Origin: Chitinivibrionales bacterium | GTDB lineage: Bacteria > Fibrobacterota > Chitinivibrionia > Chitinivibrionales > WJKA01 | Direction of reading: 5' to 3' | NCBI GenBank assembly: GCA_014728215.1 | Contig: WJLZ01000084.1 | Span: 1 to 64,000 of the forward strand | DNA length: 64,000 bases | In this document: positions 1 to 64,000 of the stretch, one piece after another | Numbering within the stretch: position 1 is the first letter of the stretch | Layout: every line of letters begins with the position of its first letter | Translations under genes and position numbers: made by a program | Notes under the pieces: model-generated | Database searches by the model: none | What the model saw: only the letters and a program-made list of their open reading frames with translations | What the model was told of the DNA's origin: nothing

Positions 1-1
1 C

Positions 2-496
2 CAGGTGTTCAAGGATTTCGCCAGGCACGTGGTCGCCCATGTCGACACCAGTATGCTGTCAACCCCGACCTTCCTCTACGGCCTGCAGCCGGGCGAGGAA
101 ATCGCAGTCGACATCGAGAAGGGCAAAACCCTGATTATCAAATTCCTCTCGGTAGGCGAACCCCACGAGGACGGCGCCCGGCTGGTGACATTCGAACTCA
201 ACGGCCACCCGAGAAGCGTCACCATCACCGACCGCTCACTCGCCGGCAATTTTCCCACCGCAGTCAAGGCCGACCCGGCAAATCCCGACCATATCGGCGC
301 CACGATGCCCGGTATGGTGGTCAAAGTCCACGTCGAAGAAGGCACCGAGGTCTCCAAGGGACATAAACTCCTGGTGCTCGAAGCAATGAAAATGGAAACC
401 ACGATCTACGCGGAGAAGGCAGGGAAAGTGGGTCAGGTGCTGGTCAAGCCCGGGAACCAGGTGGAAACCGGAGACCTGTTGCTCTCAATAGGCTAA
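2..496 (+). CDS. pyc: Pyruvate carboxylase, C-terminal part (cut by window edge)
   Basis: The reading frame is open from the left edge, so the start lies outside the window. The visible 164 residues match the end of pyruvate carboxylase: the tail of the carboxyltransferase domain with the typical PTFLYGL and PGEEI stretch, then a biotinyl/lipoyl domain of about 70 residues. The biotin site is the AMKMET motif, whose middle lysine would carry biotin. The enzyme makes oxaloacetate from pyruvate, bicarbonate and ATP in the cytoplasm. An oxaloacetate decarboxylase alpha subunit has the same domain order, but the PGEEI/FELNG linker fits pyruvate carboxylase better. It ends 28 bases before the next gene. 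Confidence 0.85.
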   Translation, partial: QVFKDFARHVVAHVDTSMLSTPTFLYGLQPGEEIAVDIEKGKTLIIKFLSVGEPHEDGARLVTFELNGHPRSVTITDRSLAGNFPTAVKADPANPDHIGATMPGMVVKVHVEEGTEVSKGHKLLVLEAMKMETTIYAEKAGKVGQVLVKPGNQVETGDLLLSIG

Positions 497-524
497 GAAC
501 GAGACTCAACGGACTTGCTCTCCG

Positions 525-1037
525 ATGAAACTCAAAAACACGCAACAACGTACATATATGCTTATGCTTATTAAGCTCCTGCATACCGCCGTTTTTATTT
601 TCTTCACCGTTTGTATATTTGTTGTCTTGAGATGCGGCATAACCGGAAAAAAATCAAATACAATGCCGCTCTCTTCTACAAATCGAAATGCCATTCGTCC
701 ATTCACAACCGACGATTGTACATGTACACCTGAAGGGACAAAAGAAAACCCGACCCTGTGGAAACATTGTTGTAATGCACATGACAGTGCCTATTGGCGA
801 GGCGGTAGCTTCAATGAACGCCGCGGAGCAGATTCATTATTGGCTGAATGCCTAGCCGAAGTCGGGCAAAAAAGAAGAGGGAAAAGGTGGTACAAAGCAT
901 TATTTTTTACCGGTGCTGCCTGGTTGCCGACTCCCTGGCGGTGGGGATATGGATGGAAATATCCAAGAAGTTACCGGCGGCTCAAGAAATTGAACAAACA
1001 AAAGCTTATTGCAGACTCCACCGATACGGATGATTAG
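525..1037 (+). CDS. Small exported or membrane-anchored phospholipase-A2-like protein
   Basis: A 170-residue protein with an N-terminal hydrophobic segment (about 12-36) that should anchor or export it. The core carries the PLA2 catalytic signature: C82-C83-x-x-H86-D87-x-x-Y90, with Tyr four residues after His as in animal PLA2 (H48, D49, Y52). A second Asp, D103, is followed six residues later by C109, which mirrors D99 and its helix cysteine. The two catalytic helices are only about 16 residues apart, so the protein would be a compact type. The basic, Trp/Arg-rich tail may bind membranes or anionic surfaces. Family assignment rests on motif spacing; activity is inferred. No clear ribosome-binding site precedes the ATG, and Met12 is an alternative start. 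It may be cotranscribed with pyc (28-base gap). Confidence 0.6.
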   Translation: MKLKNTQQRTYMLMLIKLLHTAVFIFFTVCIFVVLRCGITGKKSNTMPLSSTNRNAIRPFTTDDCTCTPEGTKENPTLWKHCCNAHDSAYWRGGSFNERRGADSLLAECLAEVGQKRRGKRWYKALFFTGAAWLPTPWRWGYGWKYPRSYRRLKKLNKQKLIADSTDTDD

Positions 1038-1234
1038 GACCTTTCTCATAAACTCTTGGCGATATTCTCCGGCAACAGTAATGGCCGGTATAGTGATATA
1101 AATTTCCAAAGGAGAAGTAATTTATAGCTCCGTCCCCTATCCATCTCAAACGATCCCGACACAACATATTATTTTGTGATACGTAGATATTCGATGTTTT
1201 GCCCTGAATTTTCCTTGTTATAGCCAAAATTTTT

Positions 1235-4200
1235 ATGCCTATGAAAAATCCGAACGACATCCCGCTGTTGATTTTCGACGGCGCCTGTGGAACGACAATC
1301 CAGACCATGCACCTTCCCAAATCGGCATGGGAAACCCATGAAGGGTGCAATGAATTCCTCAATCTTTCGGCACCCGATGCAATCGTTGAGATGCACCGCC
1401 GGTTCCTCGACGCCGGGGCAACCGTAATCGAAACCAATTCTTTCGGCGCCAACTCGATTGTGCTCAGTGAATACAACCTCCAGGATAAAACAGAAGCGAT
1501 CAACAAAGCCGCGGCACGCAATGCTCAGGAGGCTCGGAAAGAATTCCCCAAGGCGTTCATCGCCGGATCGATCGGACCGACAACCAAGCTCCCGACCCTT
1601 GGGCAAATTCCGGTTGAAACCCTGGCCGATTCGTTCAGAGTCCAGATACGATCCCTGATGGAGACCGGGGTCGATCTCCTCATCATCGAAACAGTGCAGG
1701 ACCTGCTGCAATTAAAAACCGCGCTCATTACCGCTCACGAGGTCTTTCATGACCTCAATCATGAAGTACCCATCATGGCATCCATAACCGTGGAACGGAC
1801 CGGTACCATGCTGATCGGCACCGAAGTTGCCGCCGTTGCAGCCACCCTCGAACCGTTCGACCTTTTTTCTCTGGGCTTGAACTGCGCCACCGGTCCCGAT
1901 CTTATGGCATCTCATCTCCACCTGCTCAGCAACACCATGCAATGCCGGATCTCCTGCATTCCCAATGCGGGAATTCCCGAAACAAAGGGCGACCAGGTGA
2001 TCTATCCCCTCCAGCCTCAGCCTTTTGCCGATTACCTTAAAGAGTATATCGAAGAATACGGGGTGAGTATTGTGGGCGGATGCTGCGGGACTACTCCCGA
2101 TCATATCAGGGCGCTGGCGCAGACAGTCAACAACGTGGTCCCGGGAAAGCGAAAACCCGAAAGTAAACCCGCAGTCAGCAGTGGCTTTGTTGCTGCTGAA
2201 ATTCAACAGGATATCCCCCCCTTCCTTATTGGAGAACGAACCAACGTCAACGGGTCCAAAAAGTTCCGGGAGCTGATTCTTGCCGATGATTTTGACGGTG
2301 CTCTTGCGATCGGTCTGCAGCAGCAGGAAAACGGCGCTCATGCGGTCGATCTCTGCACCGCCTATGCGGGACGGGATGAACAGAAGGACCTGACCACCAT
2401 GGTAAAACTCTTCGCCCAGTCGGTGAAAGCACCGCTGGTTGTGGATTCCACCCAGGCTGAATGTATCGAATCCTCCCTGAAAAACTACCCCGGCCGCTGT
2501 ATTGTCAATTCGATCAATCTGGAAGACGGTGGTAAAAACCTCGAAAAAGTCTGCACGCTGGTAAAAAAATACGGCGCAGCGGTCATTGCCCTCACGATCA
2601 ATGAAAAGGGCATGGCAATGACTATTGAAGACAAAGTCGAGACAGCCAAAGCGATATACCGTCTTGCGGTGGAAAAGCACGGGCTCCGCCCCGAAGACCT
2701 GCTTTTTGATGTTCTCACCTTTACCATCGGCTCGGGTGACACAACCCTGCAAGACGCTGCCTATAACACCATTGAAGCGATCAGAAAAGTCAAAGAGAAA
2801 TTGCCCGGCGTCTCCACCAGCCTGGGTGTCAGTAATATTTCATTTGGTCTTCTGCGTCAATCACGGAAATTTCTCAACTCGGTATTCCTTCATGAAGCAA
2901 TAGAAGCCGGACTCGATGCGGCGATTATCGATCCCGCAAAAGTTATTCCCCTGGCCCGAATGGATGAAGAGGACCGCAGGGTCTGTATGGATCTCATTTA
3001 CAACAGAAAAAGCGACGAAGTACCGTCACCGCTGGAACAGTTTATCAATCATTTCAGCGAAGCGGCTCAGGATGAAAGTGAAGAGAAAGACTCCGGTAAA
3101 GAGGTTATTCCCGAAGTAGCGCTTGCCGATAAAATTATGAAAGGCGATAAAAACGGCATCGAAGACCTCCTTTCAATTCTTATGGGACGGATGACACCTG
3201 TTTCCATTGTCAATACTCATCTTGTACCCGCCATGCGTCGCGTGGGAGAAATGTTCGGACGGGGTGAAATGCTCCTCCCCTTTGTACTCAAATCCGCGGA
3301 GACAATGAAAGCATGTGTGAAATACCTTGAGCCTTTTATGGAGAGTACAGAGCAGGAATCAAGCGTAAAAGTCCTTCTTGCCACAGTGCAGGGCGATGTG
3401 CACGATATCGGTAAGAACCTGGTCGATATAATCCTTTCCAATAACGGCTATAAGGTTTTCAATATCGGCACCAAGGTTCCGGCCGAGGTGATTATTGAAA
3501 AGGCAAAGGAGCATGACGTCGATGTTATCGGCCTGAGCGGCCTTCTGGTCAAATCGGCCCTGGTCATGCGAGACAACATGGAACAGTTTCAGGAAGCCGG
3601 TCTGACTGCCCCCATTCTTTTAGGAGGTGCGGCGCTTACAAAGAAATTCGTGGCCGAATCCTGCGTTCCAAACTACACCGCACCGGTGGTGTACTGTTCC
3701 GATGCCTTTGCCGGATTGACTGCGCTCCAGCAGATTGAAGAAGGAACGCTCAAACCAACCACAGTGGAAGTCGCCTCCGAATCTAAAAAGATGAAACCCG
3801 GGGCAAAAAATGAACACATTCGTCGTGACGTAAAGATCCCTTCCCCGCCCTTTCGTGGGACAAAAGTGATCGCCGATATCAATACCGAGACGCTGCTGGA
3901 GTATATCAATACCCAGGCCCTTTTCAGAGGACGGTGGGGGTATCGACGAGGTTCCATGTCGGCTGAAGAGTATAAAAAAATGATCGAGGAGAAAGTTGCC
4001 CCTCTCTATGAATCGCTCAGGAAACGGCTTATCGATGAAAAACTGGCCCGGCCTGCTGTTTCTTACGGCTATTTCAATTGCAATTCAAAGGGTGATTCAC
4101 TCGAGATACAATCGAACGGCAAAAACTATGAACTCACCTTTCCCCGTCAGGCCGATCCGCCACACCTGTGTATCGCCGATTATTTTAAGCCGGCCGGAGA

Positions 4201-4615
4201 GGGAACCGATGTTGTAGGCTTCTTTGTGGTAACCATGGGACCGGCAATCTCCGAGGCCACCAAAGAACTCTATGAATCCGATCAGTACCACGACTACCTT
4301 ATGCTCCATGCCTTAAGCGTGGAGCTTACCGATGCCCTTGCCGAATACTGGCATGAGGTGATGCGTACCGAAATGGGAATCAATACGCAAAAACCGAACG
4401 ATATTCTCGGCTATGCTGTCCAGGATTATCAGGGATCTCGATACGGATTCGGCTATCCTTCATGCCCCGATCTCGAAGCACACAAGGTTGTGTTCGAACT
4501 TCTGGAGCCGGAAAATATTGGAGTAGAATTAACCGAAAACATGGAGATGGTACCCGAGCAGTCAACCTCTGCGTTAGTGGCCCATCATCCGCAAGCCAAA
4601 TATTTTGCAGTATGA
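1235..4615 (+). CDS. metH: Cobalamin-dependent methionine synthase
   Basis: 1126 residues with all four MetH modules. The homocysteine domain (about 8-300) has zinc ligands C217 (NCATGP) and C283/C284 (GGCCGTTP). The pterin/methyltetrahydrofolate domain spans about 325-590. The cobalamin cap and Rossmann domain (about 640-800) carry D721-x-H723-D-x-G, where H723 is the lower cobalt ligand. The AdoMet activation domain (about 880-1126) includes the [11 protein letters not shown] motif. The enzyme transfers methyl from methyltetrahydrofolate to homocysteine through cobalamin, and the last domain allows reductive reactivation. The first ATG is used here; a second lies two codons on, and neither has a strong Shine-Dalgarno. 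The stop overlaps the rubredoxin start as ATGA. I saw no cobalamin or SAM riboswitch in the 197 bases upstream. Confidence 0.96.
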
Positions 4616-4773
4616 AACGATATATCTGTACACAATGCGGTTATATTTATGATCCCGCCAAAGGCGATCCGATGAATAGTATCCCCCCGGGAACTTCCTT
4701 TGAAGACCTTCCGGAGGACTGGGTCTGCCCGATGTGTTATTCCGGCAAAAATGCATTCGACATGCTCGATTAA
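4612..4773 (+). CDS. Rubredoxin
   Basis: A 53-residue single-domain rubredoxin. The iron site is C6-x-x-C9-G and C39-P-x-C42, with the family aromatics ([11 protein letters not shown], then W37). It is a small cytoplasmic one-electron carrier. The ATG overlaps the metH TGA in ATGA, which fixes the start and implies translational coupling; the next gene, also a methionine/folate enzyme, follows 67 bases later. Placement between two one-carbon enzymes suggests it supplies electrons for MetH cob(II)alamin reactivation or for folate reduction. This is inferred from position only; rubredoxin more often serves rubrerythrin or superoxide reductase, and a rubrerythrin-like gene lies about 4 kb away. 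Confidence 0.95.
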
Positions 4774-4840
4774 TTGCGCCTGTGCCGTAAAAATACGTTG
4801 GCTCGATTGTAAATAAAACATCCACATACCGGGAGAAGAA

Positions 4841-6676
4841 ATGAAAAATATCATCGACAGAATGAAAGAGAAACCTCTTCTGTTCGACGGTGCGACTGGG
4901 ACTATGTTGTATCAACGGGGCGTGTTTATCAATACCTGTTATGATGAGTTATGCCTGACAAAAAAAGACATTGTAAAAAGCATTCATGAAGAATACGTTG
5001 CGGCCGGGGCGGAGGTCATCGAAACCAATTCATTCGGGGCAAATCGAATAAAGCTCGGAAGTTTCGGACTTGTCGAGAATGTCGATGCGATCAATCGCGC
5101 TGCAGCATCCTGTGCCCGTAAAGCAGCAGGAGACACGGTTTATGTAGCCGGGTCGGTTGGTCCCTGTACCAAGGCACCCGAGGCATTTCCCGCTTCTAAA
5201 TATGAAGCGGTCAAAGAGGCATTCAAAGAACAGATCGAAAGCCTTACAAGAGCCGGAGTCGACTGCATTCTTTTTGAAACCTTTTCAAAGGAAGATGAGC
5301 TGAGACTGGCGATTGAAGCAGCCGCCGAAATTTCGATTCCCATCATCGCCTCCTTTACGGTAGGAACAAACAAAAAGACGGCATTCGGGACGCCGATGAT
5401 TGCCATGGTCTCGATGCTTCAGGAAAACAAACACGTGGATGCAATTGGAATCAATTGCGGTACCGGTCCTGCTGAAGCCCTTTCGGCACTTGAGCAGATT
5501 GTGAAACAGACCGACAAACCGGTTGTTGTCATGCCGAATGCGGGATACCCTCGTGAAGTTGACGGTCGTTTACTGTATCTGACTAATCCCGAGTATTTTT
5601 CCGAATATGCCAAGCGTTTCATCCAGGTCGGTGCCAGGGGAATCGGCGGCTGCTGTGGGACAACTCCCGGGCATATTGCAGCGATGACCCGCACAGTGAA
5701 AAATATCGACGGGATTAAGACCTATGCTACAGTAAAGAAGGCAGTAGAGCCGGCACCTGATATCGAAATAATACCGCCGAAAAATAAATCCCGTCTTGCG
5801 GCACGATTACTCGCAGGCAAAAAAGTAACATCGGTTGAGTTACTCCCCCCCCGTTCAATCGATATGTCAACCATGATCGAAAAGTCCCGTGCTTGCGCCC
5901 GCGCTGGTGTGGATGCCATCAATATCCCCGACGGACCCCGGGCAAGTTTGCGCATCTCCCCTATGATCGCTGCAATGACCATCGCCAAAGAAGCCGGTAT
6001 CGAACCGGTACTCCATTACTGCTGCCGCGACAGAAATCTCATCGGCATGCAGGCCGATATTTTAGGCGGATACGCAGCCGGGGTTGCCAATTTCCTGATT
6101 ATCACCGGTGATCCACCCAAGCTGGGAGCCTATCCCGATGCAACAGGTGTCTTTGATGTCGATTCTATCGGCCTCACCCAGGCTGTCACAAATTTAAACC
6201 GGGGTATCGATATCGGCGGTAGTTCTGTTACCCCACCCACCGGTATCTTTATTGGCGTAGGCGCCAACCCCTGTTCACTCGATATGGAACGGGAAATCGA
6301 ACGGTATCATCTCAAAATCAAAGCTGGAGCCGAGTTTGCAATTACTCAGCCGGTGTTTGATATTGATGCTCTCAACCAGTTCCTTGACAGGGTAAACAAA
6401 TTCGAAAAGAAAATCCCGATCATTGCAGGAATATGGCCGCTGATAAGCTATCGTAACGCCGAATTTATGAACAATGAAGTTCCTGGTGTTGTTGTTCCCG
6501 AACCGATTTTAGACCGTATGCGCGCATGTACGAAAAAGGAAGAGGGAATCGAGGAAGGAATCACTATCTGCCGTGAGTTGATCGACCGGATAAAAGATCG
6601 GGTAGACGGCTTTCAGGTAAGCGCACCCTTTGGTAAAGTAGAAATTGCGCTCCGGGTCCTCGAGAGCATTCTGTAA
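4841..6676 (+). CDS. Bifunctional homocysteine S-methyltransferase / methylenetetrahydrofolate reductase
   Basis: 611 residues, the YitJ-type fusion. The N-terminal homocysteine methyltransferase domain (about 8-290) has zinc ligands C206 (NCGTGP) and C271/C272 (GGCCGTTP). The C-terminal methylenetetrahydrofolate reductase barrel (about 320-611) has the FAD/folate features LITGDPPK and ITQPVFD. It should reduce methylene-THF to methyl-THF, the methyl donor for the neighbouring MetH, and may itself methylate homocysteine. A GGAGA ribosome-binding site precedes the ATG by four bases. It is the third gene of the metH-rubredoxin operon. No convincing terminator lies in the 39 bases before the convergent gene. 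A run of eight C lies in frame near 5846 but the frame is intact. Confidence 0.93.
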   Translation: MKNIIDRMKEKPLLFDGATGTMLYQRGVFINTCYDELCLTKKDIVKSIHEEYVAAGAEVIETNSFGANRIKLGSFGLVENVDAINRAAASCARKAAGDTVYVAGSVGPCTKAPEAFPASKYEAVKEAFKEQIESLTRAGVDCILFETFSKEDELRLAIEAAAEISIPIIASFTVGTNKKTAFGTPMIAMVSMLQENKHVDAIGINCGTGPAEALSALEQIVKQTDKPVVVMPNAGYPREVDGRLLYLTNPEYFSEYAKRFIQVGARGIGGCCGTTPGHIAAMTRTVKNIDGIKTYATVKKAVEPAPDIEIIPPKNKSRLAARLLAGKKVTSVELLPPRSIDMSTMIEKSRACARAGVDAINIPDGPRASLRISPMIAAMTIAKEAGIEPVLHYCCRDRNLIGMQADILGGYAAGVANFLIITGDPPKLGAYPDATGVFDVDSIGLTQAVTNLNRGIDIGGSSVTPPTGIFIGVGANPCSLDMEREIERYHLKIKAGAEFAITQPVFDIDALNQFLDRVNKFEKKIPIIAGIWPLISYRNAEFMNNEVPGVVVPEPILDRMRACTKKEEGIEEGITICRELIDRIKDRVDGFQVSAPFGKVEIALRVLESIL

Positions 6677-6715
6677 GATAATTGATCTTCTACTGTCCAC
6701 GAAAAAGTCTGGATT

Positions 6716-7450
6716 TCAGCCTCCGCGGAATTCTTCAAGCCGTTTAATGTGTTGCCGTTCATCACCGGCAAGTTTCATAAGCGTCGCTCGTACTGAAGGT
6801 ATTTTGGCATCCCTTGCGAGTGAAGAATAAAATGCGGAAGTCTGCCGTTCGTGCTCAATAGCATCCTGAATGAGGCCCTCAGTTGTTTCACGATCTGTGG
6901 TTATTCGAGATGGGGTTATCTCCGCCGGTTTTATCGGAACCTCCTTAACTTCGGGATGTTTTCCGCTCAATTGCCGAATATGGGCAATATGTTTTTCTTC
7001 CTCCCGGGCAAGGTCCAGAAAGAGTTCTCTGAGATCGGCATTACCCTGGCGCTGGGCCAGAAGGTGATAATCTCCAGCCGATGCTTCCTCGAATTGAGCA
7101 GCGGCATCAAGAATAATAGAACTCAGCACCCCGGCTTTCGGCATTACTCCTTCTGCAGCCGTCTCTTCTGCCCGGGCCTGAAAGGCATTGGCAAGCAGTA
7201 TAATTCCAAAGACAATAAACAACACGGCCGCGCCACCTTTGAGATAATGAATCGGCACGGCTTTTTGCAAAAAGGAGCCTGTAGCTACGGCGATTAAAGT
7301 TGCCAGAACCAGGGCAGACGCTGCGCCAGCAAAGACTGAAAGAGGCGATTTGGAACCTGCCGATGCGGCAAAGGATGCCAACTGCGTTTTGTCGCCAAGC
7401 TCCGCAAGAAAAATAAGCGAAAAAGTGCTGAAAAATAATTTCATGTCCAT
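6716..7450 (-). CDS. Fusion of a single-repeat Gdt1/UPF0016 membrane domain to a rubrerythrin-like ferritin domain
   Basis: 244 residues from an ATG preceded by GAAGGA; a longer TTG start at 7474 is less likely. Residues 1-90 form three hydrophobic helices with one copy of the Gdt1/TMEM165 cation-transport signature E17-L-G-D20-K-T. Residues about 110-244 are a four-helix ferritin-like domain with diiron-type ligands: E122, E151-x-x-H154, E201 and E231-x-x-H234, each helix-1 Glu six residues before an aromatic. Gdt1 proteins move Mn2+/Ca2+ and usually carry two repeats, so this protein would have to pair with itself. Fusion suggests coupling of metal transport to metal or peroxide sensing at the membrane, comparable in logic to MbfA (rubrerythrin plus a VIT/CCC1 transporter) but with a different transporter and reversed order. 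Function is inferred. Confidence 0.8.
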   Translation of the reverse strand: MDMKLFFSTFSLIFLAELGDKTQLASFAASAGSKSPLSVFAGAASALVLATLIAVATGSFLQKAVPIHYLKGGAAVLFIVFGIILLANAFQARAEETAAEGVMPKAGVLSSIILDAAAQFEEASAGDYHLLAQRQGNADLRELFLDLAREEEKHIAHIRQLSGKHPEVKEVPIKPAEITPSRITTDRETTEGLIQDAIEHERQTSAFYSSLARDAKIPSVRATLMKLAGDERQHIKRLEEFRGG

Positions 7451-7495
7451 ATACAGATCCTTCACCACGTTCAAAAAGACTTTTCTGAACAGATA

Positions 7496-8314
7496 CTATT
7501 TAAGAACTTCGTTCATAGACCCGGTCCGATATCCTCTGCAATCGATTGCAGCATAAACAAATCCCGCATCCCGACATAGGCTGTCGATTTTTTCTCTCAG
7601 TGACCAGGCTTTATCCATGTCGGAAGCTGCAATTTCTATTCGCGCGAGATTCTCATGACTCCGCACCCTGAACTGGGTAAACCCCAGCGCGCGAATTTCC
7701 TCTTCTGCCTTCCCGACCCTTTCCAATTTCTTTTTCGTGATTGTTTCTCCATAGGGAAAGCGGGAAGCCAGGCATGCATAGGACGGCTTATCGGCGGTTG
7801 CCAGTCCCAGGCTGCGGGATAAAGTGCGAATATCATCCTTTGACAAACCAGCGTCGCAAAGGGGAGATTTGACGCCTCTTTCGGCTAAAGCCTTTCTCCC
7901 CGGACGAAAATCATGAACATCATCGGCATTACTGCCGTCAAAAACTACCTCATATCCCTCTGCCTTTGCTATATGCCCGATAACATCGAAAAGCTCCCCC
8001 TTGCAGTAATAGCAGCGGTCGGGAGGATTGTTGGTAAATCCCGGTATGTCGAGCTCTTCGGAAACAATGATGCGCTGTTGCAGACCCAGGTTCCGGGCAA
8101 GGGCCTTGGATTCTTCCAGCTCAAAATGGGGATAGGTCGACGATGTTGCGGTAATCAGTAGAATATTGTCACCAAGGACATCACCGGCCACCTTTGCCAG
8201 AAAGGTACTGTCAACGCCCCCGGAAAAAGCTACTACCGCACTACTGTAAGAGGATATTATCTTCTTTAACTGCTCAAACTTATCTGTGTTCATTTCTGCA
8301 GTGCGCCTTTTCAT
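7496..8314 (-). CDS. larE: LarE-type ATP-dependent sulfur transferase
   Basis: 272 residues of the PP-loop ATP pyrophosphatase superfamily, with the P-loop SGGVDST at 31-37. The LarE marks RCYYCKGELF (C101, C104) and ACLASRFPYG (C181) are present. LarE adenylates and then sulfurates the nicotinate-derived precursor of the nickel-pincer cofactor of lactate racemase and related enzymes. Some LarE proteins sacrifice a cysteine, others hold a 4Fe-4S cluster on three cysteines; C101, C104 and C181 would suit the second kind. larB, larC and a racemase are not in the window, so the partner is unknown. Met8 is an alternative start. It lies 45 bases upstream of the Gdt1 fusion on the same strand and may be cotranscribed with it. 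Confidence 0.85.
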   Translation of the reverse strand: MKRRTAEMNTDKFEQLKKIISSYSSAVVAFSGGVDSTFLAKVAGDVLGDNILLITATSSTYPHFELEESKALARNLGLQQRIIVSEELDIPGFTNNPPDRCYYCKGELFDVIGHIAKAEGYEVVFDGSNADDVHDFRPGRKALAERGVKSPLCDAGLSKDDIRTLSRSLGLATADKPSYACLASRFPYGETITKKKLERVGKAEEEIRALGFTQFRVRSHENLARIEIAASDMDKAWSLREKIDSLCRDAGFVYAAIDCRGYRTGSMNEVLK

Positions 8315-8404
8315 CGGTAAAAATCGTACATAAATATCTGTTTCAGATACTCACAGTATTAAAAATATATCATTCACTAACCTTGACAATTCTATTGCCG
8401 GCAG

Positions 8405-8444
8405 GAATAAAAAAGTTGCTGCATGCCTCCGTGCATGCAGCAAC
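8405..8444 (-). terminator. Rho-independent terminator downstream of the rubrerythrin-like gene
   Basis: A perfect 12-base inverted repeat (8415-8426 with 8433-8444, six-base loop) is followed on the minus strand by six T. It lies 89 bases past the stop of the 8533-9027 gene and upstream of larE, so it should separate the two transcription units. Confidence 0.85.
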
Positions 8445-8532
8445 CACTCAGAAAGGAAAAGTGCTTTACGTTGGCGGGATTAACTATTAACATCAATTAT
8501 CATGCCGGCATTGTAATGCCGCTTCTCAGTGA

Positions 8533-9027
8533 TTAATACCGCGAATCGATTTTACTGAATTCGGCATCCTCAACCCATTGTTTGGGATTTCGTACCATTC
8601 TTATGATCTCCTCAACAATTCGCACATGTTTTTTTTCTTCACCAATAATAAAACCAAGTACATCTCTGGCATCCGAAGCTTTTACCTTTTCCAGTGCATC
8701 CTTGTAATATTGCACACTCTTCTTTTCCAGGCCCAGAGCTTTTTTATAGGCGTTTTCGGAATCATTAATAACTGCCGATTCACTGAATTTCGCCGATATT
8801 GCCTCAAAAGCCTTTCTGGCATTCCCGAGAATATCCTCTTCTGAGCCGCCATTTGCCGGATGTTTCTTTGAAATTTCATCGAAAAGATTATAGTGACGGC
8901 TCTCTTCATCGGCCATCTGATTAAATACCCCCTTCAATTCGGGCACGGATGTCTCTTGGGCGAGTGTGACATAATAATCACGACCTTCCCGCTCCAGACT
9001 CTTTGCAAAATCCCAGATTTCATTCAT
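8533..9027 (-). CDS. Rubrerythrin-like ferritin-family protein without rubredoxin domain
   Basis: 164 residues, all helical, with a duplicated rubrerythrin-type diiron pattern: E12 six residues before Y18, E42-x-x-H45, then a second Glu before Tyr-Tyr (GLEKKSVQYY) and an EExxH motif (GEEKKH). It lacks the CxxC pairs of a rubredoxin tail, so it is an erythrin-only form. It probably reduces peroxide or senses iron in the cytoplasm, using an external electron donor. An AAAGGG ribosome-binding site precedes the ATG. It lies 46 bases downstream of the ferritin gene on the same strand, so a two-gene transcript ending at the 8405-8444 terminator is likely. The domain resembles the soluble half of the nearby Gdt1 fusion. 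Confidence 0.85.
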   Translation of the reverse strand: MNEIWDFAKSLEREGRDYYVTLAQETSVPELKGVFNQMADEESRHYNLFDEISKKHPANGGSEEDILGNARKAFEAISAKFSESAVINDSENAYKKALGLEKKSVQYYKDALEKVKASDARDVLGFIIGEEKKHVRIVEEIIRMVRNPKQWVEDAEFSKIDSRY

Positions 9028-9073
9028 AGAAGACCCTTTCGTAAGCTAACATTTGTTACCGTGTAAATTTCTA

Positions 9074-9616
9074 TTAAGCGCCTTTCATTGCCGATTCGAT
9101 GCCCTTACTGAAATCGGTGGGAACAGTGGTAATACGCGCAGCAAGGTCCCGGTCGATCATCATGAGCGCCTGAGCATTATCACCCGCTACCTTCAGCATA
9201 CCGATGATGTCATTATCATTTTCCTCTTCTTCAACCTGCTCCGTAACATACCATTGCAGAAAAATCTGTGTGGCATGGTCTTTCTCCTGTATAGCAAGCT
9301 CAATCAGATCGTTAAAACACCGGGTAATGAACTGCTCGTGCTTCAAGGTGGCCTGAAACATGTCCATCGGGGATTTCCAACTTGACGGCGGTTCTTTGAT
9401 CGCCTGAAGCTTGGCGCTTCCTCCCTGGCGCTGGATGTATTCATACAGTTTCATCGCATGAAGCATCTCCTCGTGATACTGCACCATAAACCAGTTGCCA
9501 AAACCCTTGAGCCCCTGATCGGTGGAATGAGCAGACATCGCCATATACAAATAGGCAGAGTACATCTCATTATTGATCTGACCATTCAACGCCTCTACCA
9601 TTTTATCACTCAACAT
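9074..9616 (-). CDS. ftnA: Bacterial non-haem ferritin
   Basis: 180 residues, the normal length of bacterial ferritin. The ferroxidase signature is clear: NEMYSAYLYM on helix A, YHEEMLHAMK on helix B, and an acidic EEEENDND stretch later. It should assemble into a 24-subunit shell that oxidises and stores iron in the cytoplasm. The start ATG has AAAGGAG five bases upstream. The neighbours on this strand (rubrerythrin-like protein, superoxide dismutase, Gdt1-ferritin fusion) make an iron and oxygen-stress group. I could not identify a Fur or PerR operator with confidence in the 92-base upstream gap. Confidence 0.95.
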   Translation of the reverse strand: MLSDKMVEALNGQINNEMYSAYLYMAMSAHSTDQGLKGFGNWFMVQYHEEMLHAMKLYEYIQRQGGSAKLQAIKEPPSSWKSPMDMFQATLKHEQFITRCFNDLIELAIQEKDHATQIFLQWYVTEQVEEEENDNDIIGMLKVAGDNAQALMMIDRDLAARITTVPTDFSKGIESAMKGA

Positions 9617-9708
9617 AGAAACTCCTTTGAAGTAAGTTTAAAAAATATTCCGACAAAAATTATTTGCAATATATATGCCATTAAAAACACTCCTCGGAAG
9701 GCACTTTG

Positions 9709-10251
9709 TCAGCCATCCTTCTGTCGCTTAAGGTATTCTTCATACGAGTCAAGATAGCGGTCTTTGCCGGGCACGACAAGAAAACGAAGCTCTGCCCGGC
9801 GTCCACCGATATGAGCGCCGCCCATATATATTTTATCGCCATTCACATGCCTGTCGGCGATACGGTGAACCGTTGATGCCCGCTCCGATGCATCATCCCA
9901 GGCTTTCTGCATCACCTGCTGTACACTGTCGTTTCCCAATCGATTAATGTTCGATATCGCCCAGGTAAGGTGCCACACGTTGAAATCTTCTTTTAAGCTG
10001 TCGATATAGTCAAAGTAAAGATCTGATACTTTCTGTGCCTGATCGGAACCGAAAAACTGGTCTCGCACCGCCCAGAGAGGAAGCACACAACCCCATCCGC
10101 CTTTCTCCATCTCGCTCCGGGCAACTTTTAACGTCTGATCGATATCGATCCCCCCGATTATTACATCTCTCCGCTCATGGGTAAAATACCAAAGACAACT
10201 GCTATGAAGAAGCAGAAGAACCAGTGCTCCACAGGCTACATTCGATTTCAT
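9709..10251 (-). CDS. Exported protein of unknown function
   Basis: 180 residues with an N-terminal hydrophobic segment (about 5-22) that should direct export; the cysteines near its end do not form a standard lipobox. I do not recognise the rest. It is mixed alpha, rich in Trp and charged residues, and has a Gly-rich patch (MGGAHIGGRR) near residue 145. A good AAGGAG ribosome-binding site supports the ATG. It sits between ferritin and the exported superoxide dismutase on the same strand, so a periplasmic role in the same stress response is possible but not shown. Confidence 0.7.
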   Translation of the reverse strand: MKSNVACGALVLLLLHSSCLWYFTHERRDVIIGGIDIDQTLKVARSEMEKGGWGCVLPLWAVRDQFFGSDQAQKVSDLYFDYIDSLKEDFNVWHLTWAISNINRLGNDSVQQVMQKAWDDASERASTVHRIADRHVNGDKIYMGGAHIGGRRAELRFLVVPGKDRYLDSYEEYLKRQKDG

Positions 10252-10385
10252 ATTTTTCTCCTTAACGGCATTCTCCAGTCAAGCAGAGAAACCCGAATCT
10301 TTCAACGTAATATCACTTAAAAGGGTTGGAAAGTGTATTGAAATTAGAAGCTCAGAACGTATTACTATACACTTGTGCCCCTAAT

Positions 10386-11132
10386 CTAACCCTTTTTTTC
10401 TTTTCGAGCCAGATCAAATTTCTGCCCGGCAAAATCCCAGTTAACTAATTTATCGAACCAGGCATCGATATAGTTTTCCTTTTCATTTTGATAATCCATA
10501 TAATACGCATGCTCCCAGACATCAATCGTTACAAGCGGAATCTGCTTATCCAGCAAGGCATTGTCGTGATAGGTGGTCCTGCTGACGAGTAATTCGTCTC
10601 CATCGTAAGCAAGCCATACCCATCCACTGCCGGGCATCATTGCCTTCTTTACAAATTCCCTTCTGAAAGCATCAAAGCTTCCAAAAGATTCGTCTATTTT
10701 TTTACCAAGATTCCCTTCAAGCTTCCCACCGCCACCGGGTTTCATGCTTTTCCAGTATAAATCATGATTCCATGCCAGGAGTGCCATATAAAAGGTGGCT
10801 TCCTCAATACCCTTAATGCTCCCATGGGTTTTAAGAATGATTTCAGACAGGGGAATGTCTGCATATTCAGTCCCCTTTATCTGTTTTGAAACCAGATCAT
10901 AATAGCCTTTATGATGCTTGATATAATGCAAATCCACCGTTTTCTTACTGATATACGGCTCCAGCGCATCCAGCGCATAGGGCAGTGACGGTTGGACTAA
11001 CCCTTTCTTTTCTTGGGCAGCAAATGTTTTCTGAGGATTAAAAAATGAAGTGGCGGCAATACCTGCTGCGCCGATGGCGATTCTTTTTGCAAAATCTCTT
11101 CGATCAATACCACGGGACCCATATTCATCCAT
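10386..11132 (-). CDS. Superoxide dismutase (Fe/Mn family) with Tat signal peptide
   Basis: 248 residues from the ATG with AAAGGAG eight bases upstream; an ATG 33 bases further up is less likely. The N-terminus has a twin-arginine motif (RRDFAKR from residue 11) followed by a hydrophobic stretch and an Ala-x-Ala-type end near residue 38, so folded enzyme should be exported to the periplasm. The mature domain has all metal ligands of the family: His in LHYIKHH, His in WNHDLYW, and Asp/His in DVWEHAYY. It converts superoxide to peroxide and oxygen. Metal preference cannot be settled; a His in TTYHDN may replace the usual second-sphere Gln, as in some cambialistic enzymes. Most family members are cytoplasmic. 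Confidence 0.93.
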   Translation of the reverse strand: MDEYGSRGIDRRDFAKRIAIGAAGIAATSFFNPQKTFAAQEKKGLVQPSLPYALDALEPYISKKTVDLHYIKHHKGYYDLVSKQIKGTEYADIPLSEIILKTHGSIKGIEEATFYMALLAWNHDLYWKSMKPGGGGKLEGNLGKKIDESFGSFDAFRREFVKKAMMPGSGWVWLAYDGDELLVSRTTYHDNALLDKQIPLVTIDVWEHAYYMDYQNEKENYIDAWFDKLVNWDFAGQKFDLARKEKKG

Positions 11133-11330
11133 ACACAAAGCTCCTTTAAAGGTTATATTTGGCATACAATGCCCATAAAGGGACTAACCAAATATATAAA
11201 TATACTTCGGAGGATGCAATTATCGTGCCAAATTGCCCCAAATTGAGCCAAAATAACCAGGCATGCAAATTGCAGTGATAGTTTTTAAGAAATTTAAAAA
11301 ACAGACAATCCCAGGTGGAGAGAAAACAGT

Positions 11331-11768
11331 ATGAATTCCCGTGAAATTTGGAAAGAACTTGAAATAATAATCGATCAGGCAAAAACTGCAGTTCTGGCAA
11401 CAGCCGATAAAAAAGGCAGGCCCCACATGCGATGGGTCACGCCAGCGATTGTCGACAACCGCTTCGGATCGATTTTCATGATCACTTCACCGGGATTTGC
11501 CAAGGTCAACCATATTCTGGCAATGCCGGAAGTTGAGTGGTTGTTTCAGACAACAAATCTGGACACGATTATCTCCATAAACGGAACAATGAAGATTAAT
11601 CGCAACGCTTCATTGAATTCCGAAATTCGTGAAATCGTATCAACACGGCTTGGAACATTCTGGAAACTAAACAAAGATCCACACGATACGGTGGTACTTG
11701 AAACGATGGTAACCAATTCCATGCTTTTCAAACCGCTCCAAGGAACCAAAGATATTATTACCTTTTGA
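11331..11768 (+). CDS. Pyridoxamine-phosphate-oxidase-like flavin-binding protein
   Basis: 145 residues of the split-barrel family related to general stress protein 26. The N-terminal half has the usual order: a helix, the strand AVLATADKKGRPHMRWVTP, then FMITSPGFAKVNHI with a Lys that in relatives contacts flavin phosphate. Such proteins bind FMN, F420 or haem; the ligand cannot be told here. A GGTGGAGA ribosome-binding site precedes the ATG. The stop is 14 bases before pdhA, so it is probably the first gene of the pyruvate dehydrogenase operon. Confidence 0.8.
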   Translation: MNSREIWKELEIIIDQAKTAVLATADKKGRPHMRWVTPAIVDNRFGSIFMITSPGFAKVNHILAMPEVEWLFQTTNLDTIISINGTMKINRNASLNSEIREIVSTRLGTFWKLNKDPHDTVVLETMVTNSMLFKPLQGTKDIITF

Positions 11769-11782
11769 AGAAAAATTGCGCT

Positions 11783-12769
11783 ATGGCTTTATCACGAAAG
11801 AAAAACAAAGAATCAAATAAGCGGTTGTCATTAAAACTTTTTCGGACGATGCTTCTGATCCGCCGTTTCGAAGAACGGGCATCACAGATGTACGGTATCA
11901 GGAAAATCGGTGGCTTTTGTCATTTGTATATCGGTCAGGAGGCTGTTGCTGCAGGCTCAATTACATCACTGGATCTAACAAAAGACTATGTTGTTTCCGC
12001 CTATCGCGATCACGGCCAGGCCCTTGCTTGTGGTCTCTCTCCCGACGAATTGATGGCCGAACTTTTCGGAAAAAAAACCGGGTGCAGCAAAGGAAAAGGC
12101 GGTTCAATGCACTTTTTCAGCGCCGAGAAACACATGTTGGGCGGTAACGGCATTGTCGGGAGCCAGATTCCGGTTGCCACCGGAGTTGCCCTGAAACTCA
12201 AATACAAGAAAGAACCGGGTGTCGTACTCTGTTTTTTCGGTGACGGCGCCATTCATCAGGGAGCATTCCATGAAAGCCTGAATCTCGCAAAGATCTGGGA
12301 CCTCCCGATTGTCTACATTTGCGAAAATAATCAGTATGGGATGGGCACCGATTTCAAGCGGGTATCATCGGTGACCGAGCTCTCTATTACCAGTTCGGCC
12401 TACGGCATAGCGGGAGAACAGGTTGATGGCATGGATGTTATGAAAGTATATGACGCCGTTTCTCGAAAAACAGCAACAGCGCGAAACGATCATGTTCCCG
12501 GCTTTCTGGAAATAAAAACGTATCGATATAAAGGCCATTCCATGAGTGACCCTGCAACCTATCGCACAAAGGAAGAGGTTGCCGCTTATAAGGAACAGGA
12601 TCCGATTCTTCTTCTTAAAGTCCAGATGATCAAAAACAGAGAAATAACCGAAGAAAAGTATAAAAAACTCGATAACGAAATAAAGGAGATTTGCCGGAAT
12701 GCCGTATCTTTTGCCGAGGGGAGCGAAGAGCCGCTAGTTGAATCACTGTACAAAGACATAATTGCATGA
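11783..12769 (+). CDS. pdhA: Pyruvate dehydrogenase E1 component, alpha subunit
   Basis: 328 residues from ATG 11783; an in-frame TTG 18 bases upstream is possible. It has the thiamine diphosphate motif GDGAIHQG followed about 28 residues later by ENNQYGMGT, and the E1-alpha features RDHGQALACG and GKGGSMHFF. With PdhB it decarboxylates pyruvate and reductively acetylates the lipoyl group of PdhC. A close relative would be the acetoin dehydrogenase alpha subunit; the absence of acetoin genes favours pyruvate. pdhB follows 13 bases later. Confidence 0.92.
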   Translation: MALSRKKNKESNKRLSLKLFRTMLLIRRFEERASQMYGIRKIGGFCHLYIGQEAVAAGSITSLDLTKDYVVSAYRDHGQALACGLSPDELMAELFGKKTGCSKGKGGSMHFFSAEKHMLGGNGIVGSQIPVATGVALKLKYKKEPGVVLCFFGDGAIHQGAFHESLNLAKIWDLPIVYICENNQYGMGTDFKRVSSVTELSITSSAYGIAGEQVDGMDVMKVYDAVSRKTATARNDHVPGFLEIKTYRYKGHSMSDPATYRTKEEVAAYKEQDPILLLKVQMIKNREITEEKYKKLDNEIKEICRNAVSFAEGSEEPLVESLYKDIIA

Positions 12770-12782
12770 AAGAGGAATACCG

Positions 12783-13763
12783 ATGGCGGAGAAAAGCATG
12801 CGTGAAGCATTGAGGATGGCTATGGATGAAGAGATGGCTCGGGATAAAAACATCATTCTTCTCGGCGAAGAAGTAGCACAGTACAACGGCGCCTATAAAG
12901 TCAGCCAGGGCTTGCTTGACAAGTACGGCCCCGAACGGGTAATTGATACTCCCATTTCCGAGGAAGGATTTACTGGTGTCGGTGTTGGTGCTGCCATGGC
13001 AGGCCTTCGGCCGATTGTTGAATGGATGACGTTCAACTTCGCTCTCATGGCAATCGATCAGATCTACAGCAACGCATCGAAAATGCGATACATGTCGGGC
13101 GGGCAGTTCGGGGTACCGGCAGTTTTTCGCGGTCCCAACGGTCCTGCAGAATATCTTGCCGCACAACACTCACAGGCTTTACAGTCGATATATGCCCATG
13201 TTCCCGGCCTGAAGGTTGTTTCACCTTCAACACCCTATGATGCCAAAGGTATGCTGAAAAGTGCGATCAGGGACGATAATCCGGTGATCTTTATGGAAGC
13301 CGAATTGATGTATGGGTGGAAAGGTGAAGTCCCCGACAAAGAGTATCTTATCCCTTTTGGTGAAGCTGCGGTAAAACAAAAAGGAAATGATGTCACCCTT
13401 CTCGGATTTTCCAAACCCATGAGTGTGATTCTTGAGGCGGCAGGGGAACTGACAAAAGAGGGCATCAATGCGGAAGTTATTGACTTGCGGTCATTGCGAC
13501 CCCTTGATGAGCATTCGATTTATGCCTCGGTTCGTAAAACAAATCGTTGTGTGATTATCGATGAAGCCTGGCCCTTTGCGAGCGTGGGTTCCCATATCGG
13601 ATGGCTCATTTCAAAAAACTGTTTTGATTTTCTCGATGCCCCGGTCGAACTGGTATCATCAGAGGATGTCCCCATGCCCTATAACCATACTCTCGAGCTC
13701 GCAGCACAGCCATCGGCAGAAAAAATTATCCGTGCAGCGCGGAGAACGCTCTATAGAGAATAA
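12783..13763 (+). CDS. pdhB: Pyruvate dehydrogenase E1 component, beta subunit
   Basis: 326 residues. ATG 12783 is chosen because AGAGGA lies seven bases upstream; an earlier ATG at 12762 overlaps pdhA. The transketolase-type pyrimidine domain (LGEEVAQYNGAYKVS, DTPISEEGFTGVGVGAA) and the C-terminal domain (VIDLRSLRPLD, DEAWPFASVG) are complete. It forms an alpha2beta2 E1 with PdhA and supplies the Glu that activates thiamine diphosphate. It lies between pdhA and pdhC with gaps of 13 and 12 bases, so one transcript is very likely. Confidence 0.93.
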   Translation: MAEKSMREALRMAMDEEMARDKNIILLGEEVAQYNGAYKVSQGLLDKYGPERVIDTPISEEGFTGVGVGAAMAGLRPIVEWMTFNFALMAIDQIYSNASKMRYMSGGQFGVPAVFRGPNGPAEYLAAQHSQALQSIYAHVPGLKVVSPSTPYDAKGMLKSAIRDDNPVIFMEAELMYGWKGEVPDKEYLIPFGEAAVKQKGNDVTLLGFSKPMSVILEAAGELTKEGINAEVIDLRSLRPLDEHSIYASVRKTNRCVIIDEAWPFASVGSHIGWLISKNCFDFLDAPVELVSSEDVPMPYNHTLELAAQPSAEKIIRAARRTLYRE

Positions 13764-13775
13764 AGGAAAACTATT

Positions 13776-15014
13776 ATGGCCGAAACACTTGTCATGCTTG
13801 CCTTGTCCCCAACCATGGAATCGGGTAAAATTGCTCAATGGAGTAAAAAGGAAGGCGATCCGATAGAAAGCGGAGATGTCCTTTGTCAGGTCGAAACCGA
13901 TAAAACAACGATGGATTATGAATCAACCTCAGAGGGAGCACTGCTGAAAATTATCGCTCCGGAAGGCAGTGAGGTCAATGTCGGCGACAACATTGCGATT
14001 ATCGGAGAAAAGGGGGAGGATATTTCGGAACTGCCTTCTGAGACCGTGCAACCGGAGTCGGAAAAAAAGGAGATCGCCGAACCGGAGCAGGCAACTCACC
14101 AAAAGAACCCCCAAGAAAAATCCATTTTGACAGCGCAACCGGCTGAGTCTGAAGGGAATTTTCCCAGAGGAGTACCGGTATCGCCCCTGGCCCGTAAAAT
14201 GGCGGCCGATAAAGGGATAGATTTGCACTCGGTTAAGGGAAGCGGCCCCCGGGGTCGTATTGTCAAAAAGGATGTCGAGGGATATTCCCCGCCGCAGCCA
14301 AACCTCCATGCGCCGCCACGTGGCGCGGCATTACGTGATGAAATCATACCGGTATCGGAAAAACGGCGGGTTATTGCGCAGCGACTCTCGAATTCCTTCT
14401 ATTCCGCTCCCCACTACTCTCTCTCGGTCGAAGTTGTCCTTGAAACCCTTCTTTCGGCACGGACACGAATCAACAAAAGCTCAGGGGAGAAAATCTCCCT
14501 CAATGCCTTTATTGTCAAATTTACCGCTCAGACGCTGGTTAATCACCCCATGGTAAACTCATCATGGGAATATGAAACAATCCATAGATACGGTACTGTT
14601 GATATAGCACTGGCGGTCGCTCAACCCGACGGTCTCATTACCCCGGTGGTCCACGACTGTGAAACCAAAGGAATCAGACAAATCGATCATGACCTCAAAG
14701 AGCTTATCGGTAAGGCCCGGGAAAACCGTCTTGCCCCCGAAGAATATTCCGGTGGTACCTTTACCATAAGTAATCTCGGCTCAATGGGCATACGGGAATT
14801 CACCGCCATCATCAATCCTCCCCAGGCCGCGATTCTGGCCGTGGGTGAAATCGTGAAGAAACCGCTGGTCGATGAAAACAATGACCTGGCGGTTCATAAC
14901 ACAATGATGCTGACACTGTCCTGTGATCACAGAATTCTCGACGGGGCGGTCAGTGCGGCCTTTTTGAGTGATCTAAAGAAGTTTCTGGAATACCCGATAG
15001 AAGCGCTTCTGTAA
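13776..15014 (+). CDS. pdhC: Dihydrolipoamide acetyltransferase (E2) of pyruvate dehydrogenase
   Basis: 412 residues with the E2 domain order: one lipoyl domain (about 1-80, lipoyl Lys K43 in ETDKTTMDY), an acidic/Pro linker, a peripheral subunit-binding domain (about 132-168, VSPLARKMAADKGID), and the catalytic acyltransferase domain (about 190-412) ending with DHRILDG, whose His is near residue 385. It passes the acetyl group to CoA and forms the core of the complex. AAAGGA precedes the ATG. Only one lipoyl domain is present, as in many Gram-positive and FCB-type E2 proteins. Confidence 0.95.
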   Translation: MAETLVMLALSPTMESGKIAQWSKKEGDPIESGDVLCQVETDKTTMDYESTSEGALLKIIAPEGSEVNVGDNIAIIGEKGEDISELPSETVQPESEKKEIAEPEQATHQKNPQEKSILTAQPAESEGNFPRGVPVSPLARKMAADKGIDLHSVKGSGPRGRIVKKDVEGYSPPQPNLHAPPRGAALRDEIIPVSEKRRVIAQRLSNSFYSAPHYSLSVEVVLETLLSARTRINKSSGEKISLNAFIVKFTAQTLVNHPMVNSSWEYETIHRYGTVDIALAVAQPDGLITPVVHDCETKGIRQIDHDLKELIGKARENRLAPEEYSGGTFTISNLGSMGIREFTAIINPPQAAILAVGEIVKKPLVDENNDLAVHNTMMLTLSCDHRILDGAVSAAFLSDLKKFLEYPIEALL

Positions 15015-15028
15015 CAAGGATTAAAACT

Positions 15029-16417
15029 ATGAACGAAAAATATGATCTAATCGTAATCGGCGCAGGCCCGGGCGGCTATGTCGGCGCGATCAGAGCAGCC
15101 CAACGGGGATTGAAAGCCGCGGTCATTGAAAAGGACAAACCCGGCGGCGTATGCCTGAATATCGGCTGTATCCCATCAAAATCGCTTATTCACGAATCCA
15201 ATAATTTCCGGCTGATACCATCATTGAAAGAGCTGGGGGTGAAAATCGATGCAGAAGAATTTGACTACAGGAAAGTATTTGAACGATCACGGAAAGCCGC
15301 CGACACCCTTTCAAAGGGAGTCGATTATTTGCTTAAGAAAAATGGCATAGAACTCATCAAGGGAATAGCCACACTGAAAGATTCTTCAACGGTCCTGATT
15401 GACGGCGACAGGGAACTGACCGCGCGAAACATCCTCCTTGCAACCGGCTCCCATCCCCGGCAGATCCCCGGCTTTGAATTCGATCACAAGCAGATACTTT
15501 CTTCCGATGATGCCCTCATGCTGACAAAGCTTCCGAAATCGATCTGTATCCTCGGCGGTGGGGCGATCGGTGTGGAGTTTGCACATATATTCAATGCATT
15601 CGGGGTCGACGTTCATATCGTTGAAATGCTCGGGCACCTGGTCCCATTGGAAGACGATGACATTGCCGCCGAATTGCAGAAAAGTTTTTCAAAAAGAGGG
15701 ATACATATTCATACATTATCGAAAGCAACAACCCTGAAAAAAACAAAGACCCGTTGCAAAATAACCATTGAAAATGTCGAAAAAAATCAGGAAACCCTCT
15801 CGGTCGATCAGGTACTGGTTGTTGTCGGCCGCGTACCCAACACCGGAAAACTGGGACTCGAAAACAGCGGGATTCAAACCGACAAAGGATTCATCCCTGT
15901 TGGTGATTATTATCAAACTTGTTCAACAGGAGTATTTGCAGTCGGCGATGTTGTCGCATCGCCCATGCTTGCCCATGTGGCATCGAAGGAGGCCCAAATT
16001 GCGGTAGAATTTATGGCTGGCGACAATCCACAAAAATGGCTTGACAGCAATCATATCCCATCAGCGGTATACTGCGAACCACAAATCGCAAGCTTCGGAC
16101 TCACCGAAAAACAGGCAAAAGAATCCGGCATTCCCTTCAAAAAAGCGACGTTTCCTTATCGGGGAGTCGGTAAATCGGTTGCAGTAGGCAGTCCTGAAGG
16201 CATGGTGAAAATTATTTTTGATGATAAATACAAAGAAATACTGGGATGTCATCTTGTGGGCGCAGACGCGACTGAGATTATTCACGAACTTTTACTTGCT
16301 AAAAAATCGGAACTGCTTCCCGAAGACATCGCATCCATGGTGCATGCCCATCCTACACTCTCAGAAGCAGTGATGGAATCCATGCGCGCGGTTGAGGGAT
16401 GGGCGGTGCACGTGTAG
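15029..16417 (+). CDS. lpd: Dihydrolipoyl dehydrogenase (E3)
   Basis: 462 residues, a full flavoprotein disulfide reductase. It shows the FAD site GAGPGGYVGAIRAA, the redox disulfide GGVCLNIGCIPSKSL, the NAD site GGGAIGVEFAHIF, a second FAD motif GVFAVGDVV, and the C-terminal catalytic His in HAHPTLSEA. It reoxidises the dihydrolipoyl group of PdhC and makes NADH. It closes the PDH gene set; nqrB starts 146 bases further on the same strand, and NADH made here is the substrate of that complex. I saw no clear terminator between them. Confidence 0.96.
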   Translation: MNEKYDLIVIGAGPGGYVGAIRAAQRGLKAAVIEKDKPGGVCLNIGCIPSKSLIHESNNFRLIPSLKELGVKIDAEEFDYRKVFERSRKAADTLSKGVDYLLKKNGIELIKGIATLKDSSTVLIDGDRELTARNILLATGSHPRQIPGFEFDHKQILSSDDALMLTKLPKSICILGGGAIGVEFAHIFNAFGVDVHIVEMLGHLVPLEDDDIAAELQKSFSKRGIHIHTLSKATTLKKTKTRCKITIENVEKNQETLSVDQVLVVVGRVPNTGKLGLENSGIQTDKGFIPVGDYYQTCSTGVFAVGDVVASPMLAHVASKEAQIAVEFMAGDNPQKWLDSNHIPSAVYCEPQIASFGLTEKQAKESGIPFKKATFPYRGVGKSVAVGSPEGMVKIIFDDKYKEILGCHLVGADATEIIHELLLAKKSELLPEDIASMVHAHPTLSEAVMESMRAVEGWAVHV

Positions 16418-16563
16418 GGATTGAAAAACAACGAGAACGATTAAGATGGACGAATGATTTTACAATATTCTGGATAAATAATATATTTATGAACTCTCTT
16501 GGATTGCATTACACCCGGTTTGATCCGGTTAAGATTATTAGTTTAAAGAAGTTATAAATTACT

Positions 16564-17625
16564 GTGAAGTTTCCAAAAAAAGTTCAGTTTCTCAGGCAGA
16601 AAAATATGTTACGAGTGCTTTATGCACTCGCTCCTGTGGCACTGATTTCGGTGTATTTCTACGGATGGCGATTTGCCGCTATGATCGCCGTTGCAGGTGC
16701 TGCGGGATTTGTTACCGAATGGATCATGGCCCAGCGGCGAAACGGCAAGGTAAGTTATGCCTGTTTTGTAACGACAAGCATACTGGCAATTTCACTGACT
16801 CCTACAACGCCTTTCTGGATTATCATAATCGCTTCGGTTATTGCCATACTTTTCGGTAAGGAAGTTTTCGGGGGATTTGGAAAAAATGTTTTTAATCCGG
16901 CGATTGTCGGCCGTGCCTTTGTTTTTGTCTCTTTTCCCATCGAAATAACATCACGGTATGTCCCCGTATTCCGGGGTTTTCCCGGTGGATTTGCACAATG
17001 GAGCTGGTTAACACAGGAGAGAGCGCCTCAATACCTGCGGCAGGCGGGTCTTTCACTTGCCGATGCGGTCAGTGCGGCAACACCCATGTGGGCTCGTCGT
17101 GACCTCGATTACGTCACATCAATAAAAGACCTGTTTCTGGGTACGATAGGTGGCGCTTTTCAAAGTGATGGTTCCTGGAATGCCCTTTCCTCAGGATCGG
17201 GTGGAGAATTATCCGCGCTGATCATTCTCTTTGCAGGTATTTATCTCGTCTGGACCAAAACCGCCCAGTGGCGTCTGATTGTGGCAACCTGGTGCGGTGC
17301 AATAGCCATGAACATCCTGTTACGGCATATTCTGGGCATTGAGGCTGCACCAACGATCCCTTTCACCCTCTTTTCCGGTGCACTGATGTACGGTAGTGTC
17401 TATATGGTTACCGATCCGGTAAGCGCACCCAAAATACCGCTGTCGCAGTGGATCTACGGTCTTTTTATCGGTTCGATGGTTGTCTTTTTCAGGGCCAAGG
17501 CAATTTTTACCGGAGGAGTATTGTTCTCGATTCTTCTGGGCAACATGCTGTCGCCATCACTTGACATGTGGTTCAAACGCATTCGGGCCATGCGTGCATC
17601 GAAAGCAAAGGAGAAACCGGCATGA
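16564..17625 (+). CDS. nqrB: Na+-translocating NADH:quinone reductase subunit B
   Basis: 353 residues with about ten membrane helices, starting at GTG. NqrB/RnfD family marks are FGKNVFNPAIVGRAF, the flavinylation motif SAATP with T173 as the likely FMN-linked Thr, and the late segment MYGSVYMVTDPVSAPK. It is called NqrB, not RnfD, because the operon includes a true NqrF and no RnfB or RnfC. NqrB carries FMN and riboflavin and forms part of the sodium path in the inner membrane. It overlaps nqrC by ATGA. At 353 residues it is shorter than typical NqrB (about 410), mainly at the N-terminus. NqrA, normally encoded just upstream, is absent; the upstream gene is lpd. Confidence 0.9.
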   Translation: MKFPKKVQFLRQKNMLRVLYALAPVALISVYFYGWRFAAMIAVAGAAGFVTEWIMAQRRNGKVSYACFVTTSILAISLTPTTPFWIIIIASVIAILFGKEVFGGFGKNVFNPAIVGRAFVFVSFPIEITSRYVPVFRGFPGGFAQWSWLTQERAPQYLRQAGLSLADAVSAATPMWARRDLDYVTSIKDLFLGTIGGAFQSDGSWNALSSGSGGELSALIILFAGIYLVWTKTAQWRLIVATWCGAIAMNILLRHILGIEAAPTIPFTLFSGALMYGSVYMVTDPVSAPKIPLSQWIYGLFIGSMVVFFRAKAIFTGGVLFSILLGNMLSPSLDMWFKRIRAMRASKAKEKPA

Positions 17626-18260
17626 AGAAATCCTCACCGGCATATATCCTTCTGTTTATCGTTGCTATTTCGGCCATCTTCGGGTTTGGTGTTTCGATGG
17701 TACACTACAGCACCGAAGATCTGCTTGAACGTAATCTGGCACTTCATCGTAACCGGACTATCGCCCGGGCCTTCGATCTCGATGTGACCGGTGATTCTCC
17801 CCAGGATTATCTGCAGACTGTGGAGCGTAACGTTGAGGACACTACGATGGTTATAAACAATCGGAAATGGGAAATTTTCTTTGCAAAAGACGGGGAAGGT
17901 GAAGTCGGTTTCATCTTTTCCGGTATGGGTTTCTGGGACAGAATCACCGGTATTCTGGTACTTTCATCCGGTTTACAAACTATCAAGGATATTAAATTTT
18001 TGTCTCAAAAAGAGACACCCGGCTTAGGTGCTCGAATTGAAGAGCAATCCTTTACAAAACAATTTGAAGATTTACCGGTAGATTGGGATACACCTCAGGA
18101 GAGATATATTATCATTGGCCCCGGTAATGGTGCCAATAGTGTCGATGCAATCACCGGTGCAACACAGACATCGCTGGCTCTGATGAAGATGCTCAACAAC
18201 GAGCTGCATTTATTCAGAAATGCTTATAAAGAAATCGCGAAGGCACAAAGAAGCAGATAA
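17622..18260 (+). CDS. nqrC: Na+-translocating NADH:quinone reductase subunit C
   Basis: 212 residues: one N-terminal membrane helix (about 7-28) and a periplasmic FMN-binding domain. The covalent flavin motif is DAITGATQTS, with T181 as the likely attachment site. AAAGGAG lies eight bases before the ATG, and the ATG overlaps the nqrB stop. The protein takes electrons across the periplasmic face of the NQR complex. Flavinylation needs an ApbE-type transferase, which is not encoded in this window. Confidence 0.92.
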   Translation: MKKSSPAYILLFIVAISAIFGFGVSMVHYSTEDLLERNLALHRNRTIARAFDLDVTGDSPQDYLQTVERNVEDTTMVINNRKWEIFFAKDGEGEVGFIFSGMGFWDRITGILVLSSGLQTIKDIKFLSQKETPGLGARIEEQSFTKQFEDLPVDWDTPQERYIIIGPGNGANSVDAITGATQTSLALMKMLNNELHLFRNAYKEIAKAQRSR

Positions 18261-18291
18261 TGTTCATGAAAAATAAGAACACAAGACAATT

Positions 18292-18900
18292 ATGGCGGAC
18301 ACCCCTAAATTAGTATTCTTTAAAGGCATCTGGAGAGAAAACCCGATCTATCGGCAGGTGTTGGGCATTTGCTCTGCCCTGGCGGTGACTAATCTGCTGG
18401 CCAATACGCTTTTCATGTGCGGCGGAGTGATATTTACACTCGCATTATCGAGCTTTACCATATCGCTGCTGCGTAATCTCATACCGAAACGTATTCGTAT
18501 GATTGTGCAGGTACTTATTATCGCATCCTATGTAATGATGGTTGACATAACAATTCGCGCCGTTGCGCCGGATATCCATCGTTTTATCGGCCCCTATGTC
18601 GGACTTATCATTACCAATTGTATAATTATGGGACGAGCCGAGGCCTTTGCAAGTCAGAATAAGCCCTTTTTATCATTTTTTGATGGGATCGCTTCCGGAC
18701 TGGGATACTCGTTTGTATTGATCGCAATTGCTCTGGTCAGAGAACCGCTGGGATTCGGAACGCTCCTGGGAATGGAACTTCCGGCAAAAACCCTTTGGTG
18801 GCACCAGTGGACAATCATGGTCATGCCGCCAGGAGCTTTTTTCATGCTGGCGATTATCACCTGGCTGGCACGGTATCTTTCGATGGAAAAATCTGATTGA
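18292..18900 (+). CDS. nqrD: Na+-translocating NADH:quinone reductase subunit D
   Basis: 202 residues, six membrane helices. It has the NqrD/RnfE pattern: ENPIYRQVLGICSALAVT near the N-terminus and the conserved NCIIMGRAEAFA segment followed by SFFDGIASGLGYSF. NqrD and NqrE form a pseudo-symmetric pair that binds an intramembrane iron or 2Fe-2S centre; the Cys residues in these two helices (GICSALA, TNCIIMG) are present. No strong ribosome-binding site is seen; the gene starts 31 bases after nqrC. Confidence 0.93.
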   Translation: MADTPKLVFFKGIWRENPIYRQVLGICSALAVTNLLANTLFMCGGVIFTLALSSFTISLLRNLIPKRIRMIVQVLIIASYVMMVDITIRAVAPDIHRFIGPYVGLIITNCIIMGRAEAFASQNKPFLSFFDGIASGLGYSFVLIAIALVREPLGFGTLLGMELPAKTLWWHQWTIMVMPPGAFFMLAIITWLARYLSMEKSD

Positions 18901-18927
18901 TCAATTTAATATAAAGGATTTCTTTCG

Positions 18928-19533
18928 ATGGAACATATAAGCAGTAACATATTTCTTTCCATGCTCCTGATATTCACTTCAGCAGCCTTTACCGACAACA
19001 TCCTTCTGGCCAGATTCCTTGGAATGTGCTCCTGCCTGGGCGTATCGAAAAAAGTCGACACCAGTATCGGCCTGGGATTTGCAGTGATATTTGTGACAGC
19101 CAGTACTGCGGCGATCAATTATCTGGTCTATGCATACGTGCTTTTGCCGCTCGGTCTGGGCTATTTGCGATTGATCACCTTTATCGTGATTATTGCTGCC
19201 TTTGTTCAGTTTGTCGAGATGGTAATCGAACGTGTTTCCGAGCGGCTCTATAATGCACTCGGTATCTTTTTGCCGCTGATAACGGTCAATTGTGCAATTT
19301 TAGGAATTTCTCTTTTCATGTTGAATAAACCCTACGGATTTCTCCAGACCTTTGCATTCGGTGCAGGTGGCGGATTCGGGTGGTTTCTGGCAATTACGCT
19401 CATCGGCGGTATTCGTGAAAAGATAAATGAGAGCGCACTCCCCAAAGGCCTTGAAGGCCCGGGGATAACGCTCATTATTATAGGAATAATGTCGCTGGCC
19501 TTTGTGGGTTTTTCGGGAATGATAAAAATATAG
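18928..19533 (+). CDS. nqrE: Na+-translocating NADH:quinone reductase subunit E
   Basis: 201 residues, six membrane helices, paralogous to NqrD with opposite topology. Diagnostic segments are ARFLGMCSCLGVSKKVDT and TVNCAILGISLFM, which hold the cysteines of the intramembrane metal centre. The final GFSGM stretch is typical of the family. AAAGGA lies 11 bases before the ATG. nqrF begins seven bases after the stop. Confidence 0.93.
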   Translation: MEHISSNIFLSMLLIFTSAAFTDNILLARFLGMCSCLGVSKKVDTSIGLGFAVIFVTASTAAINYLVYAYVLLPLGLGYLRLITFIVIIAAFVQFVEMVIERVSERLYNALGIFLPLITVNCAILGISLFMLNKPYGFLQTFAFGAGGGFGWFLAITLIGGIREKINESALPKGLEGPGITLIIIGIMSLAFVGFSGMIKI

Positions 19534-19540
19534 AACTACG

Positions 19541-20644
19541 ATGCTGATATCAATTCTTATTTCGATTGCCTTTCTGTCCGGAATGGGCTTGATTCTTGCC
19601 GGTTTATTGATAATGGCCGAAAAGAAGATACTCAATTACGGCCCCTGCACAATATCAATCAACGACGGCGATAAGGAACTGACAGTCCAGGGAGGATCAT
19701 CGCTGCTGTCCCTGCTTGCGGAGAACAACATATTCATCCCTTCGGCATGCGGCGGCCGCGGAAGCTGCGCTTATTGTAAAGTTGCCGTCGAGGAAGGCGG
19801 GGGAGTTATCGGCCCTGTCGAAAAGCCCTATCTTGGCCCTGAAGAACGAAAAAACAATATCCGGCTGTCATGTCAGGTTAAAGTTAAAAATGATCTGAAA
19901 ATCAAAATTCCCAAAGAGCTTTTTTCCGTTAAAAAATTTACCGGGACACTGTTACATAAAAAGCCGCTCACCGACGATATTGTTGAGTTGCGAATCCAGC
20001 TTATCGAACCGCAGGAGATCGATTTCACCGCAGGCCAGTATATTCAGCTGGAATCCAGAGAATACAAAGGAAACGATTCGGTCATGCGCGCCTATTCGAT
20101 ATCATCACCACCCTCCGATAAAAATCACATCGAACTGGATATCCGCCTTGTGCCGGGCGGTATCTGTACCACCTGGGTATTCGAGCACCTCCAGGAGGGA
20201 GACAAAGTCAGTTTCAGCGGCCCCTACGGTGAGTTCAGGCTGTCGAATGCCGAGGGACCCATCATCTGTATTGCCGGAGGAAGCGGCATGGCGCCCATAT
20301 GGAGCATAATCAGAGACATGATGGAAAAGGGTATCACCCGGCCTACTCACTACTTTTTCGGCGCCCTTACTCAAAATGATCTCTTCTATTACAAAGATTT
20401 AAAGAAAATCGATGATGATAATCCCTGGTTTACCTATACACCGTCCTTGTCGCGGGAACCGGAAGGCTCCGACTGGAACGGTGAACGGGGACTTATCACC
20501 GATACCGTTGCTCGTCATTACCCCGACACATCAAAACACGAAGCGTATCTTTGCGGATCTCCCGGTATGATCGACGCCTGTGTGAAAACTTTGACAAAGG
20601 GCGGCATGCCGGAAGAAAATATCTATTATGATAAGTTTGCATAA
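19541..20644 (+). CDS. nqrF: Na+-translocating NADH:quinone reductase subunit F
   Basis: 367 residues. One N-terminal membrane helix is followed by a 2Fe-2S ferredoxin domain with ligands C70, C76, C79 and C111, the same numbers as in the Vibrio protein as I remember it. Then come an FAD domain (MRAYSISSPPSDK) and an NADH domain (AGGSGMAPIWS, LCGSPGMID). It is the NADH dehydrogenase entry point of NQR. Its presence separates this operon from RNF. It lies directly downstream of nqrE and is followed 15 bases later by an unknown gene. Confidence 0.95.
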   Translation: MLISILISIAFLSGMGLILAGLLIMAEKKILNYGPCTISINDGDKELTVQGGSSLLSLLAENNIFIPSACGGRGSCAYCKVAVEEGGGVIGPVEKPYLGPEERKNNIRLSCQVKVKNDLKIKIPKELFSVKKFTGTLLHKKPLTDDIVELRIQLIEPQEIDFTAGQYIQLESREYKGNDSVMRAYSISSPPSDKNHIELDIRLVPGGICTTWVFEHLQEGDKVSFSGPYGEFRLSNAEGPIICIAGGSGMAPIWSIIRDMMEKGITRPTHYFFGALTQNDLFYYKDLKKIDDDNPWFTYTPSLSREPEGSDWNGERGLITDTVARHYPDTSKHEAYLCGSPGMIDACVKTLTKGGMPEENIYYDKFA

Positions 20645-20659
20645 AAGGATGGTGTATTT

Positions 20660-21118
20660 ATGAAACAATCTCCGTCAAACGGCGAACTTCACGAAAGATT
20701 AGGCCCCTCCCCGTTCTCTTCAGGAGGATTTCTTGGTCATGACACACGGCCGGTCGATGAAATTATCAATGATGATGCCCGTGTGCTGGAGTCGCTTGAT
20801 ATTACACAGGAACAGCTGGCCGATGCGCTCACCGGTGCCTTCGAAAAAACACGCGAAGGCCTTGGTGCTGAAGTCGAACTTTTCCCGAATGTAGTTGGCA
20901 AATTTTATGAATCCATGGGAAGAATTCCCTCACCTTTTCGTGGTGAAGGCGTTTTTGAAAAAGGTGAAGCTGTTGTTACCGACACGACCACCAATGAAAA
21001 AATCATAATTTCACGCCTCTCAATTAATCTCATCAGAAAACACTGCTTTTTTCAGGGAAAAGGATCACGCTTTCGTATTGAACCGAAAAAAGCAGTTTCA
21101 ATTCTTCGACTGAAATAG
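20660..21118 (+). CDS. Unknown protein encoded after nqrF
   Basis: 152 residues, soluble, no signal peptide or membrane segment. I do not recognise a family. The N-terminal third is Gly/Pro/Ser-rich (SPFSSGGFLGHDTRP), the middle is acidic and helical (about 40-80), and the C-terminal part is basic beta. AAAAGGA precedes the ATG and the gap to nqrF is only 15 bases, so it is probably the last gene of the nqr operon. It is not NqrM, which is a short four-cysteine membrane protein, nor ApbE. An assembly or regulatory role for NQR is possible on position alone. Confidence 0.75.
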   Translation: MKQSPSNGELHERLGPSPFSSGGFLGHDTRPVDEIINDDARVLESLDITQEQLADALTGAFEKTREGLGAEVELFPNVVGKFYESMGRIPSPFRGEGVFEKGEAVVTDTTTNEKIIISRLSINLIRKHCFFQGKGSRFRIEPKKAVSILRLK

Positions 21119-21392
21119 CTATTGAACAAAGAAGTGTTTTGTGATATTCTCAATATTAAACATCAATTCTTCATCTCCATTCTCTTATCCCAAACAGGCA
21201 TTAAAAAGGAACTTGAATCCCCATTTTGTAACCCATCAGGTGCAATCTTCGAATACCGGCCGGCACAAATATTTGACATTCGAGGACAAGTGTTTACCAG
21301 CATAAAACAGAGAAGCATTCCCGGAGACGGCTCCTATTTAATGGTCATCAAATCCTCTAATTCGGAACCGATGATTCGGGTAACGGATTAAT
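21119..21392 (+). other. Intergenic stretch without a convincing gene
   Basis: An open frame with TTG start fills 21122-21391 but has no ribosome-binding site, an atypical composition and no recognisable domain. The stretch could be remains of a decayed gene, since the next gene is itself truncated. I see no hairpin terminator here. Confidence 0.4.
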
Positions 21393-21884
21393 ATGAAAAT
21401 TCATCCCATACATATCCTCGGATCCAATGCCTATATCATTGAAACTGAAAATGAGCTCTATCTCATCGATGCCGGGTATCCGGGGTTTGAGAAAAGGATA
21501 CTGAAAAAAGTCCATTCCCTCGAAAAAAAACTGCGACTGATCATTCTGACCCATGCTCATTTCGACCACTATAAAAGCGCCGCAGCGATGCGGAAAGCAA
21601 CAGGAGCGCTTATCGGAATCCATTCATTGGATGCCGATTATTTGTGCCAGGGTACGACGCCCCTGGACTCAGTCAGTATTCTCGGGCTTTTTGGGAAACT
21701 AATATTACCGCTTGCAGAAAAGATCACCAAGCCGCCACCTACTCCTCCCGATATACTCTTTGAAGATAACGATTCACTCGATAAATACGGACTTGACGCA
21801 AAGATCATTCATACTCCGGGACATACAAGTAAAATTATTCGAAGACAAAAGGTAGAAAAAATTCCCCTTACCATCAATGAATAG
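21393..21884 (+). pseudogene. Truncated metallo-beta-lactamase-fold hydrolase
   Basis: 163 residues covering the first two thirds of a metallo-beta-lactamase-fold protein. The metal motif THAHFDH (HxHxDH) and the second ligand region HTPGHTS are intact. After PGHT, relatives continue with GS(I/L) and a strand leading to a GD ligand and a final His; here the frame instead runs through a basic tail and stops. The third and fourth metal-ligand regions are therefore missing, and I found no continuation in the other frames of the 127 bases that follow. It is probably a decaying gene, though a shortened protein may still be made. The ribosome-binding site is weak. Confidence 0.65.
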
Positions 21885-22011
21885 TTCGTTTTACTTCCAT
21901 CTATCCATTTTAGCTATGTTCCTCGAACCGCTTCCGGATATAAGCAAAAAAAATGGCCAAAGCATAAGCCCCGGCCCTCTTGAATGAGAAAATTTTGTTA
22001 TTGCCTGTATA

Positions 22012-22899
22012 CTACATTTTTGCAGGAATCCAGCTTTTAACAACATCCTCATTAGCAGTCATCCATTCCCGGGCAACCGCTTCGATATCTTCTTCAGAAT
22101 TCTCAATCTTGAGCATCAGGTCAGCAAGCTTTTCATCGCTGAGTTTCATATTTTTGAGGAATGCAGCAAGCTCGGGTTTGTCTTCGGCGATTTTCTTTCG
22201 ACCAAAAATATGAATACTTCCCTCTTTCCACATGACCTTATTTTCATCCTGTTTCAGGAATTTCAAATCCCACCGTCCGAATTTCCAATGAGGGCGCCAT
22301 CCGGTTACAACGACCCATTCTTGATTATCGACAGCCTTTTTGAGTGCCGCGGTCATTGCAGGTCCACTGGATGATACAAGTTTCAGATCAAGATCATATT
22401 CTTCAATGACCTTTTCGGTGGTTTTCATGATACCGGCGCCGGCATCGATACCGATTATCTGATTATCGAATTCCTCTTTATGTTCGTTAAGCTGAGAAAT
22501 GCTGTCGATTGTTACATACGAAGGAACGACCAGTCCGCTCTGAGTGCCTTCATAGACAACGCCCAGATCGACTACATCTTCCTTATATTTCTCAACATAA
22601 TCCTTATGAAGAACCGGGAGCCAGGTTTCCATAAATGCATCCTTATCTCCCTGGGCGATGGAGGTATATGCCGGGCCGACATCAGCGGCAGTAATGTTAA
22701 CGGTATACCCCATTTTGTCTTCAAGAACTACCTTTGCAAGATGGGTATAGGCAACGCCTTCGGCCCAGTTTACATACACCAGTTCGGCTTTCTTGCTTTC
22801 CTGCTTTTGTGCGCCGCTGCACCCGGGTATGGTTGCACAGAGAAGTGCGGCAATACCAGCAACTGCTGCGAATCCTGCTATGTGACTGAATGGTTTCAT
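22012..22899 (-). CDS. Glycine betaine/proline ABC transporter, substrate-binding lipoprotein
   Basis: 295 residues. A lipoprotein signal peptide ends in TIPGC (Cys at about 27). The mature part is the OpuAC/ProX type II binding fold, with NWAEGVAYTHLA near the start and Trp-rich segments (METWLPVLH, GWRPHWKFGRWD) that supply the aromatic box for quaternary amines. It captures glycine betaine or a related osmolyte outside the inner membrane. AAAGGATG precedes the ATG. It is the last gene of the proV-proW-substrate-protein set, 35 bases after proW. Confidence 0.92.
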   Translation of the reverse strand: MKPFSHIAGFAAVAGIAALLCATIPGCSGAQKQESKKAELVYVNWAEGVAYTHLAKVVLEDKMGYTVNITAADVGPAYTSIAQGDKDAFMETWLPVLHKDYVEKYKEDVVDLGVVYEGTQSGLVVPSYVTIDSISQLNEHKEEFDNQIIGIDAGAGIMKTTEKVIEEYDLDLKLVSSSGPAMTAALKKAVDNQEWVVVTGWRPHWKFGRWDLKFLKQDENKVMWKEGSIHIFGRKKIAEDKPELAAFLKNMKLSDEKLADLMLKIENSEEDIEAVAREWMTANEDVVKSWIPAKM

Positions 22900-22934
22900 A
22901 GAAACATCCTTTCGGAAAAGAGTTAAAAGTTTTG

Positions 22935-23771
22935 TTATTTCTTACTGTTTTTTTTCATTGCACCCAATGCCTGCGTTACCCGGTCGAGGTAAATCGCAAG
23001 AATCACAATTGAGATGCCACTTTCGAATCCCAGCCCGATATTCAACTGGGTAATGCCCTTGAGTACTTCATTCCCGAGCCCTCCAGCGCCAATCATCCCG
23101 GCGATAACCACCATCGACAATGCCAGCATTATCGTCTGATTAACTCCGGCCATGATCGTCGGCATTGCGACCGGAAGTTCTGCCTTGAGCAGCGTCTGCT
23201 GGGTTGTCGAACCAAAGGCCTGTGCCGCTTCCTTTATTTCCTCAGATACCTGCCGTATACCAAGATTGGTAAACCGCACAACTGGAGGTAATGCAAAGAT
23301 TAGCGTGGCAATTACTCCCGGCACCTCTCCCAATTGGAAAAAGAGCACCGCGGGTATGAGATAAACAAAGGCCGGCAGGGTTTGCATAAAATCAAGAATG
23401 GGCCTGACAATCTTTTCTACAGCATTACTCTGAGAAGCCCATACACCAACAGGAAAACCGATAATAAGGGCAATGGCTACCGAGGTAATAACCAGAGCGA
23501 GAGTCTCCATGGTCACTTCCCAGAACCCCATGAGCGATATGAGTGCGAAACCAATAAGAGAAAAAATCGCCACGTTTTTGCCTGCAATCCACCAGGCAAG
23601 AGCAACCAAAATGGCAATCATTACCGGTGGATATACCAAAATCAGAGCGTTCTTGAATACGAACAGCACGCCGCTTATCGCTGCACCGATAATATCAAAA
23701 AAGGGATCGAAATTATTGGTCATCCAATTAATAATGTTTTCAAACGTCTTTCCTATTGGTAATTCAACCAT
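22935..23771 (-). CDS. proW: Glycine betaine/proline ABC transporter, permease
   Basis: 278 residues, about seven membrane helices, OpuAB/ProW family. The EAA-type cytoplasmic loop that contacts the ATPase is seen as EIKEAAQAFGSTTQQTLLKAELPVAMPTI in the last third. The ATG overlaps the end of proV by eight bases, so translation is likely coupled. It forms the channel of the osmolyte importer with ProV and the downstream binding protein. Confidence 0.93.
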   Translation of the reverse strand: MVELPIGKTFENIINWMTNNFDPFFDIIGAAISGVLFVFKNALILVYPPVMIAILVALAWWIAGKNVAIFSLIGFALISLMGFWEVTMETLALVITSVAIALIIGFPVGVWASQSNAVEKIVRPILDFMQTLPAFVYLIPAVLFFQLGEVPGVIATLIFALPPVVRFTNLGIRQVSEEIKEAAQAFGSTTQQTLLKAELPVAMPTIMAGVNQTIMLALSMVVIAGMIGAGGLGNEVLKGITQLNIGLGFESGISIVILAIYLDRVTQALGAMKKNSKK

Positions 23772-25038
23772 TGGCGTTTTCCTCCTTTTGGGCGGCAGGG
23801 GATGCGTTTACCTGTACCACGGGATTTTCTTTGAGAAGCATTGGTTTGTTTTCGGCGCCGCTTTCCCGCTTGACCTCGGCCATAATTGCGCTTCTACTGA
23901 CAATACCGACAAGATGATTATCTTCATTCAGAACAGCTATCGGATATTTAGTCATCAACGCTGTGCCGATCAGATCCGAAATCAATGTTTCGGTCCTGGC
24001 AACAAATACATCTTCATTAATGCACGATTGCAGATTCTTTTCCCCGTCTTCAACGCATTTGATCGCATTGTCGATAGTGACAAGTCCCTTGAGGCGTCTT
24101 TCCCCGTCGGTAACATAGATGGTCGATACATCATATTTTTCCATTCGACGGATAGCGACCTGAGGACCTTCACGGGGAATGGTAATAGTAGGTGCACTGC
24201 GCATAATCTTATTTGCCGTGATTACCTTTGTTCGATCGATATTCTGCACAAAGGCACTCACATATTCATCGGCGGGATTACTCAAAATGTCTTCAGGCGT
24301 ACCGATCTGAACAATAGCACCATCCCGCATAATAGCGATTCGGTCGCCAAGTTTGAGCGCCTCGTCAAGATCATGGGTAATGAAAACGATTGTTTTATGC
24401 ATACGGGCCTGCAGCTCGAGCAACTCATCCTGCATTTGCGCACGAATGAGCGGGTCAAGTGCGCTGAAAGCCTCATCCATGAGAAGAATCTCGGCATCAT
24501 TGGCAAGGGCCCGTGCCAGTCCTACCCGCTGTTTCATACCACCACTCAACTCACCGGGCATGCTGTTTTCGTAACCATCAAGACCAACGAGTTTCAAGGC
24601 TTCCCTGGCCCGTCTCCGCCGTTCTTCACGACCGATACCACTTATCTCCAGGCCGTATTCGGTGTTGCCGATGACCGTGCGATGAGGCAACAGGGCAAAA
24701 TGCTGAAAAACCATCGACACTTTGGATCGTCGCAGGTGTAAAAGTTTTTCATGAGACATTTTGGTAATATCATCCCCATGAATAACAACCTGTCCCCGGG
24801 TTGCATCGATAATCCGATTCAGGCACCGCAACACGGTCGATTTTCCGCTTCCGGACAACCCCATAATAACAAAGACCTCACCTTTCTCTATTGCAAATGA
24901 GGCGTCGTTAATACCGATGGCACAGCCGGTTTTGGCATGAATCTGCTGTTTGTCCAGCCCCTTTTTCAAAAGCCCGAAAACCCGTCCTGCATTGGGACCG
25001 AAAATCTTAAAAAGATTTTTAACTTCAAGTACACTCAT
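23764..25038 (-). CDS. proV: Glycine betaine/proline ABC transporter, ATP-binding protein with CBS domains
   Basis: 424 residues. The ABC domain has Walker A GLSGSGKST, signature LSGGMKQRVGLARA, Walker B ILLMDEAFSALD and the switch His in VFITHDLDEA. The C-terminal third (about 285-400) holds a tandem CBS pair, which in OpuA-type transporters senses ionic strength or cyclic-di-AMP and gates transport. AAAGGA precedes the ATG. It is the first of three transporter genes; a porin gene lies 147 bases upstream on the same strand. Confidence 0.95.
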   Translation of the reverse strand: MSVLEVKNLFKIFGPNAGRVFGLLKKGLDKQQIHAKTGCAIGINDASFAIEKGEVFVIMGLSGSGKSTVLRCLNRIIDATRGQVVIHGDDITKMSHEKLLHLRRSKVSMVFQHFALLPHRTVIGNTEYGLEISGIGREERRRRAREALKLVGLDGYENSMPGELSGGMKQRVGLARALANDAEILLMDEAFSALDPLIRAQMQDELLELQARMHKTIVFITHDLDEALKLGDRIAIMRDGAIVQIGTPEDILSNPADEYVSAFVQNIDRTKVITANKIMRSAPTITIPREGPQVAIRRMEKYDVSTIYVTDGERRLKGLVTIDNAIKCVEDGEKNLQSCINEDVFVARTETLISDLIGTALMTKYPIAVLNEDNHLVGIVSRSAIMAEVKRESGAENKPMLLKENPVVQVNASPAAQKEENANG

Positions 25039-25185
25039 AGTTTTTTCCTTTAAAGGTCCTATGTTATATATGAAAGATAAGGGTGTATGAGATCACATCC
25101 ACCTGCATCATATCACGGTACAATTGCTCGGATAGTGAATGGTGTGATCAACCGATACACCGTCATCCTCATTGAATCAGGAGGC

Positions 25186-26406
25186 TTAGAAATAATACCC
25201 GAGGTTAACATTGAAACGATGGTTCCAGGAGGCATCTTTAAGCCCCTTACCAAGACCGGTTCCGAAACTGTTTGTCAACCAAGGATGATTCACCCCGCTG
25301 GCAAGATCAATATAAGTATAGATCGGCCCTGCGGCGACCAGGGCACCAACCGTATTCTGCATGGTCGGTTCAAGGGGTTCTTTTTCATTGGTGATCGTAT
25401 CGTAGATGCCTTCTTCCATTTTGTGTGTATAAGTGAAATCATCGTAGACGGTAACGGAATTAAAAGGTCCCTTTTCGATATTGAACGTGTATCCTGCTCC
25501 GCCGGTCACCATCAAGGCCTGGGCAGCTACAGGATAGGTTCCAGAACCATAGGCGCCCATCTGGACAACATTCGTTTCGGTGCTGTCATCGTTATCAATC
25601 ATATGATTAAAATAGACAGCATGAGCTTTGAGATTCAGGTTATGGATGTTTGCATCGATATGGAGAGCGCCGGCCAGATGAGTACCGTTTTCATCCAGAA
25701 CAGAATTGTACAGCATTCCAAACTGTCCCGAAAGACCGACTTCGGCATTCACCGGCTCCCCGGCGCCAACGGTATAAGCGGCACGGATATTGGCCTGGTT
25801 GCGTTCACGAATTGATGCGCCTTTGGCTGCATCGGGAATGATATCATAGGAATACCGTCCTGATCCACCAACTCCGTAGGACGGCCCCTCAGGAGCAGGT
25901 CCAGCCGGTTCGGGCATATAAAAATAGGCAAAATCAAGGTCGAGCTTTTCGGTATTGTATGAGAGTTTTAATCCCATATCATAATCGTCTTCAAGGCCGG
26001 CGTAGTAGGCCGTGGAAAACCACCAGCTGTGTGATGCGTAGGTCAAATCTCCAAAGGGAACCTGTGTTACACCGAGTTGAAGACCGACCTGTTCGTTAAA
26101 ATCATAACCGATCCATCCGTGATGGATGAAATGAGTAGCAAAAGTCGGATAGAAACGATACTCAAAATTAAGTTTCATGCCGCCTTTCTGCCCACTCACA
26201 TTAAGACGCCAGGTATCCCAGGTTGCCTGTATATCATTACTGGTAATCTCATCATCTTCAAACATTTTCACAAAAATGTTATATCGAACAGCCCCGCCAA
26301 CAGAAAACCCTTCTTCTTCCGCCGCCGAAACACTTGACGATACTATTAAGAGCAAGAATATAATTGACCAAAAACCTGAAACAATATGGGCCTTCATAAA
26401 AACCAT
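25186..26406 (-). CDS. Outer-membrane porin-like protein next to betaine transporter genes
   Basis: 406 residues with a signal peptide (cleavage about after SVSA). The rest is alternating beta strands typical of a 16- to 18-strand barrel: short Gly/aromatic strands, a strand of the form GWIGYDFNEQVGLQLGVTQVP, and a C-terminal Phe in NLGYYF, the usual BAM recognition end. It resembles carbohydrate or phosphate-selective porins. GAGGAG lies five bases before the ATG, which favours 26406 over Met4. It is upstream of proV on the same strand, so it may admit betaine or another solute for the ABC importer; specificity is not visible. Confidence 0.8.
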   Translation of the reverse strand: MVFMKAHIVSGFWSIIFLLLIVSSSVSAAEEEGFSVGGAVRYNIFVKMFEDDEITSNDIQATWDTWRLNVSGQKGGMKLNFEYRFYPTFATHFIHHGWIGYDFNEQVGLQLGVTQVPFGDLTYASHSWWFSTAYYAGLEDDYDMGLKLSYNTEKLDLDFAYFYMPEPAGPAPEGPSYGVGGSGRYSYDIIPDAAKGASIRERNQANIRAAYTVGAGEPVNAEVGLSGQFGMLYNSVLDENGTHLAGALHIDANIHNLNLKAHAVYFNHMIDNDDSTETNVVQMGAYGSGTYPVAAQALMVTGGAGYTFNIEKGPFNSVTVYDDFTYTHKMEEGIYDTITNEKEPLEPTMQNTVGALVAAGPIYTYIDLASGVNHPWLTNSFGTGLGKGLKDASWNHRFNVNLGYYF

Positions 26407-26914
26407 AAAATCTCCTCTTTCCGGAAAAATGGTGAAAAAAAATATGTCTCATTTCGATATGCACAACAAAAGTGCCTCGAAATAAAACTAAACCTGATTA
26501 TAGTAACGGATTATTAGAATAATGAAGAATTGAACTTGTTGCGGCTTAATTCAAATCATGCCAGCCGATTTCCGGCCATAAATAAAGCAAATTCCTCTGT
26601 TACCTATCCAACTTAAAGCTGAAAAAGATTGTGTATTTTCAGCACAAAATAAATTCATATAGTTGAATGCATTTCTGACGATCATACTCTACGCTCCTTT
26701 CTCGATCTTGCTGCTCAGTCAGAAATCGACTTTTGTTTTTAGGGTAGTATATGAATGTTCAAGTAATAGACAAAATAATGTCCCTATAAGAGTATTTTCA
26801 AAAAATATGGGATTTTGATGCACAAGGGAGAGTAATGTGGTAATAAGAGTGGTATTTCGGCAGTTATGTTTCTAATTGTTGCAGACGAGCAGGCAGGTAA
26901 GATCAAAAAAGCTG
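26407..26914. other. 508-base AT-rich intergenic region
   Basis: No supported gene. It should hold the promoter of the porin-betaine operon. An 8-base inverted repeat (26618-26625 with 26636-26643, ten-base loop) is present but lacks a good T run, so I do not call it a terminator. No operator was recognised. Confidence 0.5.
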
Positions 26915-27376
26915 TTAATGACGGGATGTTGTTCGATTATTTTTGAGTGCTTCCATTTCTGAGGTTAGTACATTGCTCAAATAGCGGATTTTGTAGGTTT
27001 TGGCTTCAATAAAAGCATTGAATTCTTTAGGATTTGACAGGGCTTCATTGGTTTCATCACTTAAAAGTTTCTTTATCCGTTCTGCTTCCATGATAAATTC
27101 ACTTAAAATAGATTCAATCTGCTGCGGCAGAGTAAGATTGTGAATATCCTGTACCCGTTTCATCGCTTCGATACATTGAACGGTTATTACAGCACCTTCA
27201 GACCGAGAAGAAGTGCCCTTCCCGATATCTTCAAGACAGGAGATAAAAAAATTTATAACATTCTGCGAACGAATCAGTGCATTAAGGTCTGGTGTGGGAA
27301 CAACAATCGCATCGACAACAAAGCTTTTGCGATTCCTTGTTTCATAAGAACTGCGCTTGTCGGTATTCTTAAGCAT
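26915..27376 (-). CDS. Unknown small helical protein
   Basis: 153 residues, predicted cytoplasmic and mostly alpha-helical with probable coiled-coil character (QIESILSEFIMEAERIKKLL; EMEALKNN). No signal peptide, no cysteine cluster and no known motif. The ATG lacks a clear ribosome-binding site, and the gene stands alone between intergenic regions of 508 and 151 bases. Being AT-rich and isolated, it could be recently acquired or may not be a gene; the even amphipathic pattern favours a real protein. Confidence 0.5.
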   Translation of the reverse strand: MLKNTDKRSSYETRNRKSFVVDAIVVPTPDLNALIRSQNVINFFISCLEDIGKGTSSRSEGAVITVQCIEAMKRVQDIHNLTLPQQIESILSEFIMEAERIKKLLSDETNEALSNPKEFNAFIEAKTYKIRYLSNVLTSEMEALKNNRTTSRH

Positions 27377-27527
27377 TATCGGGGCCGAGTTGTGATAAGT
27401 TTATATATATGGTACTATAATAACAATATAACTAAAAAATTACATTTATACAAGGAATCAACACAACATCCGAATACCTCCAATCGGAATCGACCAGAAA
27501 GGTCAAATTATTGCTGTACACTGATGT

Positions 27528-29393
27528 TTATTTATTTTTTCCCGAGGCGATCCGGGAGACTGTTTTGATAAGTTCGGTAATATTGTAGGGCTTTTGTATA
27601 AAAGTACAGGCGCCGTCATTAATAACTGCCTGTGTATCACCATCAAGACTGTATCCCGAGAAAAGGATAACTTTTGCCAGGGGATTAATTTTTCTGATTT
27701 TGCGGAATGTCTCTTTTCCGTTAAGCTCGGGCATGATCATATCCAGAAGTATGACATCGATATTTTCCCATTCATTCTCATAAACAGAAAGCGCTTCTTT
27801 CCCTCCGGAGCATGACATGATATCGAAGCCTGCTCGGATGAGCACTTTTTCGGCACTGAGCCGAACCACATCTTCATCATCAATTATAAGTACTCGGGCC
27901 GGATGAGTCGTTTCATCATGGATTTTTGACGGCCCTGAATTTGCCGGCACATTACACAATGGGATATATATTTGAAATTCGGCACCTGCCTCAGGTTCAC
28001 TCACCACGCATACGGCCCCATGATTGCTCTCGACAGCTCCGTACACTGCAGCCAGGCCCATACCAATTCCTTTCCCTCGCTCTTTTGTAGTGAAAAAAGG
28101 CTCGAAAATTTTGCTTTGAATCTCTTTTTCTATCCCTTTTCCGGTATCTGCAACAGAAAGCATTATATATTCACCCGGTGAATCAGCCAAGCTTGGTGAT
28201 GGTGATTTATCTTTACTGATAGTTGTGTTGGCAGTTGAAAACCTGAGAGCCCCGCCTTCGGGCATGGCATCCCGTGAATTTGTAGCAAGATTTATCAATA
28301 TATTCTGAAATTGAGCAGGGTCACCCTGAATCAGAGCTTTCTTTGCATCGAATTGACGATCGATTTTAATACGCTTATCGAAAGTGTGGCTGAGAAGCGA
28401 TATAACATGGTCGATTACTGAATGAATATCAACGACTGTTGATTGTTGTTTACCTTTTCTGGCAAATGAGAGCAACTTCTCGATAAGTTCGCCGCTTCGC
28501 TGTGCAGCAGTTACAACAGTGTCGGCAAGCTCGTAGAGTTCGCTTTCTCTGGTTAGTTCCAGTTTTATGATATCGGCACAGGAGATTATTCCTGTAAGCT
28601 GATTATTAAAATCGTGAGCAATACCACCGGCAAGCTGGCCTATGGCCCGCATTTTCTCTGAATGTAAAAGCTGCTCTTCCCGTTGACGAAGTTTCTGGGT
28701 TCTTTCTTCAACTATTTGCTCCAGATTTTCATTTAATGATCGTATCTGCTGTTCGGCAGCTTTTCGGTCTTCTATCTCCCTGGTCAATTTTTCATTGTCC
28801 TTTTTTATAATATCAAGCAGCTCAGTAAAATTTTTTCGAAAGACGATACTGATAAAAACTCCAATCCAGATCAAAATGATGGATGTTGAGAAATGATGAT
28901 GGGCAGCAGCTATATCAGTAATGCTTTCTACACCAAGGGTTTGTCTGGGAAGTATCGTAAAAATCGGGCTGAACCACGCGATAAGCAGAAGGCTGGTTGT
29001 TGCTATCGCTCCCCATAACACCGTCTCTTTCATGGTGAGAAAAACACCGCAGATTATTATTCCTACAGAAATCGCAAACGTCGAATCGTTTATATGGGAA
29101 CATGATAAAAAGATCAGACAACCGCTGATTATAAGCATAACAAAGAAATGTACGGCGATCCGCAAGTAGCCTTTTCGAGTCAAAAAGCATGCAAATGCGG
29201 TAAGAGCAAAGAACAAGCCCTCACTAAAAGCCATAACATTCCATCTAAAAAATATGAAGAGAAAGACAACCGGCAAGGTAAGAAATAGTTGAATAGTACA
29301 GAGAAGACGGTAAAAGATATTGAGCCGGAATTCAGTTTCCCGGGATGAATGTTCTATTTGAGGAATAAGTAAAAAATTTATTAGCTGTTTCAT
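27528..29393 (-). CDS. Membrane hybrid histidine kinase with receiver domain
   Basis: 621 residues. An N-terminal block of about six membrane helices (30-185) acts as sensor, followed by a coiled coil (about 195-245). The dimerisation/phosphoacceptor motif is GGIAHDFNN with H260. The ATPase domain has an N box (NLATNSRDAM), DTGKGIEKE and GKGIGMGLA. A C-terminal receiver domain (about 495-617) has acidic IIDDED and phosphoacceptor Asp in LLDMIMP. No output domain is present, so a separate phosphotransfer or regulator protein is expected; none is adjacent. The 30956-32002 gene is a truncated relative. The signal is unknown. Confidence 0.92.
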   Translation of the reverse strand: MKQLINFLLIPQIEHSSRETEFRLNIFYRLLCTIQLFLTLPVVFLFIFFRWNVMAFSEGLFFALTAFACFLTRKGYLRIAVHFFVMLIISGCLIFLSCSHINDSTFAISVGIIICGVFLTMKETVLWGAIATTSLLLIAWFSPIFTILPRQTLGVESITDIAAAHHHFSTSIILIWIGVFISIVFRKNFTELLDIIKKDNEKLTREIEDRKAAEQQIRSLNENLEQIVEERTQKLRQREEQLLHSEKMRAIGQLAGGIAHDFNNQLTGIISCADIIKLELTRESELYELADTVVTAAQRSGELIEKLLSFARKGKQQSTVVDIHSVIDHVISLLSHTFDKRIKIDRQFDAKKALIQGDPAQFQNILINLATNSRDAMPEGGALRFSTANTTISKDKSPSPSLADSPGEYIMLSVADTGKGIEKEIQSKIFEPFFTTKERGKGIGMGLAAVYGAVESNHGAVCVVSEPEAGAEFQIYIPLCNVPANSGPSKIHDETTHPARVLIIDDEDVVRLSAEKVLIRAGFDIMSCSGGKEALSVYENEWENIDVILLDMIMPELNGKETFRKIRKINPLAKVILFSGYSLDGDTQAVINDGACTFIQKPYNITELIKTVSRIASGKNK

Positions 29394-29643
29394 ACTACCT
29401 GTTTGAAATCAGACATTAGTCTTTGTCAATTTAAAATAGATATTACTGCAGGCGCTGTCAATATTTAATTTTCCTGCCGGAAATTTATCACCTTTATTGT
29501 TTATGAAAACCATTGATTTCTTCTGGTTGGCACAAACCAACAATTATGTGTCCACTAATATTCTACAGCAATGTGTATTATGCAGCTCTATTCGGTAATA
29601 TATTTTAACCCCGGTACTTCAGAACCATTATCAGGAGAATTAC

Positions 29644-30867
29644 ATGGCTGATTCGAAATCAGTATCTCGATTCATTCAAGACAAACTATTCCATCTGTGC
29701 ACAATTACGGCTCCCCGCCCTGTTGGATCAAAATGTAACCAGGAGGCTGGTGAGTATATCGAAACGATTCTGCTCCAATCCAGTTTTAACGTTTCCCGTC
29801 AGACGTTTAATTGTCTCGATTGGATTAGCGAAGGCGCTGAGCTTGTTATTGACGGTTTATCTTTTGAAGTGCAGCCGAGTCCCTATTCGTTGGGCTGTGA
29901 AATCTCCGCCGAATTGATAGTGGTATCTACTGTCGAGGAACTGGAGAACAGTAATATTGAAGGGAAATTGCTGTTACTTATGGGCGATATTGCCTCGGAA
30001 CAGCTTATGCCAAAAAATTTCGTTTTCTATAATCCCGAACATCATAAAAAGATTTATGGACTCCTCGAAAAGAAAAATCCCGCAGCTCTTATCACCGCAA
30101 CAGCCAAGAACCCTGAAACTGCCGGAAGCATGTATCCCTTTCCACTTTTCGAAGATGGTGATTTTAATATCCCATCGGTATATATGAAAGATATCGAGGG
30201 AGAGAAGCTTGCTTCCTGTTCAGATAAAATTATCACACTAAAATCATCAGCACAGAGAATACCATCAACCGGCTTCAATATCTCTGCAGAGCGAGGCTCC
30301 GGCGAAAAGGGAAAAATCCTGTTTCTCGGCCATTATGATGCCAAAGAAAACACCCCTGGTGCGCTGGATAATGGAACCGGCACCGCAGTACTGCTGGCCC
30401 TGGGGGAGCTGCTTAAAAACTATGATGGTGATCTGGGCCTGGAAATACTTCCGGTAAATGGAGAAGATTACTACAGTGCGGCAGGCCAGATGAAATATCT
30501 TGAACTCAATGAAGGCAAAATAAGTGATATTGTATGTGCGGTAAATATCGACGCTCCGGGTTATATTAAAGGAGAAACTCACTACTCCTTTTATGAATGT
30601 CCCGAAACTATCCAGCGAACTGCTCATCGGACCCTCGGCAATCGACCGGGCATTCATGAAGGTGAACAATGGTTTCAGAGCGATCATATGATATTTGCCC
30701 AGAATAAGCGCCCGGCCATGGCAATATCATCCGAACATATGGCAATGATCTGTTCTGAAATCGCTCATACTCCTCACGACAACCTGGAACTCGTCGATTA
30801 TGATAAACTGGCGGAGCTGGCGCTGGGACTCAGGGATATGTTCCTGGGAATTGCAGAGAAGCATTAA
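29644..30867 (+). CDS. M28-family zinc peptidase
   Basis: 407 residues without a signal peptide. The catalytic part has the M28 metal ligands in order: GHYDAKENTPGALDNGTG (His and Asp, then the bridging Asp), NGEDYY (catalytic Glu and ligand), VNIDAPGY (Asp) and a C-terminal His in IAHTPHDN. A protease-associated-type insertion occupies about 60-190. It is probably an aminopeptidase or amino-acid-releasing peptidase in the cytoplasm. AGGAGA precedes the ATG. It is divergent from the hybrid kinase and has no operon partner. Confidence 0.85.
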   Translation: MADSKSVSRFIQDKLFHLCTITAPRPVGSKCNQEAGEYIETILLQSSFNVSRQTFNCLDWISEGAELVIDGLSFEVQPSPYSLGCEISAELIVVSTVEELENSNIEGKLLLLMGDIASEQLMPKNFVFYNPEHHKKIYGLLEKKNPAALITATAKNPETAGSMYPFPLFEDGDFNIPSVYMKDIEGEKLASCSDKIITLKSSAQRIPSTGFNISAERGSGEKGKILFLGHYDAKENTPGALDNGTGTAVLLALGELLKNYDGDLGLEILPVNGEDYYSAAGQMKYLELNEGKISDIVCAVNIDAPGYIKGETHYSFYECPETIQRTAHRTLGNRPGIHEGEQWFQSDHMIFAQNKRPAMAISSEHMAMICSEIAHTPHDNLELVDYDKLAELALGLRDMFLGIAEKH

Positions 30868-30955
30868 TCTACTTATTAACTCGAACACATGTGTTTTACT
30901 GTTAACTGCGATATTGCAGGAATTCAACTTATATTTAAATGAAGTGAAGTAGTGG

Positions 30956-32002
30956 TTACTCCCGCATTTCTTTAATTATCAAATCGATCTTTTTTGCCAT
31001 CTTATCGGGAGAAAGAGGCTTTTGCAGGATATCGATTATGCCTTCACTGATCATTTCCTGAGCCTCTTTTTCGAAACTGTAGCCGGTAAAACCCAATGCA
31101 TTGACATAGGGATTTATTTTTTTCATTTTTCTGAAAAGTTCATGGCCATTCATCACCGGCATAATCATATCTAAAACAACAAGCGTAACCCTGTCGAAAT
31201 TTTCCCGGTAAAATTGCAATGCTTCAATACTGTCTCCAACCGCCGTAACTTTCATACCCAATTCTTTAAGGTATTCGCTGAGCGGATCTCTGACCGCATC
31301 TTCATCATCAACAACCAGAATATGAGACTGTTTTGTTTCCGGTGAAAGAATCAAGGTACCGGTTTTATCTTTTTGTACGACAGAATCGGTTGCAGGAAGA
31401 TAGACATCGAATGTTGCCCCTCTGCCGGGGTTCGTGGATATATCGATGAAACCATGATGACTCTTCACGCAACCATAAACTGCGGACAACCCTAATCCTG
31501 TCCCTTTGCCCTTTGCCTTTGTCGTGTAAAAAGGCTCAAAAATGGTGGCCAGCGTATCGGGGGGGATACCAATTCCCGTATCGGTTATACTGATACAGAT
31601 ATACTGTCCAGGATTAATCGTAAAAAGCTTCTCGACCCCGATTTTTTCCATAATATTGGTGCCTCGTCGGCTTATTTTTGTTTTAAAGGTAAGAACACCG
31701 CCATCGGGCATGGCATCACGAGCATTCAGGGCGATATTGAGAACCATGTTCTGAAGCTGAGAGGGGTCACCGACCGTCGCAGGAGGGAAAGCATTCAAAT
31801 GCTGTTTGACATTGATTCTTTTGTCAATAGTATGCTGCAGCATGGAAGCAACTTCACCGATAATCTGATGCATATCGACCGGTTCGGAACGATACTTTCC
31901 TTTACGGGCAAAAGAAAGCAAATGTTTTGTCAGGTCCCCGGCTCTGTCGGTAGCCGTCACAATCTCTTTGACATAATAACTTATCTGCTGGTCCTCTTTC
32001 AC
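30956..32002 (-). pseudogene. 5'-truncated hybrid histidine kinase (ATPase and receiver only)
   Basis: The frame opens at GTG 32002, directly after an in-frame stop, and encodes 348 residues. They begin in the middle of the phosphoacceptor domain, at the segment equivalent to about residue 280 of the 27528-29393 kinase (shared LSFARKGK motif). The HDFNN histidine box and any sensor are missing; the 270 bases upstream hold no continuation in other frames. The ATPase motifs (NIALNARDAM, DTGIGIPPD, GKGTGLGLS) and the receiver (VVDDEDAVRD, VLDMIMP) are intact. It is most likely a gene remnant left by deletion; a shorter functional product remains possible. No autophosphorylation is expected. Confidence 0.7.
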
Positions 32003-32271
32003 ACTGGAAATAACCTATCATAAAGCAACAACATTTTCAGCTCTCTTTCCAGATAAAATAATAATAGCCTTGCATTTCAGAATGATTTGATCGAAATACA
32101 GGTAAGGGATCCATGAAAAACATTTCACTATACTTAAATTATCGAAAAGGGGACCGAGAAAGCCCTTTTTATGAAACAATGGCCCCAGATATACTATTTT
32201 ATCTATAGACCAGTGCAATGCACTCTCATAATTTGTGTAAAATTTTGTAATAAATGTGTTCAGGAATTGTA

Positions 32272-33474
32272 ATGGATGATATTTTTTCGGGTTTTAATAC
32301 AGATAACCCGGCAGTTTTCATAGCAAAAGGAAAAGATCCTTATACTAATACCATAGAAGTCCTCTCAAAAATCGATTTATCGCCCGCAAGAGGAAAGAAA
32401 GTACTCCTGAAGCCCAATGCCGGCCGGATCGATATTCCTTCATCGGGGATTATAACAAATCCTCAGGTGGTTGCCGGTGCAATTGATTCGTTCAAGCAAG
32501 CCGGTGCTGAAGTTGCGGTGGGCGAAAGTCCTATAACGGGAGTCAAAGCATTCGATGCCTTTGAAGCGAGTGGGATCGCTGCTGTCTGCAGGGAACGCCA
32601 ATGCCCAATGATTGATCTTGATGTTCGCTGGCCGGTTGAGAAGGATATTCCCGGCGGCATAGCTATCCGGAAAATAAAGGCCTGTGCCGACATATTCGAC
32701 TTTGATTTCATTGTTTCGATTCCCGTAATGAAAATGCATATGCATACAGGGGTTACTCTTTCAATTAAAAACTTGAAAGGCTGCCTGTGGAGACGGAGCA
32801 AAGTAGAACTTCATATGCTCCCTGAAGTAGAGGGCAGTGATGAAAAGCCGCTTAATATCGCTATCACCGATATGTCTTCAATACTTCGCCCCCATCTGGC
32901 CATTATCGACGGTACTGTTGGTATGGAAGGTCTTGGTCCCAGTGCCGGTGAGCCTAAAGAGCTTGGTCTGGTCCTTGCAGGAACAAACGGGTTTGCCGCC
33001 GACGCTGTCGCGTGCCGCCTCATGGGAACTTCTGCCGATAATATCCCTTACCTTCGCCTGGCAGCACAACGGGGCTATGGACCGATTGATCTCAAAAAGA
33101 TCAGTATTTTTCCCGAAAACTGGGAGACATTCATCTCTCCTTTCGCATCATCACCGGACATCATCTCAATAGATTATCCGAATATCGAGATCCATGATAA
33201 AAATTCCTGCAGCGCATGCCAGTCAACGATCCTTCTCTTTTTGAAGCGATACGGAAATATCATTTTTGACTATTTTGACTCAGACGAAATTCTTCACATT
33301 GCAATCGGCAAAGGTCATGATGACGTTCCGGATAAATGCCTTTGTGTCGGCAATTGCACCAGGGCACATAAAGAAAAGGGGAAATTTGTTCCCGGATGCC
33401 CGCCTGTGGGGAGTGCTATTTTAAAAAAACTCACCGGAATGACTCATTTGCCGGGAGAAATAATCAATACCTGA
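32272..33474 (+). CDS. DUF362-family protein
   Basis: 400 residues from the ATG with AGGA six bases upstream; an ATG six codons earlier is possible. The DUF362 pattern is clear: KKVLLKPNAGR near 45, GITNPQVV-like segment, DFIVSIPVMKMHMHTGVTLSIKNLKGCLWR near 160-180, and GLGPSAGEPKELGLVLAG. The C-terminal third has several cysteines (SCSACQST, CLCVGNCTRAH, PGCPP), but they are not spaced as a classical 2x4Fe-4S ferredoxin. The function of DUF362 proteins is not established. It is followed by a hairpin terminator and has no obvious partner. Confidence 0.85.
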   Translation: MDDIFSGFNTDNPAVFIAKGKDPYTNTIEVLSKIDLSPARGKKVLLKPNAGRIDIPSSGIITNPQVVAGAIDSFKQAGAEVAVGESPITGVKAFDAFEASGIAAVCRERQCPMIDLDVRWPVEKDIPGGIAIRKIKACADIFDFDFIVSIPVMKMHMHTGVTLSIKNLKGCLWRRSKVELHMLPEVEGSDEKPLNIAITDMSSILRPHLAIIDGTVGMEGLGPSAGEPKELGLVLAGTNGFAADAVACRLMGTSADNIPYLRLAAQRGYGPIDLKKISIFPENWETFISPFASSPDIISIDYPNIEIHDKNSCSACQSTILLFLKRYGNIIFDYFDSDEILHIAIGKGHDDVPDKCLCVGNCTRAHKEKGKFVPGCPPVGSAILKKLTGMTHLPGEIINT

Positions 33475-33496
33475 AACTTCCGGTTTAGATAAAAAA

Positions 33497-33520
33497 AAGC
33501 CTCGAAGAAATCCGAGGCTT
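33497..33520. terminator. Bidirectional hairpin terminator
   Basis: An 8-base stem (33497-33504 with 33513-33520) is flanked by A8 on the left and T4 on the right, so it can end transcription from both sides. It lies between the convergent DUF362 gene and the 33548-34153 gene. Confidence 0.85.
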
Positions 33521-33547
33521 TTGCAGTATTTATAACAACTCTTTTCG

Positions 33548-34153
33548 CTATTTAATCTCACACCCCTGTATCGTTATCGTCTGCCTGTTTTCTTTTCCTT
33601 CGGGACGAAACAGATAATAACCGCTGCTCGGAAGCTCCATCGTACTCATGTGTTCGGGATTCCGAAAAACTTTTCTTCCAACGATATTATAGACATTCAG
33701 CGGATAATGCGAAAAATCCTGAGTTTTAAATTGAGGAACGGAACTATACTTGACCGATGTCGCCGGTTCGACAAAAACAAACCAGCAGGATTCATTGAGC
33801 CCTACAGGAATATAATCGGCTCCTTCGTTATTAATAAGACACCACATGGAAAAGGATATTTCCTCGGTTTCCTCACCGTCGTTGGTGAATGTAGTATCAA
33901 ATGTTAATTGTTTTTTAATGAGGTCGACTTCACCATCAATATAGTAATCAATATAAAAATAGGGAGTGTCGTTTTCGGCTATTCCTAAAACCTCAAATTC
34001 CCAGGTAACTGTTAACGGTGAGGGGCCCTGTGGTATGCAGCCGGGCTGGTGAATACGAACCTGAATCTGGGCTGAAGCTGAAACAACTAAAACTGAAACA
34101 AAAAATACTATAGCGGAAAAACTATGCATTCTCTTTCCGGTAAGAATTTTCAT
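33548..34153 (-). CDS. Small secreted protein with sorting-type C-terminal domain
   Basis: 201 residues. A signal peptide ends near SASAQ (about 29). The middle is beta-rich with an immunoglobulin-like look (SPLTVTWEFEV) and no catalytic motif that I recognise. The last 50 residues (LNVYNIVGRKV, then a strand ending SSGYYLFR and a polar tail) match the Por/T9SS type A sorting domain, so the protein is probably displayed on or released from the cell surface. AAGGAGG precedes the ATG. It is the last gene of the minus-strand glycan locus and might bind carbohydrate. Confidence 0.75.
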   Translation of the reverse strand: MKILTGKRMHSFSAIVFFVSVLVVSASAQIQVRIHQPGCIPQGPSPLTVTWEFEVLGIAENDTPYFYIDYYIDGEVDLIKKQLTFDTTFTNDGEETEEISFSMWCLINNEGADYIPVGLNESCWFVFVEPATSVKYSSVPQFKTQDFSHYPLNVYNIVGRKVFRNPEHMSTMELPSSGYYLFRPEGKENRQTITIQGCEIK

Positions 34154-34219
34154 ATAAACCTCCTTAAATTTGTTTAAAATAGCATTTGCTCCCTGAAACT
34201 TCCAAAAAAAAACATGTAT

Positions 34220-36313
34220 TCAATTGCCTGCATTTTTATAAGTAAACTTTATTACATGCATTCCCTCCGAAACAGCCTCCTTTTGCAGGGATATAACAGC
34301 ATTTGTGTTCGATTGTGGTCGTGTATATTCCGCAAGTTTTCTTCCCTTAAGATCATAGAGAGCAAATCCTGTCACCCCTTTTGGCCAATGGAATTTTTTG
34401 TCCCCGGAAATGAGAGAAAGCGACTTTTGTACTCGATTGTATTCTGCGGAGTTTTGGTGAAACCGGATCTCACGGGAGGCATTAACCGTCGAATCGGATA
34501 CTCTTCCCCAGAAGTCTTTTGCCTGCACTTTATAACAGCCCATTTGTGACGGCCCCATATGGGCATAGATACCGGTAAGGAAATCAGACTGGTTAATTCT
34601 TTCATACAGACCGTCTTTGGTTTCGGAATAGAGCACTTCGTAAGTTTGAATAAACCTCGATGGCAGAGGATCCCAGGTAATGAGGAACTCATTGCCCTTA
34701 TGGCCGTCAGTCTGCAGCACCCTGACATTTTGTACTACCGGCGGGACAATGCCTGGATCCTTGCATAAAAGAATCAGACTGGTCGCATCGAGCGGAAGAT
34801 CTATTGTCGCAGAATATTCGTTATTGGCAAATGTTTCATCTGATGGCGGTTCCATATATTCGAGTTCCTGATTGTCCCATAGTTCCTGTAATTTGGCCGC
34901 ATCAAAGGAACCGTTTGGATAGGTCTCCCATATTCTCCAGGGATTGGTATGCTCATGATCGATACGATAGTGAACCAGCTTACCGCTCGCAAAGGGTATG
35001 TTTTTTATTGTCAAATTGACCTGCTTATCGAGACTATCGACATCGCCGCTCAACCCTTCATTAAAAAGAATAATCGCAACCTGATTATCATCCCGTTTTG
35101 TGGGAATGATGCCCGACCCATTCATCGGCAGCTCCTCCTCAACCGCCAGATAGTTGTTTCCCAGCAGGGAGAGCATCACCATACAGTTATGGATCGGTTT
35201 TTTTACAAAGCTGACAACCATCGAATCACCGAACTGAGCGAGTTGTGTCCGTCTTTCCCAACTTGCCGGAAATGCATTATCCCAGCTTAACATTTCATAG
35301 TCCACCCCCATACTGTCGACAATCCGGTACAGGTGCTGATATACTGCATTACAAGTCCAGGCGGCATATACCGGTTTAGGGCGCCAGTCCATCTTGGTGG
35401 ACCATCCAACAGCAGGATCACATTCGGTATTCATAAACGGCGCATTCTGAATATTCGGATAATTGCTTCTGATCCCGTTGATCAGATTAATTTCCTGATC
35501 GACCATGGATGTCACGCCGCCTTTGACATGCACCGATACGAAATCAAGACGGTTTCCGGTGTCCCCGGTAAAAAAATTCGTCCCATTGTTGCAATGGGCA
35601 AACAAGGTAGCAGTTGAATATTTCGACGCCGGGGCTGCAAGACGAAGGTGGGAATCCACATCTTCCATACCGGCAATACAGGCGTCATAATAACGGGGAA
35701 AATCCGAGGTATTCCACTCCCAGAACCCGGTACCGAGTTCATTCCAAGTCTCGAAATACCATGTCCGGACTTCATCCTGCCCATATTTATCCTGAAGGTG
35801 AGTCATTAGTGCGGCAATCATTTTTCGCCAGGCATGAACATGTTCATCCTGCGCAAAATCCCAGTCAAAACCTCCCGGCCTGCCCATCAGTTCCATAAAA
35901 GGAGTCATCTTGCTGTCATAATGCACCTGAAGCGCCGAATCCAGCCTTGTGAAATCATATTGAGGAGCCGTCGCCAGCGGATCGGAGCATTCAACCGTAT
36001 GAAGCAAATAATGCAATCGAAGGTATTTCTGACCGTTATGGGGGATTGAACCCAGATACATCAGATTTTTCCACCACTGGGGGCTGAGAAGCCGTTCATT
36101 GATCGCATCCCGGTCATCCCGCTCCCTCCAGTTCTTGGGATCCGCTCCGATGCAGTTCCAGAATATCTTTAAATCGCCCTTCTCCTCTGCGCAGTCAACG
36201 GTAAAATCCAGTTGAGTCTGGCCGATCAATGAAAGCGGTAAAAAAAGTGCAAAAAATGTGGCTCTGCCTGCCCCACAGATTGAAAAGAGCGGCTTTTGTG
36301 TGCTGGTAAGCAT
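34220..36313 (-). CDS. Secreted GH39-family glycosidase, alpha-L-iduronidase-like
   Basis: 697 residues with a signal peptide (about 1-32). The GH39 barrel (about 40-400) has the acid/base in FETWNELG (E192) and the nucleophile in MNTECDPAVGW (E297); the spacing and the ECDPxVGW context resemble animal alpha-L-iduronidase (E182, E299) more than the beta-xylosidases of this family. A beta-sandwich follows, then a fibronectin-III-like domain (about 545-630) and a sorting-type C-terminal domain (about 640-697). It should cleave uronic-acid or xylose-containing glycans outside the cell. GAGGGGG precedes the ATG. The beta-helix genes upstream suggest a joint substrate. Confidence 0.85.
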   Translation of the reverse strand: MLTSTQKPLFSICGAGRATFFALFLPLSLIGQTQLDFTVDCAEEKGDLKIFWNCIGADPKNWRERDDRDAINERLLSPQWWKNLMYLGSIPHNGQKYLRLHYLLHTVECSDPLATAPQYDFTRLDSALQVHYDSKMTPFMELMGRPGGFDWDFAQDEHVHAWRKMIAALMTHLQDKYGQDEVRTWYFETWNELGTGFWEWNTSDFPRYYDACIAGMEDVDSHLRLAAPASKYSTATLFAHCNNGTNFFTGDTGNRLDFVSVHVKGGVTSMVDQEINLINGIRSNYPNIQNAPFMNTECDPAVGWSTKMDWRPKPVYAAWTCNAVYQHLYRIVDSMGVDYEMLSWDNAFPASWERRTQLAQFGDSMVVSFVKKPIHNCMVMLSLLGNNYLAVEEELPMNGSGIIPTKRDDNQVAIILFNEGLSGDVDSLDKQVNLTIKNIPFASGKLVHYRIDHEHTNPWRIWETYPNGSFDAAKLQELWDNQELEYMEPPSDETFANNEYSATIDLPLDATSLILLCKDPGIVPPVVQNVRVLQTDGHKGNEFLITWDPLPSRFIQTYEVLYSETKDGLYERINQSDFLTGIYAHMGPSQMGCYKVQAKDFWGRVSDSTVNASREIRFHQNSAEYNRVQKSLSLISGDKKFHWPKGVTGFALYDLKGRKLAEYTRPQSNTNAVISLQKEAVSEGMHVIKFTYKNAGN

Positions 36314-36501
36314 TTTAACCCCCTCTATATGTTAAACGCAACAGCCCCATTCTAATATAATATAGCATTATTTTGCTGCAAAAACCGAAGTATATATTCA
36401 GATTATTAAAAAGAAAGATGGTATAAACCTAACATTTTCAGGAATGAAAAATAAGACAGGGGTACTGTGCGGATTTTGCAATAGTGGGGTTGTCAATTGT
36501 A

Positions 36502-36539
36502 ATTCCGCAGAGACGGGGGTAACCCCGCCCCTGCGGAAT
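36502..36539. repeat. Palindromic intergenic element
   Basis: A 9-base outer stem (36502-36510 with 36531-36539) encloses a G4-TAA-C4 inner hairpin (36516-36526). It has no T run, so a simple terminator is unlikely. Its GC-rich form in an AT-rich gap resembles a dispersed REP-type element. It lies downstream of the 36599-39190 gene. Confidence 0.6.
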
Positions 36540-36598
36540 CAATTATTAATAAGAACCAGAACCGGCAGTTGAATCCGGTAACGCATTTTCAAAAACAA

Positions 36599-39190
36599 TC
36601 ATCTTTCAACAATTACCTTCCGATTAAACAATTGATTTCCCGATTTAATCCGAAGGAGATATATCCCGTTGGCAAGGGCAGAGAGCGGCAGCATGTATGT
36701 TCCTGCCTGCACTCCGGCTTTTTGCATGATTTTCCTGCCATTGGGAGCAATGAGTTGGACCGAATGACTCCCCTCTTTAGCAAAGGTGATATCCAGAACA
36801 TTTCGCGCCGCACGGACCGAAATGAATCTGTTCCCTTTGATATGCGACGGCGACGGGTATACGAGGGACGCTCCCGGAGGAAAAAGCTGAAATTCGGGAA
36901 CCAGCGTGTAGTACTGTGATGGACTCTGCCATCGGAGCTGCACCCCTTTTTCCCGTCCACCGGGTAATTTGGAGTGTTCCATCTTGATATCATACGCAGT
37001 TCCTGCAGTAAGGTCGACAGTTCCGGTTGCCTCTTTTGTTCCGCCGGTCCATTCATCAATCAACTGCTGACCGTCAATCCAGAGCCTGACGCCATCGTTT
37101 GAGGTAGCATAAAAAGTGTAAGTCTCCGAAAAGAGCGGTACGATTTTTCCGGTCCACCGTACGGTCAGCGAATCGACTCCTATGGTTGTATCGCGAGTAA
37201 TACTGTCTTCGGTATGAAAAACCGGCCATTCCGATTTGCCCCAGATAAAATTGACTTTTTCATCGATACGCGAAAGGGCGGGAGTTCCTGAAAAGGTAAG
37301 ATTGTTGTAATACTCGCCCAAAAGCCCGGTCCCGTTTCCATGGTCGGCGGCAAAATTCATGGGGTCACGATTGCTTTTACCCATGGGCGTCTGCCAGGGA
37401 AAATCGGAGAGTACCCCGATCGCTTCGAACTCAATCATGTCATTTCCGGCCGCCACCGCCAGGGCCGCAGCTTTGTCGGCTACCGGATCGGGATCATTAA
37501 ATTTCATTGTTGACGAAAAGCTTTTTGCCCCGAAATCGATACAATCGACAAGATTGTAGTACAAGTTCCCGGTCAGTGTATAATGGTCCGCATCGTCAAG
37601 ATAGATGCATTGACGACGGGTATCGTGGGTCCAGTCGGCCAGATCGACCATGTCATGAAAACAATTGTGGATCAATGAACTGTTATGCCCGGTTCGCCAG
37701 GCTTCAAACGCGCCGACATCACGCGTGGTCCGCTGAACGTTTGAAATGAAATTGAAATTTATTGAATTATTGCGCGTGAAAACCCTGAGCGGTTTACAAA
37801 AAGGATCAGCTGAGCATGGTAATGGCACTCCCATCGGTACCCAGTGATTTCCTTTAGCCGATATGGCATAGCGCCGGCCGCCTTTTCCGCCCGTAATCTC
37901 GTTATGACAAATATCATTGTCTCCGCTCTGGTGCATCTGAACGGCAGAACCATTGGCAAGAAGCATTCCGAAATCGGTGAAAAAGTTGCTGACTACTTTG
38001 TTATGTTTATTATAATAAATATAAGGTCCTGTCCAGGCACAATCACCGGTCAGGTAAACGCCGACATAATTTATGCCTTCGATCCAGCATCCATATACGG
38101 TGTTATGCTGGGCATGATAGCTCATCATCACCCCCATGATTCCCGCATTGAGAATTTTGCAATATTTTACCGCACAATATTCGGCATTTTCCATATGGAT
38201 AAGCCCCTGACGCATGTGATCGCCTTCACAGTTGCCCTCGCCGGGCTGATCGGAAGGATTATCGATCCGCTGCTTGTTACTCAATGCGATTTTCCGGCAA
38301 TCGGAAGTTGACAATACCAAACCTTCAAGCACAATATGTTTGACAACTGACGATGTGGAACTTCCGAGAAATTCAATGACTCTGAGCATGGTAGCACCAA
38401 CAATCACCTGATCGGCGATCGGCGTATTCATCGGACGGTAATACACATATCCATCATCGCTTAACGCCCATTCACCGTCTTTGTCGATAAAATCCTTTGA
38501 TCCCTCAATGATGTAGTACCCACCATTATTATCGCCGTACGAGGAGGGATCACAGGTGACAAGCCGTGATGAAAAATTCACTTCACTCACCGGCCTGGCG
38601 TCGGGGAACCAGCCATTGGCGTCGCCCTGCACCCGTGCATAGCTGTAGTCCCATTGTGCGGGATATGACGAATGATACGTAAATGATGTTCTATCGAACC
38701 CTTCATATGCACCGTTTGCTGTCCCTGCATCATCGGCATTCGGGTGACGGGCGGGTTGAGCACGATAGCCGTTTTCCGAAAGAGTCCAGAATTCCCATCC
38801 GCTCTCGACCGGCGCCCGGTAGACATTATTGCCCACCGATTCCCATCCGGTAATCCGCTTTCCGCCGAAAATGTACGGCGTTTCGCCGGGGTAATTTTTG
38901 AAGGTGACCGGATTTGCTGCGGTGCCGTTATCCTGTTCGGTGAAAGTCAGAGTTGATTCGAGGAAATAGTTTCCGTCTCTGAGTATAACCACTTTTTCAC
39001 CGCCACTCACGTCACGCAATACATCACGTGCCTTATGGAGTGTCTTAAAAGGGCTTCCTTCAGAGCCATCGTTACCATCATCACCGTCAGGAGCAACATA
39101 ATACGTTATCCCCCATGAGGCTGATAAAAAACCCAATACAAGAATAGAGAGAAACAGACGAACCCCTCGCCCTTTACCAAATGATGCCAT
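36599..39190 (-). CDS. Secreted beta-helix protein with PA14 domain, glycoside-hydrolase-like (paralogue A)
   Basis: 863 residues from the ATG preceded by AAAGGGG. A signal peptide ends near residue 27. The catalytic-type region (about 28-610) starts YYVAPDGDDGNDGSEGSPF and goes through GGKRITGWE into right-handed beta-helix repeats; this layout resembles GH141-type hydrolases and DUF1565 proteins. A PA14 domain (about 630-765, YTFYATSNDGVRLWIDG) probably binds sugar. A sorting-type C-terminal domain (about 790-863) ends the protein. It should act on an extracellular polysaccharide; a lyase is also possible because many polysaccharide lyases share the beta-helix. It is a paralogue of the next gene upstream. 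Confidence 0.8.
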   Translation of the reverse strand: MASFGKGRGVRLFLSILVLGFLSASWGITYYVAPDGDDGNDGSEGSPFKTLHKARDVLRDVSGGEKVVILRDGNYFLESTLTFTEQDNGTAANPVTFKNYPGETPYIFGGKRITGWESVGNNVYRAPVESGWEFWTLSENGYRAQPARHPNADDAGTANGAYEGFDRTSFTYHSSYPAQWDYSYARVQGDANGWFPDARPVSEVNFSSRLVTCDPSSYGDNNGGYYIIEGSKDFIDKDGEWALSDDGYVYYRPMNTPIADQVIVGATMLRVIEFLGSSTSSVVKHIVLEGLVLSTSDCRKIALSNKQRIDNPSDQPGEGNCEGDHMRQGLIHMENAEYCAVKYCKILNAGIMGVMMSYHAQHNTVYGCWIEGINYVGVYLTGDCAWTGPYIYYNKHNKVVSNFFTDFGMLLANGSAVQMHQSGDNDICHNEITGGKGGRRYAISAKGNHWVPMGVPLPCSADPFCKPLRVFTRNNSINFNFISNVQRTTRDVGAFEAWRTGHNSSLIHNCFHDMVDLADWTHDTRRQCIYLDDADHYTLTGNLYYNLVDCIDFGAKSFSSTMKFNDPDPVADKAAALAVAAGNDMIEFEAIGVLSDFPWQTPMGKSNRDPMNFAADHGNGTGLLGEYYNNLTFSGTPALSRIDEKVNFIWGKSEWPVFHTEDSITRDTTIGVDSLTVRWTGKIVPLFSETYTFYATSNDGVRLWIDGQQLIDEWTGGTKEATGTVDLTAGTAYDIKMEHSKLPGGREKGVQLRWQSPSQYYTLVPEFQLFPPGASLVYPSPSHIKGNRFISVRAARNVLDITFAKEGSHSVQLIAPNGRKIMQKAGVQAGTYMLPLSALANGIYLLRIKSGNQLFNRKVIVER

Positions 39191-39197
39191 GAAATAC

Positions 39198-39214
39198 CCC
39201 TTTGCTGCTAATTT
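39198..39214 (-). repeat. Leader repeat, copy 1
   Basis: A 17-base segment just upstream of paralogue A matches 41853-41869 upstream of paralogue B with one mismatch. It contains the AAAGGG ribosome-binding region here and is probably a relic of the duplication that made the two genes. Confidence 0.6.
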
Positions 39215-39219
39215 TTGTT

Positions 39220-39265
39220 GAGCCTGGAAGTCCGGCTTCAAGCCGGACTTCCCCCAAAAAGGCTC
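39220..39265. repeat. Long stem-loop between the beta-helix paralogues
   Basis: A perfect 13-base inverted repeat around one central base (39226-39238 with 39240-39252) is extended by an outer 6-base pair (39220-39225 with 39260-39265) across an asymmetric bulge. There is no T run on either strand. It may be a REP-type element, or a structure that separates expression of the two paralogues in the messenger. Confidence 0.7.
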
Positions 39266-39274
39266 GCAGAAATA

Positions 39275-41821
39275 TTATCGGTTTAACAGGACCTTATGAA
39301 CAGTCCTGTGCTTTGCTGTTTCGATTGAAATCAGGTAAACACCCGATGCATAGTCTTTGGTTGAAAGATTATACGTCGCCTTCTTTGTTCCCTTTTTCAA
39401 GGTGACAACCGATCCATCCGGTCGCATAAGCTTCACAATATGCGCACCTTTTCTTTCGGGAATAGAAATAACAAATTCGTTTCCTTTATGAACGAATGTC
39501 GGCCGTGCCAATGACATTGTTTCGATTATTTTCTCCGCTCCCACATTTCCGGGCTCCACCGGATAGAGTTGATGTTGCGGAATGACATGCAGAGGCATTT
39601 CAGGGCACCACCAGTCCACACCGAGAGCGTCACCGCCCGAAAACTCGACTTTAATCGAATAAGGCACCCCTGCTTCAAGCGATATGGTTTCGCCGGTCAC
39701 AACATAATCGGAACCACTTCCTGTTCCATCAACCAGCAACTGGCCGTCAACCCATACCTTGACGGTACCGCGGACCTGGCCGTCGAACCGGTAGGCGCTT
39801 GTGTACAGAGGAATTATCGAACCGGTAAGCCTGACATTTTTATCCGATGTCCAGTTGATCCCGAGATAGGGTTCGGTTTTTGTTTCGGAGGGTGAACCGC
39901 TGAGACTGCTGCTTGAAAAATATTCCGCTTTCAATCCGGCGCCGTCGGCATAAGAAGGACCGATCCGGTCGAAGAGATCGGGATCACTTACCATTTCCTG
40001 GGGCAATTCATAATCTTTATGAAGCTGCCCCGGGGTCTCCCAGGGAAAATCATCCTTCACACCGATATCGTCGATATCGAATCCCTGACCGGCTGCAATA
40101 CGTTTGGCTTCCGATCGGGTAAATGGATAGGGTTGGTTACCAAAATCACCTTCCATCCACCAGTTCATCACATCGATGCAGTTATAGGCGGCGATATTAT
40201 AGGTTTCTGTTGTAAACCCGGCGTCATGATACACACAATTCCGGTAGGAAAGGTCGCAGTCAAAACCGTCCTGACCGCCTTCCTTGTTCCGGCTGGGACA
40301 GAAGATGTGGTACAAATCGTGGAACACGCAATTATACAGCTTGTTGCCGTATCCCGGCCACCACTGTTCATACGCTCCAACATCCGCCGTCGAATGAATG
40401 ACATGAGAGATATCGTTATGATGCATGTTATTCTTGCGGGAAAGCAGATAGAGCGAATCATTGCCTGCCAGCGCAGGAATGCCGGCAAGGCGCTGTCCCT
40501 TAATCGACATCCCGTAACGGCCGCATCCGCGAATCTCATTATAACTGATTTCATTTTCACCACTCTGATACATGTGAACGCCGGCACATCCCGATTGGAG
40601 CTTACCGTAATCGTGGATATAATTGTTCACCACTTCGTTGTGATGATTGATAAAATCCCAAGGGCCGGATGTGCAGCAATAGGAGCCCAGGTAAACGCCG
40701 AAATAATTGACCCCCTCAAGCCAGCACCCATACATTTCGTTGTATTGAGAGTGATAGTTAAACACCACACCCATGGTCCCGCCGTTCCAGAGCTTACTGT
40801 ACCTTATCGCACAATGCTCGGCATTTTCGAACTGTACAATACCATGGCGCATGCAGTCGTTTTCACAATTGTTCTCGTGGTCTTCATCACCGGGATTTGC
40901 AGGTGAGGTTTTACTCGAATACACCGTATCGGGACCGTCGGTTGTTGACAATGTAACACCTTCAACGGTAATATACTTCGTTGGGTTCGAAGGAGAACTT
41001 CCCATAAACTCGATAATCCGTAAAACCTTTCCCCCGACAATCACCTGATTTTCGACGGGCAGCTTTTTGGGCCAGTACCAGACATAGCCGTCACCATCAA
41101 GGGCCCATTCACCCGGTTGATCGATAAAATCTTTCGAGCCTTCGACCCAGTAATTACCGGACGGGTTCCAATTGGGCTCCATGGTGATACACCGGGTAGA
41201 AAAATCAACATTCGTTATTTCACGGGCATCGGTAAACCATCCCGGCGAAGAAGAGGCCCGGGCATTACTGTAGTCCCAGTTGTCCGGAAAATCACCCTCA
41301 TTATAGTAGATGTCGTTTCCTCTCCGGGTTGCATTATAGGCGCCGTCCAGGACCTTATAATTTCCCCGTTGGTCACCGACATTACTTTCTCCCATGATAT
41401 TCGGGTGACGGGCCGGCTGAGACCGCTTACCGTTTTCGGAAAGGGTCCAGAACTGCCAATCGGTACTTCCAACATGAGCTTTGTAAATATCTCCACTCAC
41501 CTTCTCCCATCCGGTGATCCGTTGCCCACCATAGATAGTCGGAAACGTACCATCCTCTCCTTTCCAGAGAACCGGATTCTGCTCGGTCCCGGCGTCATTT
41601 TCATCAAACCGAAGCGGCTCGTCAAGAAAATAATCGCCATCCTTAATGATAACGGTTTTCGATTCACCGCTTACATTCCGTAAGGCATCACGGGCATGGT
41701 GAAGTGTTTTAAAAGGGCTCCCCTCGGAACCGTCGCTGTTGTCGTCACCGGTCGGTGAAACATAATAGGTTACGGCCATTGCTGCAGATGCAGCGAAAAG
41801 TAATGCAATAAGAGTACGCAT
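39275..41821 (-). CDS. Secreted beta-helix protein with PA14-like domain, glycoside-hydrolase-like (paralogue B)
   Basis: 848 residues, colinear with paralogue A along the whole length: signal peptide (about 1-16), YYVSPTGDDNSDGSEGSPF, GGQRITGWE, beta-helix region to about 620, a PA14-like domain (about 640-755) and a sorting-type C-terminal domain (about 775-848). Shared blocks include EGSPFKTLHxARD, VEGSKDFIDxxGEWAL and the CENDCMRHG/CEGDHMRQG segment. The PA14 part is more diverged than in A. Substrate is unknown; an extracellular glycan is likely. The ribosome-binding region is a run of eight G immediately before the ATG. Confidence 0.8.
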   Translation of the reverse strand: MRTLIALLFAASAAMAVTYYVSPTGDDNSDGSEGSPFKTLHHARDALRNVSGESKTVIIKDGDYFLDEPLRFDENDAGTEQNPVLWKGEDGTFPTIYGGQRITGWEKVSGDIYKAHVGSTDWQFWTLSENGKRSQPARHPNIMGESNVGDQRGNYKVLDGAYNATRRGNDIYYNEGDFPDNWDYSNARASSSPGWFTDAREITNVDFSTRCITMEPNWNPSGNYWVEGSKDFIDQPGEWALDGDGYVWYWPKKLPVENQVIVGGKVLRIIEFMGSSPSNPTKYITVEGVTLSTTDGPDTVYSSKTSPANPGDEDHENNCENDCMRHGIVQFENAEHCAIRYSKLWNGGTMGVVFNYHSQYNEMYGCWLEGVNYFGVYLGSYCCTSGPWDFINHHNEVVNNYIHDYGKLQSGCAGVHMYQSGENEISYNEIRGCGRYGMSIKGQRLAGIPALAGNDSLYLLSRKNNMHHNDISHVIHSTADVGAYEQWWPGYGNKLYNCVFHDLYHIFCPSRNKEGGQDGFDCDLSYRNCVYHDAGFTTETYNIAAYNCIDVMNWWMEGDFGNQPYPFTRSEAKRIAAGQGFDIDDIGVKDDFPWETPGQLHKDYELPQEMVSDPDLFDRIGPSYADGAGLKAEYFSSSSLSGSPSETKTEPYLGINWTSDKNVRLTGSIIPLYTSAYRFDGQVRGTVKVWVDGQLLVDGTGSGSDYVVTGETISLEAGVPYSIKVEFSGGDALGVDWWCPEMPLHVIPQHQLYPVEPGNVGAEKIIETMSLARPTFVHKGNEFVISIPERKGAHIVKLMRPDGSVVTLKKGTKKATYNLSTKDYASGVYLISIETAKHRTVHKVLLNR

Positions 41822-41822
41822 A

Positions 41823-41830
41823 CCCCCCCC
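41823..41830 (-). promoter_or_regulatory. G8 tract at the translation start of paralogue B
   Basis: On the minus strand eight G stand one base before the ATG and must serve as the ribosome-binding site. The tract overlaps another ATG 11 bases upstream that is out of frame at G8 but would come into frame at G9 or G6. Slippage in such a tract could change start choice or expression. Confidence 0.5.
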
Positions 41831-41852
41831 ATAGGTTAAAAATTAGTAAAAT

Positions 41853-41869
41853 CCCTTTGCTGCTGATTT
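41853..41869 (-). repeat. Leader repeat, copy 2
   Basis: Matches 39198-39214 with one mismatch. Here it lies 32 bases upstream of the start of paralogue B, in the 80-base gap after the 41902-43422 gene. Confidence 0.6.
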
Positions 41870-41901
41870 ACTCTGCCGAACATACTGAACACCAGGATGT
41901 T

Positions 41902-43422
41902 TTACATACGAATCACTTTTCCCGACCGGCTCTCCTTCACGGATACAATTCGAATGACATTTATCCCGGATGAAAATACCGATTCGGGTATAGTAATATA
42001 TGACTCGGAAGTTGAATGCTTGAATATCAGTTTGCCGCTGCAATCGAATACTTTGACCGTTTTTATCCCCTTTCCTTCCAGAGGAATTGAGATCCGACCG
42101 CCACCAATATCCGGGCTAATCCCGAATCCCGGGCGAGCTGTTCGACGGGGCCGGGGCAGATGAACCGCTACCCGATCAATAATCTCAGTATCGGTGCCCT
42201 CTATATGGAATGATGCAGCATTATTATAGTCATCGATATACCCGGATGCAATGTCTTCAACAGGATCGGTAACAAAAAAATCACCGTGCCAGACAACAGC
42301 GACATCCCCATCGGGATTATTGATCGTATCGTATTCACAGGGATGACGGGTCAGGTTCATGGACTCTTCCCTGATCCAGTTGAACGTTAACAGATTAGAA
42401 CCGTTCTCCATGTCTCTCCCCTGCGGCGCCCAACCGGTGAATGTACAAGTCCAGTAATCGGAATTAGCCGACCATCCACCAAGTGTTGAATTGCCCGTAC
42501 CAGTCGATTGGTATACATCACGGTAAACATGATTATCCTCATCGTAAATCGGATTTTTAAGGGATGTATCCACCGCCCATGAATCCCAGAGGGTCCAGTC
42601 GACATTCCCATCATCACCGGCCCCGGGATACTCAAGAGTTTCAAATGTTATCGTATCGATTCTGTTGATTCCTACACGCGTATGCCACCCGTTATTGTTG
42701 GCAAGATAAAACATTCTCGAAGGAGAAATACCGATACCGCATCCCCCGGTACTGACAAGATTGCCACCTTCATTCCATTTCTTGCTCAGATCACTGGACA
42801 GGGTCACCGGATTTCCTCCGGCAGCGACGAGACTATCGGCGTCGGGCATGCGAAACATTGTCACATTATCACCATAAGAACCCATCATGAGTTTCGTGTC
42901 GGCACAAAGCTGCATCTGGTTCGACGTCTCACTCATGTCAACTATATGCTGCGCATCACCCGTATGTACATTGACCCGCCATATATGCTGATTGAACTTC
43001 TCGGTAGTGTACCAGATCCACTCCCCTCTTGGCCATTCCAGAATCGGCGACCATATCTTGCCGTCACCTACATCACCGTTGTCGGGAAGCTTTGTCAGTT
43101 TTTTGATAGTTTTATTGACTCCGCCTATCCTGGTTACACAAACATACCAGCCGTCGCTTTCCTTGTGAAGAAATGCACAATGGGTACCATGTGAGTTTAT
43201 CTGAGGAAATCGCGACTGAAGACGATCCGGACCTGCGATCAGGAAAAGTGAATCTTGCCACTCATTATTCTCAATAAAATGAACATCAATACCGTGGAAT
43301 TCACCGGTAAAATCTGAGACGGCAATACCGCTGAGTCCAAAAAGACAACTGTTCAGAGTAAACAAGGCAAAAAACAGCCATTTTAAATGCGTAAAAGATT
43401 TCTTGCCGCTATACCGTTTCAT
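41902..43422 (-). CDS. Secreted propeller-like protein with sorting-type C-terminal domain
   Basis: 506 residues with a signal peptide (about 10-35). The body (about 40-420) is beta-rich with repeated short units in which a GxxxW or W-x-x-D strand alternates with loops (SPILEWPRGEWIWYTT, WRVNVHTGDAQHIVD), the look of a TolB- or WD-type beta-propeller. The last 75 residues form a sorting-type C-terminal domain. AAGGGGG lies four bases before the ATG. It is the first gene of the minus-strand glycan locus, followed after 80 bases by beta-helix paralogue B. It could bind glycan or be an enzyme of a family I cannot name. Confidence 0.7.
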   Translation of the reverse strand: MKRYSGKKSFTHLKWLFFALFTLNSCLFGLSGIAVSDFTGEFHGIDVHFIENNEWQDSLFLIAGPDRLQSRFPQINSHGTHCAFLHKESDGWYVCVTRIGGVNKTIKKLTKLPDNGDVGDGKIWSPILEWPRGEWIWYTTEKFNQHIWRVNVHTGDAQHIVDMSETSNQMQLCADTKLMMGSYGDNVTMFRMPDADSLVAAGGNPVTLSSDLSKKWNEGGNLVSTGGCGIGISPSRMFYLANNNGWHTRVGINRIDTITFETLEYPGAGDDGNVDWTLWDSWAVDTSLKNPIYDEDNHVYRDVYQSTGTGNSTLGGWSANSDYWTCTFTGWAPQGRDMENGSNLLTFNWIREESMNLTRHPCEYDTINNPDGDVAVVWHGDFFVTDPVEDIASGYIDDYNNAASFHIEGTDTEIIDRVAVHLPRPRRTARPGFGISPDIGGGRISIPLEGKGIKTVKVFDCSGKLIFKHSTSESYITIPESVFSSGINVIRIVSVKESRSGKVIRM

Positions 43423-43687
43423 AAAACCCCCTTAAGAAGCGCTTTTATCAGTCAAAGCTTATCGTTTTTTTTATGAGGAGCATATCGAAAACAACACCTC
43501 CGTGCTATAATCGCTGTTCTCATAATATATACTTAATATATACTTATCTAATAATTTAATATAACCAAATTATGCATATTCCGCCATTTTTTCCCATATT
43601 TTGTTTGGAGAAAAAGTTCCATTTGATTTAGCCGAAAGCATAACAATTTGAACATTACTTTCCCGAGGCAGAAAAACGTTTTTATCT

Positions 43688-43975
43688 ATGAAAGAAAATG
43701 ATCCCATACGGTTACCGATCAACGGCATTTTAGACCTCCATACCTTTCGCCCCCGGGATGTTAAAAGGCTCATTCCCGACTACCTCAACGAATGCAGGAA
43801 AAAGGGAATTTTTGAAATCTATATCATCCATGGCAAAGGTAAAGGCATCCTCCGTGAGAAGGTCCATGCTGTTTTGCGGCGGTTGCCTGAGGTGGTATTC
43901 TTCTATCCCGCGCCTGAACAATTCGGTGGCTGGGGTGCCACAGTTGTGGAGCTTTCGAAAAAATCCTCCTTTTGA
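43688..43975 (+). CDS. Small Smr-domain protein
   Basis: 95 residues consisting of one Smr domain: the DLHTFRPRDV start motif (DLHG-type) and the IIHGKGKGILREKV motif that defines the fold. Smr domains in MutS2 and stand-alone proteins are nucleases acting on branched DNA or on collided-ribosome mRNA. This minimal form has no further domain, so its target is open. There is no strong ribosome-binding site. It is divergent from the glycan locus and precedes the kinase gene by 96 bases. Confidence 0.85.
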   Translation: MKENDPIRLPINGILDLHTFRPRDVKRLIPDYLNECRKKGIFEIYIIHGKGKGILREKVHAVLRRLPEVVFFYPAPEQFGGWGATVVELSKKSSF

Positions 43976-44071
43976 ACTTTTATATATCCCTTAATATTCA
44001 TTATTTTCAATAGCAACAAGCATCAGCACCGAAATAAGCATATTCAATAAATCCAATGAAGGGAGTCACCA

Positions 44072-45151
44072 ATGAAAATCGATCTCAAACAGGACTGCAA
44101 ATACGCTCTGCTTGTTCCAACCAGCATGGGCGTCCGAATCACCCCGGTCAATGGCCAGCCGGTCTATGGCAGTACAAATTTTATGATGCAGGCCACCAGC
44201 GCCGAAACCAATGTGGCCAGTGTTTCATCCTATCTCGACCTTCCGGTTAAAGTACTCACCACCTTTGTTAAAGACAGTCCGATTGCCCGTTTTATCAAAG
44301 ACAACCTCGCAAGCCGTCATATGGACTATGAAGGCAAGGATGTTGATCAGGGCGATCCCTGGGGACACCGTCACCAGTTCAATATCGCCGACAGTGGATA
44401 CGGCTCCCGTGGTCCTCGCGTGCATAATGACCGGGCCGGTGAAGTTGGTCGCACATTAAATGTCAAAGATTTCGATCTCGAAAGAATTTTCGGCAACGAG
44501 GGAGTTCAAATTATCCACCTTTCGGGTTTAATCGGTGCTCTGTCGCCCGATACCGGAACATTCTGTCTTGAGCTTGCCAGAGCTGCAAAAAAGCATGGTA
44601 CCCGGATCTCCTTTGACCTTAATTACCGCGCATCGTTCTGGAAAAACCGGGGAAAAGAGCTTCGTGATATTTTCCATGAAATTGCAAGTATTTCGGACAT
44701 TCTTGTCGGCAATGAAGAAGATTTTCAGCTCTGCCTGGGTGTGGAAGGTCCTGAAGCCGGCGGGCAGGGGCTTGGAGCGAAAATTGACGGTTTCAAAGGC
44801 ATGATCGACCGGGTGAAAAAAGCCTACCCCGCTGCATCAGTTTTCGCCACTACCCTTCGTGAAGTAGTCAACACCAACGCTCATCTATGGGGCGCTATCA
44901 TGCGGGAAGGTGACAACTGGCATATTGTGGAACCCCGTCAGATTACCGTTCTTGATCGTATCGGTGGTGGTGACGGTTTTGTCGGCGGTATGCTGTATGC
45001 TGTCCTCAAAGGATGGGAATCGGAAAAATGGGTCCAGTTCGGCTGGGCAACCGGCGCACTGGCAACAACCATGCTCACCGACTATGGTCAGCCTTCCGAT
45101 GAAGATCAGGTGTGGAGCATCTGGCAGGGGAATGCGCGGGTTAAAAGATAA
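44072..45151 (+). CDS. PfkB-family sugar kinase, 2-keto-3-deoxygluconate-kinase-like
   Basis: 359 residues of the ribokinase/PfkB fold. The C-terminal signature DRIGGGDGFVGGMLY holds the catalytic Asp and the anion hole, and SFDLNYRASFWKN with VGNEEDF is the arrangement seen in 2-keto-3-deoxygluconate kinases. It should phosphorylate an acidic keto-sugar in the cytoplasm. That is the entry step for uronic acids released from pectin-, alginate- or glycosaminoglycan-type polymers, which fits the neighbouring secreted glycan locus, but specificity is inferred. GAAGGGAG precedes the ATG. Confidence 0.82.
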   Translation: MKIDLKQDCKYALLVPTSMGVRITPVNGQPVYGSTNFMMQATSAETNVASVSSYLDLPVKVLTTFVKDSPIARFIKDNLASRHMDYEGKDVDQGDPWGHRHQFNIADSGYGSRGPRVHNDRAGEVGRTLNVKDFDLERIFGNEGVQIIHLSGLIGALSPDTGTFCLELARAAKKHGTRISFDLNYRASFWKNRGKELRDIFHEIASISDILVGNEEDFQLCLGVEGPEAGGQGLGAKIDGFKGMIDRVKKAYPAASVFATTLREVVNTNAHLWGAIMREGDNWHIVEPRQITVLDRIGGGDGFVGGMLYAVLKGWESEKWVQFGWATGALATTMLTDYGQPSDEDQVWSIWQGNARVKR

Positions 45152-45228
45152 AAAAATAGCTTTGTTCTGTCGAAACATTTTTCTATTTTAATTAAACAGC
45201 CAATAGAAAGAAGTTTTGGAGGAATTAT

Positions 45229-45348
45229 TTGCGATTATCACCAATGACTGGAGTTCTGCTGACAGACCGGCGAGTCGATATCACTCCGAGTTATCACCGA
45301 AGACTCGACCTCATTCTGCATGATGTCCTTTCCTTTCATTATTTTTAA
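45229..45348 (+). CDS. Possible 39-residue peptide with strong ribosome-binding site
   Basis: GGAGG lies six bases before a TTG that opens a 39-codon frame; an in-frame ATG follows five codons later. The peptide is basic with a hydrophobic C-terminal third and matches nothing I know. The strong Shine-Dalgarno in the middle of the 317-base gap between the kinase and greA is the only support. It may be a leader peptide or chance. The rest of the gap (45152-45228, 45349-45468) holds nothing else that I can name. Confidence 0.3.
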   Translation: MRLSPMTGVLLTDRRVDITPSYHRRLDLILHDVLSFHYF

Positions 45349-45468
45349 AACATATTATTGATACAGATGCTCAGGCATCGGTATCTCTTTGTGAAATACC
45401 GGTAAACCACCGAGTCATCCGCTCAACCCCAATATTTTTTCGCATATTAATTCAACGGCAGGAAAAAA

Positions 45469-47592
45469 ATGCAAAAAACGATTATCCCCGACATTGAAAA
45501 AATCCAGGCATCACTGTCACACACAAACATCGATCCTGAAATTAAAACCCTTTTCGATTCTTCAAAGATGGATGAAGTTGAAGATCGTGTCATGAACAAA
45601 ATAGAAAGCAAGCCTGAGGATCTGGACTACATTCTCCCGATCCTTCGCGCACTGATCCGGAGGAAAGGCGAAGTACGGGCGGAAATGCTGCTTCAACTCC
45701 TGGTCGATACAATCAGAGAAAAAGAGAAAACCGAGCTTGAATATGAACTCTTCTCGAGTGTCCTTACGTTCTGGCCCGAGAATACTCTGGCACGTGCCGG
45801 ACTTATGGAGCATATTCAAAAAGCCTACGGCGACAGCCCCGATTACGAACTCCTTGTCAATCATTGCGATATCGAAAACAGCCGCGATCCTTTTCAGGCC
45901 CTCCATCTTCTTGAAACCTGGCTTCGCTTCGGCACCGGTCAGGGAGTGTACCTTCCCCAAAGGGGAGTGGGACGGATAAAGGAAATTAAACCCCGGCTCA
46001 ATGTTGTGCGGGTTGAATTTCAGGAAAACAAGAGTGAACTTCTTTCACTCCGGATTACGGAAGCCGAGCGGCTCCTCGAGTTTCTTCCCAAAGGACATAT
46101 CCTGCTCGAAAAACTCGAAAATCTTCCCGCCCTTCAGACCCTTGCCAAGGAAAATCCCGATGAGCTTATTAAAAAGCTTTTTACCAGCGTGGATCGTCCT
46201 CTGAAAGTCTCTGAAATAAAAGAACATCTTTCGCAGATAATTACTCCAAAAGAATGGTCATCATGGTGGAGCAAAGCTCGTAAGAATCCACAACTGACTA
46301 TCAGTTCAGGAACTAAACCCATTGTTTCCTGGAGCGATTCGGCGGCCGATGCCGACAAACAGATAGGTGAAGAATTTGCAAAGGCATCTCCCCGGGAGAA
46401 ACTGGATCTGTTGCAGAAGCATTCCGACCGATCGGAAGAGCTTGTGTCGACGATGCTGGACAACCTGGCCACTACCGCCGCCGCGATTAAGGAATCAAAA
46501 CCGGCACTTGCCTTTGAAACGATTCTTGCTATCGACAAAGCAGCAAAAAACCGTCCTGAAACCGAATCAATCGGTGAGTTTATCGCCCGAAAAGACGCCC
46601 CCGCGCTTATCACTAAAATTAAGGACCGCACCCTGCGAAAAAATGCAGTTGCGGCAGTGAAAGATATCAGAGAAGACTGTGCGGATATATTTATCCGTCT
46701 GTTACGCACCGAAACCGATAATCAGATTGTCACCCTGCTTTACGAATCCCTGTTAAATACCAAAGAACTTGAAACACTCCTTTCCAGTGCTGTTTCGGAC
46801 CCCGAATCGGCGTCCGGCTTTTATCTCTGGATATGCCGGAATATTTTGACCCGGCCCGAGTTGAATAGAAGGCTGGACTATACCTTTGCGCAAAAACTGG
46901 TGGGAGTGATAAATAACCCATCATTCAAATCTTATCACGCGTCGTTGCGAAAACTTTTTGATCCCGGCAATGTTGTGGATAAGGCTATACGAAACTTTGA
47001 TAAAGAACAGGCCATAAATTTTCTCTCACTGATCGACCGGTCCGGTTCTCTTGAGAGCTATCGTAAAGAAGACCTGCGAAGCGAAATCAACCGGATGTTT
47101 CCGGATTCCGAGGAAGAAAAGGAAGAATATTTCTATACCACCGCCGAAGCGCTGGATAGAAAGCGGAAGGAATTCGAACATCTTACAAAAGTCGAAATTC
47201 CCGAAAATACCGAACAGCTTCGTAAAGCAAAAGAACTCGGAGACCTTCGGGAAAATTTTGAATATAAAGCTGCCCGCATGCGACAGGAAATGCTCTCTTC
47301 ACGAGCAAAAACACTGCACGATCAAATCAGCATGTCCAAGCTTATTGTTCCGGAATCGGTCGATACATCGGCAGTCAGTATCGGTGCTAAAGTGGTCCTC
47401 AAACCTGTCGAAAACGGCGGTGAAATTCAGACCATTACCATCCTTGGGGCATGGGAATCAGACCCATCCAGGCACATCTATTCTCATCAGGCGCCTGCAG
47501 CCAATGCTCTTTTGGGTAAAAAGAAAAGCGATAAAGTCGAATTTAACAATATTCAGTTTTATATTGAAGATATCAAAGTCTGGAATGAATAA
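45469..47592 (+). CDS. greA: Long GreA-type transcription elongation factor
   Basis: 707 residues. The last 160 (about 545-707) are GreA: a coiled-coil hairpin with the acidic tip GDLRENFEY (around 591-598), which enters the RNA polymerase channel and stimulates cleavage of backtracked RNA, then the C-terminal FKBP-like domain. The first 540 residues are an alpha-helical, TPR-like extension (about 1-150 and 230-530) around a small beta module (about 150-205, RGVGRIKEIKPRLNVVRVEF). Ordinary GreA has about 158 residues; very long GreA proteins are known in Chlamydiae. AGGAAA precedes the ATG. No other greA is in the window. Confidence 0.85.
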   Translation: MQKTIIPDIEKIQASLSHTNIDPEIKTLFDSSKMDEVEDRVMNKIESKPEDLDYILPILRALIRRKGEVRAEMLLQLLVDTIREKEKTELEYELFSSVLTFWPENTLARAGLMEHIQKAYGDSPDYELLVNHCDIENSRDPFQALHLLETWLRFGTGQGVYLPQRGVGRIKEIKPRLNVVRVEFQENKSELLSLRITEAERLLEFLPKGHILLEKLENLPALQTLAKENPDELIKKLFTSVDRPLKVSEIKEHLSQIITPKEWSSWWSKARKNPQLTISSGTKPIVSWSDSAADADKQIGEEFAKASPREKLDLLQKHSDRSEELVSTMLDNLATTAAAIKESKPALAFETILAIDKAAKNRPETESIGEFIARKDAPALITKIKDRTLRKNAVAAVKDIREDCADIFIRLLRTETDNQIVTLLYESLLNTKELETLLSSAVSDPESASGFYLWICRNILTRPELNRRLDYTFAQKLVGVINNPSFKSYHASLRKLFDPGNVVDKAIRNFDKEQAINFLSLIDRSGSLESYRKEDLRSEINRMFPDSEEEKEEYFYTTAEALDRKRKEFEHLTKVEIPENTEQLRKAKELGDLRENFEYKAARMRQEMLSSRAKTLHDQISMSKLIVPESVDTSAVSIGAKVVLKPVENGGEIQTITILGAWESDPSRHIYSHQAPAANALLGKKKSDKVEFNNIQFYIEDIKVWNE

Positions 47593-47686
47593 GTGGATGG
47601 CTCATAAAGAAAAGGTTGTTGTTATAGGCGCAAAAAAAGCCCGAACGGTATTCAAACAAAGCGCTTAAAATGCTTGTTGAGTCCGG

Positions 47687-50032
47687 TCATCTTTTAACAG
47701 CAACCTTTATTTTATCTCGCGACACAGATTTTTCGCCGTCTTTTTCTATGGTTAAAGCAGAAAATGCCAGGTAGGTTCCGCTGGCAACAGCCCGGTTATT
47801 TTTGTTGCGGCCATTCCACCAGATAAAGAAATTAGAACCTTCCTGCGAAATCTTTATATTGATGTTATCACCCTCCTGTTCAGATTGAGGGAAATATTCC
47901 CCCCGGGCGATATGATTACCTATAGGATCGTAGATATCCACCGATAAGTCAGCAAGATATCGAACGCTTGCCGTGTCACCAGTCGAAACATCGGACTGTA
48001 TTATTATCATGGCCCCACCTTTTACCCGTCCGTGGCCGGGAAAGCTTCTTAATGAATCGTCAATATCCGGTGATAATGGAATAGCACCGATTTTATATTC
48101 ATAATCGGGGTATCTTACAGCAAGTTTTACTTTTCGGCTTGTTTCTTTCTGGGTATTATTTCCGTCCCCCACCTTATCAGGATATATCCAAACCAGATCT
48201 CCGTTTTTAGGAAATACTTCTTCCGTCCCCAAATCAGGTTTTATTCTGCTGATTCGAAAGGAATGATTTTTCCCCTTTGCTTCAACAACACTTTCTACGA
48301 CCATCAAATACGATACATTTTCATCCTGACTGAATTTGAAGGGAACGGTGTCGGTAATTTCATCCAAAGGTTCGGAAAAAACAACCTCCAGTACATTCTC
48401 CTTCTCCTGCGAAAAAGGTTTATAAACCGCGGAAACCAGTACCGGCGCCATGCTGTCGGCAATTGCATAAGTGCCGCCGGGAACAAAGTTTTCGTAGGAA
48501 GGCTTGATAAGGTACTTATCTATGTGGAGCGTATCTTTGTCCGAATCGACCGTGGTATTAATGGTTGCTTTTGTTGTATCCTGTGTTACCACTATAACAA
48601 AGGCTTTTGGATCATTCCGCAACGGTTTGATTGTATCCACGCTCATGTAGCGATGGGCAGGAAGGTCACTGTCGGTTATTCTTTTTTGCAGAGAATCGAG
48701 TTCATCGCTTGCAATATTTTCACCAAGATGAACTCTGATCTCATTGATATAACCATCACCGTCAGTATCAAAATAGGCCGGCTGTACGGCACTAAGCTTA
48801 ATACATTCATACAGAAGACCACTTATGGGATCGAACTCCTGCAAACTGATATCTGAGCTTTGCCTGACCGTAAAGGAGGCGGATATTGTAGTATCGCCAT
48901 CATCAGGAGCACCGCTCTGGGAATAGGAATAATCCCAGGTAAGACTGACCGACACATCGACACCGGAACCGGACAATGGAACAGCCTGGGGAAAGACAAA
49001 GCTTGTATCCGTTTCCGCTGATGATTGTTGTCCTGTAAGGGTACCGCCCGAGGGGGTTACCGTTGCCGATATGGGATTTTCTACAACAATATTCTGCAAT
49101 TTTCCGAGCAGGTCGGTGTCGGGATTATTGACCGGAGAAATACTGCTTTTTTCATTTGTTGCTGAATAACCGTTGGTTTTAATATGCTCGGTCATTGCAA
49201 CAAGATTCGCATGGGGTTCCGAGCAGTCTTTACATAAATAATAGGTATAAGTAGTTGGTACATTTTCTCCGAATCTGTAATCATCCCGACTATCCAGTCG
49301 TTCATCATTTACATACCCGGCATCACCGTCGGAAAGAAAAACAATATACTGCCGGCGGGGATCAGTGGGAGAATTTTTGAAAGCGTCTTTTGCAGCTTCA
49401 AAGCCGAGGCTTATATCAGTCCCGACAACACCCGCACCCGATGAGCGTTCCTCGGGACGTGTCGTTTTTGTAGCGAGTGTAACGATGTCCCCTCCAGGAT
49501 AATAGGCGGTATCGGTAGCAAGCCACTCTTTTATGTTTTCGAGGCCGTTTTTATTATTTGATAATACTGAATCGAGCGGAATCAGAGGAATATAGGCATC
49601 GTTATATTCATAATTGCCGATTTTCGACAGGATACCGGGATCATCCCGGAAATCCCACTCCAGTCTGTCGGTAAATACTGCAACACCGACCCGGACATAG
49701 GGATAGGTTTGATACATCTGTTCGAGAAATTGTTTGGTTATCTCATATCGCGCACCATTAGGATCATTTTGCGCCATACTGCCCGATTCATCGATAACAA
49801 AAAATATTGATGCCGTATCCTGAAAGGAACTCTGAAAAACGATTTCGGGAAGACACGCTTTAACATCACGAGATATTTCGCTAATCTCAAGCGGTACCTC
49901 AATAGTTTTTCCATCGATATTGCTCAGATTGCAGGCATCGATTCGCAGAAAACAGGTACTGTCGGCGGCATTCAGGTGTAAGAGTAGAGTCGCCGAAAAA
50001 ATGCAAAAAACGACTTTTTGAAATAGTCTCAT
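47687..50032 (-). CDS. Secreted von Willebrand A protein with FlgD-like end (paralogue 1)
   Basis: 781 residues with a signal peptide (about 1-22). A vWA domain (about 70-290) has the metal-ion-dependent adhesion motif DESGSM. Beta-sandwich repeats follow, including a segment with an EF-type loop (DTDGDGYINEI). The last 90 residues (WWNGRNKNNRAVASGTYLA) match the FlgD immunoglobulin-like/FlgD_ig domain often found at the end of secreted FCB proteins. GGAGG precedes the ATG. It is likely a cell-surface adhesion or envelope scaffold protein. It follows the 1140-residue paralogue with a hairpin between them. Confidence 0.8.
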   Translation of the reverse strand: MRLFQKVVFCIFSATLLLHLNAADSTCFLRIDACNLSNIDGKTIEVPLEISEISRDVKACLPEIVFQSSFQDTASIFFVIDESGSMAQNDPNGARYEITKQFLEQMYQTYPYVRVGVAVFTDRLEWDFRDDPGILSKIGNYEYNDAYIPLIPLDSVLSNNKNGLENIKEWLATDTAYYPGGDIVTLATKTTRPEERSSGAGVVGTDISLGFEAAKDAFKNSPTDPRRQYIVFLSDGDAGYVNDERLDSRDDYRFGENVPTTYTYYLCKDCSEPHANLVAMTEHIKTNGYSATNEKSSISPVNNPDTDLLGKLQNIVVENPISATVTPSGGTLTGQQSSAETDTSFVFPQAVPLSGSGVDVSVSLTWDYSYSQSGAPDDGDTTISASFTVRQSSDISLQEFDPISGLLYECIKLSAVQPAYFDTDGDGYINEIRVHLGENIASDELDSLQKRITDSDLPAHRYMSVDTIKPLRNDPKAFVIVVTQDTTKATINTTVDSDKDTLHIDKYLIKPSYENFVPGGTYAIADSMAPVLVSAVYKPFSQEKENVLEVVFSEPLDEITDTVPFKFSQDENVSYLMVVESVVEAKGKNHSFRISRIKPDLGTEEVFPKNGDLVWIYPDKVGDGNNTQKETSRKVKLAVRYPDYEYKIGAIPLSPDIDDSLRSFPGHGRVKGGAMIIIQSDVSTGDTASVRYLADLSVDIYDPIGNHIARGEYFPQSEQEGDNINIKISQEGSNFFIWWNGRNKNNRAVASGTYLAFSALTIEKDGEKSVSRDKIKVAVKR

Positions 50033-50053
50033 TAATTCCTCCAGAAGGTAAAA

Positions 50054-50083
50054 GCCTGCGGGTACGCCTTTTTTGCCGCAGGC
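50054..50083 (-). terminator. Hairpin between the two vWA genes
   Basis: An 8-base GC-rich stem (50054-50061 with 50076-50083, 14-base loop) is followed on the minus strand by a short T4 run. It can act as a partial terminator or attenuator after the larger vWA gene. Confidence 0.6.
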
Positions 50084-50129
50084 AATGCCAAAAACACCAA
50101 TATAAGACCGGTCGGCCTCATTTATCCGG

Positions 50130-53100
50130 TTACCGGGTAACGGCTATCAATTGTTTAACGGTTTCGGTATCTCCGTCGATATCTTTAAGAAAGATATAGG
50201 CAACATAGGTTCCGCTGCCCACGATTCTGCCGTTTCTATTAATGCCGGTCCAGGCCGTATAATACTTGTCTTTATCACCTTTCTCATAACGGGCAATTGC
50301 CAGATTCTCAATGACGATATTACCAACCGCATCATAGATCGTAACATACGACTCATCGGTAAGGAGTTTCTTAGAAATCACCTGAATAAAAGTGCCGGTC
50401 TTTGCCTGTTTCACCCGAGAGTCCGGATTATTTTCCAGAAACGTCGTCACCCCTTCGGGAAGTTCTGCTGTTGGTGAAAAAGGACTCTTGACGGCAGGCA
50501 CCGGTTTCAGATCCACTCCCCATTGAATCAAAACAACATTCCCCGGAGGCAGATGATCGCTGTTATCGATAACAAAGGGAGTACCCTTTATCAGTGACAG
50601 AGAATCTTCACCGGGATCGATTTTCAGGGTGTTGATGAGCCTAAAGGGGACCGTTATATAGGCATATCCGGATGAGTCATCCGAAGATGGACGGGTAAGA
50701 GTCAGCTCCGACATATCAATTGTCGTCCCATCAGGTTTACGAATAGTAAAAACACTGTCGATCGGAGTATCTTCGGTTCCCTGGGGCCACTTGACATCTT
50801 CATTGAACTTAACAATCATGAGATCGGGATTTGTAGTAGAGGCCAGGGGCTCATTGCCGGGAAAATAAAGTACTCTGGTAACTGAAGGCCCCGGATCGTA
50901 ACGCAAGGTGAGTTCTGATGATGCACTGTCGGTTCGATCGCTGTTGATTTCCACCGAAACTGCAGCCTCCAGTGTCGCCTCGTTTCCGCCGGTTATATCG
51001 AAAATCGCTGCTTCGGCAACCTGATTAGATTGATCAATCTCTTTGCTGCCGACAAATTTGAAAGGGATGGTAACAGTGAATTGTGAACCGCTTTCCCTTG
51101 TGGCCGTAAACTCCCCCTTATCGCCGCCTTCATTGGGAATCTCGATATTTAGCGTAATTTCATCGGTTTGGGCCTCCGATACGATCACGGCAACAAATGA
51201 TGATTCATTGGGCCATATTACTTCATCAACAGGCGTACTTGGATCCGATTCCAGGGCGAAATAGATATAGGTGTTTACCTTCAGACGGACACTTTTTTCA
51301 GCCGGTACATTGCCGGGTTTATCGGTATAAGGACCACTGTTGTTGAGAAACAGGTAATCCACTGCACTCAGGTCGGCGTCTTTAGGAACGGCCAGCCTGT
51401 AGGTCAAACCGTCACTGCTCACGGATATTCGGGAAACAGTACTCAGGGTCTGCGATGAACCGTAATTGTCTTCGGTGTTATGTTTTAAAAGCTGTTTCCA
51501 GGGTTCGTCACCGGTACTCTCAAGGGGTTCTGAAACGACAAGGACAAGGGTATCGGGATAGCTGCCTGCAGCCGGTGATGTGCGCAATGTTGCGTTTACC
51601 GGAACAGGTTTGATTCTGTCCTGAATATCAACCGTACTTTTGCCCGGAGCAAGGCTATATTCCGATGAAGAGGGCGAAACATGGGCATAGGGTTCATTTC
51701 CAGTTGAAGAAATGCCTGTCAGGTTAGCGTCGAATTGATCGGTAAACGTATAGGCTACTATCGAATCGTTACTACCGATAAATTCGGCTGTGGGATTCTC
51801 TTTTTTATAATCATCACCCTCCTGGTTCCAGTACGCATAATCAACAGGAAAAGCTTCCGGAATGGGACGATTATAAAATATTACGATTGAATCTCCCCGT
51901 CCATCGACATCACTGTCGTAAATAAACGCTGAATCGGGGGCAAATAATACTTTTGATATGGGAATTGCCACCCGTGCCACATCGCGGGGGTCACGGGGAT
52001 AGCTCCAGGTAGCGATCAAACTATCGGATGTATTACTCTCCAGCTTCAGGTTATTATTTGTAGGGTCGGCGGTAGGAAAGCTCAGCGCCAACTTCTGTTG
52101 AAGAATAATCCTTTGACCATCAGTACCAAAGGCATCCGAAGCAGTGTCAAGTGTCAAGTTTTCACGATCATCCTTTTGTTGAGTAACAAGGGAAGGCTTA
52201 TACTTGGAAAGTAATGGTGGTGTTTTGAGTTGCACATAGAAACTATCGTCTTTTTCATCAAGGCTGGAGACCACGTTTTCATCAATGTCCAGAATAGAAA
52301 GTAGTGATGTATCCAGACACTCGGTTTCCAGAAAAGATGATGAAGGAGGATCGGAGCCGGAAACATCAATAGTAAAATTGGCTTCATCGCTGGTCCCGTC
52401 TAAATATTCAATTTTCAGATAAATTTCATTAGTGCCTTCTTCAAGAGCAACGATACTGTCAAGACCGAGATACATTTTGTTGTTTTTAAATGTGCTCCGG
52501 CCTCTAACACTTTTACTTTCCTGTCCATTCGTTTCATTTCTGATCGTTACATCAATGCTTTTCTGCGTAAGCTGATTAATGAGGATCTCATCCATAACTC
52601 TGTTCAGGCTGTCGACATTCTCGGGCGGAACAATAAAAAACTCGCCGCCTGTTGTATCGGACAAAAGTGCAAGAGAACGGTAATCTTCATAGTCATTATA
52701 ATCAGGGTCTCCCAGAAAGATGCCGTAAACCGGGGGCATGGTACCACCATAGGGAGGCGGAAACGATTGATCGAATACAACATTAAGCCACTGCTCATCA
52801 ATTTCTCCGGGCTTGCCGTCGGAAACCATGATAATCATCGATTTTTCATTATACCGTACATTCGGATTATTCAACCATTTCTTTGCTTCGGTAAGGGGAA
52901 TACTGTAGGAGGTTTCTGACAAAAACTTGATATCGATGTTATCTTTAAGCAGATCAATATTCGATTGATCGTTCAGTTGCCTTAGAAGAACATTATTAGG
53001 TCCGAGCTGCTGTCCATGCTCAATAAATCCGGCGGCTGACGAATCGTTCAGCTCTGCCATCCTGTCAATAGCAGTCTTTATTACATTTGCCCTTTGACCA

Positions 53101-53552
53101 TAGGGATCGCCGGATATTCTGCCATGGGGACAACCACTGCAGACATCGATTTCGGTTGGACTGCCGTTATAAGTTATTGTTGTAGTCCCTAATTCTCCGT
53201 TACAATCAGCATGGCAGAATACCGAATCACCACCCTGAACCGAGACTGCCAGTGACTGCATACTTCCTGACTGATCAAGAATAAATACGACATCGGCAGC
53301 AAGGGTGTCCATTGAGATCCTGGGGCAGAGGACCAATCCATCTGCCGGAATTCTGGTAACCGATGACGGCACTGTAATAGTCTGCCCATCAATTCCAACA
53401 GGATCGATACACTGGGTGGTATCGGAAATCAGGTTACATCGCTGTTGCGCTCTTGCTGAAAAAGACATAAGAGTTAAGAGAATAAACAGGATTAAATAAG
53501 CGCTTAAACCCTGTTTGTTCGTGTATTTTGAGCCATTTCTGAATAACTTCAT
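50130..53552 (-). CDS. Giant secreted von Willebrand A protein with FlgD-like end (paralogue 2)
   Basis: 1140 residues from an ATG 11 bases after GGAAGGAG; a start at 53606 is possible. The signal peptide ends near SARAQ. The vWA domain (about 75-330) has LDQSGSM and a Cys-rich insertion (CHADCNGELG, CSGCPHG). Long repeated beta-sandwich units of Ig or cadherin look fill 340-1040, and a FlgD-like end (WTGINRNGRIVGSGTYVA) closes it. It shares overall layout with the neighbour at 47687. Surface adhesion or a structural envelope role is likely; it is not a chelatase-type vWA protein since no MoxR gene is near. Confidence 0.8.
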   Translation of the reverse strand: MKLFRNGSKYTNKQGLSAYLILFILLTLMSFSARAQQRCNLISDTTQCIDPVGIDGQTITVPSSVTRIPADGLVLCPRISMDTLAADVVFILDQSGSMQSLAVSVQGGDSVFCHADCNGELGTTTITYNGSPTEIDVCSGCPHGRISGDPYGQRANVIKTAIDRMAELNDSSAAGFIEHGQQLGPNNVLLRQLNDQSNIDLLKDNIDIKFLSETSYSIPLTEAKKWLNNPNVRYNEKSMIIMVSDGKPGEIDEQWLNVVFDQSFPPPYGGTMPPVYGIFLGDPDYNDYEDYRSLALLSDTTGGEFFIVPPENVDSLNRVMDEILINQLTQKSIDVTIRNETNGQESKSVRGRSTFKNNKMYLGLDSIVALEEGTNEIYLKIEYLDGTSDEANFTIDVSGSDPPSSSFLETECLDTSLLSILDIDENVVSSLDEKDDSFYVQLKTPPLLSKYKPSLVTQQKDDRENLTLDTASDAFGTDGQRIILQQKLALSFPTADPTNNNLKLESNTSDSLIATWSYPRDPRDVARVAIPISKVLFAPDSAFIYDSDVDGRGDSIVIFYNRPIPEAFPVDYAYWNQEGDDYKKENPTAEFIGSNDSIVAYTFTDQFDANLTGISSTGNEPYAHVSPSSSEYSLAPGKSTVDIQDRIKPVPVNATLRTSPAAGSYPDTLVLVVSEPLESTGDEPWKQLLKHNTEDNYGSSQTLSTVSRISVSSDGLTYRLAVPKDADLSAVDYLFLNNSGPYTDKPGNVPAEKSVRLKVNTYIYFALESDPSTPVDEVIWPNESSFVAVIVSEAQTDEITLNIEIPNEGGDKGEFTATRESGSQFTVTIPFKFVGSKEIDQSNQVAEAAIFDITGGNEATLEAAVSVEINSDRTDSASSELTLRYDPGPSVTRVLYFPGNEPLASTTNPDLMIVKFNEDVKWPQGTEDTPIDSVFTIRKPDGTTIDMSELTLTRPSSDDSSGYAYITVPFRLINTLKIDPGEDSLSLIKGTPFVIDNSDHLPPGNVVLIQWGVDLKPVPAVKSPFSPTAELPEGVTTFLENNPDSRVKQAKTGTFIQVISKKLLTDESYVTIYDAVGNIVIENLAIARYEKGDKDKYYTAWTGINRNGRIVGSGTYVAYIFLKDIDGDTETVKQLIAVTR

Positions 53553-53754
53553 AATTTCAGAATCTCCTTCCAGCAAACTTAATTTATTTATACAATATAA
53601 ATTCAATCACAAAAAAAACAAAGCAATTTTCAGCACCGGCAAGAAAGCGAATAAGCCCCTAAAAATTAATTTTCACAAGAATAGTCGTGTAAATTGTTCA
53701 AATTGTTCAAAAAAACGGCCCCATCATGCCTCTGATAAAGCTTTTGTATCCGGC

Positions 53755-54534
53755 TTACAGATGTTTTCCTCTTTTCGGGAATTTTGGGGGAGGTTTGAGA
53801 TTGAAATAGAGGCGGATAAAAATCGCATAGGCAACTTCGAATTTTTCGCTGTAGGCAATTTCCCGATTACGCCGTGAATTGGTGAGTTCTTTCTTTTGCC
53901 ACTGTTTTGTTTGATATATCAGTTCCTTGATGATTATTCGCAACCTGATAATATATTCGGGATTTGCTCTCCATTTCCCAATTCTGGCATCGGATTTTGG
54001 GGAACGTAAAGAGACATCAAAGAGTTCATCGGGTATTTGGGCAACAGGCGGCAGGGCGCCTTGAGAATTGCGAGCTGCGCAGACCAGATAATAAAAGCCC
54101 TTTAAAAAACGCGGAAAATAGGCATCGAGGTATAAGCATTTTCCCCAGCGCTCGCGCTGAAGGTCCTTTTCCAGACCGTTCAGGGTCTTGATAAAGGTTT
54201 TGCACACCTTGTCTAACTGTTCCGCTTCAAAATCGGAAATGATATATGATTTTTGTCCACGTTCTTTATAAATCTCCTTTTTTATACCATGTCGGGTATG
54301 TTTCGAATAGGTGTCATCGATTCGTGATATAGTCCAGACATCCTGATCGCCGGAATAGGTGATACGAACTTTCTCGAATTGCCCCGAAACCTCATCTTTA
54401 GCAACGCTCAATTTAGCCAGTGGAATATCAAAAGACTCACGGGGTTCTACCCCCCAGAGAAGAGAAAAGGACACACCGAGGAGAAAAAATATCCGAAAAG
54501 CAGAAAGAGACAATTTTTCCAGGTTCAGAGCCAT
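53755..54534 (-). CDS. Exported protein of unknown family (tandem paralogue 1)
   Basis: 259 residues from ATG 54534; the frame also opens at a TTG 54 bases upstream. A signal peptide spans about 10-29 (FFLLGVSFSLLWG). The mature part has a beta N-terminal half starting IPLAKLSV and a helical C-terminal half. It is a clear paralogue of the next gene: shared blocks are FEAE, RWGKCLYLDAYFPRFLKGFYYL (RWGRCLYLDGYFPRFLEGFYYL there) and RLRIIIKELIYQ. I do not recognise the family. It lies 203 bases upstream of the giant vWA gene on the same strand and may work with it in the envelope. Confidence 0.75.
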   Translation of the reverse strand: MALNLEKLSLSAFRIFFLLGVSFSLLWGVEPRESFDIPLAKLSVAKDEVSGQFEKVRITYSGDQDVWTISRIDDTYSKHTRHGIKKEIYKERGQKSYIISDFEAEQLDKVCKTFIKTLNGLEKDLQRERWGKCLYLDAYFPRFLKGFYYLVCAARNSQGALPPVAQIPDELFDVSLRSPKSDARIGKWRANPEYIIRLRIIIKELIYQTKQWQKKELTNSRRNREIAYSEKFEVAYAIFIRLYFNLKPPPKFPKRGKHL

Positions 54535-54677
54535 ATGTTTTTTAGTCGATGTCACTTGTCTCTCAAATATAATAAAAATGGCCTTCAAAATCAGATAATA
54601 TAGTGCATTTTCATAAAAACCCGGCAGGATTTTAACAGTCTATCGAGAGCTGGGGAAATTATCCGGATACATAAAGA

Positions 54678-55457
54678 CTACTTTTTAAGAGATTTCAATC
54701 CAAAGTAGTTCCTGATAAACAGAGCAAATACCTCTTCAAACTCCCCTCCGTATGATATTTCGGGATTTCGTTTTCTGTTCGCCAGCTCTTTTTTCTGAAG
54801 TCTTTTCAGCTGGAATATCAATTCTTTTGTTATAATTCTCAATCTGATTATTTGCTCTTTATCGCTTTTCCATGCATTAATCCGTTTATCCGATTTTACA
54901 GATGCCAAAGAAACTTCATATAACGAATCGGGGACCAGACTGATTTCAGGCAGGGCTTCTGAAGAATTGCGTGCCGAAGTATACAGATAATAAAACCCTT
55001 CGAGAAATCGCGGAAAATATCCGTCGAGATAGAGACATCTTCCCCATCGTTGCTTCTGCAGGTTTTTCTCAAATGTTTCAAGCGTTGAGATAAACGTTTT
55101 AACAACATCACCCAGCACTTCGGCCTCGAAATCGGTCAGCATAAAAGCCCGGGCGATATGCTCACGGTAAATGGTTTTCTCGGTTCCTCTCCGATGCACT
55201 TTCATTGAATAATCGTTTACTGCGGTAATAACCTGATAATCTTCTGAGCCTTCATAATAGACTTTCACTTTCTCACAAACTGACGTATTCTCTTCAAAAC
55301 TTACGCTCAGTTTGGCAAGAGGAATCGAATAGGGAGAGCGCTGGGCAAGTTCCGGCTGTTTCTGTGAAAAAGATTGAGGAATGAAGCCAAACAGAATTAC
55401 AGCCAGAATTCCCGGGGCATGCATGCGCACGAGCACTGTTGTTTTTTTCCGGTACAT
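54678..55457 (-). CDS. Exported protein of unknown family (tandem paralogue 2)
   Basis: 259 residues from ATG 55457; Met at 55424 or a TTG at 55493 are alternatives. A signal peptide spans about 8-32. The mature protein is colinear with its neighbour at 53755 and keeps the IPLAKLSV, FEAE, GRCLYLDGYFPRF and KELIFQ blocks. The pair arose by tandem duplication. It starts 79 bases after pyruvate kinase on the same strand. No catalytic motif or metal site is obvious; the one conserved Cys in the central block could be structural or lipid-facing. Confidence 0.75.
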   Translation of the reverse strand: MYRKKTTVLVRMHAPGILAVILFGFIPQSFSQKQPELAQRSPYSIPLAKLSVSFEENTSVCEKVKVYYEGSEDYQVITAVNDYSMKVHRRGTEKTIYREHIARAFMLTDFEAEVLGDVVKTFISTLETFEKNLQKQRWGRCLYLDGYFPRFLEGFYYLYTSARNSSEALPEISLVPDSLYEVSLASVKSDKRINAWKSDKEQIIRLRIITKELIFQLKRLQKKELANRKRNPEISYGGEFEEVFALFIRNYFGLKSLKK

Positions 55458-55535
55458 CCCTAGTAGTATATGATGAGTGAGGATGAAGTGCAATGTGTAT
55501 CGAGAGAAACTGAGAGGTCATGGGCGGGTATTTGC

Positions 55536-56972
55536 TTACAGTTCACCAACCTTTTTTACCCGCAAAAAATTGGTTGCGCCCCTGGCAGGTGTCGTACCGC
55601 TCAGAACAAGCACCAGATCGTTTTTTTTCACACACTTGCTTTTCAGAAGAATCTGTTCCGCCTTTTTTTGCAACGAGACGATATTTTTATCAAAATCGAT
55701 AAGAAATGGGGTTACATTCCATGCAAGGGCCAGGAGCGAAACAACTGCAGGATCAGGCGAAAAGCCGAAAATATGTGACTGGGTTCTGATTTTCGACAGA
55801 TATAACGCGGTATTTCCACTCACGGTAAAAACAAGCACCGGCACATTATCAAGATCTTTGCCCGCCCAGGCAGCCGCTTCACAAAGAGCATACGGCGGAT
55901 ATCGATATTTCAAAGAAAGGTCTGTAATATCACGGGGATAATAAGTGCTTTTTTCGGTAGTAGAAATAATACGCTCCATCATGGTGACTGTTTTTGCGGG
56001 ATAGGAGCCTACTGCGGTTTCCCCCGAAAGCATAAGTGCATCGGTGCGATCGAGTACTGCATTGGCGACATCGGCTGCTTCGGCTCTTGTGGGCCGTGGA
56101 CTGTTTATCATCGACTCAAGCATCTGCGTGGCGACAATAACAAGTTTCCCCATTTCGTTGGCCCGGGTGATCAGATGTTTTTGCAGAATCGGAACTTCCT
56201 GAGGTGAAGTTTCTACCCCCAGATCTCCCCGTGCCACCATGATGCCGTCACAGACATTCAAAATATCATCGACCCGCTCGGCCGCTTCAGGTTTCTCGAT
56301 TTTTGCCAGAACTTTGATCGGTTTTTTCGAACGTTTGACCGCATTGTTGACTTCGGTCAAATCCTCGGCCATCCGAACAAATGAAAGGGCGATATAATGG
56401 ACCTCCTTTTCAAGAATGAATTTCAGATCCCGCCGGTCTTTAGGGGTCATCGACGGTATACTCAACTCACTGTCGGGCAGGTTAACACCTTTACGTGATG
56501 AATAGGTTCCGGTATTCAGGATTTTACAGTGAAGCGCGTTTTCTTTTATATCAACTTTTTTTACCGTCAACTCAATTGCTCCGTCATTGATAAGAATGTG
56601 TTGTCCGGCCTTTACATCATCAATCAAAGCCGGATAATCGACATAAATTGTGTCGGCATTACAGAGCCCCTTTCCCGGACGAATCAACACCGAACGCCCA
56701 TTAATCAGCACAACGGAAGAATCGCTTTCGGTTTTGCCGGTCCGGATTTTCGGTCCCTGTAAGTCGGCCAAAATACCTGGATGTTTTTTTAAACCGATTC
56801 CGGCTTGAGCGATATTCTCAAGCGTTTCCCGATGATCGTCATGGGTGCCGTGCGAAAAATTGATCCTGAAAACATCAGCCCCTTTGCCAAGCAATAACCG
56901 AATCTGCTTTTTAGACCGTGATGCAGGACCGAGTGTCGCTACGATTTTCGCTTTCTTTATTGAAAAGTCCAT
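55536..56972 (-). CDS. pyk: Pyruvate kinase
   Basis: 478 residues, normal length. The TIM barrel with inserted B domain has the metal/phosphoenolpyruvate residues in RINFSHG, LAKIEKPEA and MVARGDLGVE, the K+/ATP segment in the B domain, and TQMLESM with NAVLDRTDALMLSGETAVG. The C-terminal domain ends SGTTPARGATN, close to the usual GTTN end. It makes pyruvate and ATP, feeding both pyruvate carboxylase and the pyruvate dehydrogenase encoded in this window. AAAGGAG lies nine bases before the ATG. prmA is 138 bases upstream. Confidence 0.95.
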   Translation of the reverse strand: MDFSIKKAKIVATLGPASRSKKQIRLLLGKGADVFRINFSHGTHDDHRETLENIAQAGIGLKKHPGILADLQGPKIRTGKTESDSSVVLINGRSVLIRPGKGLCNADTIYVDYPALIDDVKAGQHILINDGAIELTVKKVDIKENALHCKILNTGTYSSRKGVNLPDSELSIPSMTPKDRRDLKFILEKEVHYIALSFVRMAEDLTEVNNAVKRSKKPIKVLAKIEKPEAAERVDDILNVCDGIMVARGDLGVETSPQEVPILQKHLITRANEMGKLVIVATQMLESMINSPRPTRAEAADVANAVLDRTDALMLSGETAVGSYPAKTVTMMERIISTTEKSTYYPRDITDLSLKYRYPPYALCEAAAWAGKDLDNVPVLVFTVSGNTALYLSKIRTQSHIFGFSPDPAVVSLLALAWNVTPFLIDFDKNIVSLQKKAEQILLKSKCVKKNDLVLVLSGTTPARGATNFLRVKKVGEL

Positions 56973-57110
56973 AAATTGTCACTCCTTTACGTTTAAGCTT
57001 CGTAATTGGAACCAGAGCATCATAAAAATCCAGTCCTCTGCTGTTAACGTCCCCGATACCCTCCGGTAAAATTCGGTGCCATGACAGGAGCAGAAAGAAT
57101 TAAGAATCTG

Positions 57111-57962
57111 TTATCTGCCCGAATGGACAAACACACCGCACCACCATTCGTCAAGTTGTTTTTCGGCGCACAAACGGAATCCCGCATTCCCGGCATCTTG
57201 AATGACAGCCTTTTTCTCTACGAGAAGCAGTCCGGACCAGACAAAGGTACCTGAAGGTTTCAAAAGATTGTTCACTTTCTGTACCAGAGGTCCGGAATGA
57301 ACACGCAACATATTCATGACAATCCAGTCGAAGGCTGCTTTTTTTCCCACGGAATCGAGCGTGCCGACAACGAAATCAACCGTTCCCCTTGATGGGTTTG
57401 CATTGCGATTTTCGGCGATATTTTCCCATGCATTGCGATCGATCTCTATTCCGAGACACTTTTGTGCCCCCAGACAATCGGCAATAAAACAGAGAATACC
57501 GGTTCCTGAACCGATATCGAGAAATGTGGTATTAGGAATGCGGCCCCTTTCGGCCTCAATTACCGATGCCACCAGACGGGTGGTTTCGTGATGTCCGGTA
57601 CCGAATGTCATTTTCGGTTCGAGTTTGATCCATTTCTCTCCGGCCTGTAATTGCGGAGGTTTCCACGATGGTGATACCCAGATTGAATCGGTTACCTTCA
57701 CCGGCTGAATCGATTCACGCCATCGTGCATTCCAGTCCTGGTCCTCGACCGGTATTTCTTTTATCCACTCAGGATTCAGAATTCGACTTATATAACTCTT
57801 TGCAGCCGTACATGAAAGGAAATCATTGAACCAGCAGGTGAGAATAACGTCATCACCCCGGCCTTCTTCCTGACACCCCTCCATGCCGGAACTGTAGCAT
57901 ATACCGAGAGCTCGTTCTTTTATTGTGGGATCGACAGGGAAAGTGAGGCGGTATGAGAGCAT
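57111..57962 (-). CDS. prmA: Ribosomal protein L11 methyltransferase
   Basis: 283 residues. The N-terminal domain binds L11 and the C-terminal part is a class I methyltransferase: KLEPKMTFGTGHHETTR, the SAM motif LDIGSGTGIL, an acidic GIEID end of strand 2, and NMLRVHSGPL in place of the common NILA motif. It trimethylates L11 lysines/N-terminus in the cytoplasm. Only five bases separate it from the thiC stop, so the two are probably cotranscribed. The NMLRVHSG variant is slightly unusual; a related protein methyltransferase is the alternative. Confidence 0.85.
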   Translation of the reverse strand: MLSYRLTFPVDPTIKERALGICYSSGMEGCQEEGRGDDVILTCWFNDFLSCTAAKSYISRILNPEWIKEIPVEDQDWNARWRESIQPVKVTDSIWVSPSWKPPQLQAGEKWIKLEPKMTFGTGHHETTRLVASVIEAERGRIPNTTFLDIGSGTGILCFIADCLGAQKCLGIEIDRNAWENIAENRNANPSRGTVDFVVGTLDSVGKKAAFDWIVMNMLRVHSGPLVQKVNNLLKPSGTFVWSGLLLVEKKAVIQDAGNAGFRLCAEKQLDEWWCGVFVHSGR

Positions 57963-57967
57963 CCAAT

Positions 57968-59245
57968 TTAGTCCTGAACCGCTCTAGTTCGTTTAATTGC
58001 GCAGAATTCACCACACATGCTGCACAATTCGCTGTCGTTTGCCGGAAGTGACTCGCGGTATTTGCGGGCCTTATCCGGATCGATACACAGAGAGATAAAC
58101 CGTTCCCAATCGAGATCCATTTTTGCTTTAGAAAGTGCATTGTCCCATTCGATTGCGCCTGGTATTCCCCGAGCGACATCAGCGGCATGAGCGGCAATCC
58201 GGGAAGCAACGACACCTTCTTTGACATCATCAACAGAAGGGAGCCTCAGATGCTCGGCTGGGGTAACATAGCAGAGAAAATCGGCACCGGCCATTGCAGC
58301 AACAGCACCGCCGATAGCCGCGGTAATATGATCGTAACCGGGAGAAATATCAGTAACCAGAGGGCCAAGCACATAGAATGGCGCATTATCGCAGAGGGTT
58401 TTCTGCACCTGCATATTTGCGGCGACCTGATTCAAAGGAACATGCCCCGGACCTTCAACGAAAACGGTAACGCCTTTCTCCCGCGCCTTTTTTACCAACT
58501 CGCCGAGAACGACGAGTTCATCGATTTGCGGCCGATCGGTAGCATCTTTGAGCGCGGCCGGACGAAATCCGTCACCAAGACTGGCGGCAACATCGTAACG
58601 GGCAAGAATATCGCAAAGCCGGTCAAAATGTTCATACAAGGGACTCTCTTTTTTATTTCGATGAATCCATTCCATCATGATTGTCCCTCCCCTGCTGGCA
58701 GCCCCGGCAAGACGGCCGGCTTCTTTAAACCTTTTTACCGTCTCCATGGTCACACCGCAGTGAAGAGTTAGAAAATCGACCCCCTGCTCGCAATGACTCT
58801 CTATCACTTCAAACATTTCATCGGCTGAAAGATCCAATACGGATCTCCCTTTTTCACTGGCAACAAAGGCCATTTCATAGAGCGGGACGGTTCCAACAGC
58901 CACCCGGCATTCGGAAAGCAGAATAGAACGGATTTTGACGATATCCCCACCCGTGGATAAATCCATAACCGCATCGGCGCCATGCTTAACCGCAACCCGC
59001 ATCTTTTCAAGTTCTTCATCAACCTGAGCCATCGATGATGAGGTGCCGATATTCGCATTAACTTTTATCCTTGTATCCCGGCCCAATGCAAGGGGAGGAA
59101 TGTCCCTTTTGATATTGCGAACAATTGCCACCGAACCGTCGGCAACCCTTTGCCTGACAATTTCCGGATCAAGGTTCTCCTTTTCTGCAACAGATTTCAT
59201 TTCATCGGTAATGGTGCCGTTTCGAGCATTCTCGACTCGTGTCAT
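57968..59245 (-). CDS. thiC: Phosphomethylpyrimidine synthase ThiC (or ThiC-like BzaF)
   Basis: 425 residues, the short ThiC form of anaerobes. Marks are NANIGTSS, DLSTGGD, HCGVTME and VEGPGHVP, and the C-terminal cluster motif CSMCGEFC, which binds the radical-SAM 4Fe-4S centre. It turns aminoimidazole ribotide into the pyrimidine part of thiamine, which the PDH E1 in this window needs as cofactor. A ThiC paralogue, BzaF, makes the cobalamin lower-ligand hydroxybenzimidazole in some anaerobes and cannot be excluded by eye. I looked for a TPP riboswitch in the 227-base upstream region and did not find one. Confidence 0.9.
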   Translation of the reverse strand: MTRVENARNGTITDEMKSVAEKENLDPEIVRQRVADGSVAIVRNIKRDIPPLALGRDTRIKVNANIGTSSSMAQVDEELEKMRVAVKHGADAVMDLSTGGDIVKIRSILLSECRVAVGTVPLYEMAFVASEKGRSVLDLSADEMFEVIESHCEQGVDFLTLHCGVTMETVKRFKEAGRLAGAASRGGTIMMEWIHRNKKESPLYEHFDRLCDILARYDVAASLGDGFRPAALKDATDRPQIDELVVLGELVKKAREKGVTVFVEGPGHVPLNQVAANMQVQKTLCDNAPFYVLGPLVTDISPGYDHITAAIGGAVAAMAGADFLCYVTPAEHLRLPSVDDVKEGVVASRIAAHAADVARGIPGAIEWDNALSKAKMDLDWERFISLCIDPDKARKYRESLPANDSELCSMCGEFCAIKRTRAVQD

Positions 59246-59472
59246 GAACTTTCAGCCTTTTACTATTTAAAGAAATAATACAATTGCGATAATAACGAAT
59301 AATTCCAATTCGTAGTAACCTATTTATAAAAATACTTCACGCAGGTTATTCTGTTAAACAGGCGCCGGTAGTATTTTTATCAGCGCCGTAGATTTACCGG
59401 AATTGTGTGCAGCAAGCGCATCATCTATTTTACACGATTCTCTATTATGGGACCTCTGACAGGGAGCATACC

Positions 59473-59871
59473 GTGAAGAAAAAATATTCAAAAAAAGAGT
59501 TGGACCATTTCAAAAAGAAACTGACTCAGGAAAAACAGAAAGTTCTTGAAGAAGTGGGAGAGCTTTCCCAGAGCAATCTAAAAAATTCGATCAGCGATCA
59601 GTCGGGAGAAAATTCCCGCTACAGCTACCATCTTGGCGATGTTGCTTCGTTATCATACGATCGCGAGTTTTCCATGGGCTTGGCAGAGCGTCAGCAGAAG
59701 TATCTTGAGCAAATCGATGAGGCGTTGGAACGCATCGAGGAAGGTACTTATGGAATCTGCAAGGTGACCGGAGAGCTGATACCACTGGAACGCCTGGAAG
59801 AAGTTCCGGTGGCAAAGTATTCGGTTCAAGGCAAAGAAATACTCGAGAAGCAACGCTTAAAAGGCCATTAA
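59473..59871 (+). CDS. TraR/DksA-like protein with degenerate zinc finger
   Basis: 132 residues from a GTG preceded by AGGGAG at six bases; the open frame runs further upstream without support. A long coiled coil (about 5-95, with acidic DQSGENSRYSYHLGD in the turn) is followed by the DksA finger region YGICKVTGELIPLERLEEVPVAKYS. Only the first of four zinc cysteines remains, the other positions being Thr, Ser and Lys, as in DksA-like proteins of Bacteroidota. It probably binds RNA polymerase or a ribosome-associated target. The Omp85 gene follows after 74 bases. Confidence 0.85.
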   Translation: MKKKYSKKELDHFKKKLTQEKQKVLEEVGELSQSNLKNSISDQSGENSRYSYHLGDVASLSYDREFSMGLAERQQKYLEQIDEALERIEEGTYGICKVTGELIPLERLEEVPVAKYSVQGKEILEKQRLKGH

Positions 59872-59945
59872 TTCCATACTTACCAAAGGCGGTACCTATT
59901 GGGACTCGGACCAGCCTGAAAGCAGTTCTGCAACATCATATTTTT

Positions 59946-61709
59946 TTGAGGTTGTTTATTGCAGGAAGTATTACTGTCACCTGCATACCATACTGCGTTT
60001 TCAGCCGACCTTTCATTTTTGACGACAGTACCCACACCGCAATTGTTCGAGAACCGGTTCCGAAAAGAATCGCGCTTTTCCGCAAGGTCCGGAAAAGCGC
60101 CACAGGGGAAAAAATAGCTGCAATTAGCCTATTTCTCGATTCGCTTGGCTATTTTTCTCCCACGTTCGATACTGTTTCCGGTGATACAATGAAAGTTTCG
60201 GCCGGCCCCCGAAGTGATATCGATACCATTATAATCCGTTCATCACTTGAATGTACCTTTGATTCTCTGGCCACGCTCTCATTTCCCCGCCCCTATGCGG
60301 CAGGAGAAGTAGGCCTGATTGCAGACAAAGCGGTGCATTTTGCCGCCAATCGAGGCTTCCCTTTTGCCCGGGCTTCACTGGATATCCGGAAATCTCTTCC
60401 CGACAGCGTAAATCAGAAAACAGATTCTTCCCTTACCGTTTTTATCGATATCGAAACAGACAAGCCATATCGATTTGCATCCCCCCTGTTCATGGGCGAA
60501 CTGTCAACCAAAGAAAAAGTCCTTGTCCATGATATTATCACAAAGAAGGGCGCCCGGTTTTCACTTGATGCAATCGAGCAATCACGCAGACGACTTCTTT
60601 CACGCGATTATATCACCTCTGTGGAAACAGGGGTACCTGCCATTATCGACGATAGTTCTCCCGGAACGAAAAAGGAATCGGCATCAGACACAGTCTTCGA
60701 CCGGCCGAATCACCAGGAGGAAGATGAGCCGGGGGTAGCAGTTCCCTTTATTATCACCGACAAATCGGGTCTGGGCCTTAATGGTGCACTTACATTTCAA
60801 TCCGAAAGCGATACACGGCTAATCGGGGTCCTCGATGTATCGCTTCTCAATGTATTCGGAAGGGGTGAATCGGCGGTTCTGACATATAAAGGCGAAAAAA
60901 ATCTTCAGCAGTTTGAAATGAATGTTTCGAAAGCCTGGCTCTTTGGTCTCCCGCTTTTTATAAACATTGGTTTCGGACTTGAAATAAAGGAGAATGAATA
61001 CGGTCACCTCCATGGGAAAGGAATATTTCTTACCGAACTCAAACCTCAGTGGCAGGCGGGAGTAGCACTCAAGGGTCAGGAGACTTCAGTGGAAGAAAAT
61101 GTGGATTTAATCCGCGAATCATGGCAATTTTACGGAGCGGACCTTCTTCTCATGCGTAAGGCGGAAAGATATCGAGCCGGTAATTTATCCAGGGGTCTCT
61201 TTATTGAAACCGGCACCGGTATTGCAGATAAAGGTGGTAAAAACAACTCGCGGTGGCACCTGGGTTTTTCTGCAGATTTTCATGTGCCGCTCCTTGCCCG
61301 TCAGGCGATAGCAACACGCATTACCGCCAAAAACCTTTTTACCAAAGAAAAAGACCTTTCGGATGTCGAGCTGTATCGCGTTGGGGGATATAACTCAATC
61401 CGGGGCTATGCCGATAATCAGTTTTCTCTTCAAACAGTAGCATACATGCAAGGCGAATATCTTTTCTACTTCAAAGAACGTGGCTCGGCATATATTTTCA
61501 TTGACTGTGGAACCGGCCTTAAAAGCAAGTCGGCACTTTCAACTCAATCCCGTATCGAAATGCTTGGATACGGAATTGGTATCCGGATTCCAACCGGGAT
61601 CGGAACAGCATCGGTGGAATGGGCACGGAATTATGAAGAAACCCGGGGATTCGGTCGTATACATATACTCTTTCAAAATCCCCTGGCATCGAGGACTCCA
61701 TGGAGATAA
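59946..61709 (+). CDS. Omp85/TamA-type outer-membrane assembly protein
   Basis: 587 residues. The N-terminal half (about 30-260) has POTRA-like alternating alpha/beta units (AISLFLDSLGYFSPTFD, AVHFAANRGFPFARASLDI, KKGARFSLDAIEQSRRRLLSRDYI). The C-terminal half is a beta barrel of about 16 strands with the Omp85 lid motif VGGYNSIRGYADNQF and the usual GIRIPTGIG strand near the end. It inserts or exports proteins at the outer membrane; BamA is longer (about 800), so TamA or a BamA-like special-purpose translocase is more likely. The best start is TTG, as no ATG lies before residue 81. It overlaps the next gene by 10 bases. Confidence 0.82.
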   Translation: MRLFIAGSITVTCIPYCVFSRPFIFDDSTHTAIVREPVPKRIALFRKVRKSATGEKIAAISLFLDSLGYFSPTFDTVSGDTMKVSAGPRSDIDTIIIRSSLECTFDSLATLSFPRPYAAGEVGLIADKAVHFAANRGFPFARASLDIRKSLPDSVNQKTDSSLTVFIDIETDKPYRFASPLFMGELSTKEKVLVHDIITKKGARFSLDAIEQSRRRLLSRDYITSVETGVPAIIDDSSPGTKKESASDTVFDRPNHQEEDEPGVAVPFIITDKSGLGLNGALTFQSESDTRLIGVLDVSLLNVFGRGESAVLTYKGEKNLQQFEMNVSKAWLFGLPLFINIGFGLEIKENEYGHLHGKGIFLTELKPQWQAGVALKGQETSVEENVDLIRESWQFYGADLLLMRKAERYRAGNLSRGLFIETGTGIADKGGKNNSRWHLGFSADFHVPLLARQAIATRITAKNLFTKEKDLSDVELYRVGGYNSIRGYADNQFSLQTVAYMQGEYLFYFKERGSAYIFIDCGTGLKSKSALSTQSRIEMLGYGIGIRIPTGIGTASVEWARNYEETRGFGRIHILFQNPLASRTPWR

Positions 61710-63409
61710 TCAGAACATCGTTAATTATTCTAACCGCCTTTGCTCTGGTGCATAGTAACGAGGCTGAGTGTATCTATTCAGATTCTTCCTGGTCCACTCT
61801 TTCACCGGCCAAACGGAAAGCACACCTCAAAAACCCCGACCTTGCCGCACTCGACACGAATTGCTTTTCCTTATTTTTATCCCGGTATTCTTCTACCTAT
61901 GGAGAAAGAAATACCTCAATACCCATTCTGATCGAGCAATATACTCAAAAAAAAGGTTTTTTTTCACGGGATCTCCTTTTCAGTGCGCTCAGAGAAAAAA
62001 CCGGAAAGGAAAGCAAAGAAGACTGGAATTCTTTAATTGCTCAGTGGGAAAAGCTTAATGGTCCACTGAAAGTGGCAATATCCCGCCTGCATCAGGCCGG
62101 TAATATCGCCAAAGCCGACAGCCTGTTCCGCGTACTCGACCATGGAATGCCCCTCACCGGTATCGATCTGATACGTTGGGCACAAATAAAAGGGGTTTTA
62201 GAAGAATACGAAAAGGGGGCGCAACTCCTCTGCCGTATCATTAAGCAGGAACCGCAGTTAAAATCTCTGGCACAACACGATTTAAGTGAAATTATCAGTG
62301 ATGCCCCACCTGAAGAAAAGCACACCGCGCTCAACACATTTAAGACCTGTTATCTTCAAACACTCCATAGGACGGATGAAATCTTTCAATTCCGCCAATG
62401 GATTGCCAAACTTTATTTGCAGCACAATTTTGACAAGGATGCAGTAACCGTTCTTTTAGAAACCGAATCGGATTCACTTCCCATAGGAAATGAATTACTC
62501 TCCCTGGCTATGAAACGATACCGTCAGAATGCATTCGGGAAAACGATTTATCCTGCTCGCACCGCCTACAACCGTCTGGACAATAAGAACGACAAGGTGC
62601 TATGCGCAACCCTTTTATCCCATTCCTATCAGGAACTGGGTGTTGTTGACTCTGCAATATGGTGGCTGGAAAAAACCGGGTTAGGTAAAAGTTCAAATAA
62701 AATCAATGCTGTTACCCTTTATCAGAATGCCGGACTTCACGACCGTGCATCAAAGCTGATTAACTCAATGCCCCCATCCATTAACAGGGATACACTTCTT
62801 ATCCGGCAGTATATTTTCACCAACAAACTCGACAGTGCCAAAACAACAACATCTTTGGTCACCGGAAAGGAACGATGGCGGAACAATAAACTGGAAGCCT
62901 CGCTGTGGAAATTGCGAATACTTCTTTTCAGCGGTAAGGGAAATGAAGCCAAGGCTCAACTCGATTCGCTGAACTATCAAGCCGCCTGGCCCTATGCCGC
63001 CGAAGTTCTTCATTATGATTTCACGTTCCGTCGAATAAAAAATTTTCCTGATGCCTTTAAGGACTGGGGAATGGTAGAACATGCTTATTATACGGGAAAC
63101 CCCGGAAGTGTTGTTTTATCTTCCGGATTCACCACCTATCCCCCACCTGTCATTGCAACAATTGCCTTGAGACTGTCAAGAGCATTTATGAATAAAAACG
63201 ATCCTGAGAATGCGCTGATAACCCTCAACAAAATACCCCATGAATCGGTCTCACCGGAAGTGGAATATATCAGAGCAGAGGCTCTTATAGAGGCGGGGAG
63301 AATCAATGAGGGCAAAACGCTCCTCGAACAACTGATCATGGACCATCCACACGATGTATTTTCAAATAAGGCCCGAATACTGATTATGAATATTCCGGCC
63401 CTTGAGTAG
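61700..63409 (+). CDS. Exported TPR-like helical-repeat protein
   Basis: 569 residues. A signal peptide (about 5-22) is followed by a solenoid of helix pairs with TPR character, clearest at about 115-160 (AGNIAKADSLFRVL), 340-370 (AGLHDRASKLINSM) and the final 490-565 (NDPENALITLNKI, ALIEAGRINEGKTLLEQLI). It probably holds proteins in the periplasm. The ATG lies inside the end of the Omp85 gene, which points to coupled translation and joint function in outer-membrane protein delivery. A BamD-like role is possible, though it is much longer than BamD. Confidence 0.8.
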   Translation: MEIIRTSLIILTAFALVHSNEAECIYSDSSWSTLSPAKRKAHLKNPDLAALDTNCFSLFLSRYSSTYGERNTSIPILIEQYTQKKGFFSRDLLFSALREKTGKESKEDWNSLIAQWEKLNGPLKVAISRLHQAGNIAKADSLFRVLDHGMPLTGIDLIRWAQIKGVLEEYEKGAQLLCRIIKQEPQLKSLAQHDLSEIISDAPPEEKHTALNTFKTCYLQTLHRTDEIFQFRQWIAKLYLQHNFDKDAVTVLLETESDSLPIGNELLSLAMKRYRQNAFGKTIYPARTAYNRLDNKNDKVLCATLLSHSYQELGVVDSAIWWLEKTGLGKSSNKINAVTLYQNAGLHDRASKLINSMPPSINRDTLLIRQYIFTNKLDSAKTTTSLVTGKERWRNNKLEASLWKLRILLFSGKGNEAKAQLDSLNYQAAWPYAAEVLHYDFTFRRIKNFPDAFKDWGMVEHAYYTGNPGSVVLSSGFTTYPPPVIATIALRLSRAFMNKNDPENALITLNKIPHESVSPEVEYIRAEALIEAGRINEGKTLLEQLIMDHPHDVFSNKARILIMNIPALE

Positions 63410-63445
63410 TTACTGTTCGTTATGCAAGTCAAAGGATGTGAACTC

Positions 63446-63691
63446 ATGAGTATCCGATGGATCAGAAATGTAATCATCGACAATGAAAAGAGTACTCTGG
63501 AAATCCAACTGGGAGAATATCATATCGGAGACAAATGTTATACCAGAATAGGAAGTGATCTCGAAAACTGGTTTAGCAGCATATCGCAGGATCGTGATGA
63601 TATTATTGCACAGGGGCTAGATATTCTCAAAAGGCGACTTACTGACAAAGCAATTACATATCCTGACGGCAGGGACTATGATTGGAAATAA
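63446..63691 (+). CDS. Unknown small protein
   Basis: 81 residues from an ATG with AAAGGA nine bases upstream; an ATG at 63422 is an alternative. It begins with an amphipathic beta segment (SIRWIRNVIIDNEKSTLEIQLGE) and ends with helical then acidic stretches. There is no signal, membrane helix or known motif. It lies 36 bases after the TPR gene on the same strand and could be its operon partner. Confidence 0.6.
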   Translation: MSIRWIRNVIIDNEKSTLEIQLGEYHIGDKCYTRIGSDLENWFSSISQDRDDIIAQGLDILKRRLTDKAITYPDGRDYDWK

Positions 63692-63791
63692 AAAAGCTTT
63701 GGACAAGGATTGATTTTTAACTTTTCCCGAGATATTTTAAAGAAAGAGACAGGATGTGTCTTCATTGATTAACGCTGAAGGGACTTTGTAC

Positions 63792-64000
63792 ATGATACCC
63801 GAAAATCCATACTTTCTATTAATAATACAGGCATTTATTCTTCTTCTGGGAATTTCTCTTGGACGTTCCATTTTGTTGCTGAAAATCCGCAAGGAAGAAA
63901 ACAAGAAGAAGGAAATAGAACTTGCAATACTGTCCAAACGCTCGGAAGTAATTAATGAGGGCAAAAAAGTTGCCCATAACCTCGAAGAACTTCTTTATAA
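63792..64000 (+). CDS. N-terminal part of a membrane-anchored coiled-coil protein (cut by window edge)
   Basis: An ATG with GAAGGGA eight bases upstream opens a frame that stays open to the window edge, giving 69 complete residues. One membrane helix (about 8-30, FLLIIQAFILLLGISLGRS) is followed by a charged coiled coil (KIRKEENKKKEIELAILSKR). Many proteins start like this, among them RNase Y-like and Holliday-junction-resolvase-related proteins, so I make no assignment. Confidence 0.65.
   Translation, partial: MIPENPYFLLIIQAFILLLGISLGRSILLLKIRKEENKKKEIELAILSKRSEVINEGKKVAHNLEELLY

Follow-up and report, generated by a model that had tools for sequence, protein, structure and literature searches.

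The window analyzed here, a 64,000-nucleotide stretch of contig WJLZ01000084.1 from a Chitinivibrionales bacterium, carries a minus-strand row of sodB-like, hypothetical, ferritin, rubrerythrin-like, and larE genes. The row ends with a gene predicted from its domain matches to encode half of a Mn-type membrane transporter and, attached to it, a ferritin-like metal-binding domain. The features of this region are as follows.

6716 to 7450, minus strand: Gdt1-ferritin-like fusion gene, 244 amino acids (aa), with ATG at 7450 and stop at 6716 to 6718
7205 to 7429, minus strand: single Gdt1/UPF0016 repeat, aa 8 to 82, three transmembrane (TM) helices (PF01169, E = 4e-22; coordinates from a six-frame search)
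6737 to 7114, minus strand: ferritin-like/rubrerythrin-type four-helix bundle, aa 113 to 238 (PF02915, E = 3e-12)
7496 to 8314, minus strand: larE-like ATP-dependent sacrificial sulfur transferase (TIGR00268, E = 1e-95)
8362 to 8389, minus strand: weak promoter-like site 5' of larE (9/12 consensus match)
8414 to 8445, minus strand: strong intrinsic-terminator-like hairpin, 13 pairs plus a T run (consensus match only)
8533 to 9027, minus strand: stand-alone rubrerythrin-like diiron protein (PF02915, E = 3e-13)
9074 to 9616, minus strand: ferritin (PF00210, E = 1e-43)
10386 to 11165, minus strand: Fe/Mn superoxide dismutase (SOD) (PF00081/PF02777) whose sequence shows a twin-arginine-like RRDF signal at the N terminus

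The fusion gene has a Shine-Dalgarno-like AAGGAT 5' of its ATG, and translation of the open reading frame (ORF) from 7450 to 6716 gives a protein that begins MDMKLFF and ends EEFRGG (residues are numbered from ATG 7450). Its start conforms to M-[DE]-x-[KR], which is common to the fusion homologs. An earlier reading of this DNA, made from the sequence only, had proposed that both domains lie on one polypeptide, with a stop or frameshift between them as the refuting outcome; we looked for such a break and found none, and at least ~35 genomes have this architecture open over its full length. Because these stop-free copies come from six phyla, an artifact (a frameshift, a misassembly, or a chance ORF merging two genes) is practically ruled out.

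The N-terminal half scored 78.8 bits against PF01169 (gathering cutoff, 27), and 28 of 28 fusion members matched the model. The family's E-x-G-D-[KR]-[TS] motif and three TM helices per repeat were present, the motif reading E17-L-G-D20-K21-T22 in the window copy. E-L-G-D-K-T-Q was invariant in all 28 aligned fusions, and this strict conservation argues that transport is under selection. The profile match and the three long helices of an AlphaFold2 model bear out the single Gdt1 repeat that had been read from the motif and the helices.

The PF02915 (Rubrerythrin) match to the C-terminal half also exceeded its gathering cutoff. Predicted dimetal ligands in the window copy are E121, E151xxH154, E201, and E231xxH234, in agreement with the two E...ExxH sets and complete ferritin-like domain described previously. 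All six were invariant in 28/28 aligned fusions, against a mean column identity of 47%; nine columns of the ferritin-like part were invariant in this alignment, and six of them are ligands. When diverged copies were added, both E/ExxH half-sites of the ferritin-like dimetal superfamily were kept in 28 of 31 sequences, the losses being in L042, L074, and L095. The C-terminal domain is thus a putative dimetal (Fe/Mn) binder. Since bacterioferritin, Mn catalases, and rubrerythrin-like proteins all have the E, ExxH, E, ExxH pattern, neither the metal nor the chemistry follows from it, and the predicted ligand set distinguishes neither Fe from Mn nor a sensor from an enzyme. Compared with rubrerythrin, the fusion is membrane anchored and lacks both the rubredoxin-like FeS4 domain (no PF21349 match in the fusion; the rubrerythrin beside the L114 fusion does match) and the extra helix-C Glu (Glu-97 in the Desulfovibrio vulgaris protein). 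The corresponding position 204, +3 after the helix-C ligand, was T, M, S, A, I, or L in 31 sequences and never Glu.

In the AlphaFold2 model (mean pLDDT, 80.6), the three long helices were followed by a four-helix bundle; relative domain placement is unreliable at its pTM of 0.55. Foldseek searches of the PDB returned TM1526, Mn catalase KatB, 2fzf, and rubrerythrin among the top matches. The E-values were weak (0.02 at best), probably owing to a match over only part of the model. A sequence profile search gave the best solved relatives, namely, Pyrococcus furiosus 2fzf (E = 3e-11) and TM1526 (E = 8e-10), which share the rubrerythrin/TM1526-type four-helix bundle and E/ExxH/E/ExxH ligands.

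At least ~35 full-length fusion relatives are known, from uncultured bacteria of six phyla (Fibrobacterota, Spirochaetota, Planctomycetota, Kiritimatiellota, Verrucomicrobiota, and Lentisphaerota, according to titles and tree labels). Nearly all of the genomes are metagenome assembled, and many are incomplete. The full fusion occurred in 6 of 61 relative genomes (the window's own and five of the same order), and a search through 84,980 species genomes gave at least ~25 further full-length matches at 30 to 49% identity, although two contigs among the matches listed were already in the 61-relative set. A sample of 294 Planctomycetota genomes held seven full-length fusions plus one split across contig ends, and viral contigs yielded a single distant Gdt1. 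One candidate partial fusion, L079, proved to be a singleton of 90 aa with an unrelated gene behind it. A tree of 91 Gdt1 repeats, which rests on 98 columns and is moderately supported, placed 34 of 35 fusions in one group (ultrafast bootstrap, 92; SH-aLRT, 94). The exception was the diverged L042, and the sole singleton inside the group was the tandem partner of L095. This grouping argues for a retained functional unit, and the simplest reading is a single origin of the fusion followed by spread or losses. The earlier reading named no prior description of the architecture, and in the open-licence literature we likewise found no paper joining UPF0016 or TMEM165 with rubrerythrin; the one paper with "ferritin-like" instead is a general Mn review. 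A prior listing in domain databases is possible.

The closest counterparts of the membrane half are the single-repeat UPF0016 singletons (Demaegd et al. 2014, PMC4067407), with which it shares the PF01169 repeat, E-x-G-D-[KR]-[TS], three TM helices, balanced loop charges, and, presumably, the need for a second copy to form a transporter. Singletons are ~90 aa long with nothing past TM3, whereas the fusion adds ~150 residues with the dimetal four-helix bundle. Antiparallel dimers are the form in which single-repeat UPF0016 proteins are thought to work; yeast gdt1 is complemented by a singleton or by a coexpressed pair (PMC4067407). The fusion was the only protein above the PF01169 cutoff in 30 of 31 fusion genomes, a second Gdt1 partner being found solely in the L095 genome. 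If two repeats are needed, the fusion must therefore self-associate, in keeping with the suggestion that the single repeat would have to dimerize to form a pore.

Lysine plus arginine counts in the loops averaged 3.60 on the N-terminal side and 3.46 on the C-terminal side, were exactly equal in 19 of 35 fusions, and resembled those of single-repeat singletons. On sequence grounds, this balance, which the earlier reading had not pointed out, appears to be a dual-topology signature despite the folded domain at one end. In an antiparallel homodimer, the two ferritin-like domains would lie on opposite sides of the membrane. Such a dual-topology antiporter for Mn (or Fe), with metal or peroxide sensing on both faces, is conceivable though unlikely. 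That a charge-balanced repeat would be expected to insert both ways while carrying a 15-kDa soluble domain is a puzzle of membrane protein evolution.

One locus shows a paired-gene state outside cyanobacteria: at L095 (9986 to 11003), the fusion has a diverged C-terminal domain and overlaps with a Gdt1 singleton beside it. The fusion is charge biased (C terminus inside) and the singleton oppositely biased (6 versus 1), as in cyanobacterial Gdt1 a/b pairs; unlike those, a member of this pair bears a diverged C-terminal domain and the host is a spirochete. The charge bias would put that domain, with its degraded ligands, in the cytosol, and such a pairing is the evolutionary step that would be expected next.

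MntP, a Mn exporter that belongs to an unrelated family (PF02659) without an accessory domain, was found in 1 of 35 fusion genomes (0 of 15 and 1 of 20 in two sets); three of the 35 carry ligand-lost copies and one a split copy. Among non-fusion relatives within the phylum, 34 of 55 carried it (Fisher P = 0.005, ignoring shared ancestry), as did 80 of 241 genomes from the phylum of one Kiritimatiellae member (1/15 versus 80/240; Fisher P = 0.04, again ignoring shared ancestry). Within families f2, f4, and f7, the fusion genomes lacked MntP and several of their kin had it. This complementary distribution suggests that the fusion probably shares a cellular role with MntP, although 20 of 61 relatives had neither Gdt1 nor MntP, which counts against the argument. 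Characterized UPF0016 members transport Mn (PMC8236900), and MneA of Vibrio cholerae exports it (PMC13274385). Together with the near absence of MntP, this favors Mn over Fe, and Mn export is the favored candidate activity of the fusion. Of the two metals proposed by the sequence-only reading, manganese is thus the more likely.

The larE-like gene and the fusion, separated by a 45-bp gap, are probably cotranscribed, but the hairpin at 8445 to 8414 splits the row between the rubrerythrin-like gene and larE, so the ferritin and rubrerythrin-like genes are probably not on one transcript with larE and the fusion. Promoter-like sites such as the one 5' of larE are insignificant alone (12 found versus 8.3 expected from shuffles). 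A metal and oxidative stress theme recurred at two other loci: in G003 (L114), desulfoferrodoxin lies 16 bp upstream of the fusion and rubrerythrin 85 bp downstream, and in G022 (L113), a DtxR/MntR-family regulator lies just downstream. A DmeF-type cation effluxer follows the L022 fusion. A conserved operon was sought across phyla and not found: outside Fibrobacterota, neighbors were mostly unrelated, and the only recurring one was a stand-alone rubrerythrin-like relative (four loci, two of them close kin). The ferritin, rubrerythrin, and SOD genes that had been invoked in support of a metal- or peroxide-related role lie near the window copy and fit this theme, but the hairpin sets the ferritin and rubrerythrin-like genes apart. 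No Rfam riboswitch was found near the fusions, and no Mn riboswitch near 27 fusion loci or the window; a Mn riboswitch was also missing near 16 single-repeat controls, which makes its absence near the fusions uninformative. The RRDF signal suggests that the SOD is possibly exported.

We consider the fusion to be a Mn(II), or possibly Fe(II), exporter built as a homo-oligomer of single-repeat Gdt1 subunits, in which the dimetal domain would link export to metal load or oxidative stress (probability, roughly 0.5). As a Gdt1-family cation/proton antiporter, the oligomer would let Mn(II), or possibly Fe(II), leave in exchange for protons. The ferritin-like domain would hold a two-metal (Fe/Mn) center beside the pore, and this center, by binding the same metal or reacting with peroxide, may modulate transport or supply the ion, thereby coupling export to metal load or oxidative stress. 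The sequences show the architecture, the conservation of both motifs, the fusion as sole Gdt1 protein of its genome (30/31), and the rarity of MntP; we infer the direction of transport, the metal, dimerization, and a part for the dimetal domain in gating or delivery. Gating by a diiron center that senses peroxide or metal, as originally put forward, is a reasonable inference only. An antiparallel dimer would also count against this exporter, since no more than one of the paired ferritin-like domains could then face the cytosol.

The known protein most like the fusion is MbfA, in which a ferritin-like dimetal domain is also covalently joined to a transition-metal transporter in an oxidative stress context. 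The order in MbfA, ferritin-like domain then transporter, is reversed in the fusion, which also lacks the VIT/CCC1 domain (no PF01988 match; NF045676, 29.5 bits against a cutoff of 450), so the earlier contrast with MbfA, a different transporter family in the opposite order, was upheld. It is possible, if rather doubtful, that the fusion is nonetheless an MbfA-like iron exporter whose ferritin-like ferroxidase or Fe(II) acceptor feeds the Gdt1 pore and protects against iron and peroxide. The ferritin-like domain of MbfA is ferroxidase active and required for transport through the attached VIT transporter (PMC7762939). The MbfA model matched the fusion weakly (E = 5e-7, far under the cutoff), in the ferritin-like part alone and in 13 of 28 members, and the window copy has a ferritin gene nearby. 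However, characterized Gdt1 members move Mn or Ca, the window genome, G022, and G028 each have a separate VIT-family protein, and the rarity of MntP favors Mn.

It seems improbable that the ferritin-like domain is an enzyme tethered to the membrane, either a peroxide reductase or one like Mn catalase, with the Gdt1 part mainly supplying or recycling its metal. Mn catalase KatB and rubrerythrin among the weak Foldseek matches, and the G003 cluster with desulfoferrodoxin and rubrerythrin, would fit such an enzyme, but the rubredoxin-like domain and the +3 Glu are absent and the strictly conserved Gdt1 motif points to selection on transport. Still more remote is a transporter that metallates exported or membrane enzymes, as TerC proteins are proposed to do (PMC10550928), and whose ferritin-like domain serves as metal reservoir or chaperone. 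The apparently exported SOD five genes upstream of the fusion in the window is in line with this, but no exported metalloenzyme recurrently adjoined the fusion in other genomes. Metallation of Tat substrates, moreover, usually precedes export.

If the exporter reading is true, the fusion would be a second, independently built union of a ferritin-like dimetal domain with a transition-metal transporter, after MbfA, which would imply that linking the export of metal to a diiron site is a general solution. The fusion may thus serve as a tractable system for asking whether a diiron center gates transport.

Metal-binding tails of more than one kind seem to have been added to single-repeat Gdt1 proteins. 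In Planctomycetota, L111 (1501 to 2034) and L112 encode a single-repeat Gdt1 with ~80 C-terminal residues bearing CxxC...HH...CxxC and no further Pfam domain; by sequence inspection, a gene for a ZIP-like transporter immediately precedes the one in L111. Elsewhere in the window, positions 4841 to 6676 encode a fusion of homocysteine S-methyltransferase and methylenetetrahydrofolate reductase (PF02574 plus PF02219), which adjoins a second large MetH-like gene (1235 to 4615) and a rubredoxin-like ORF (4462 to 4773). A 170-aa protein at 525 to 1037, with no Pfam match, carries a CCxxHD motif that recalls phospholipase A2.
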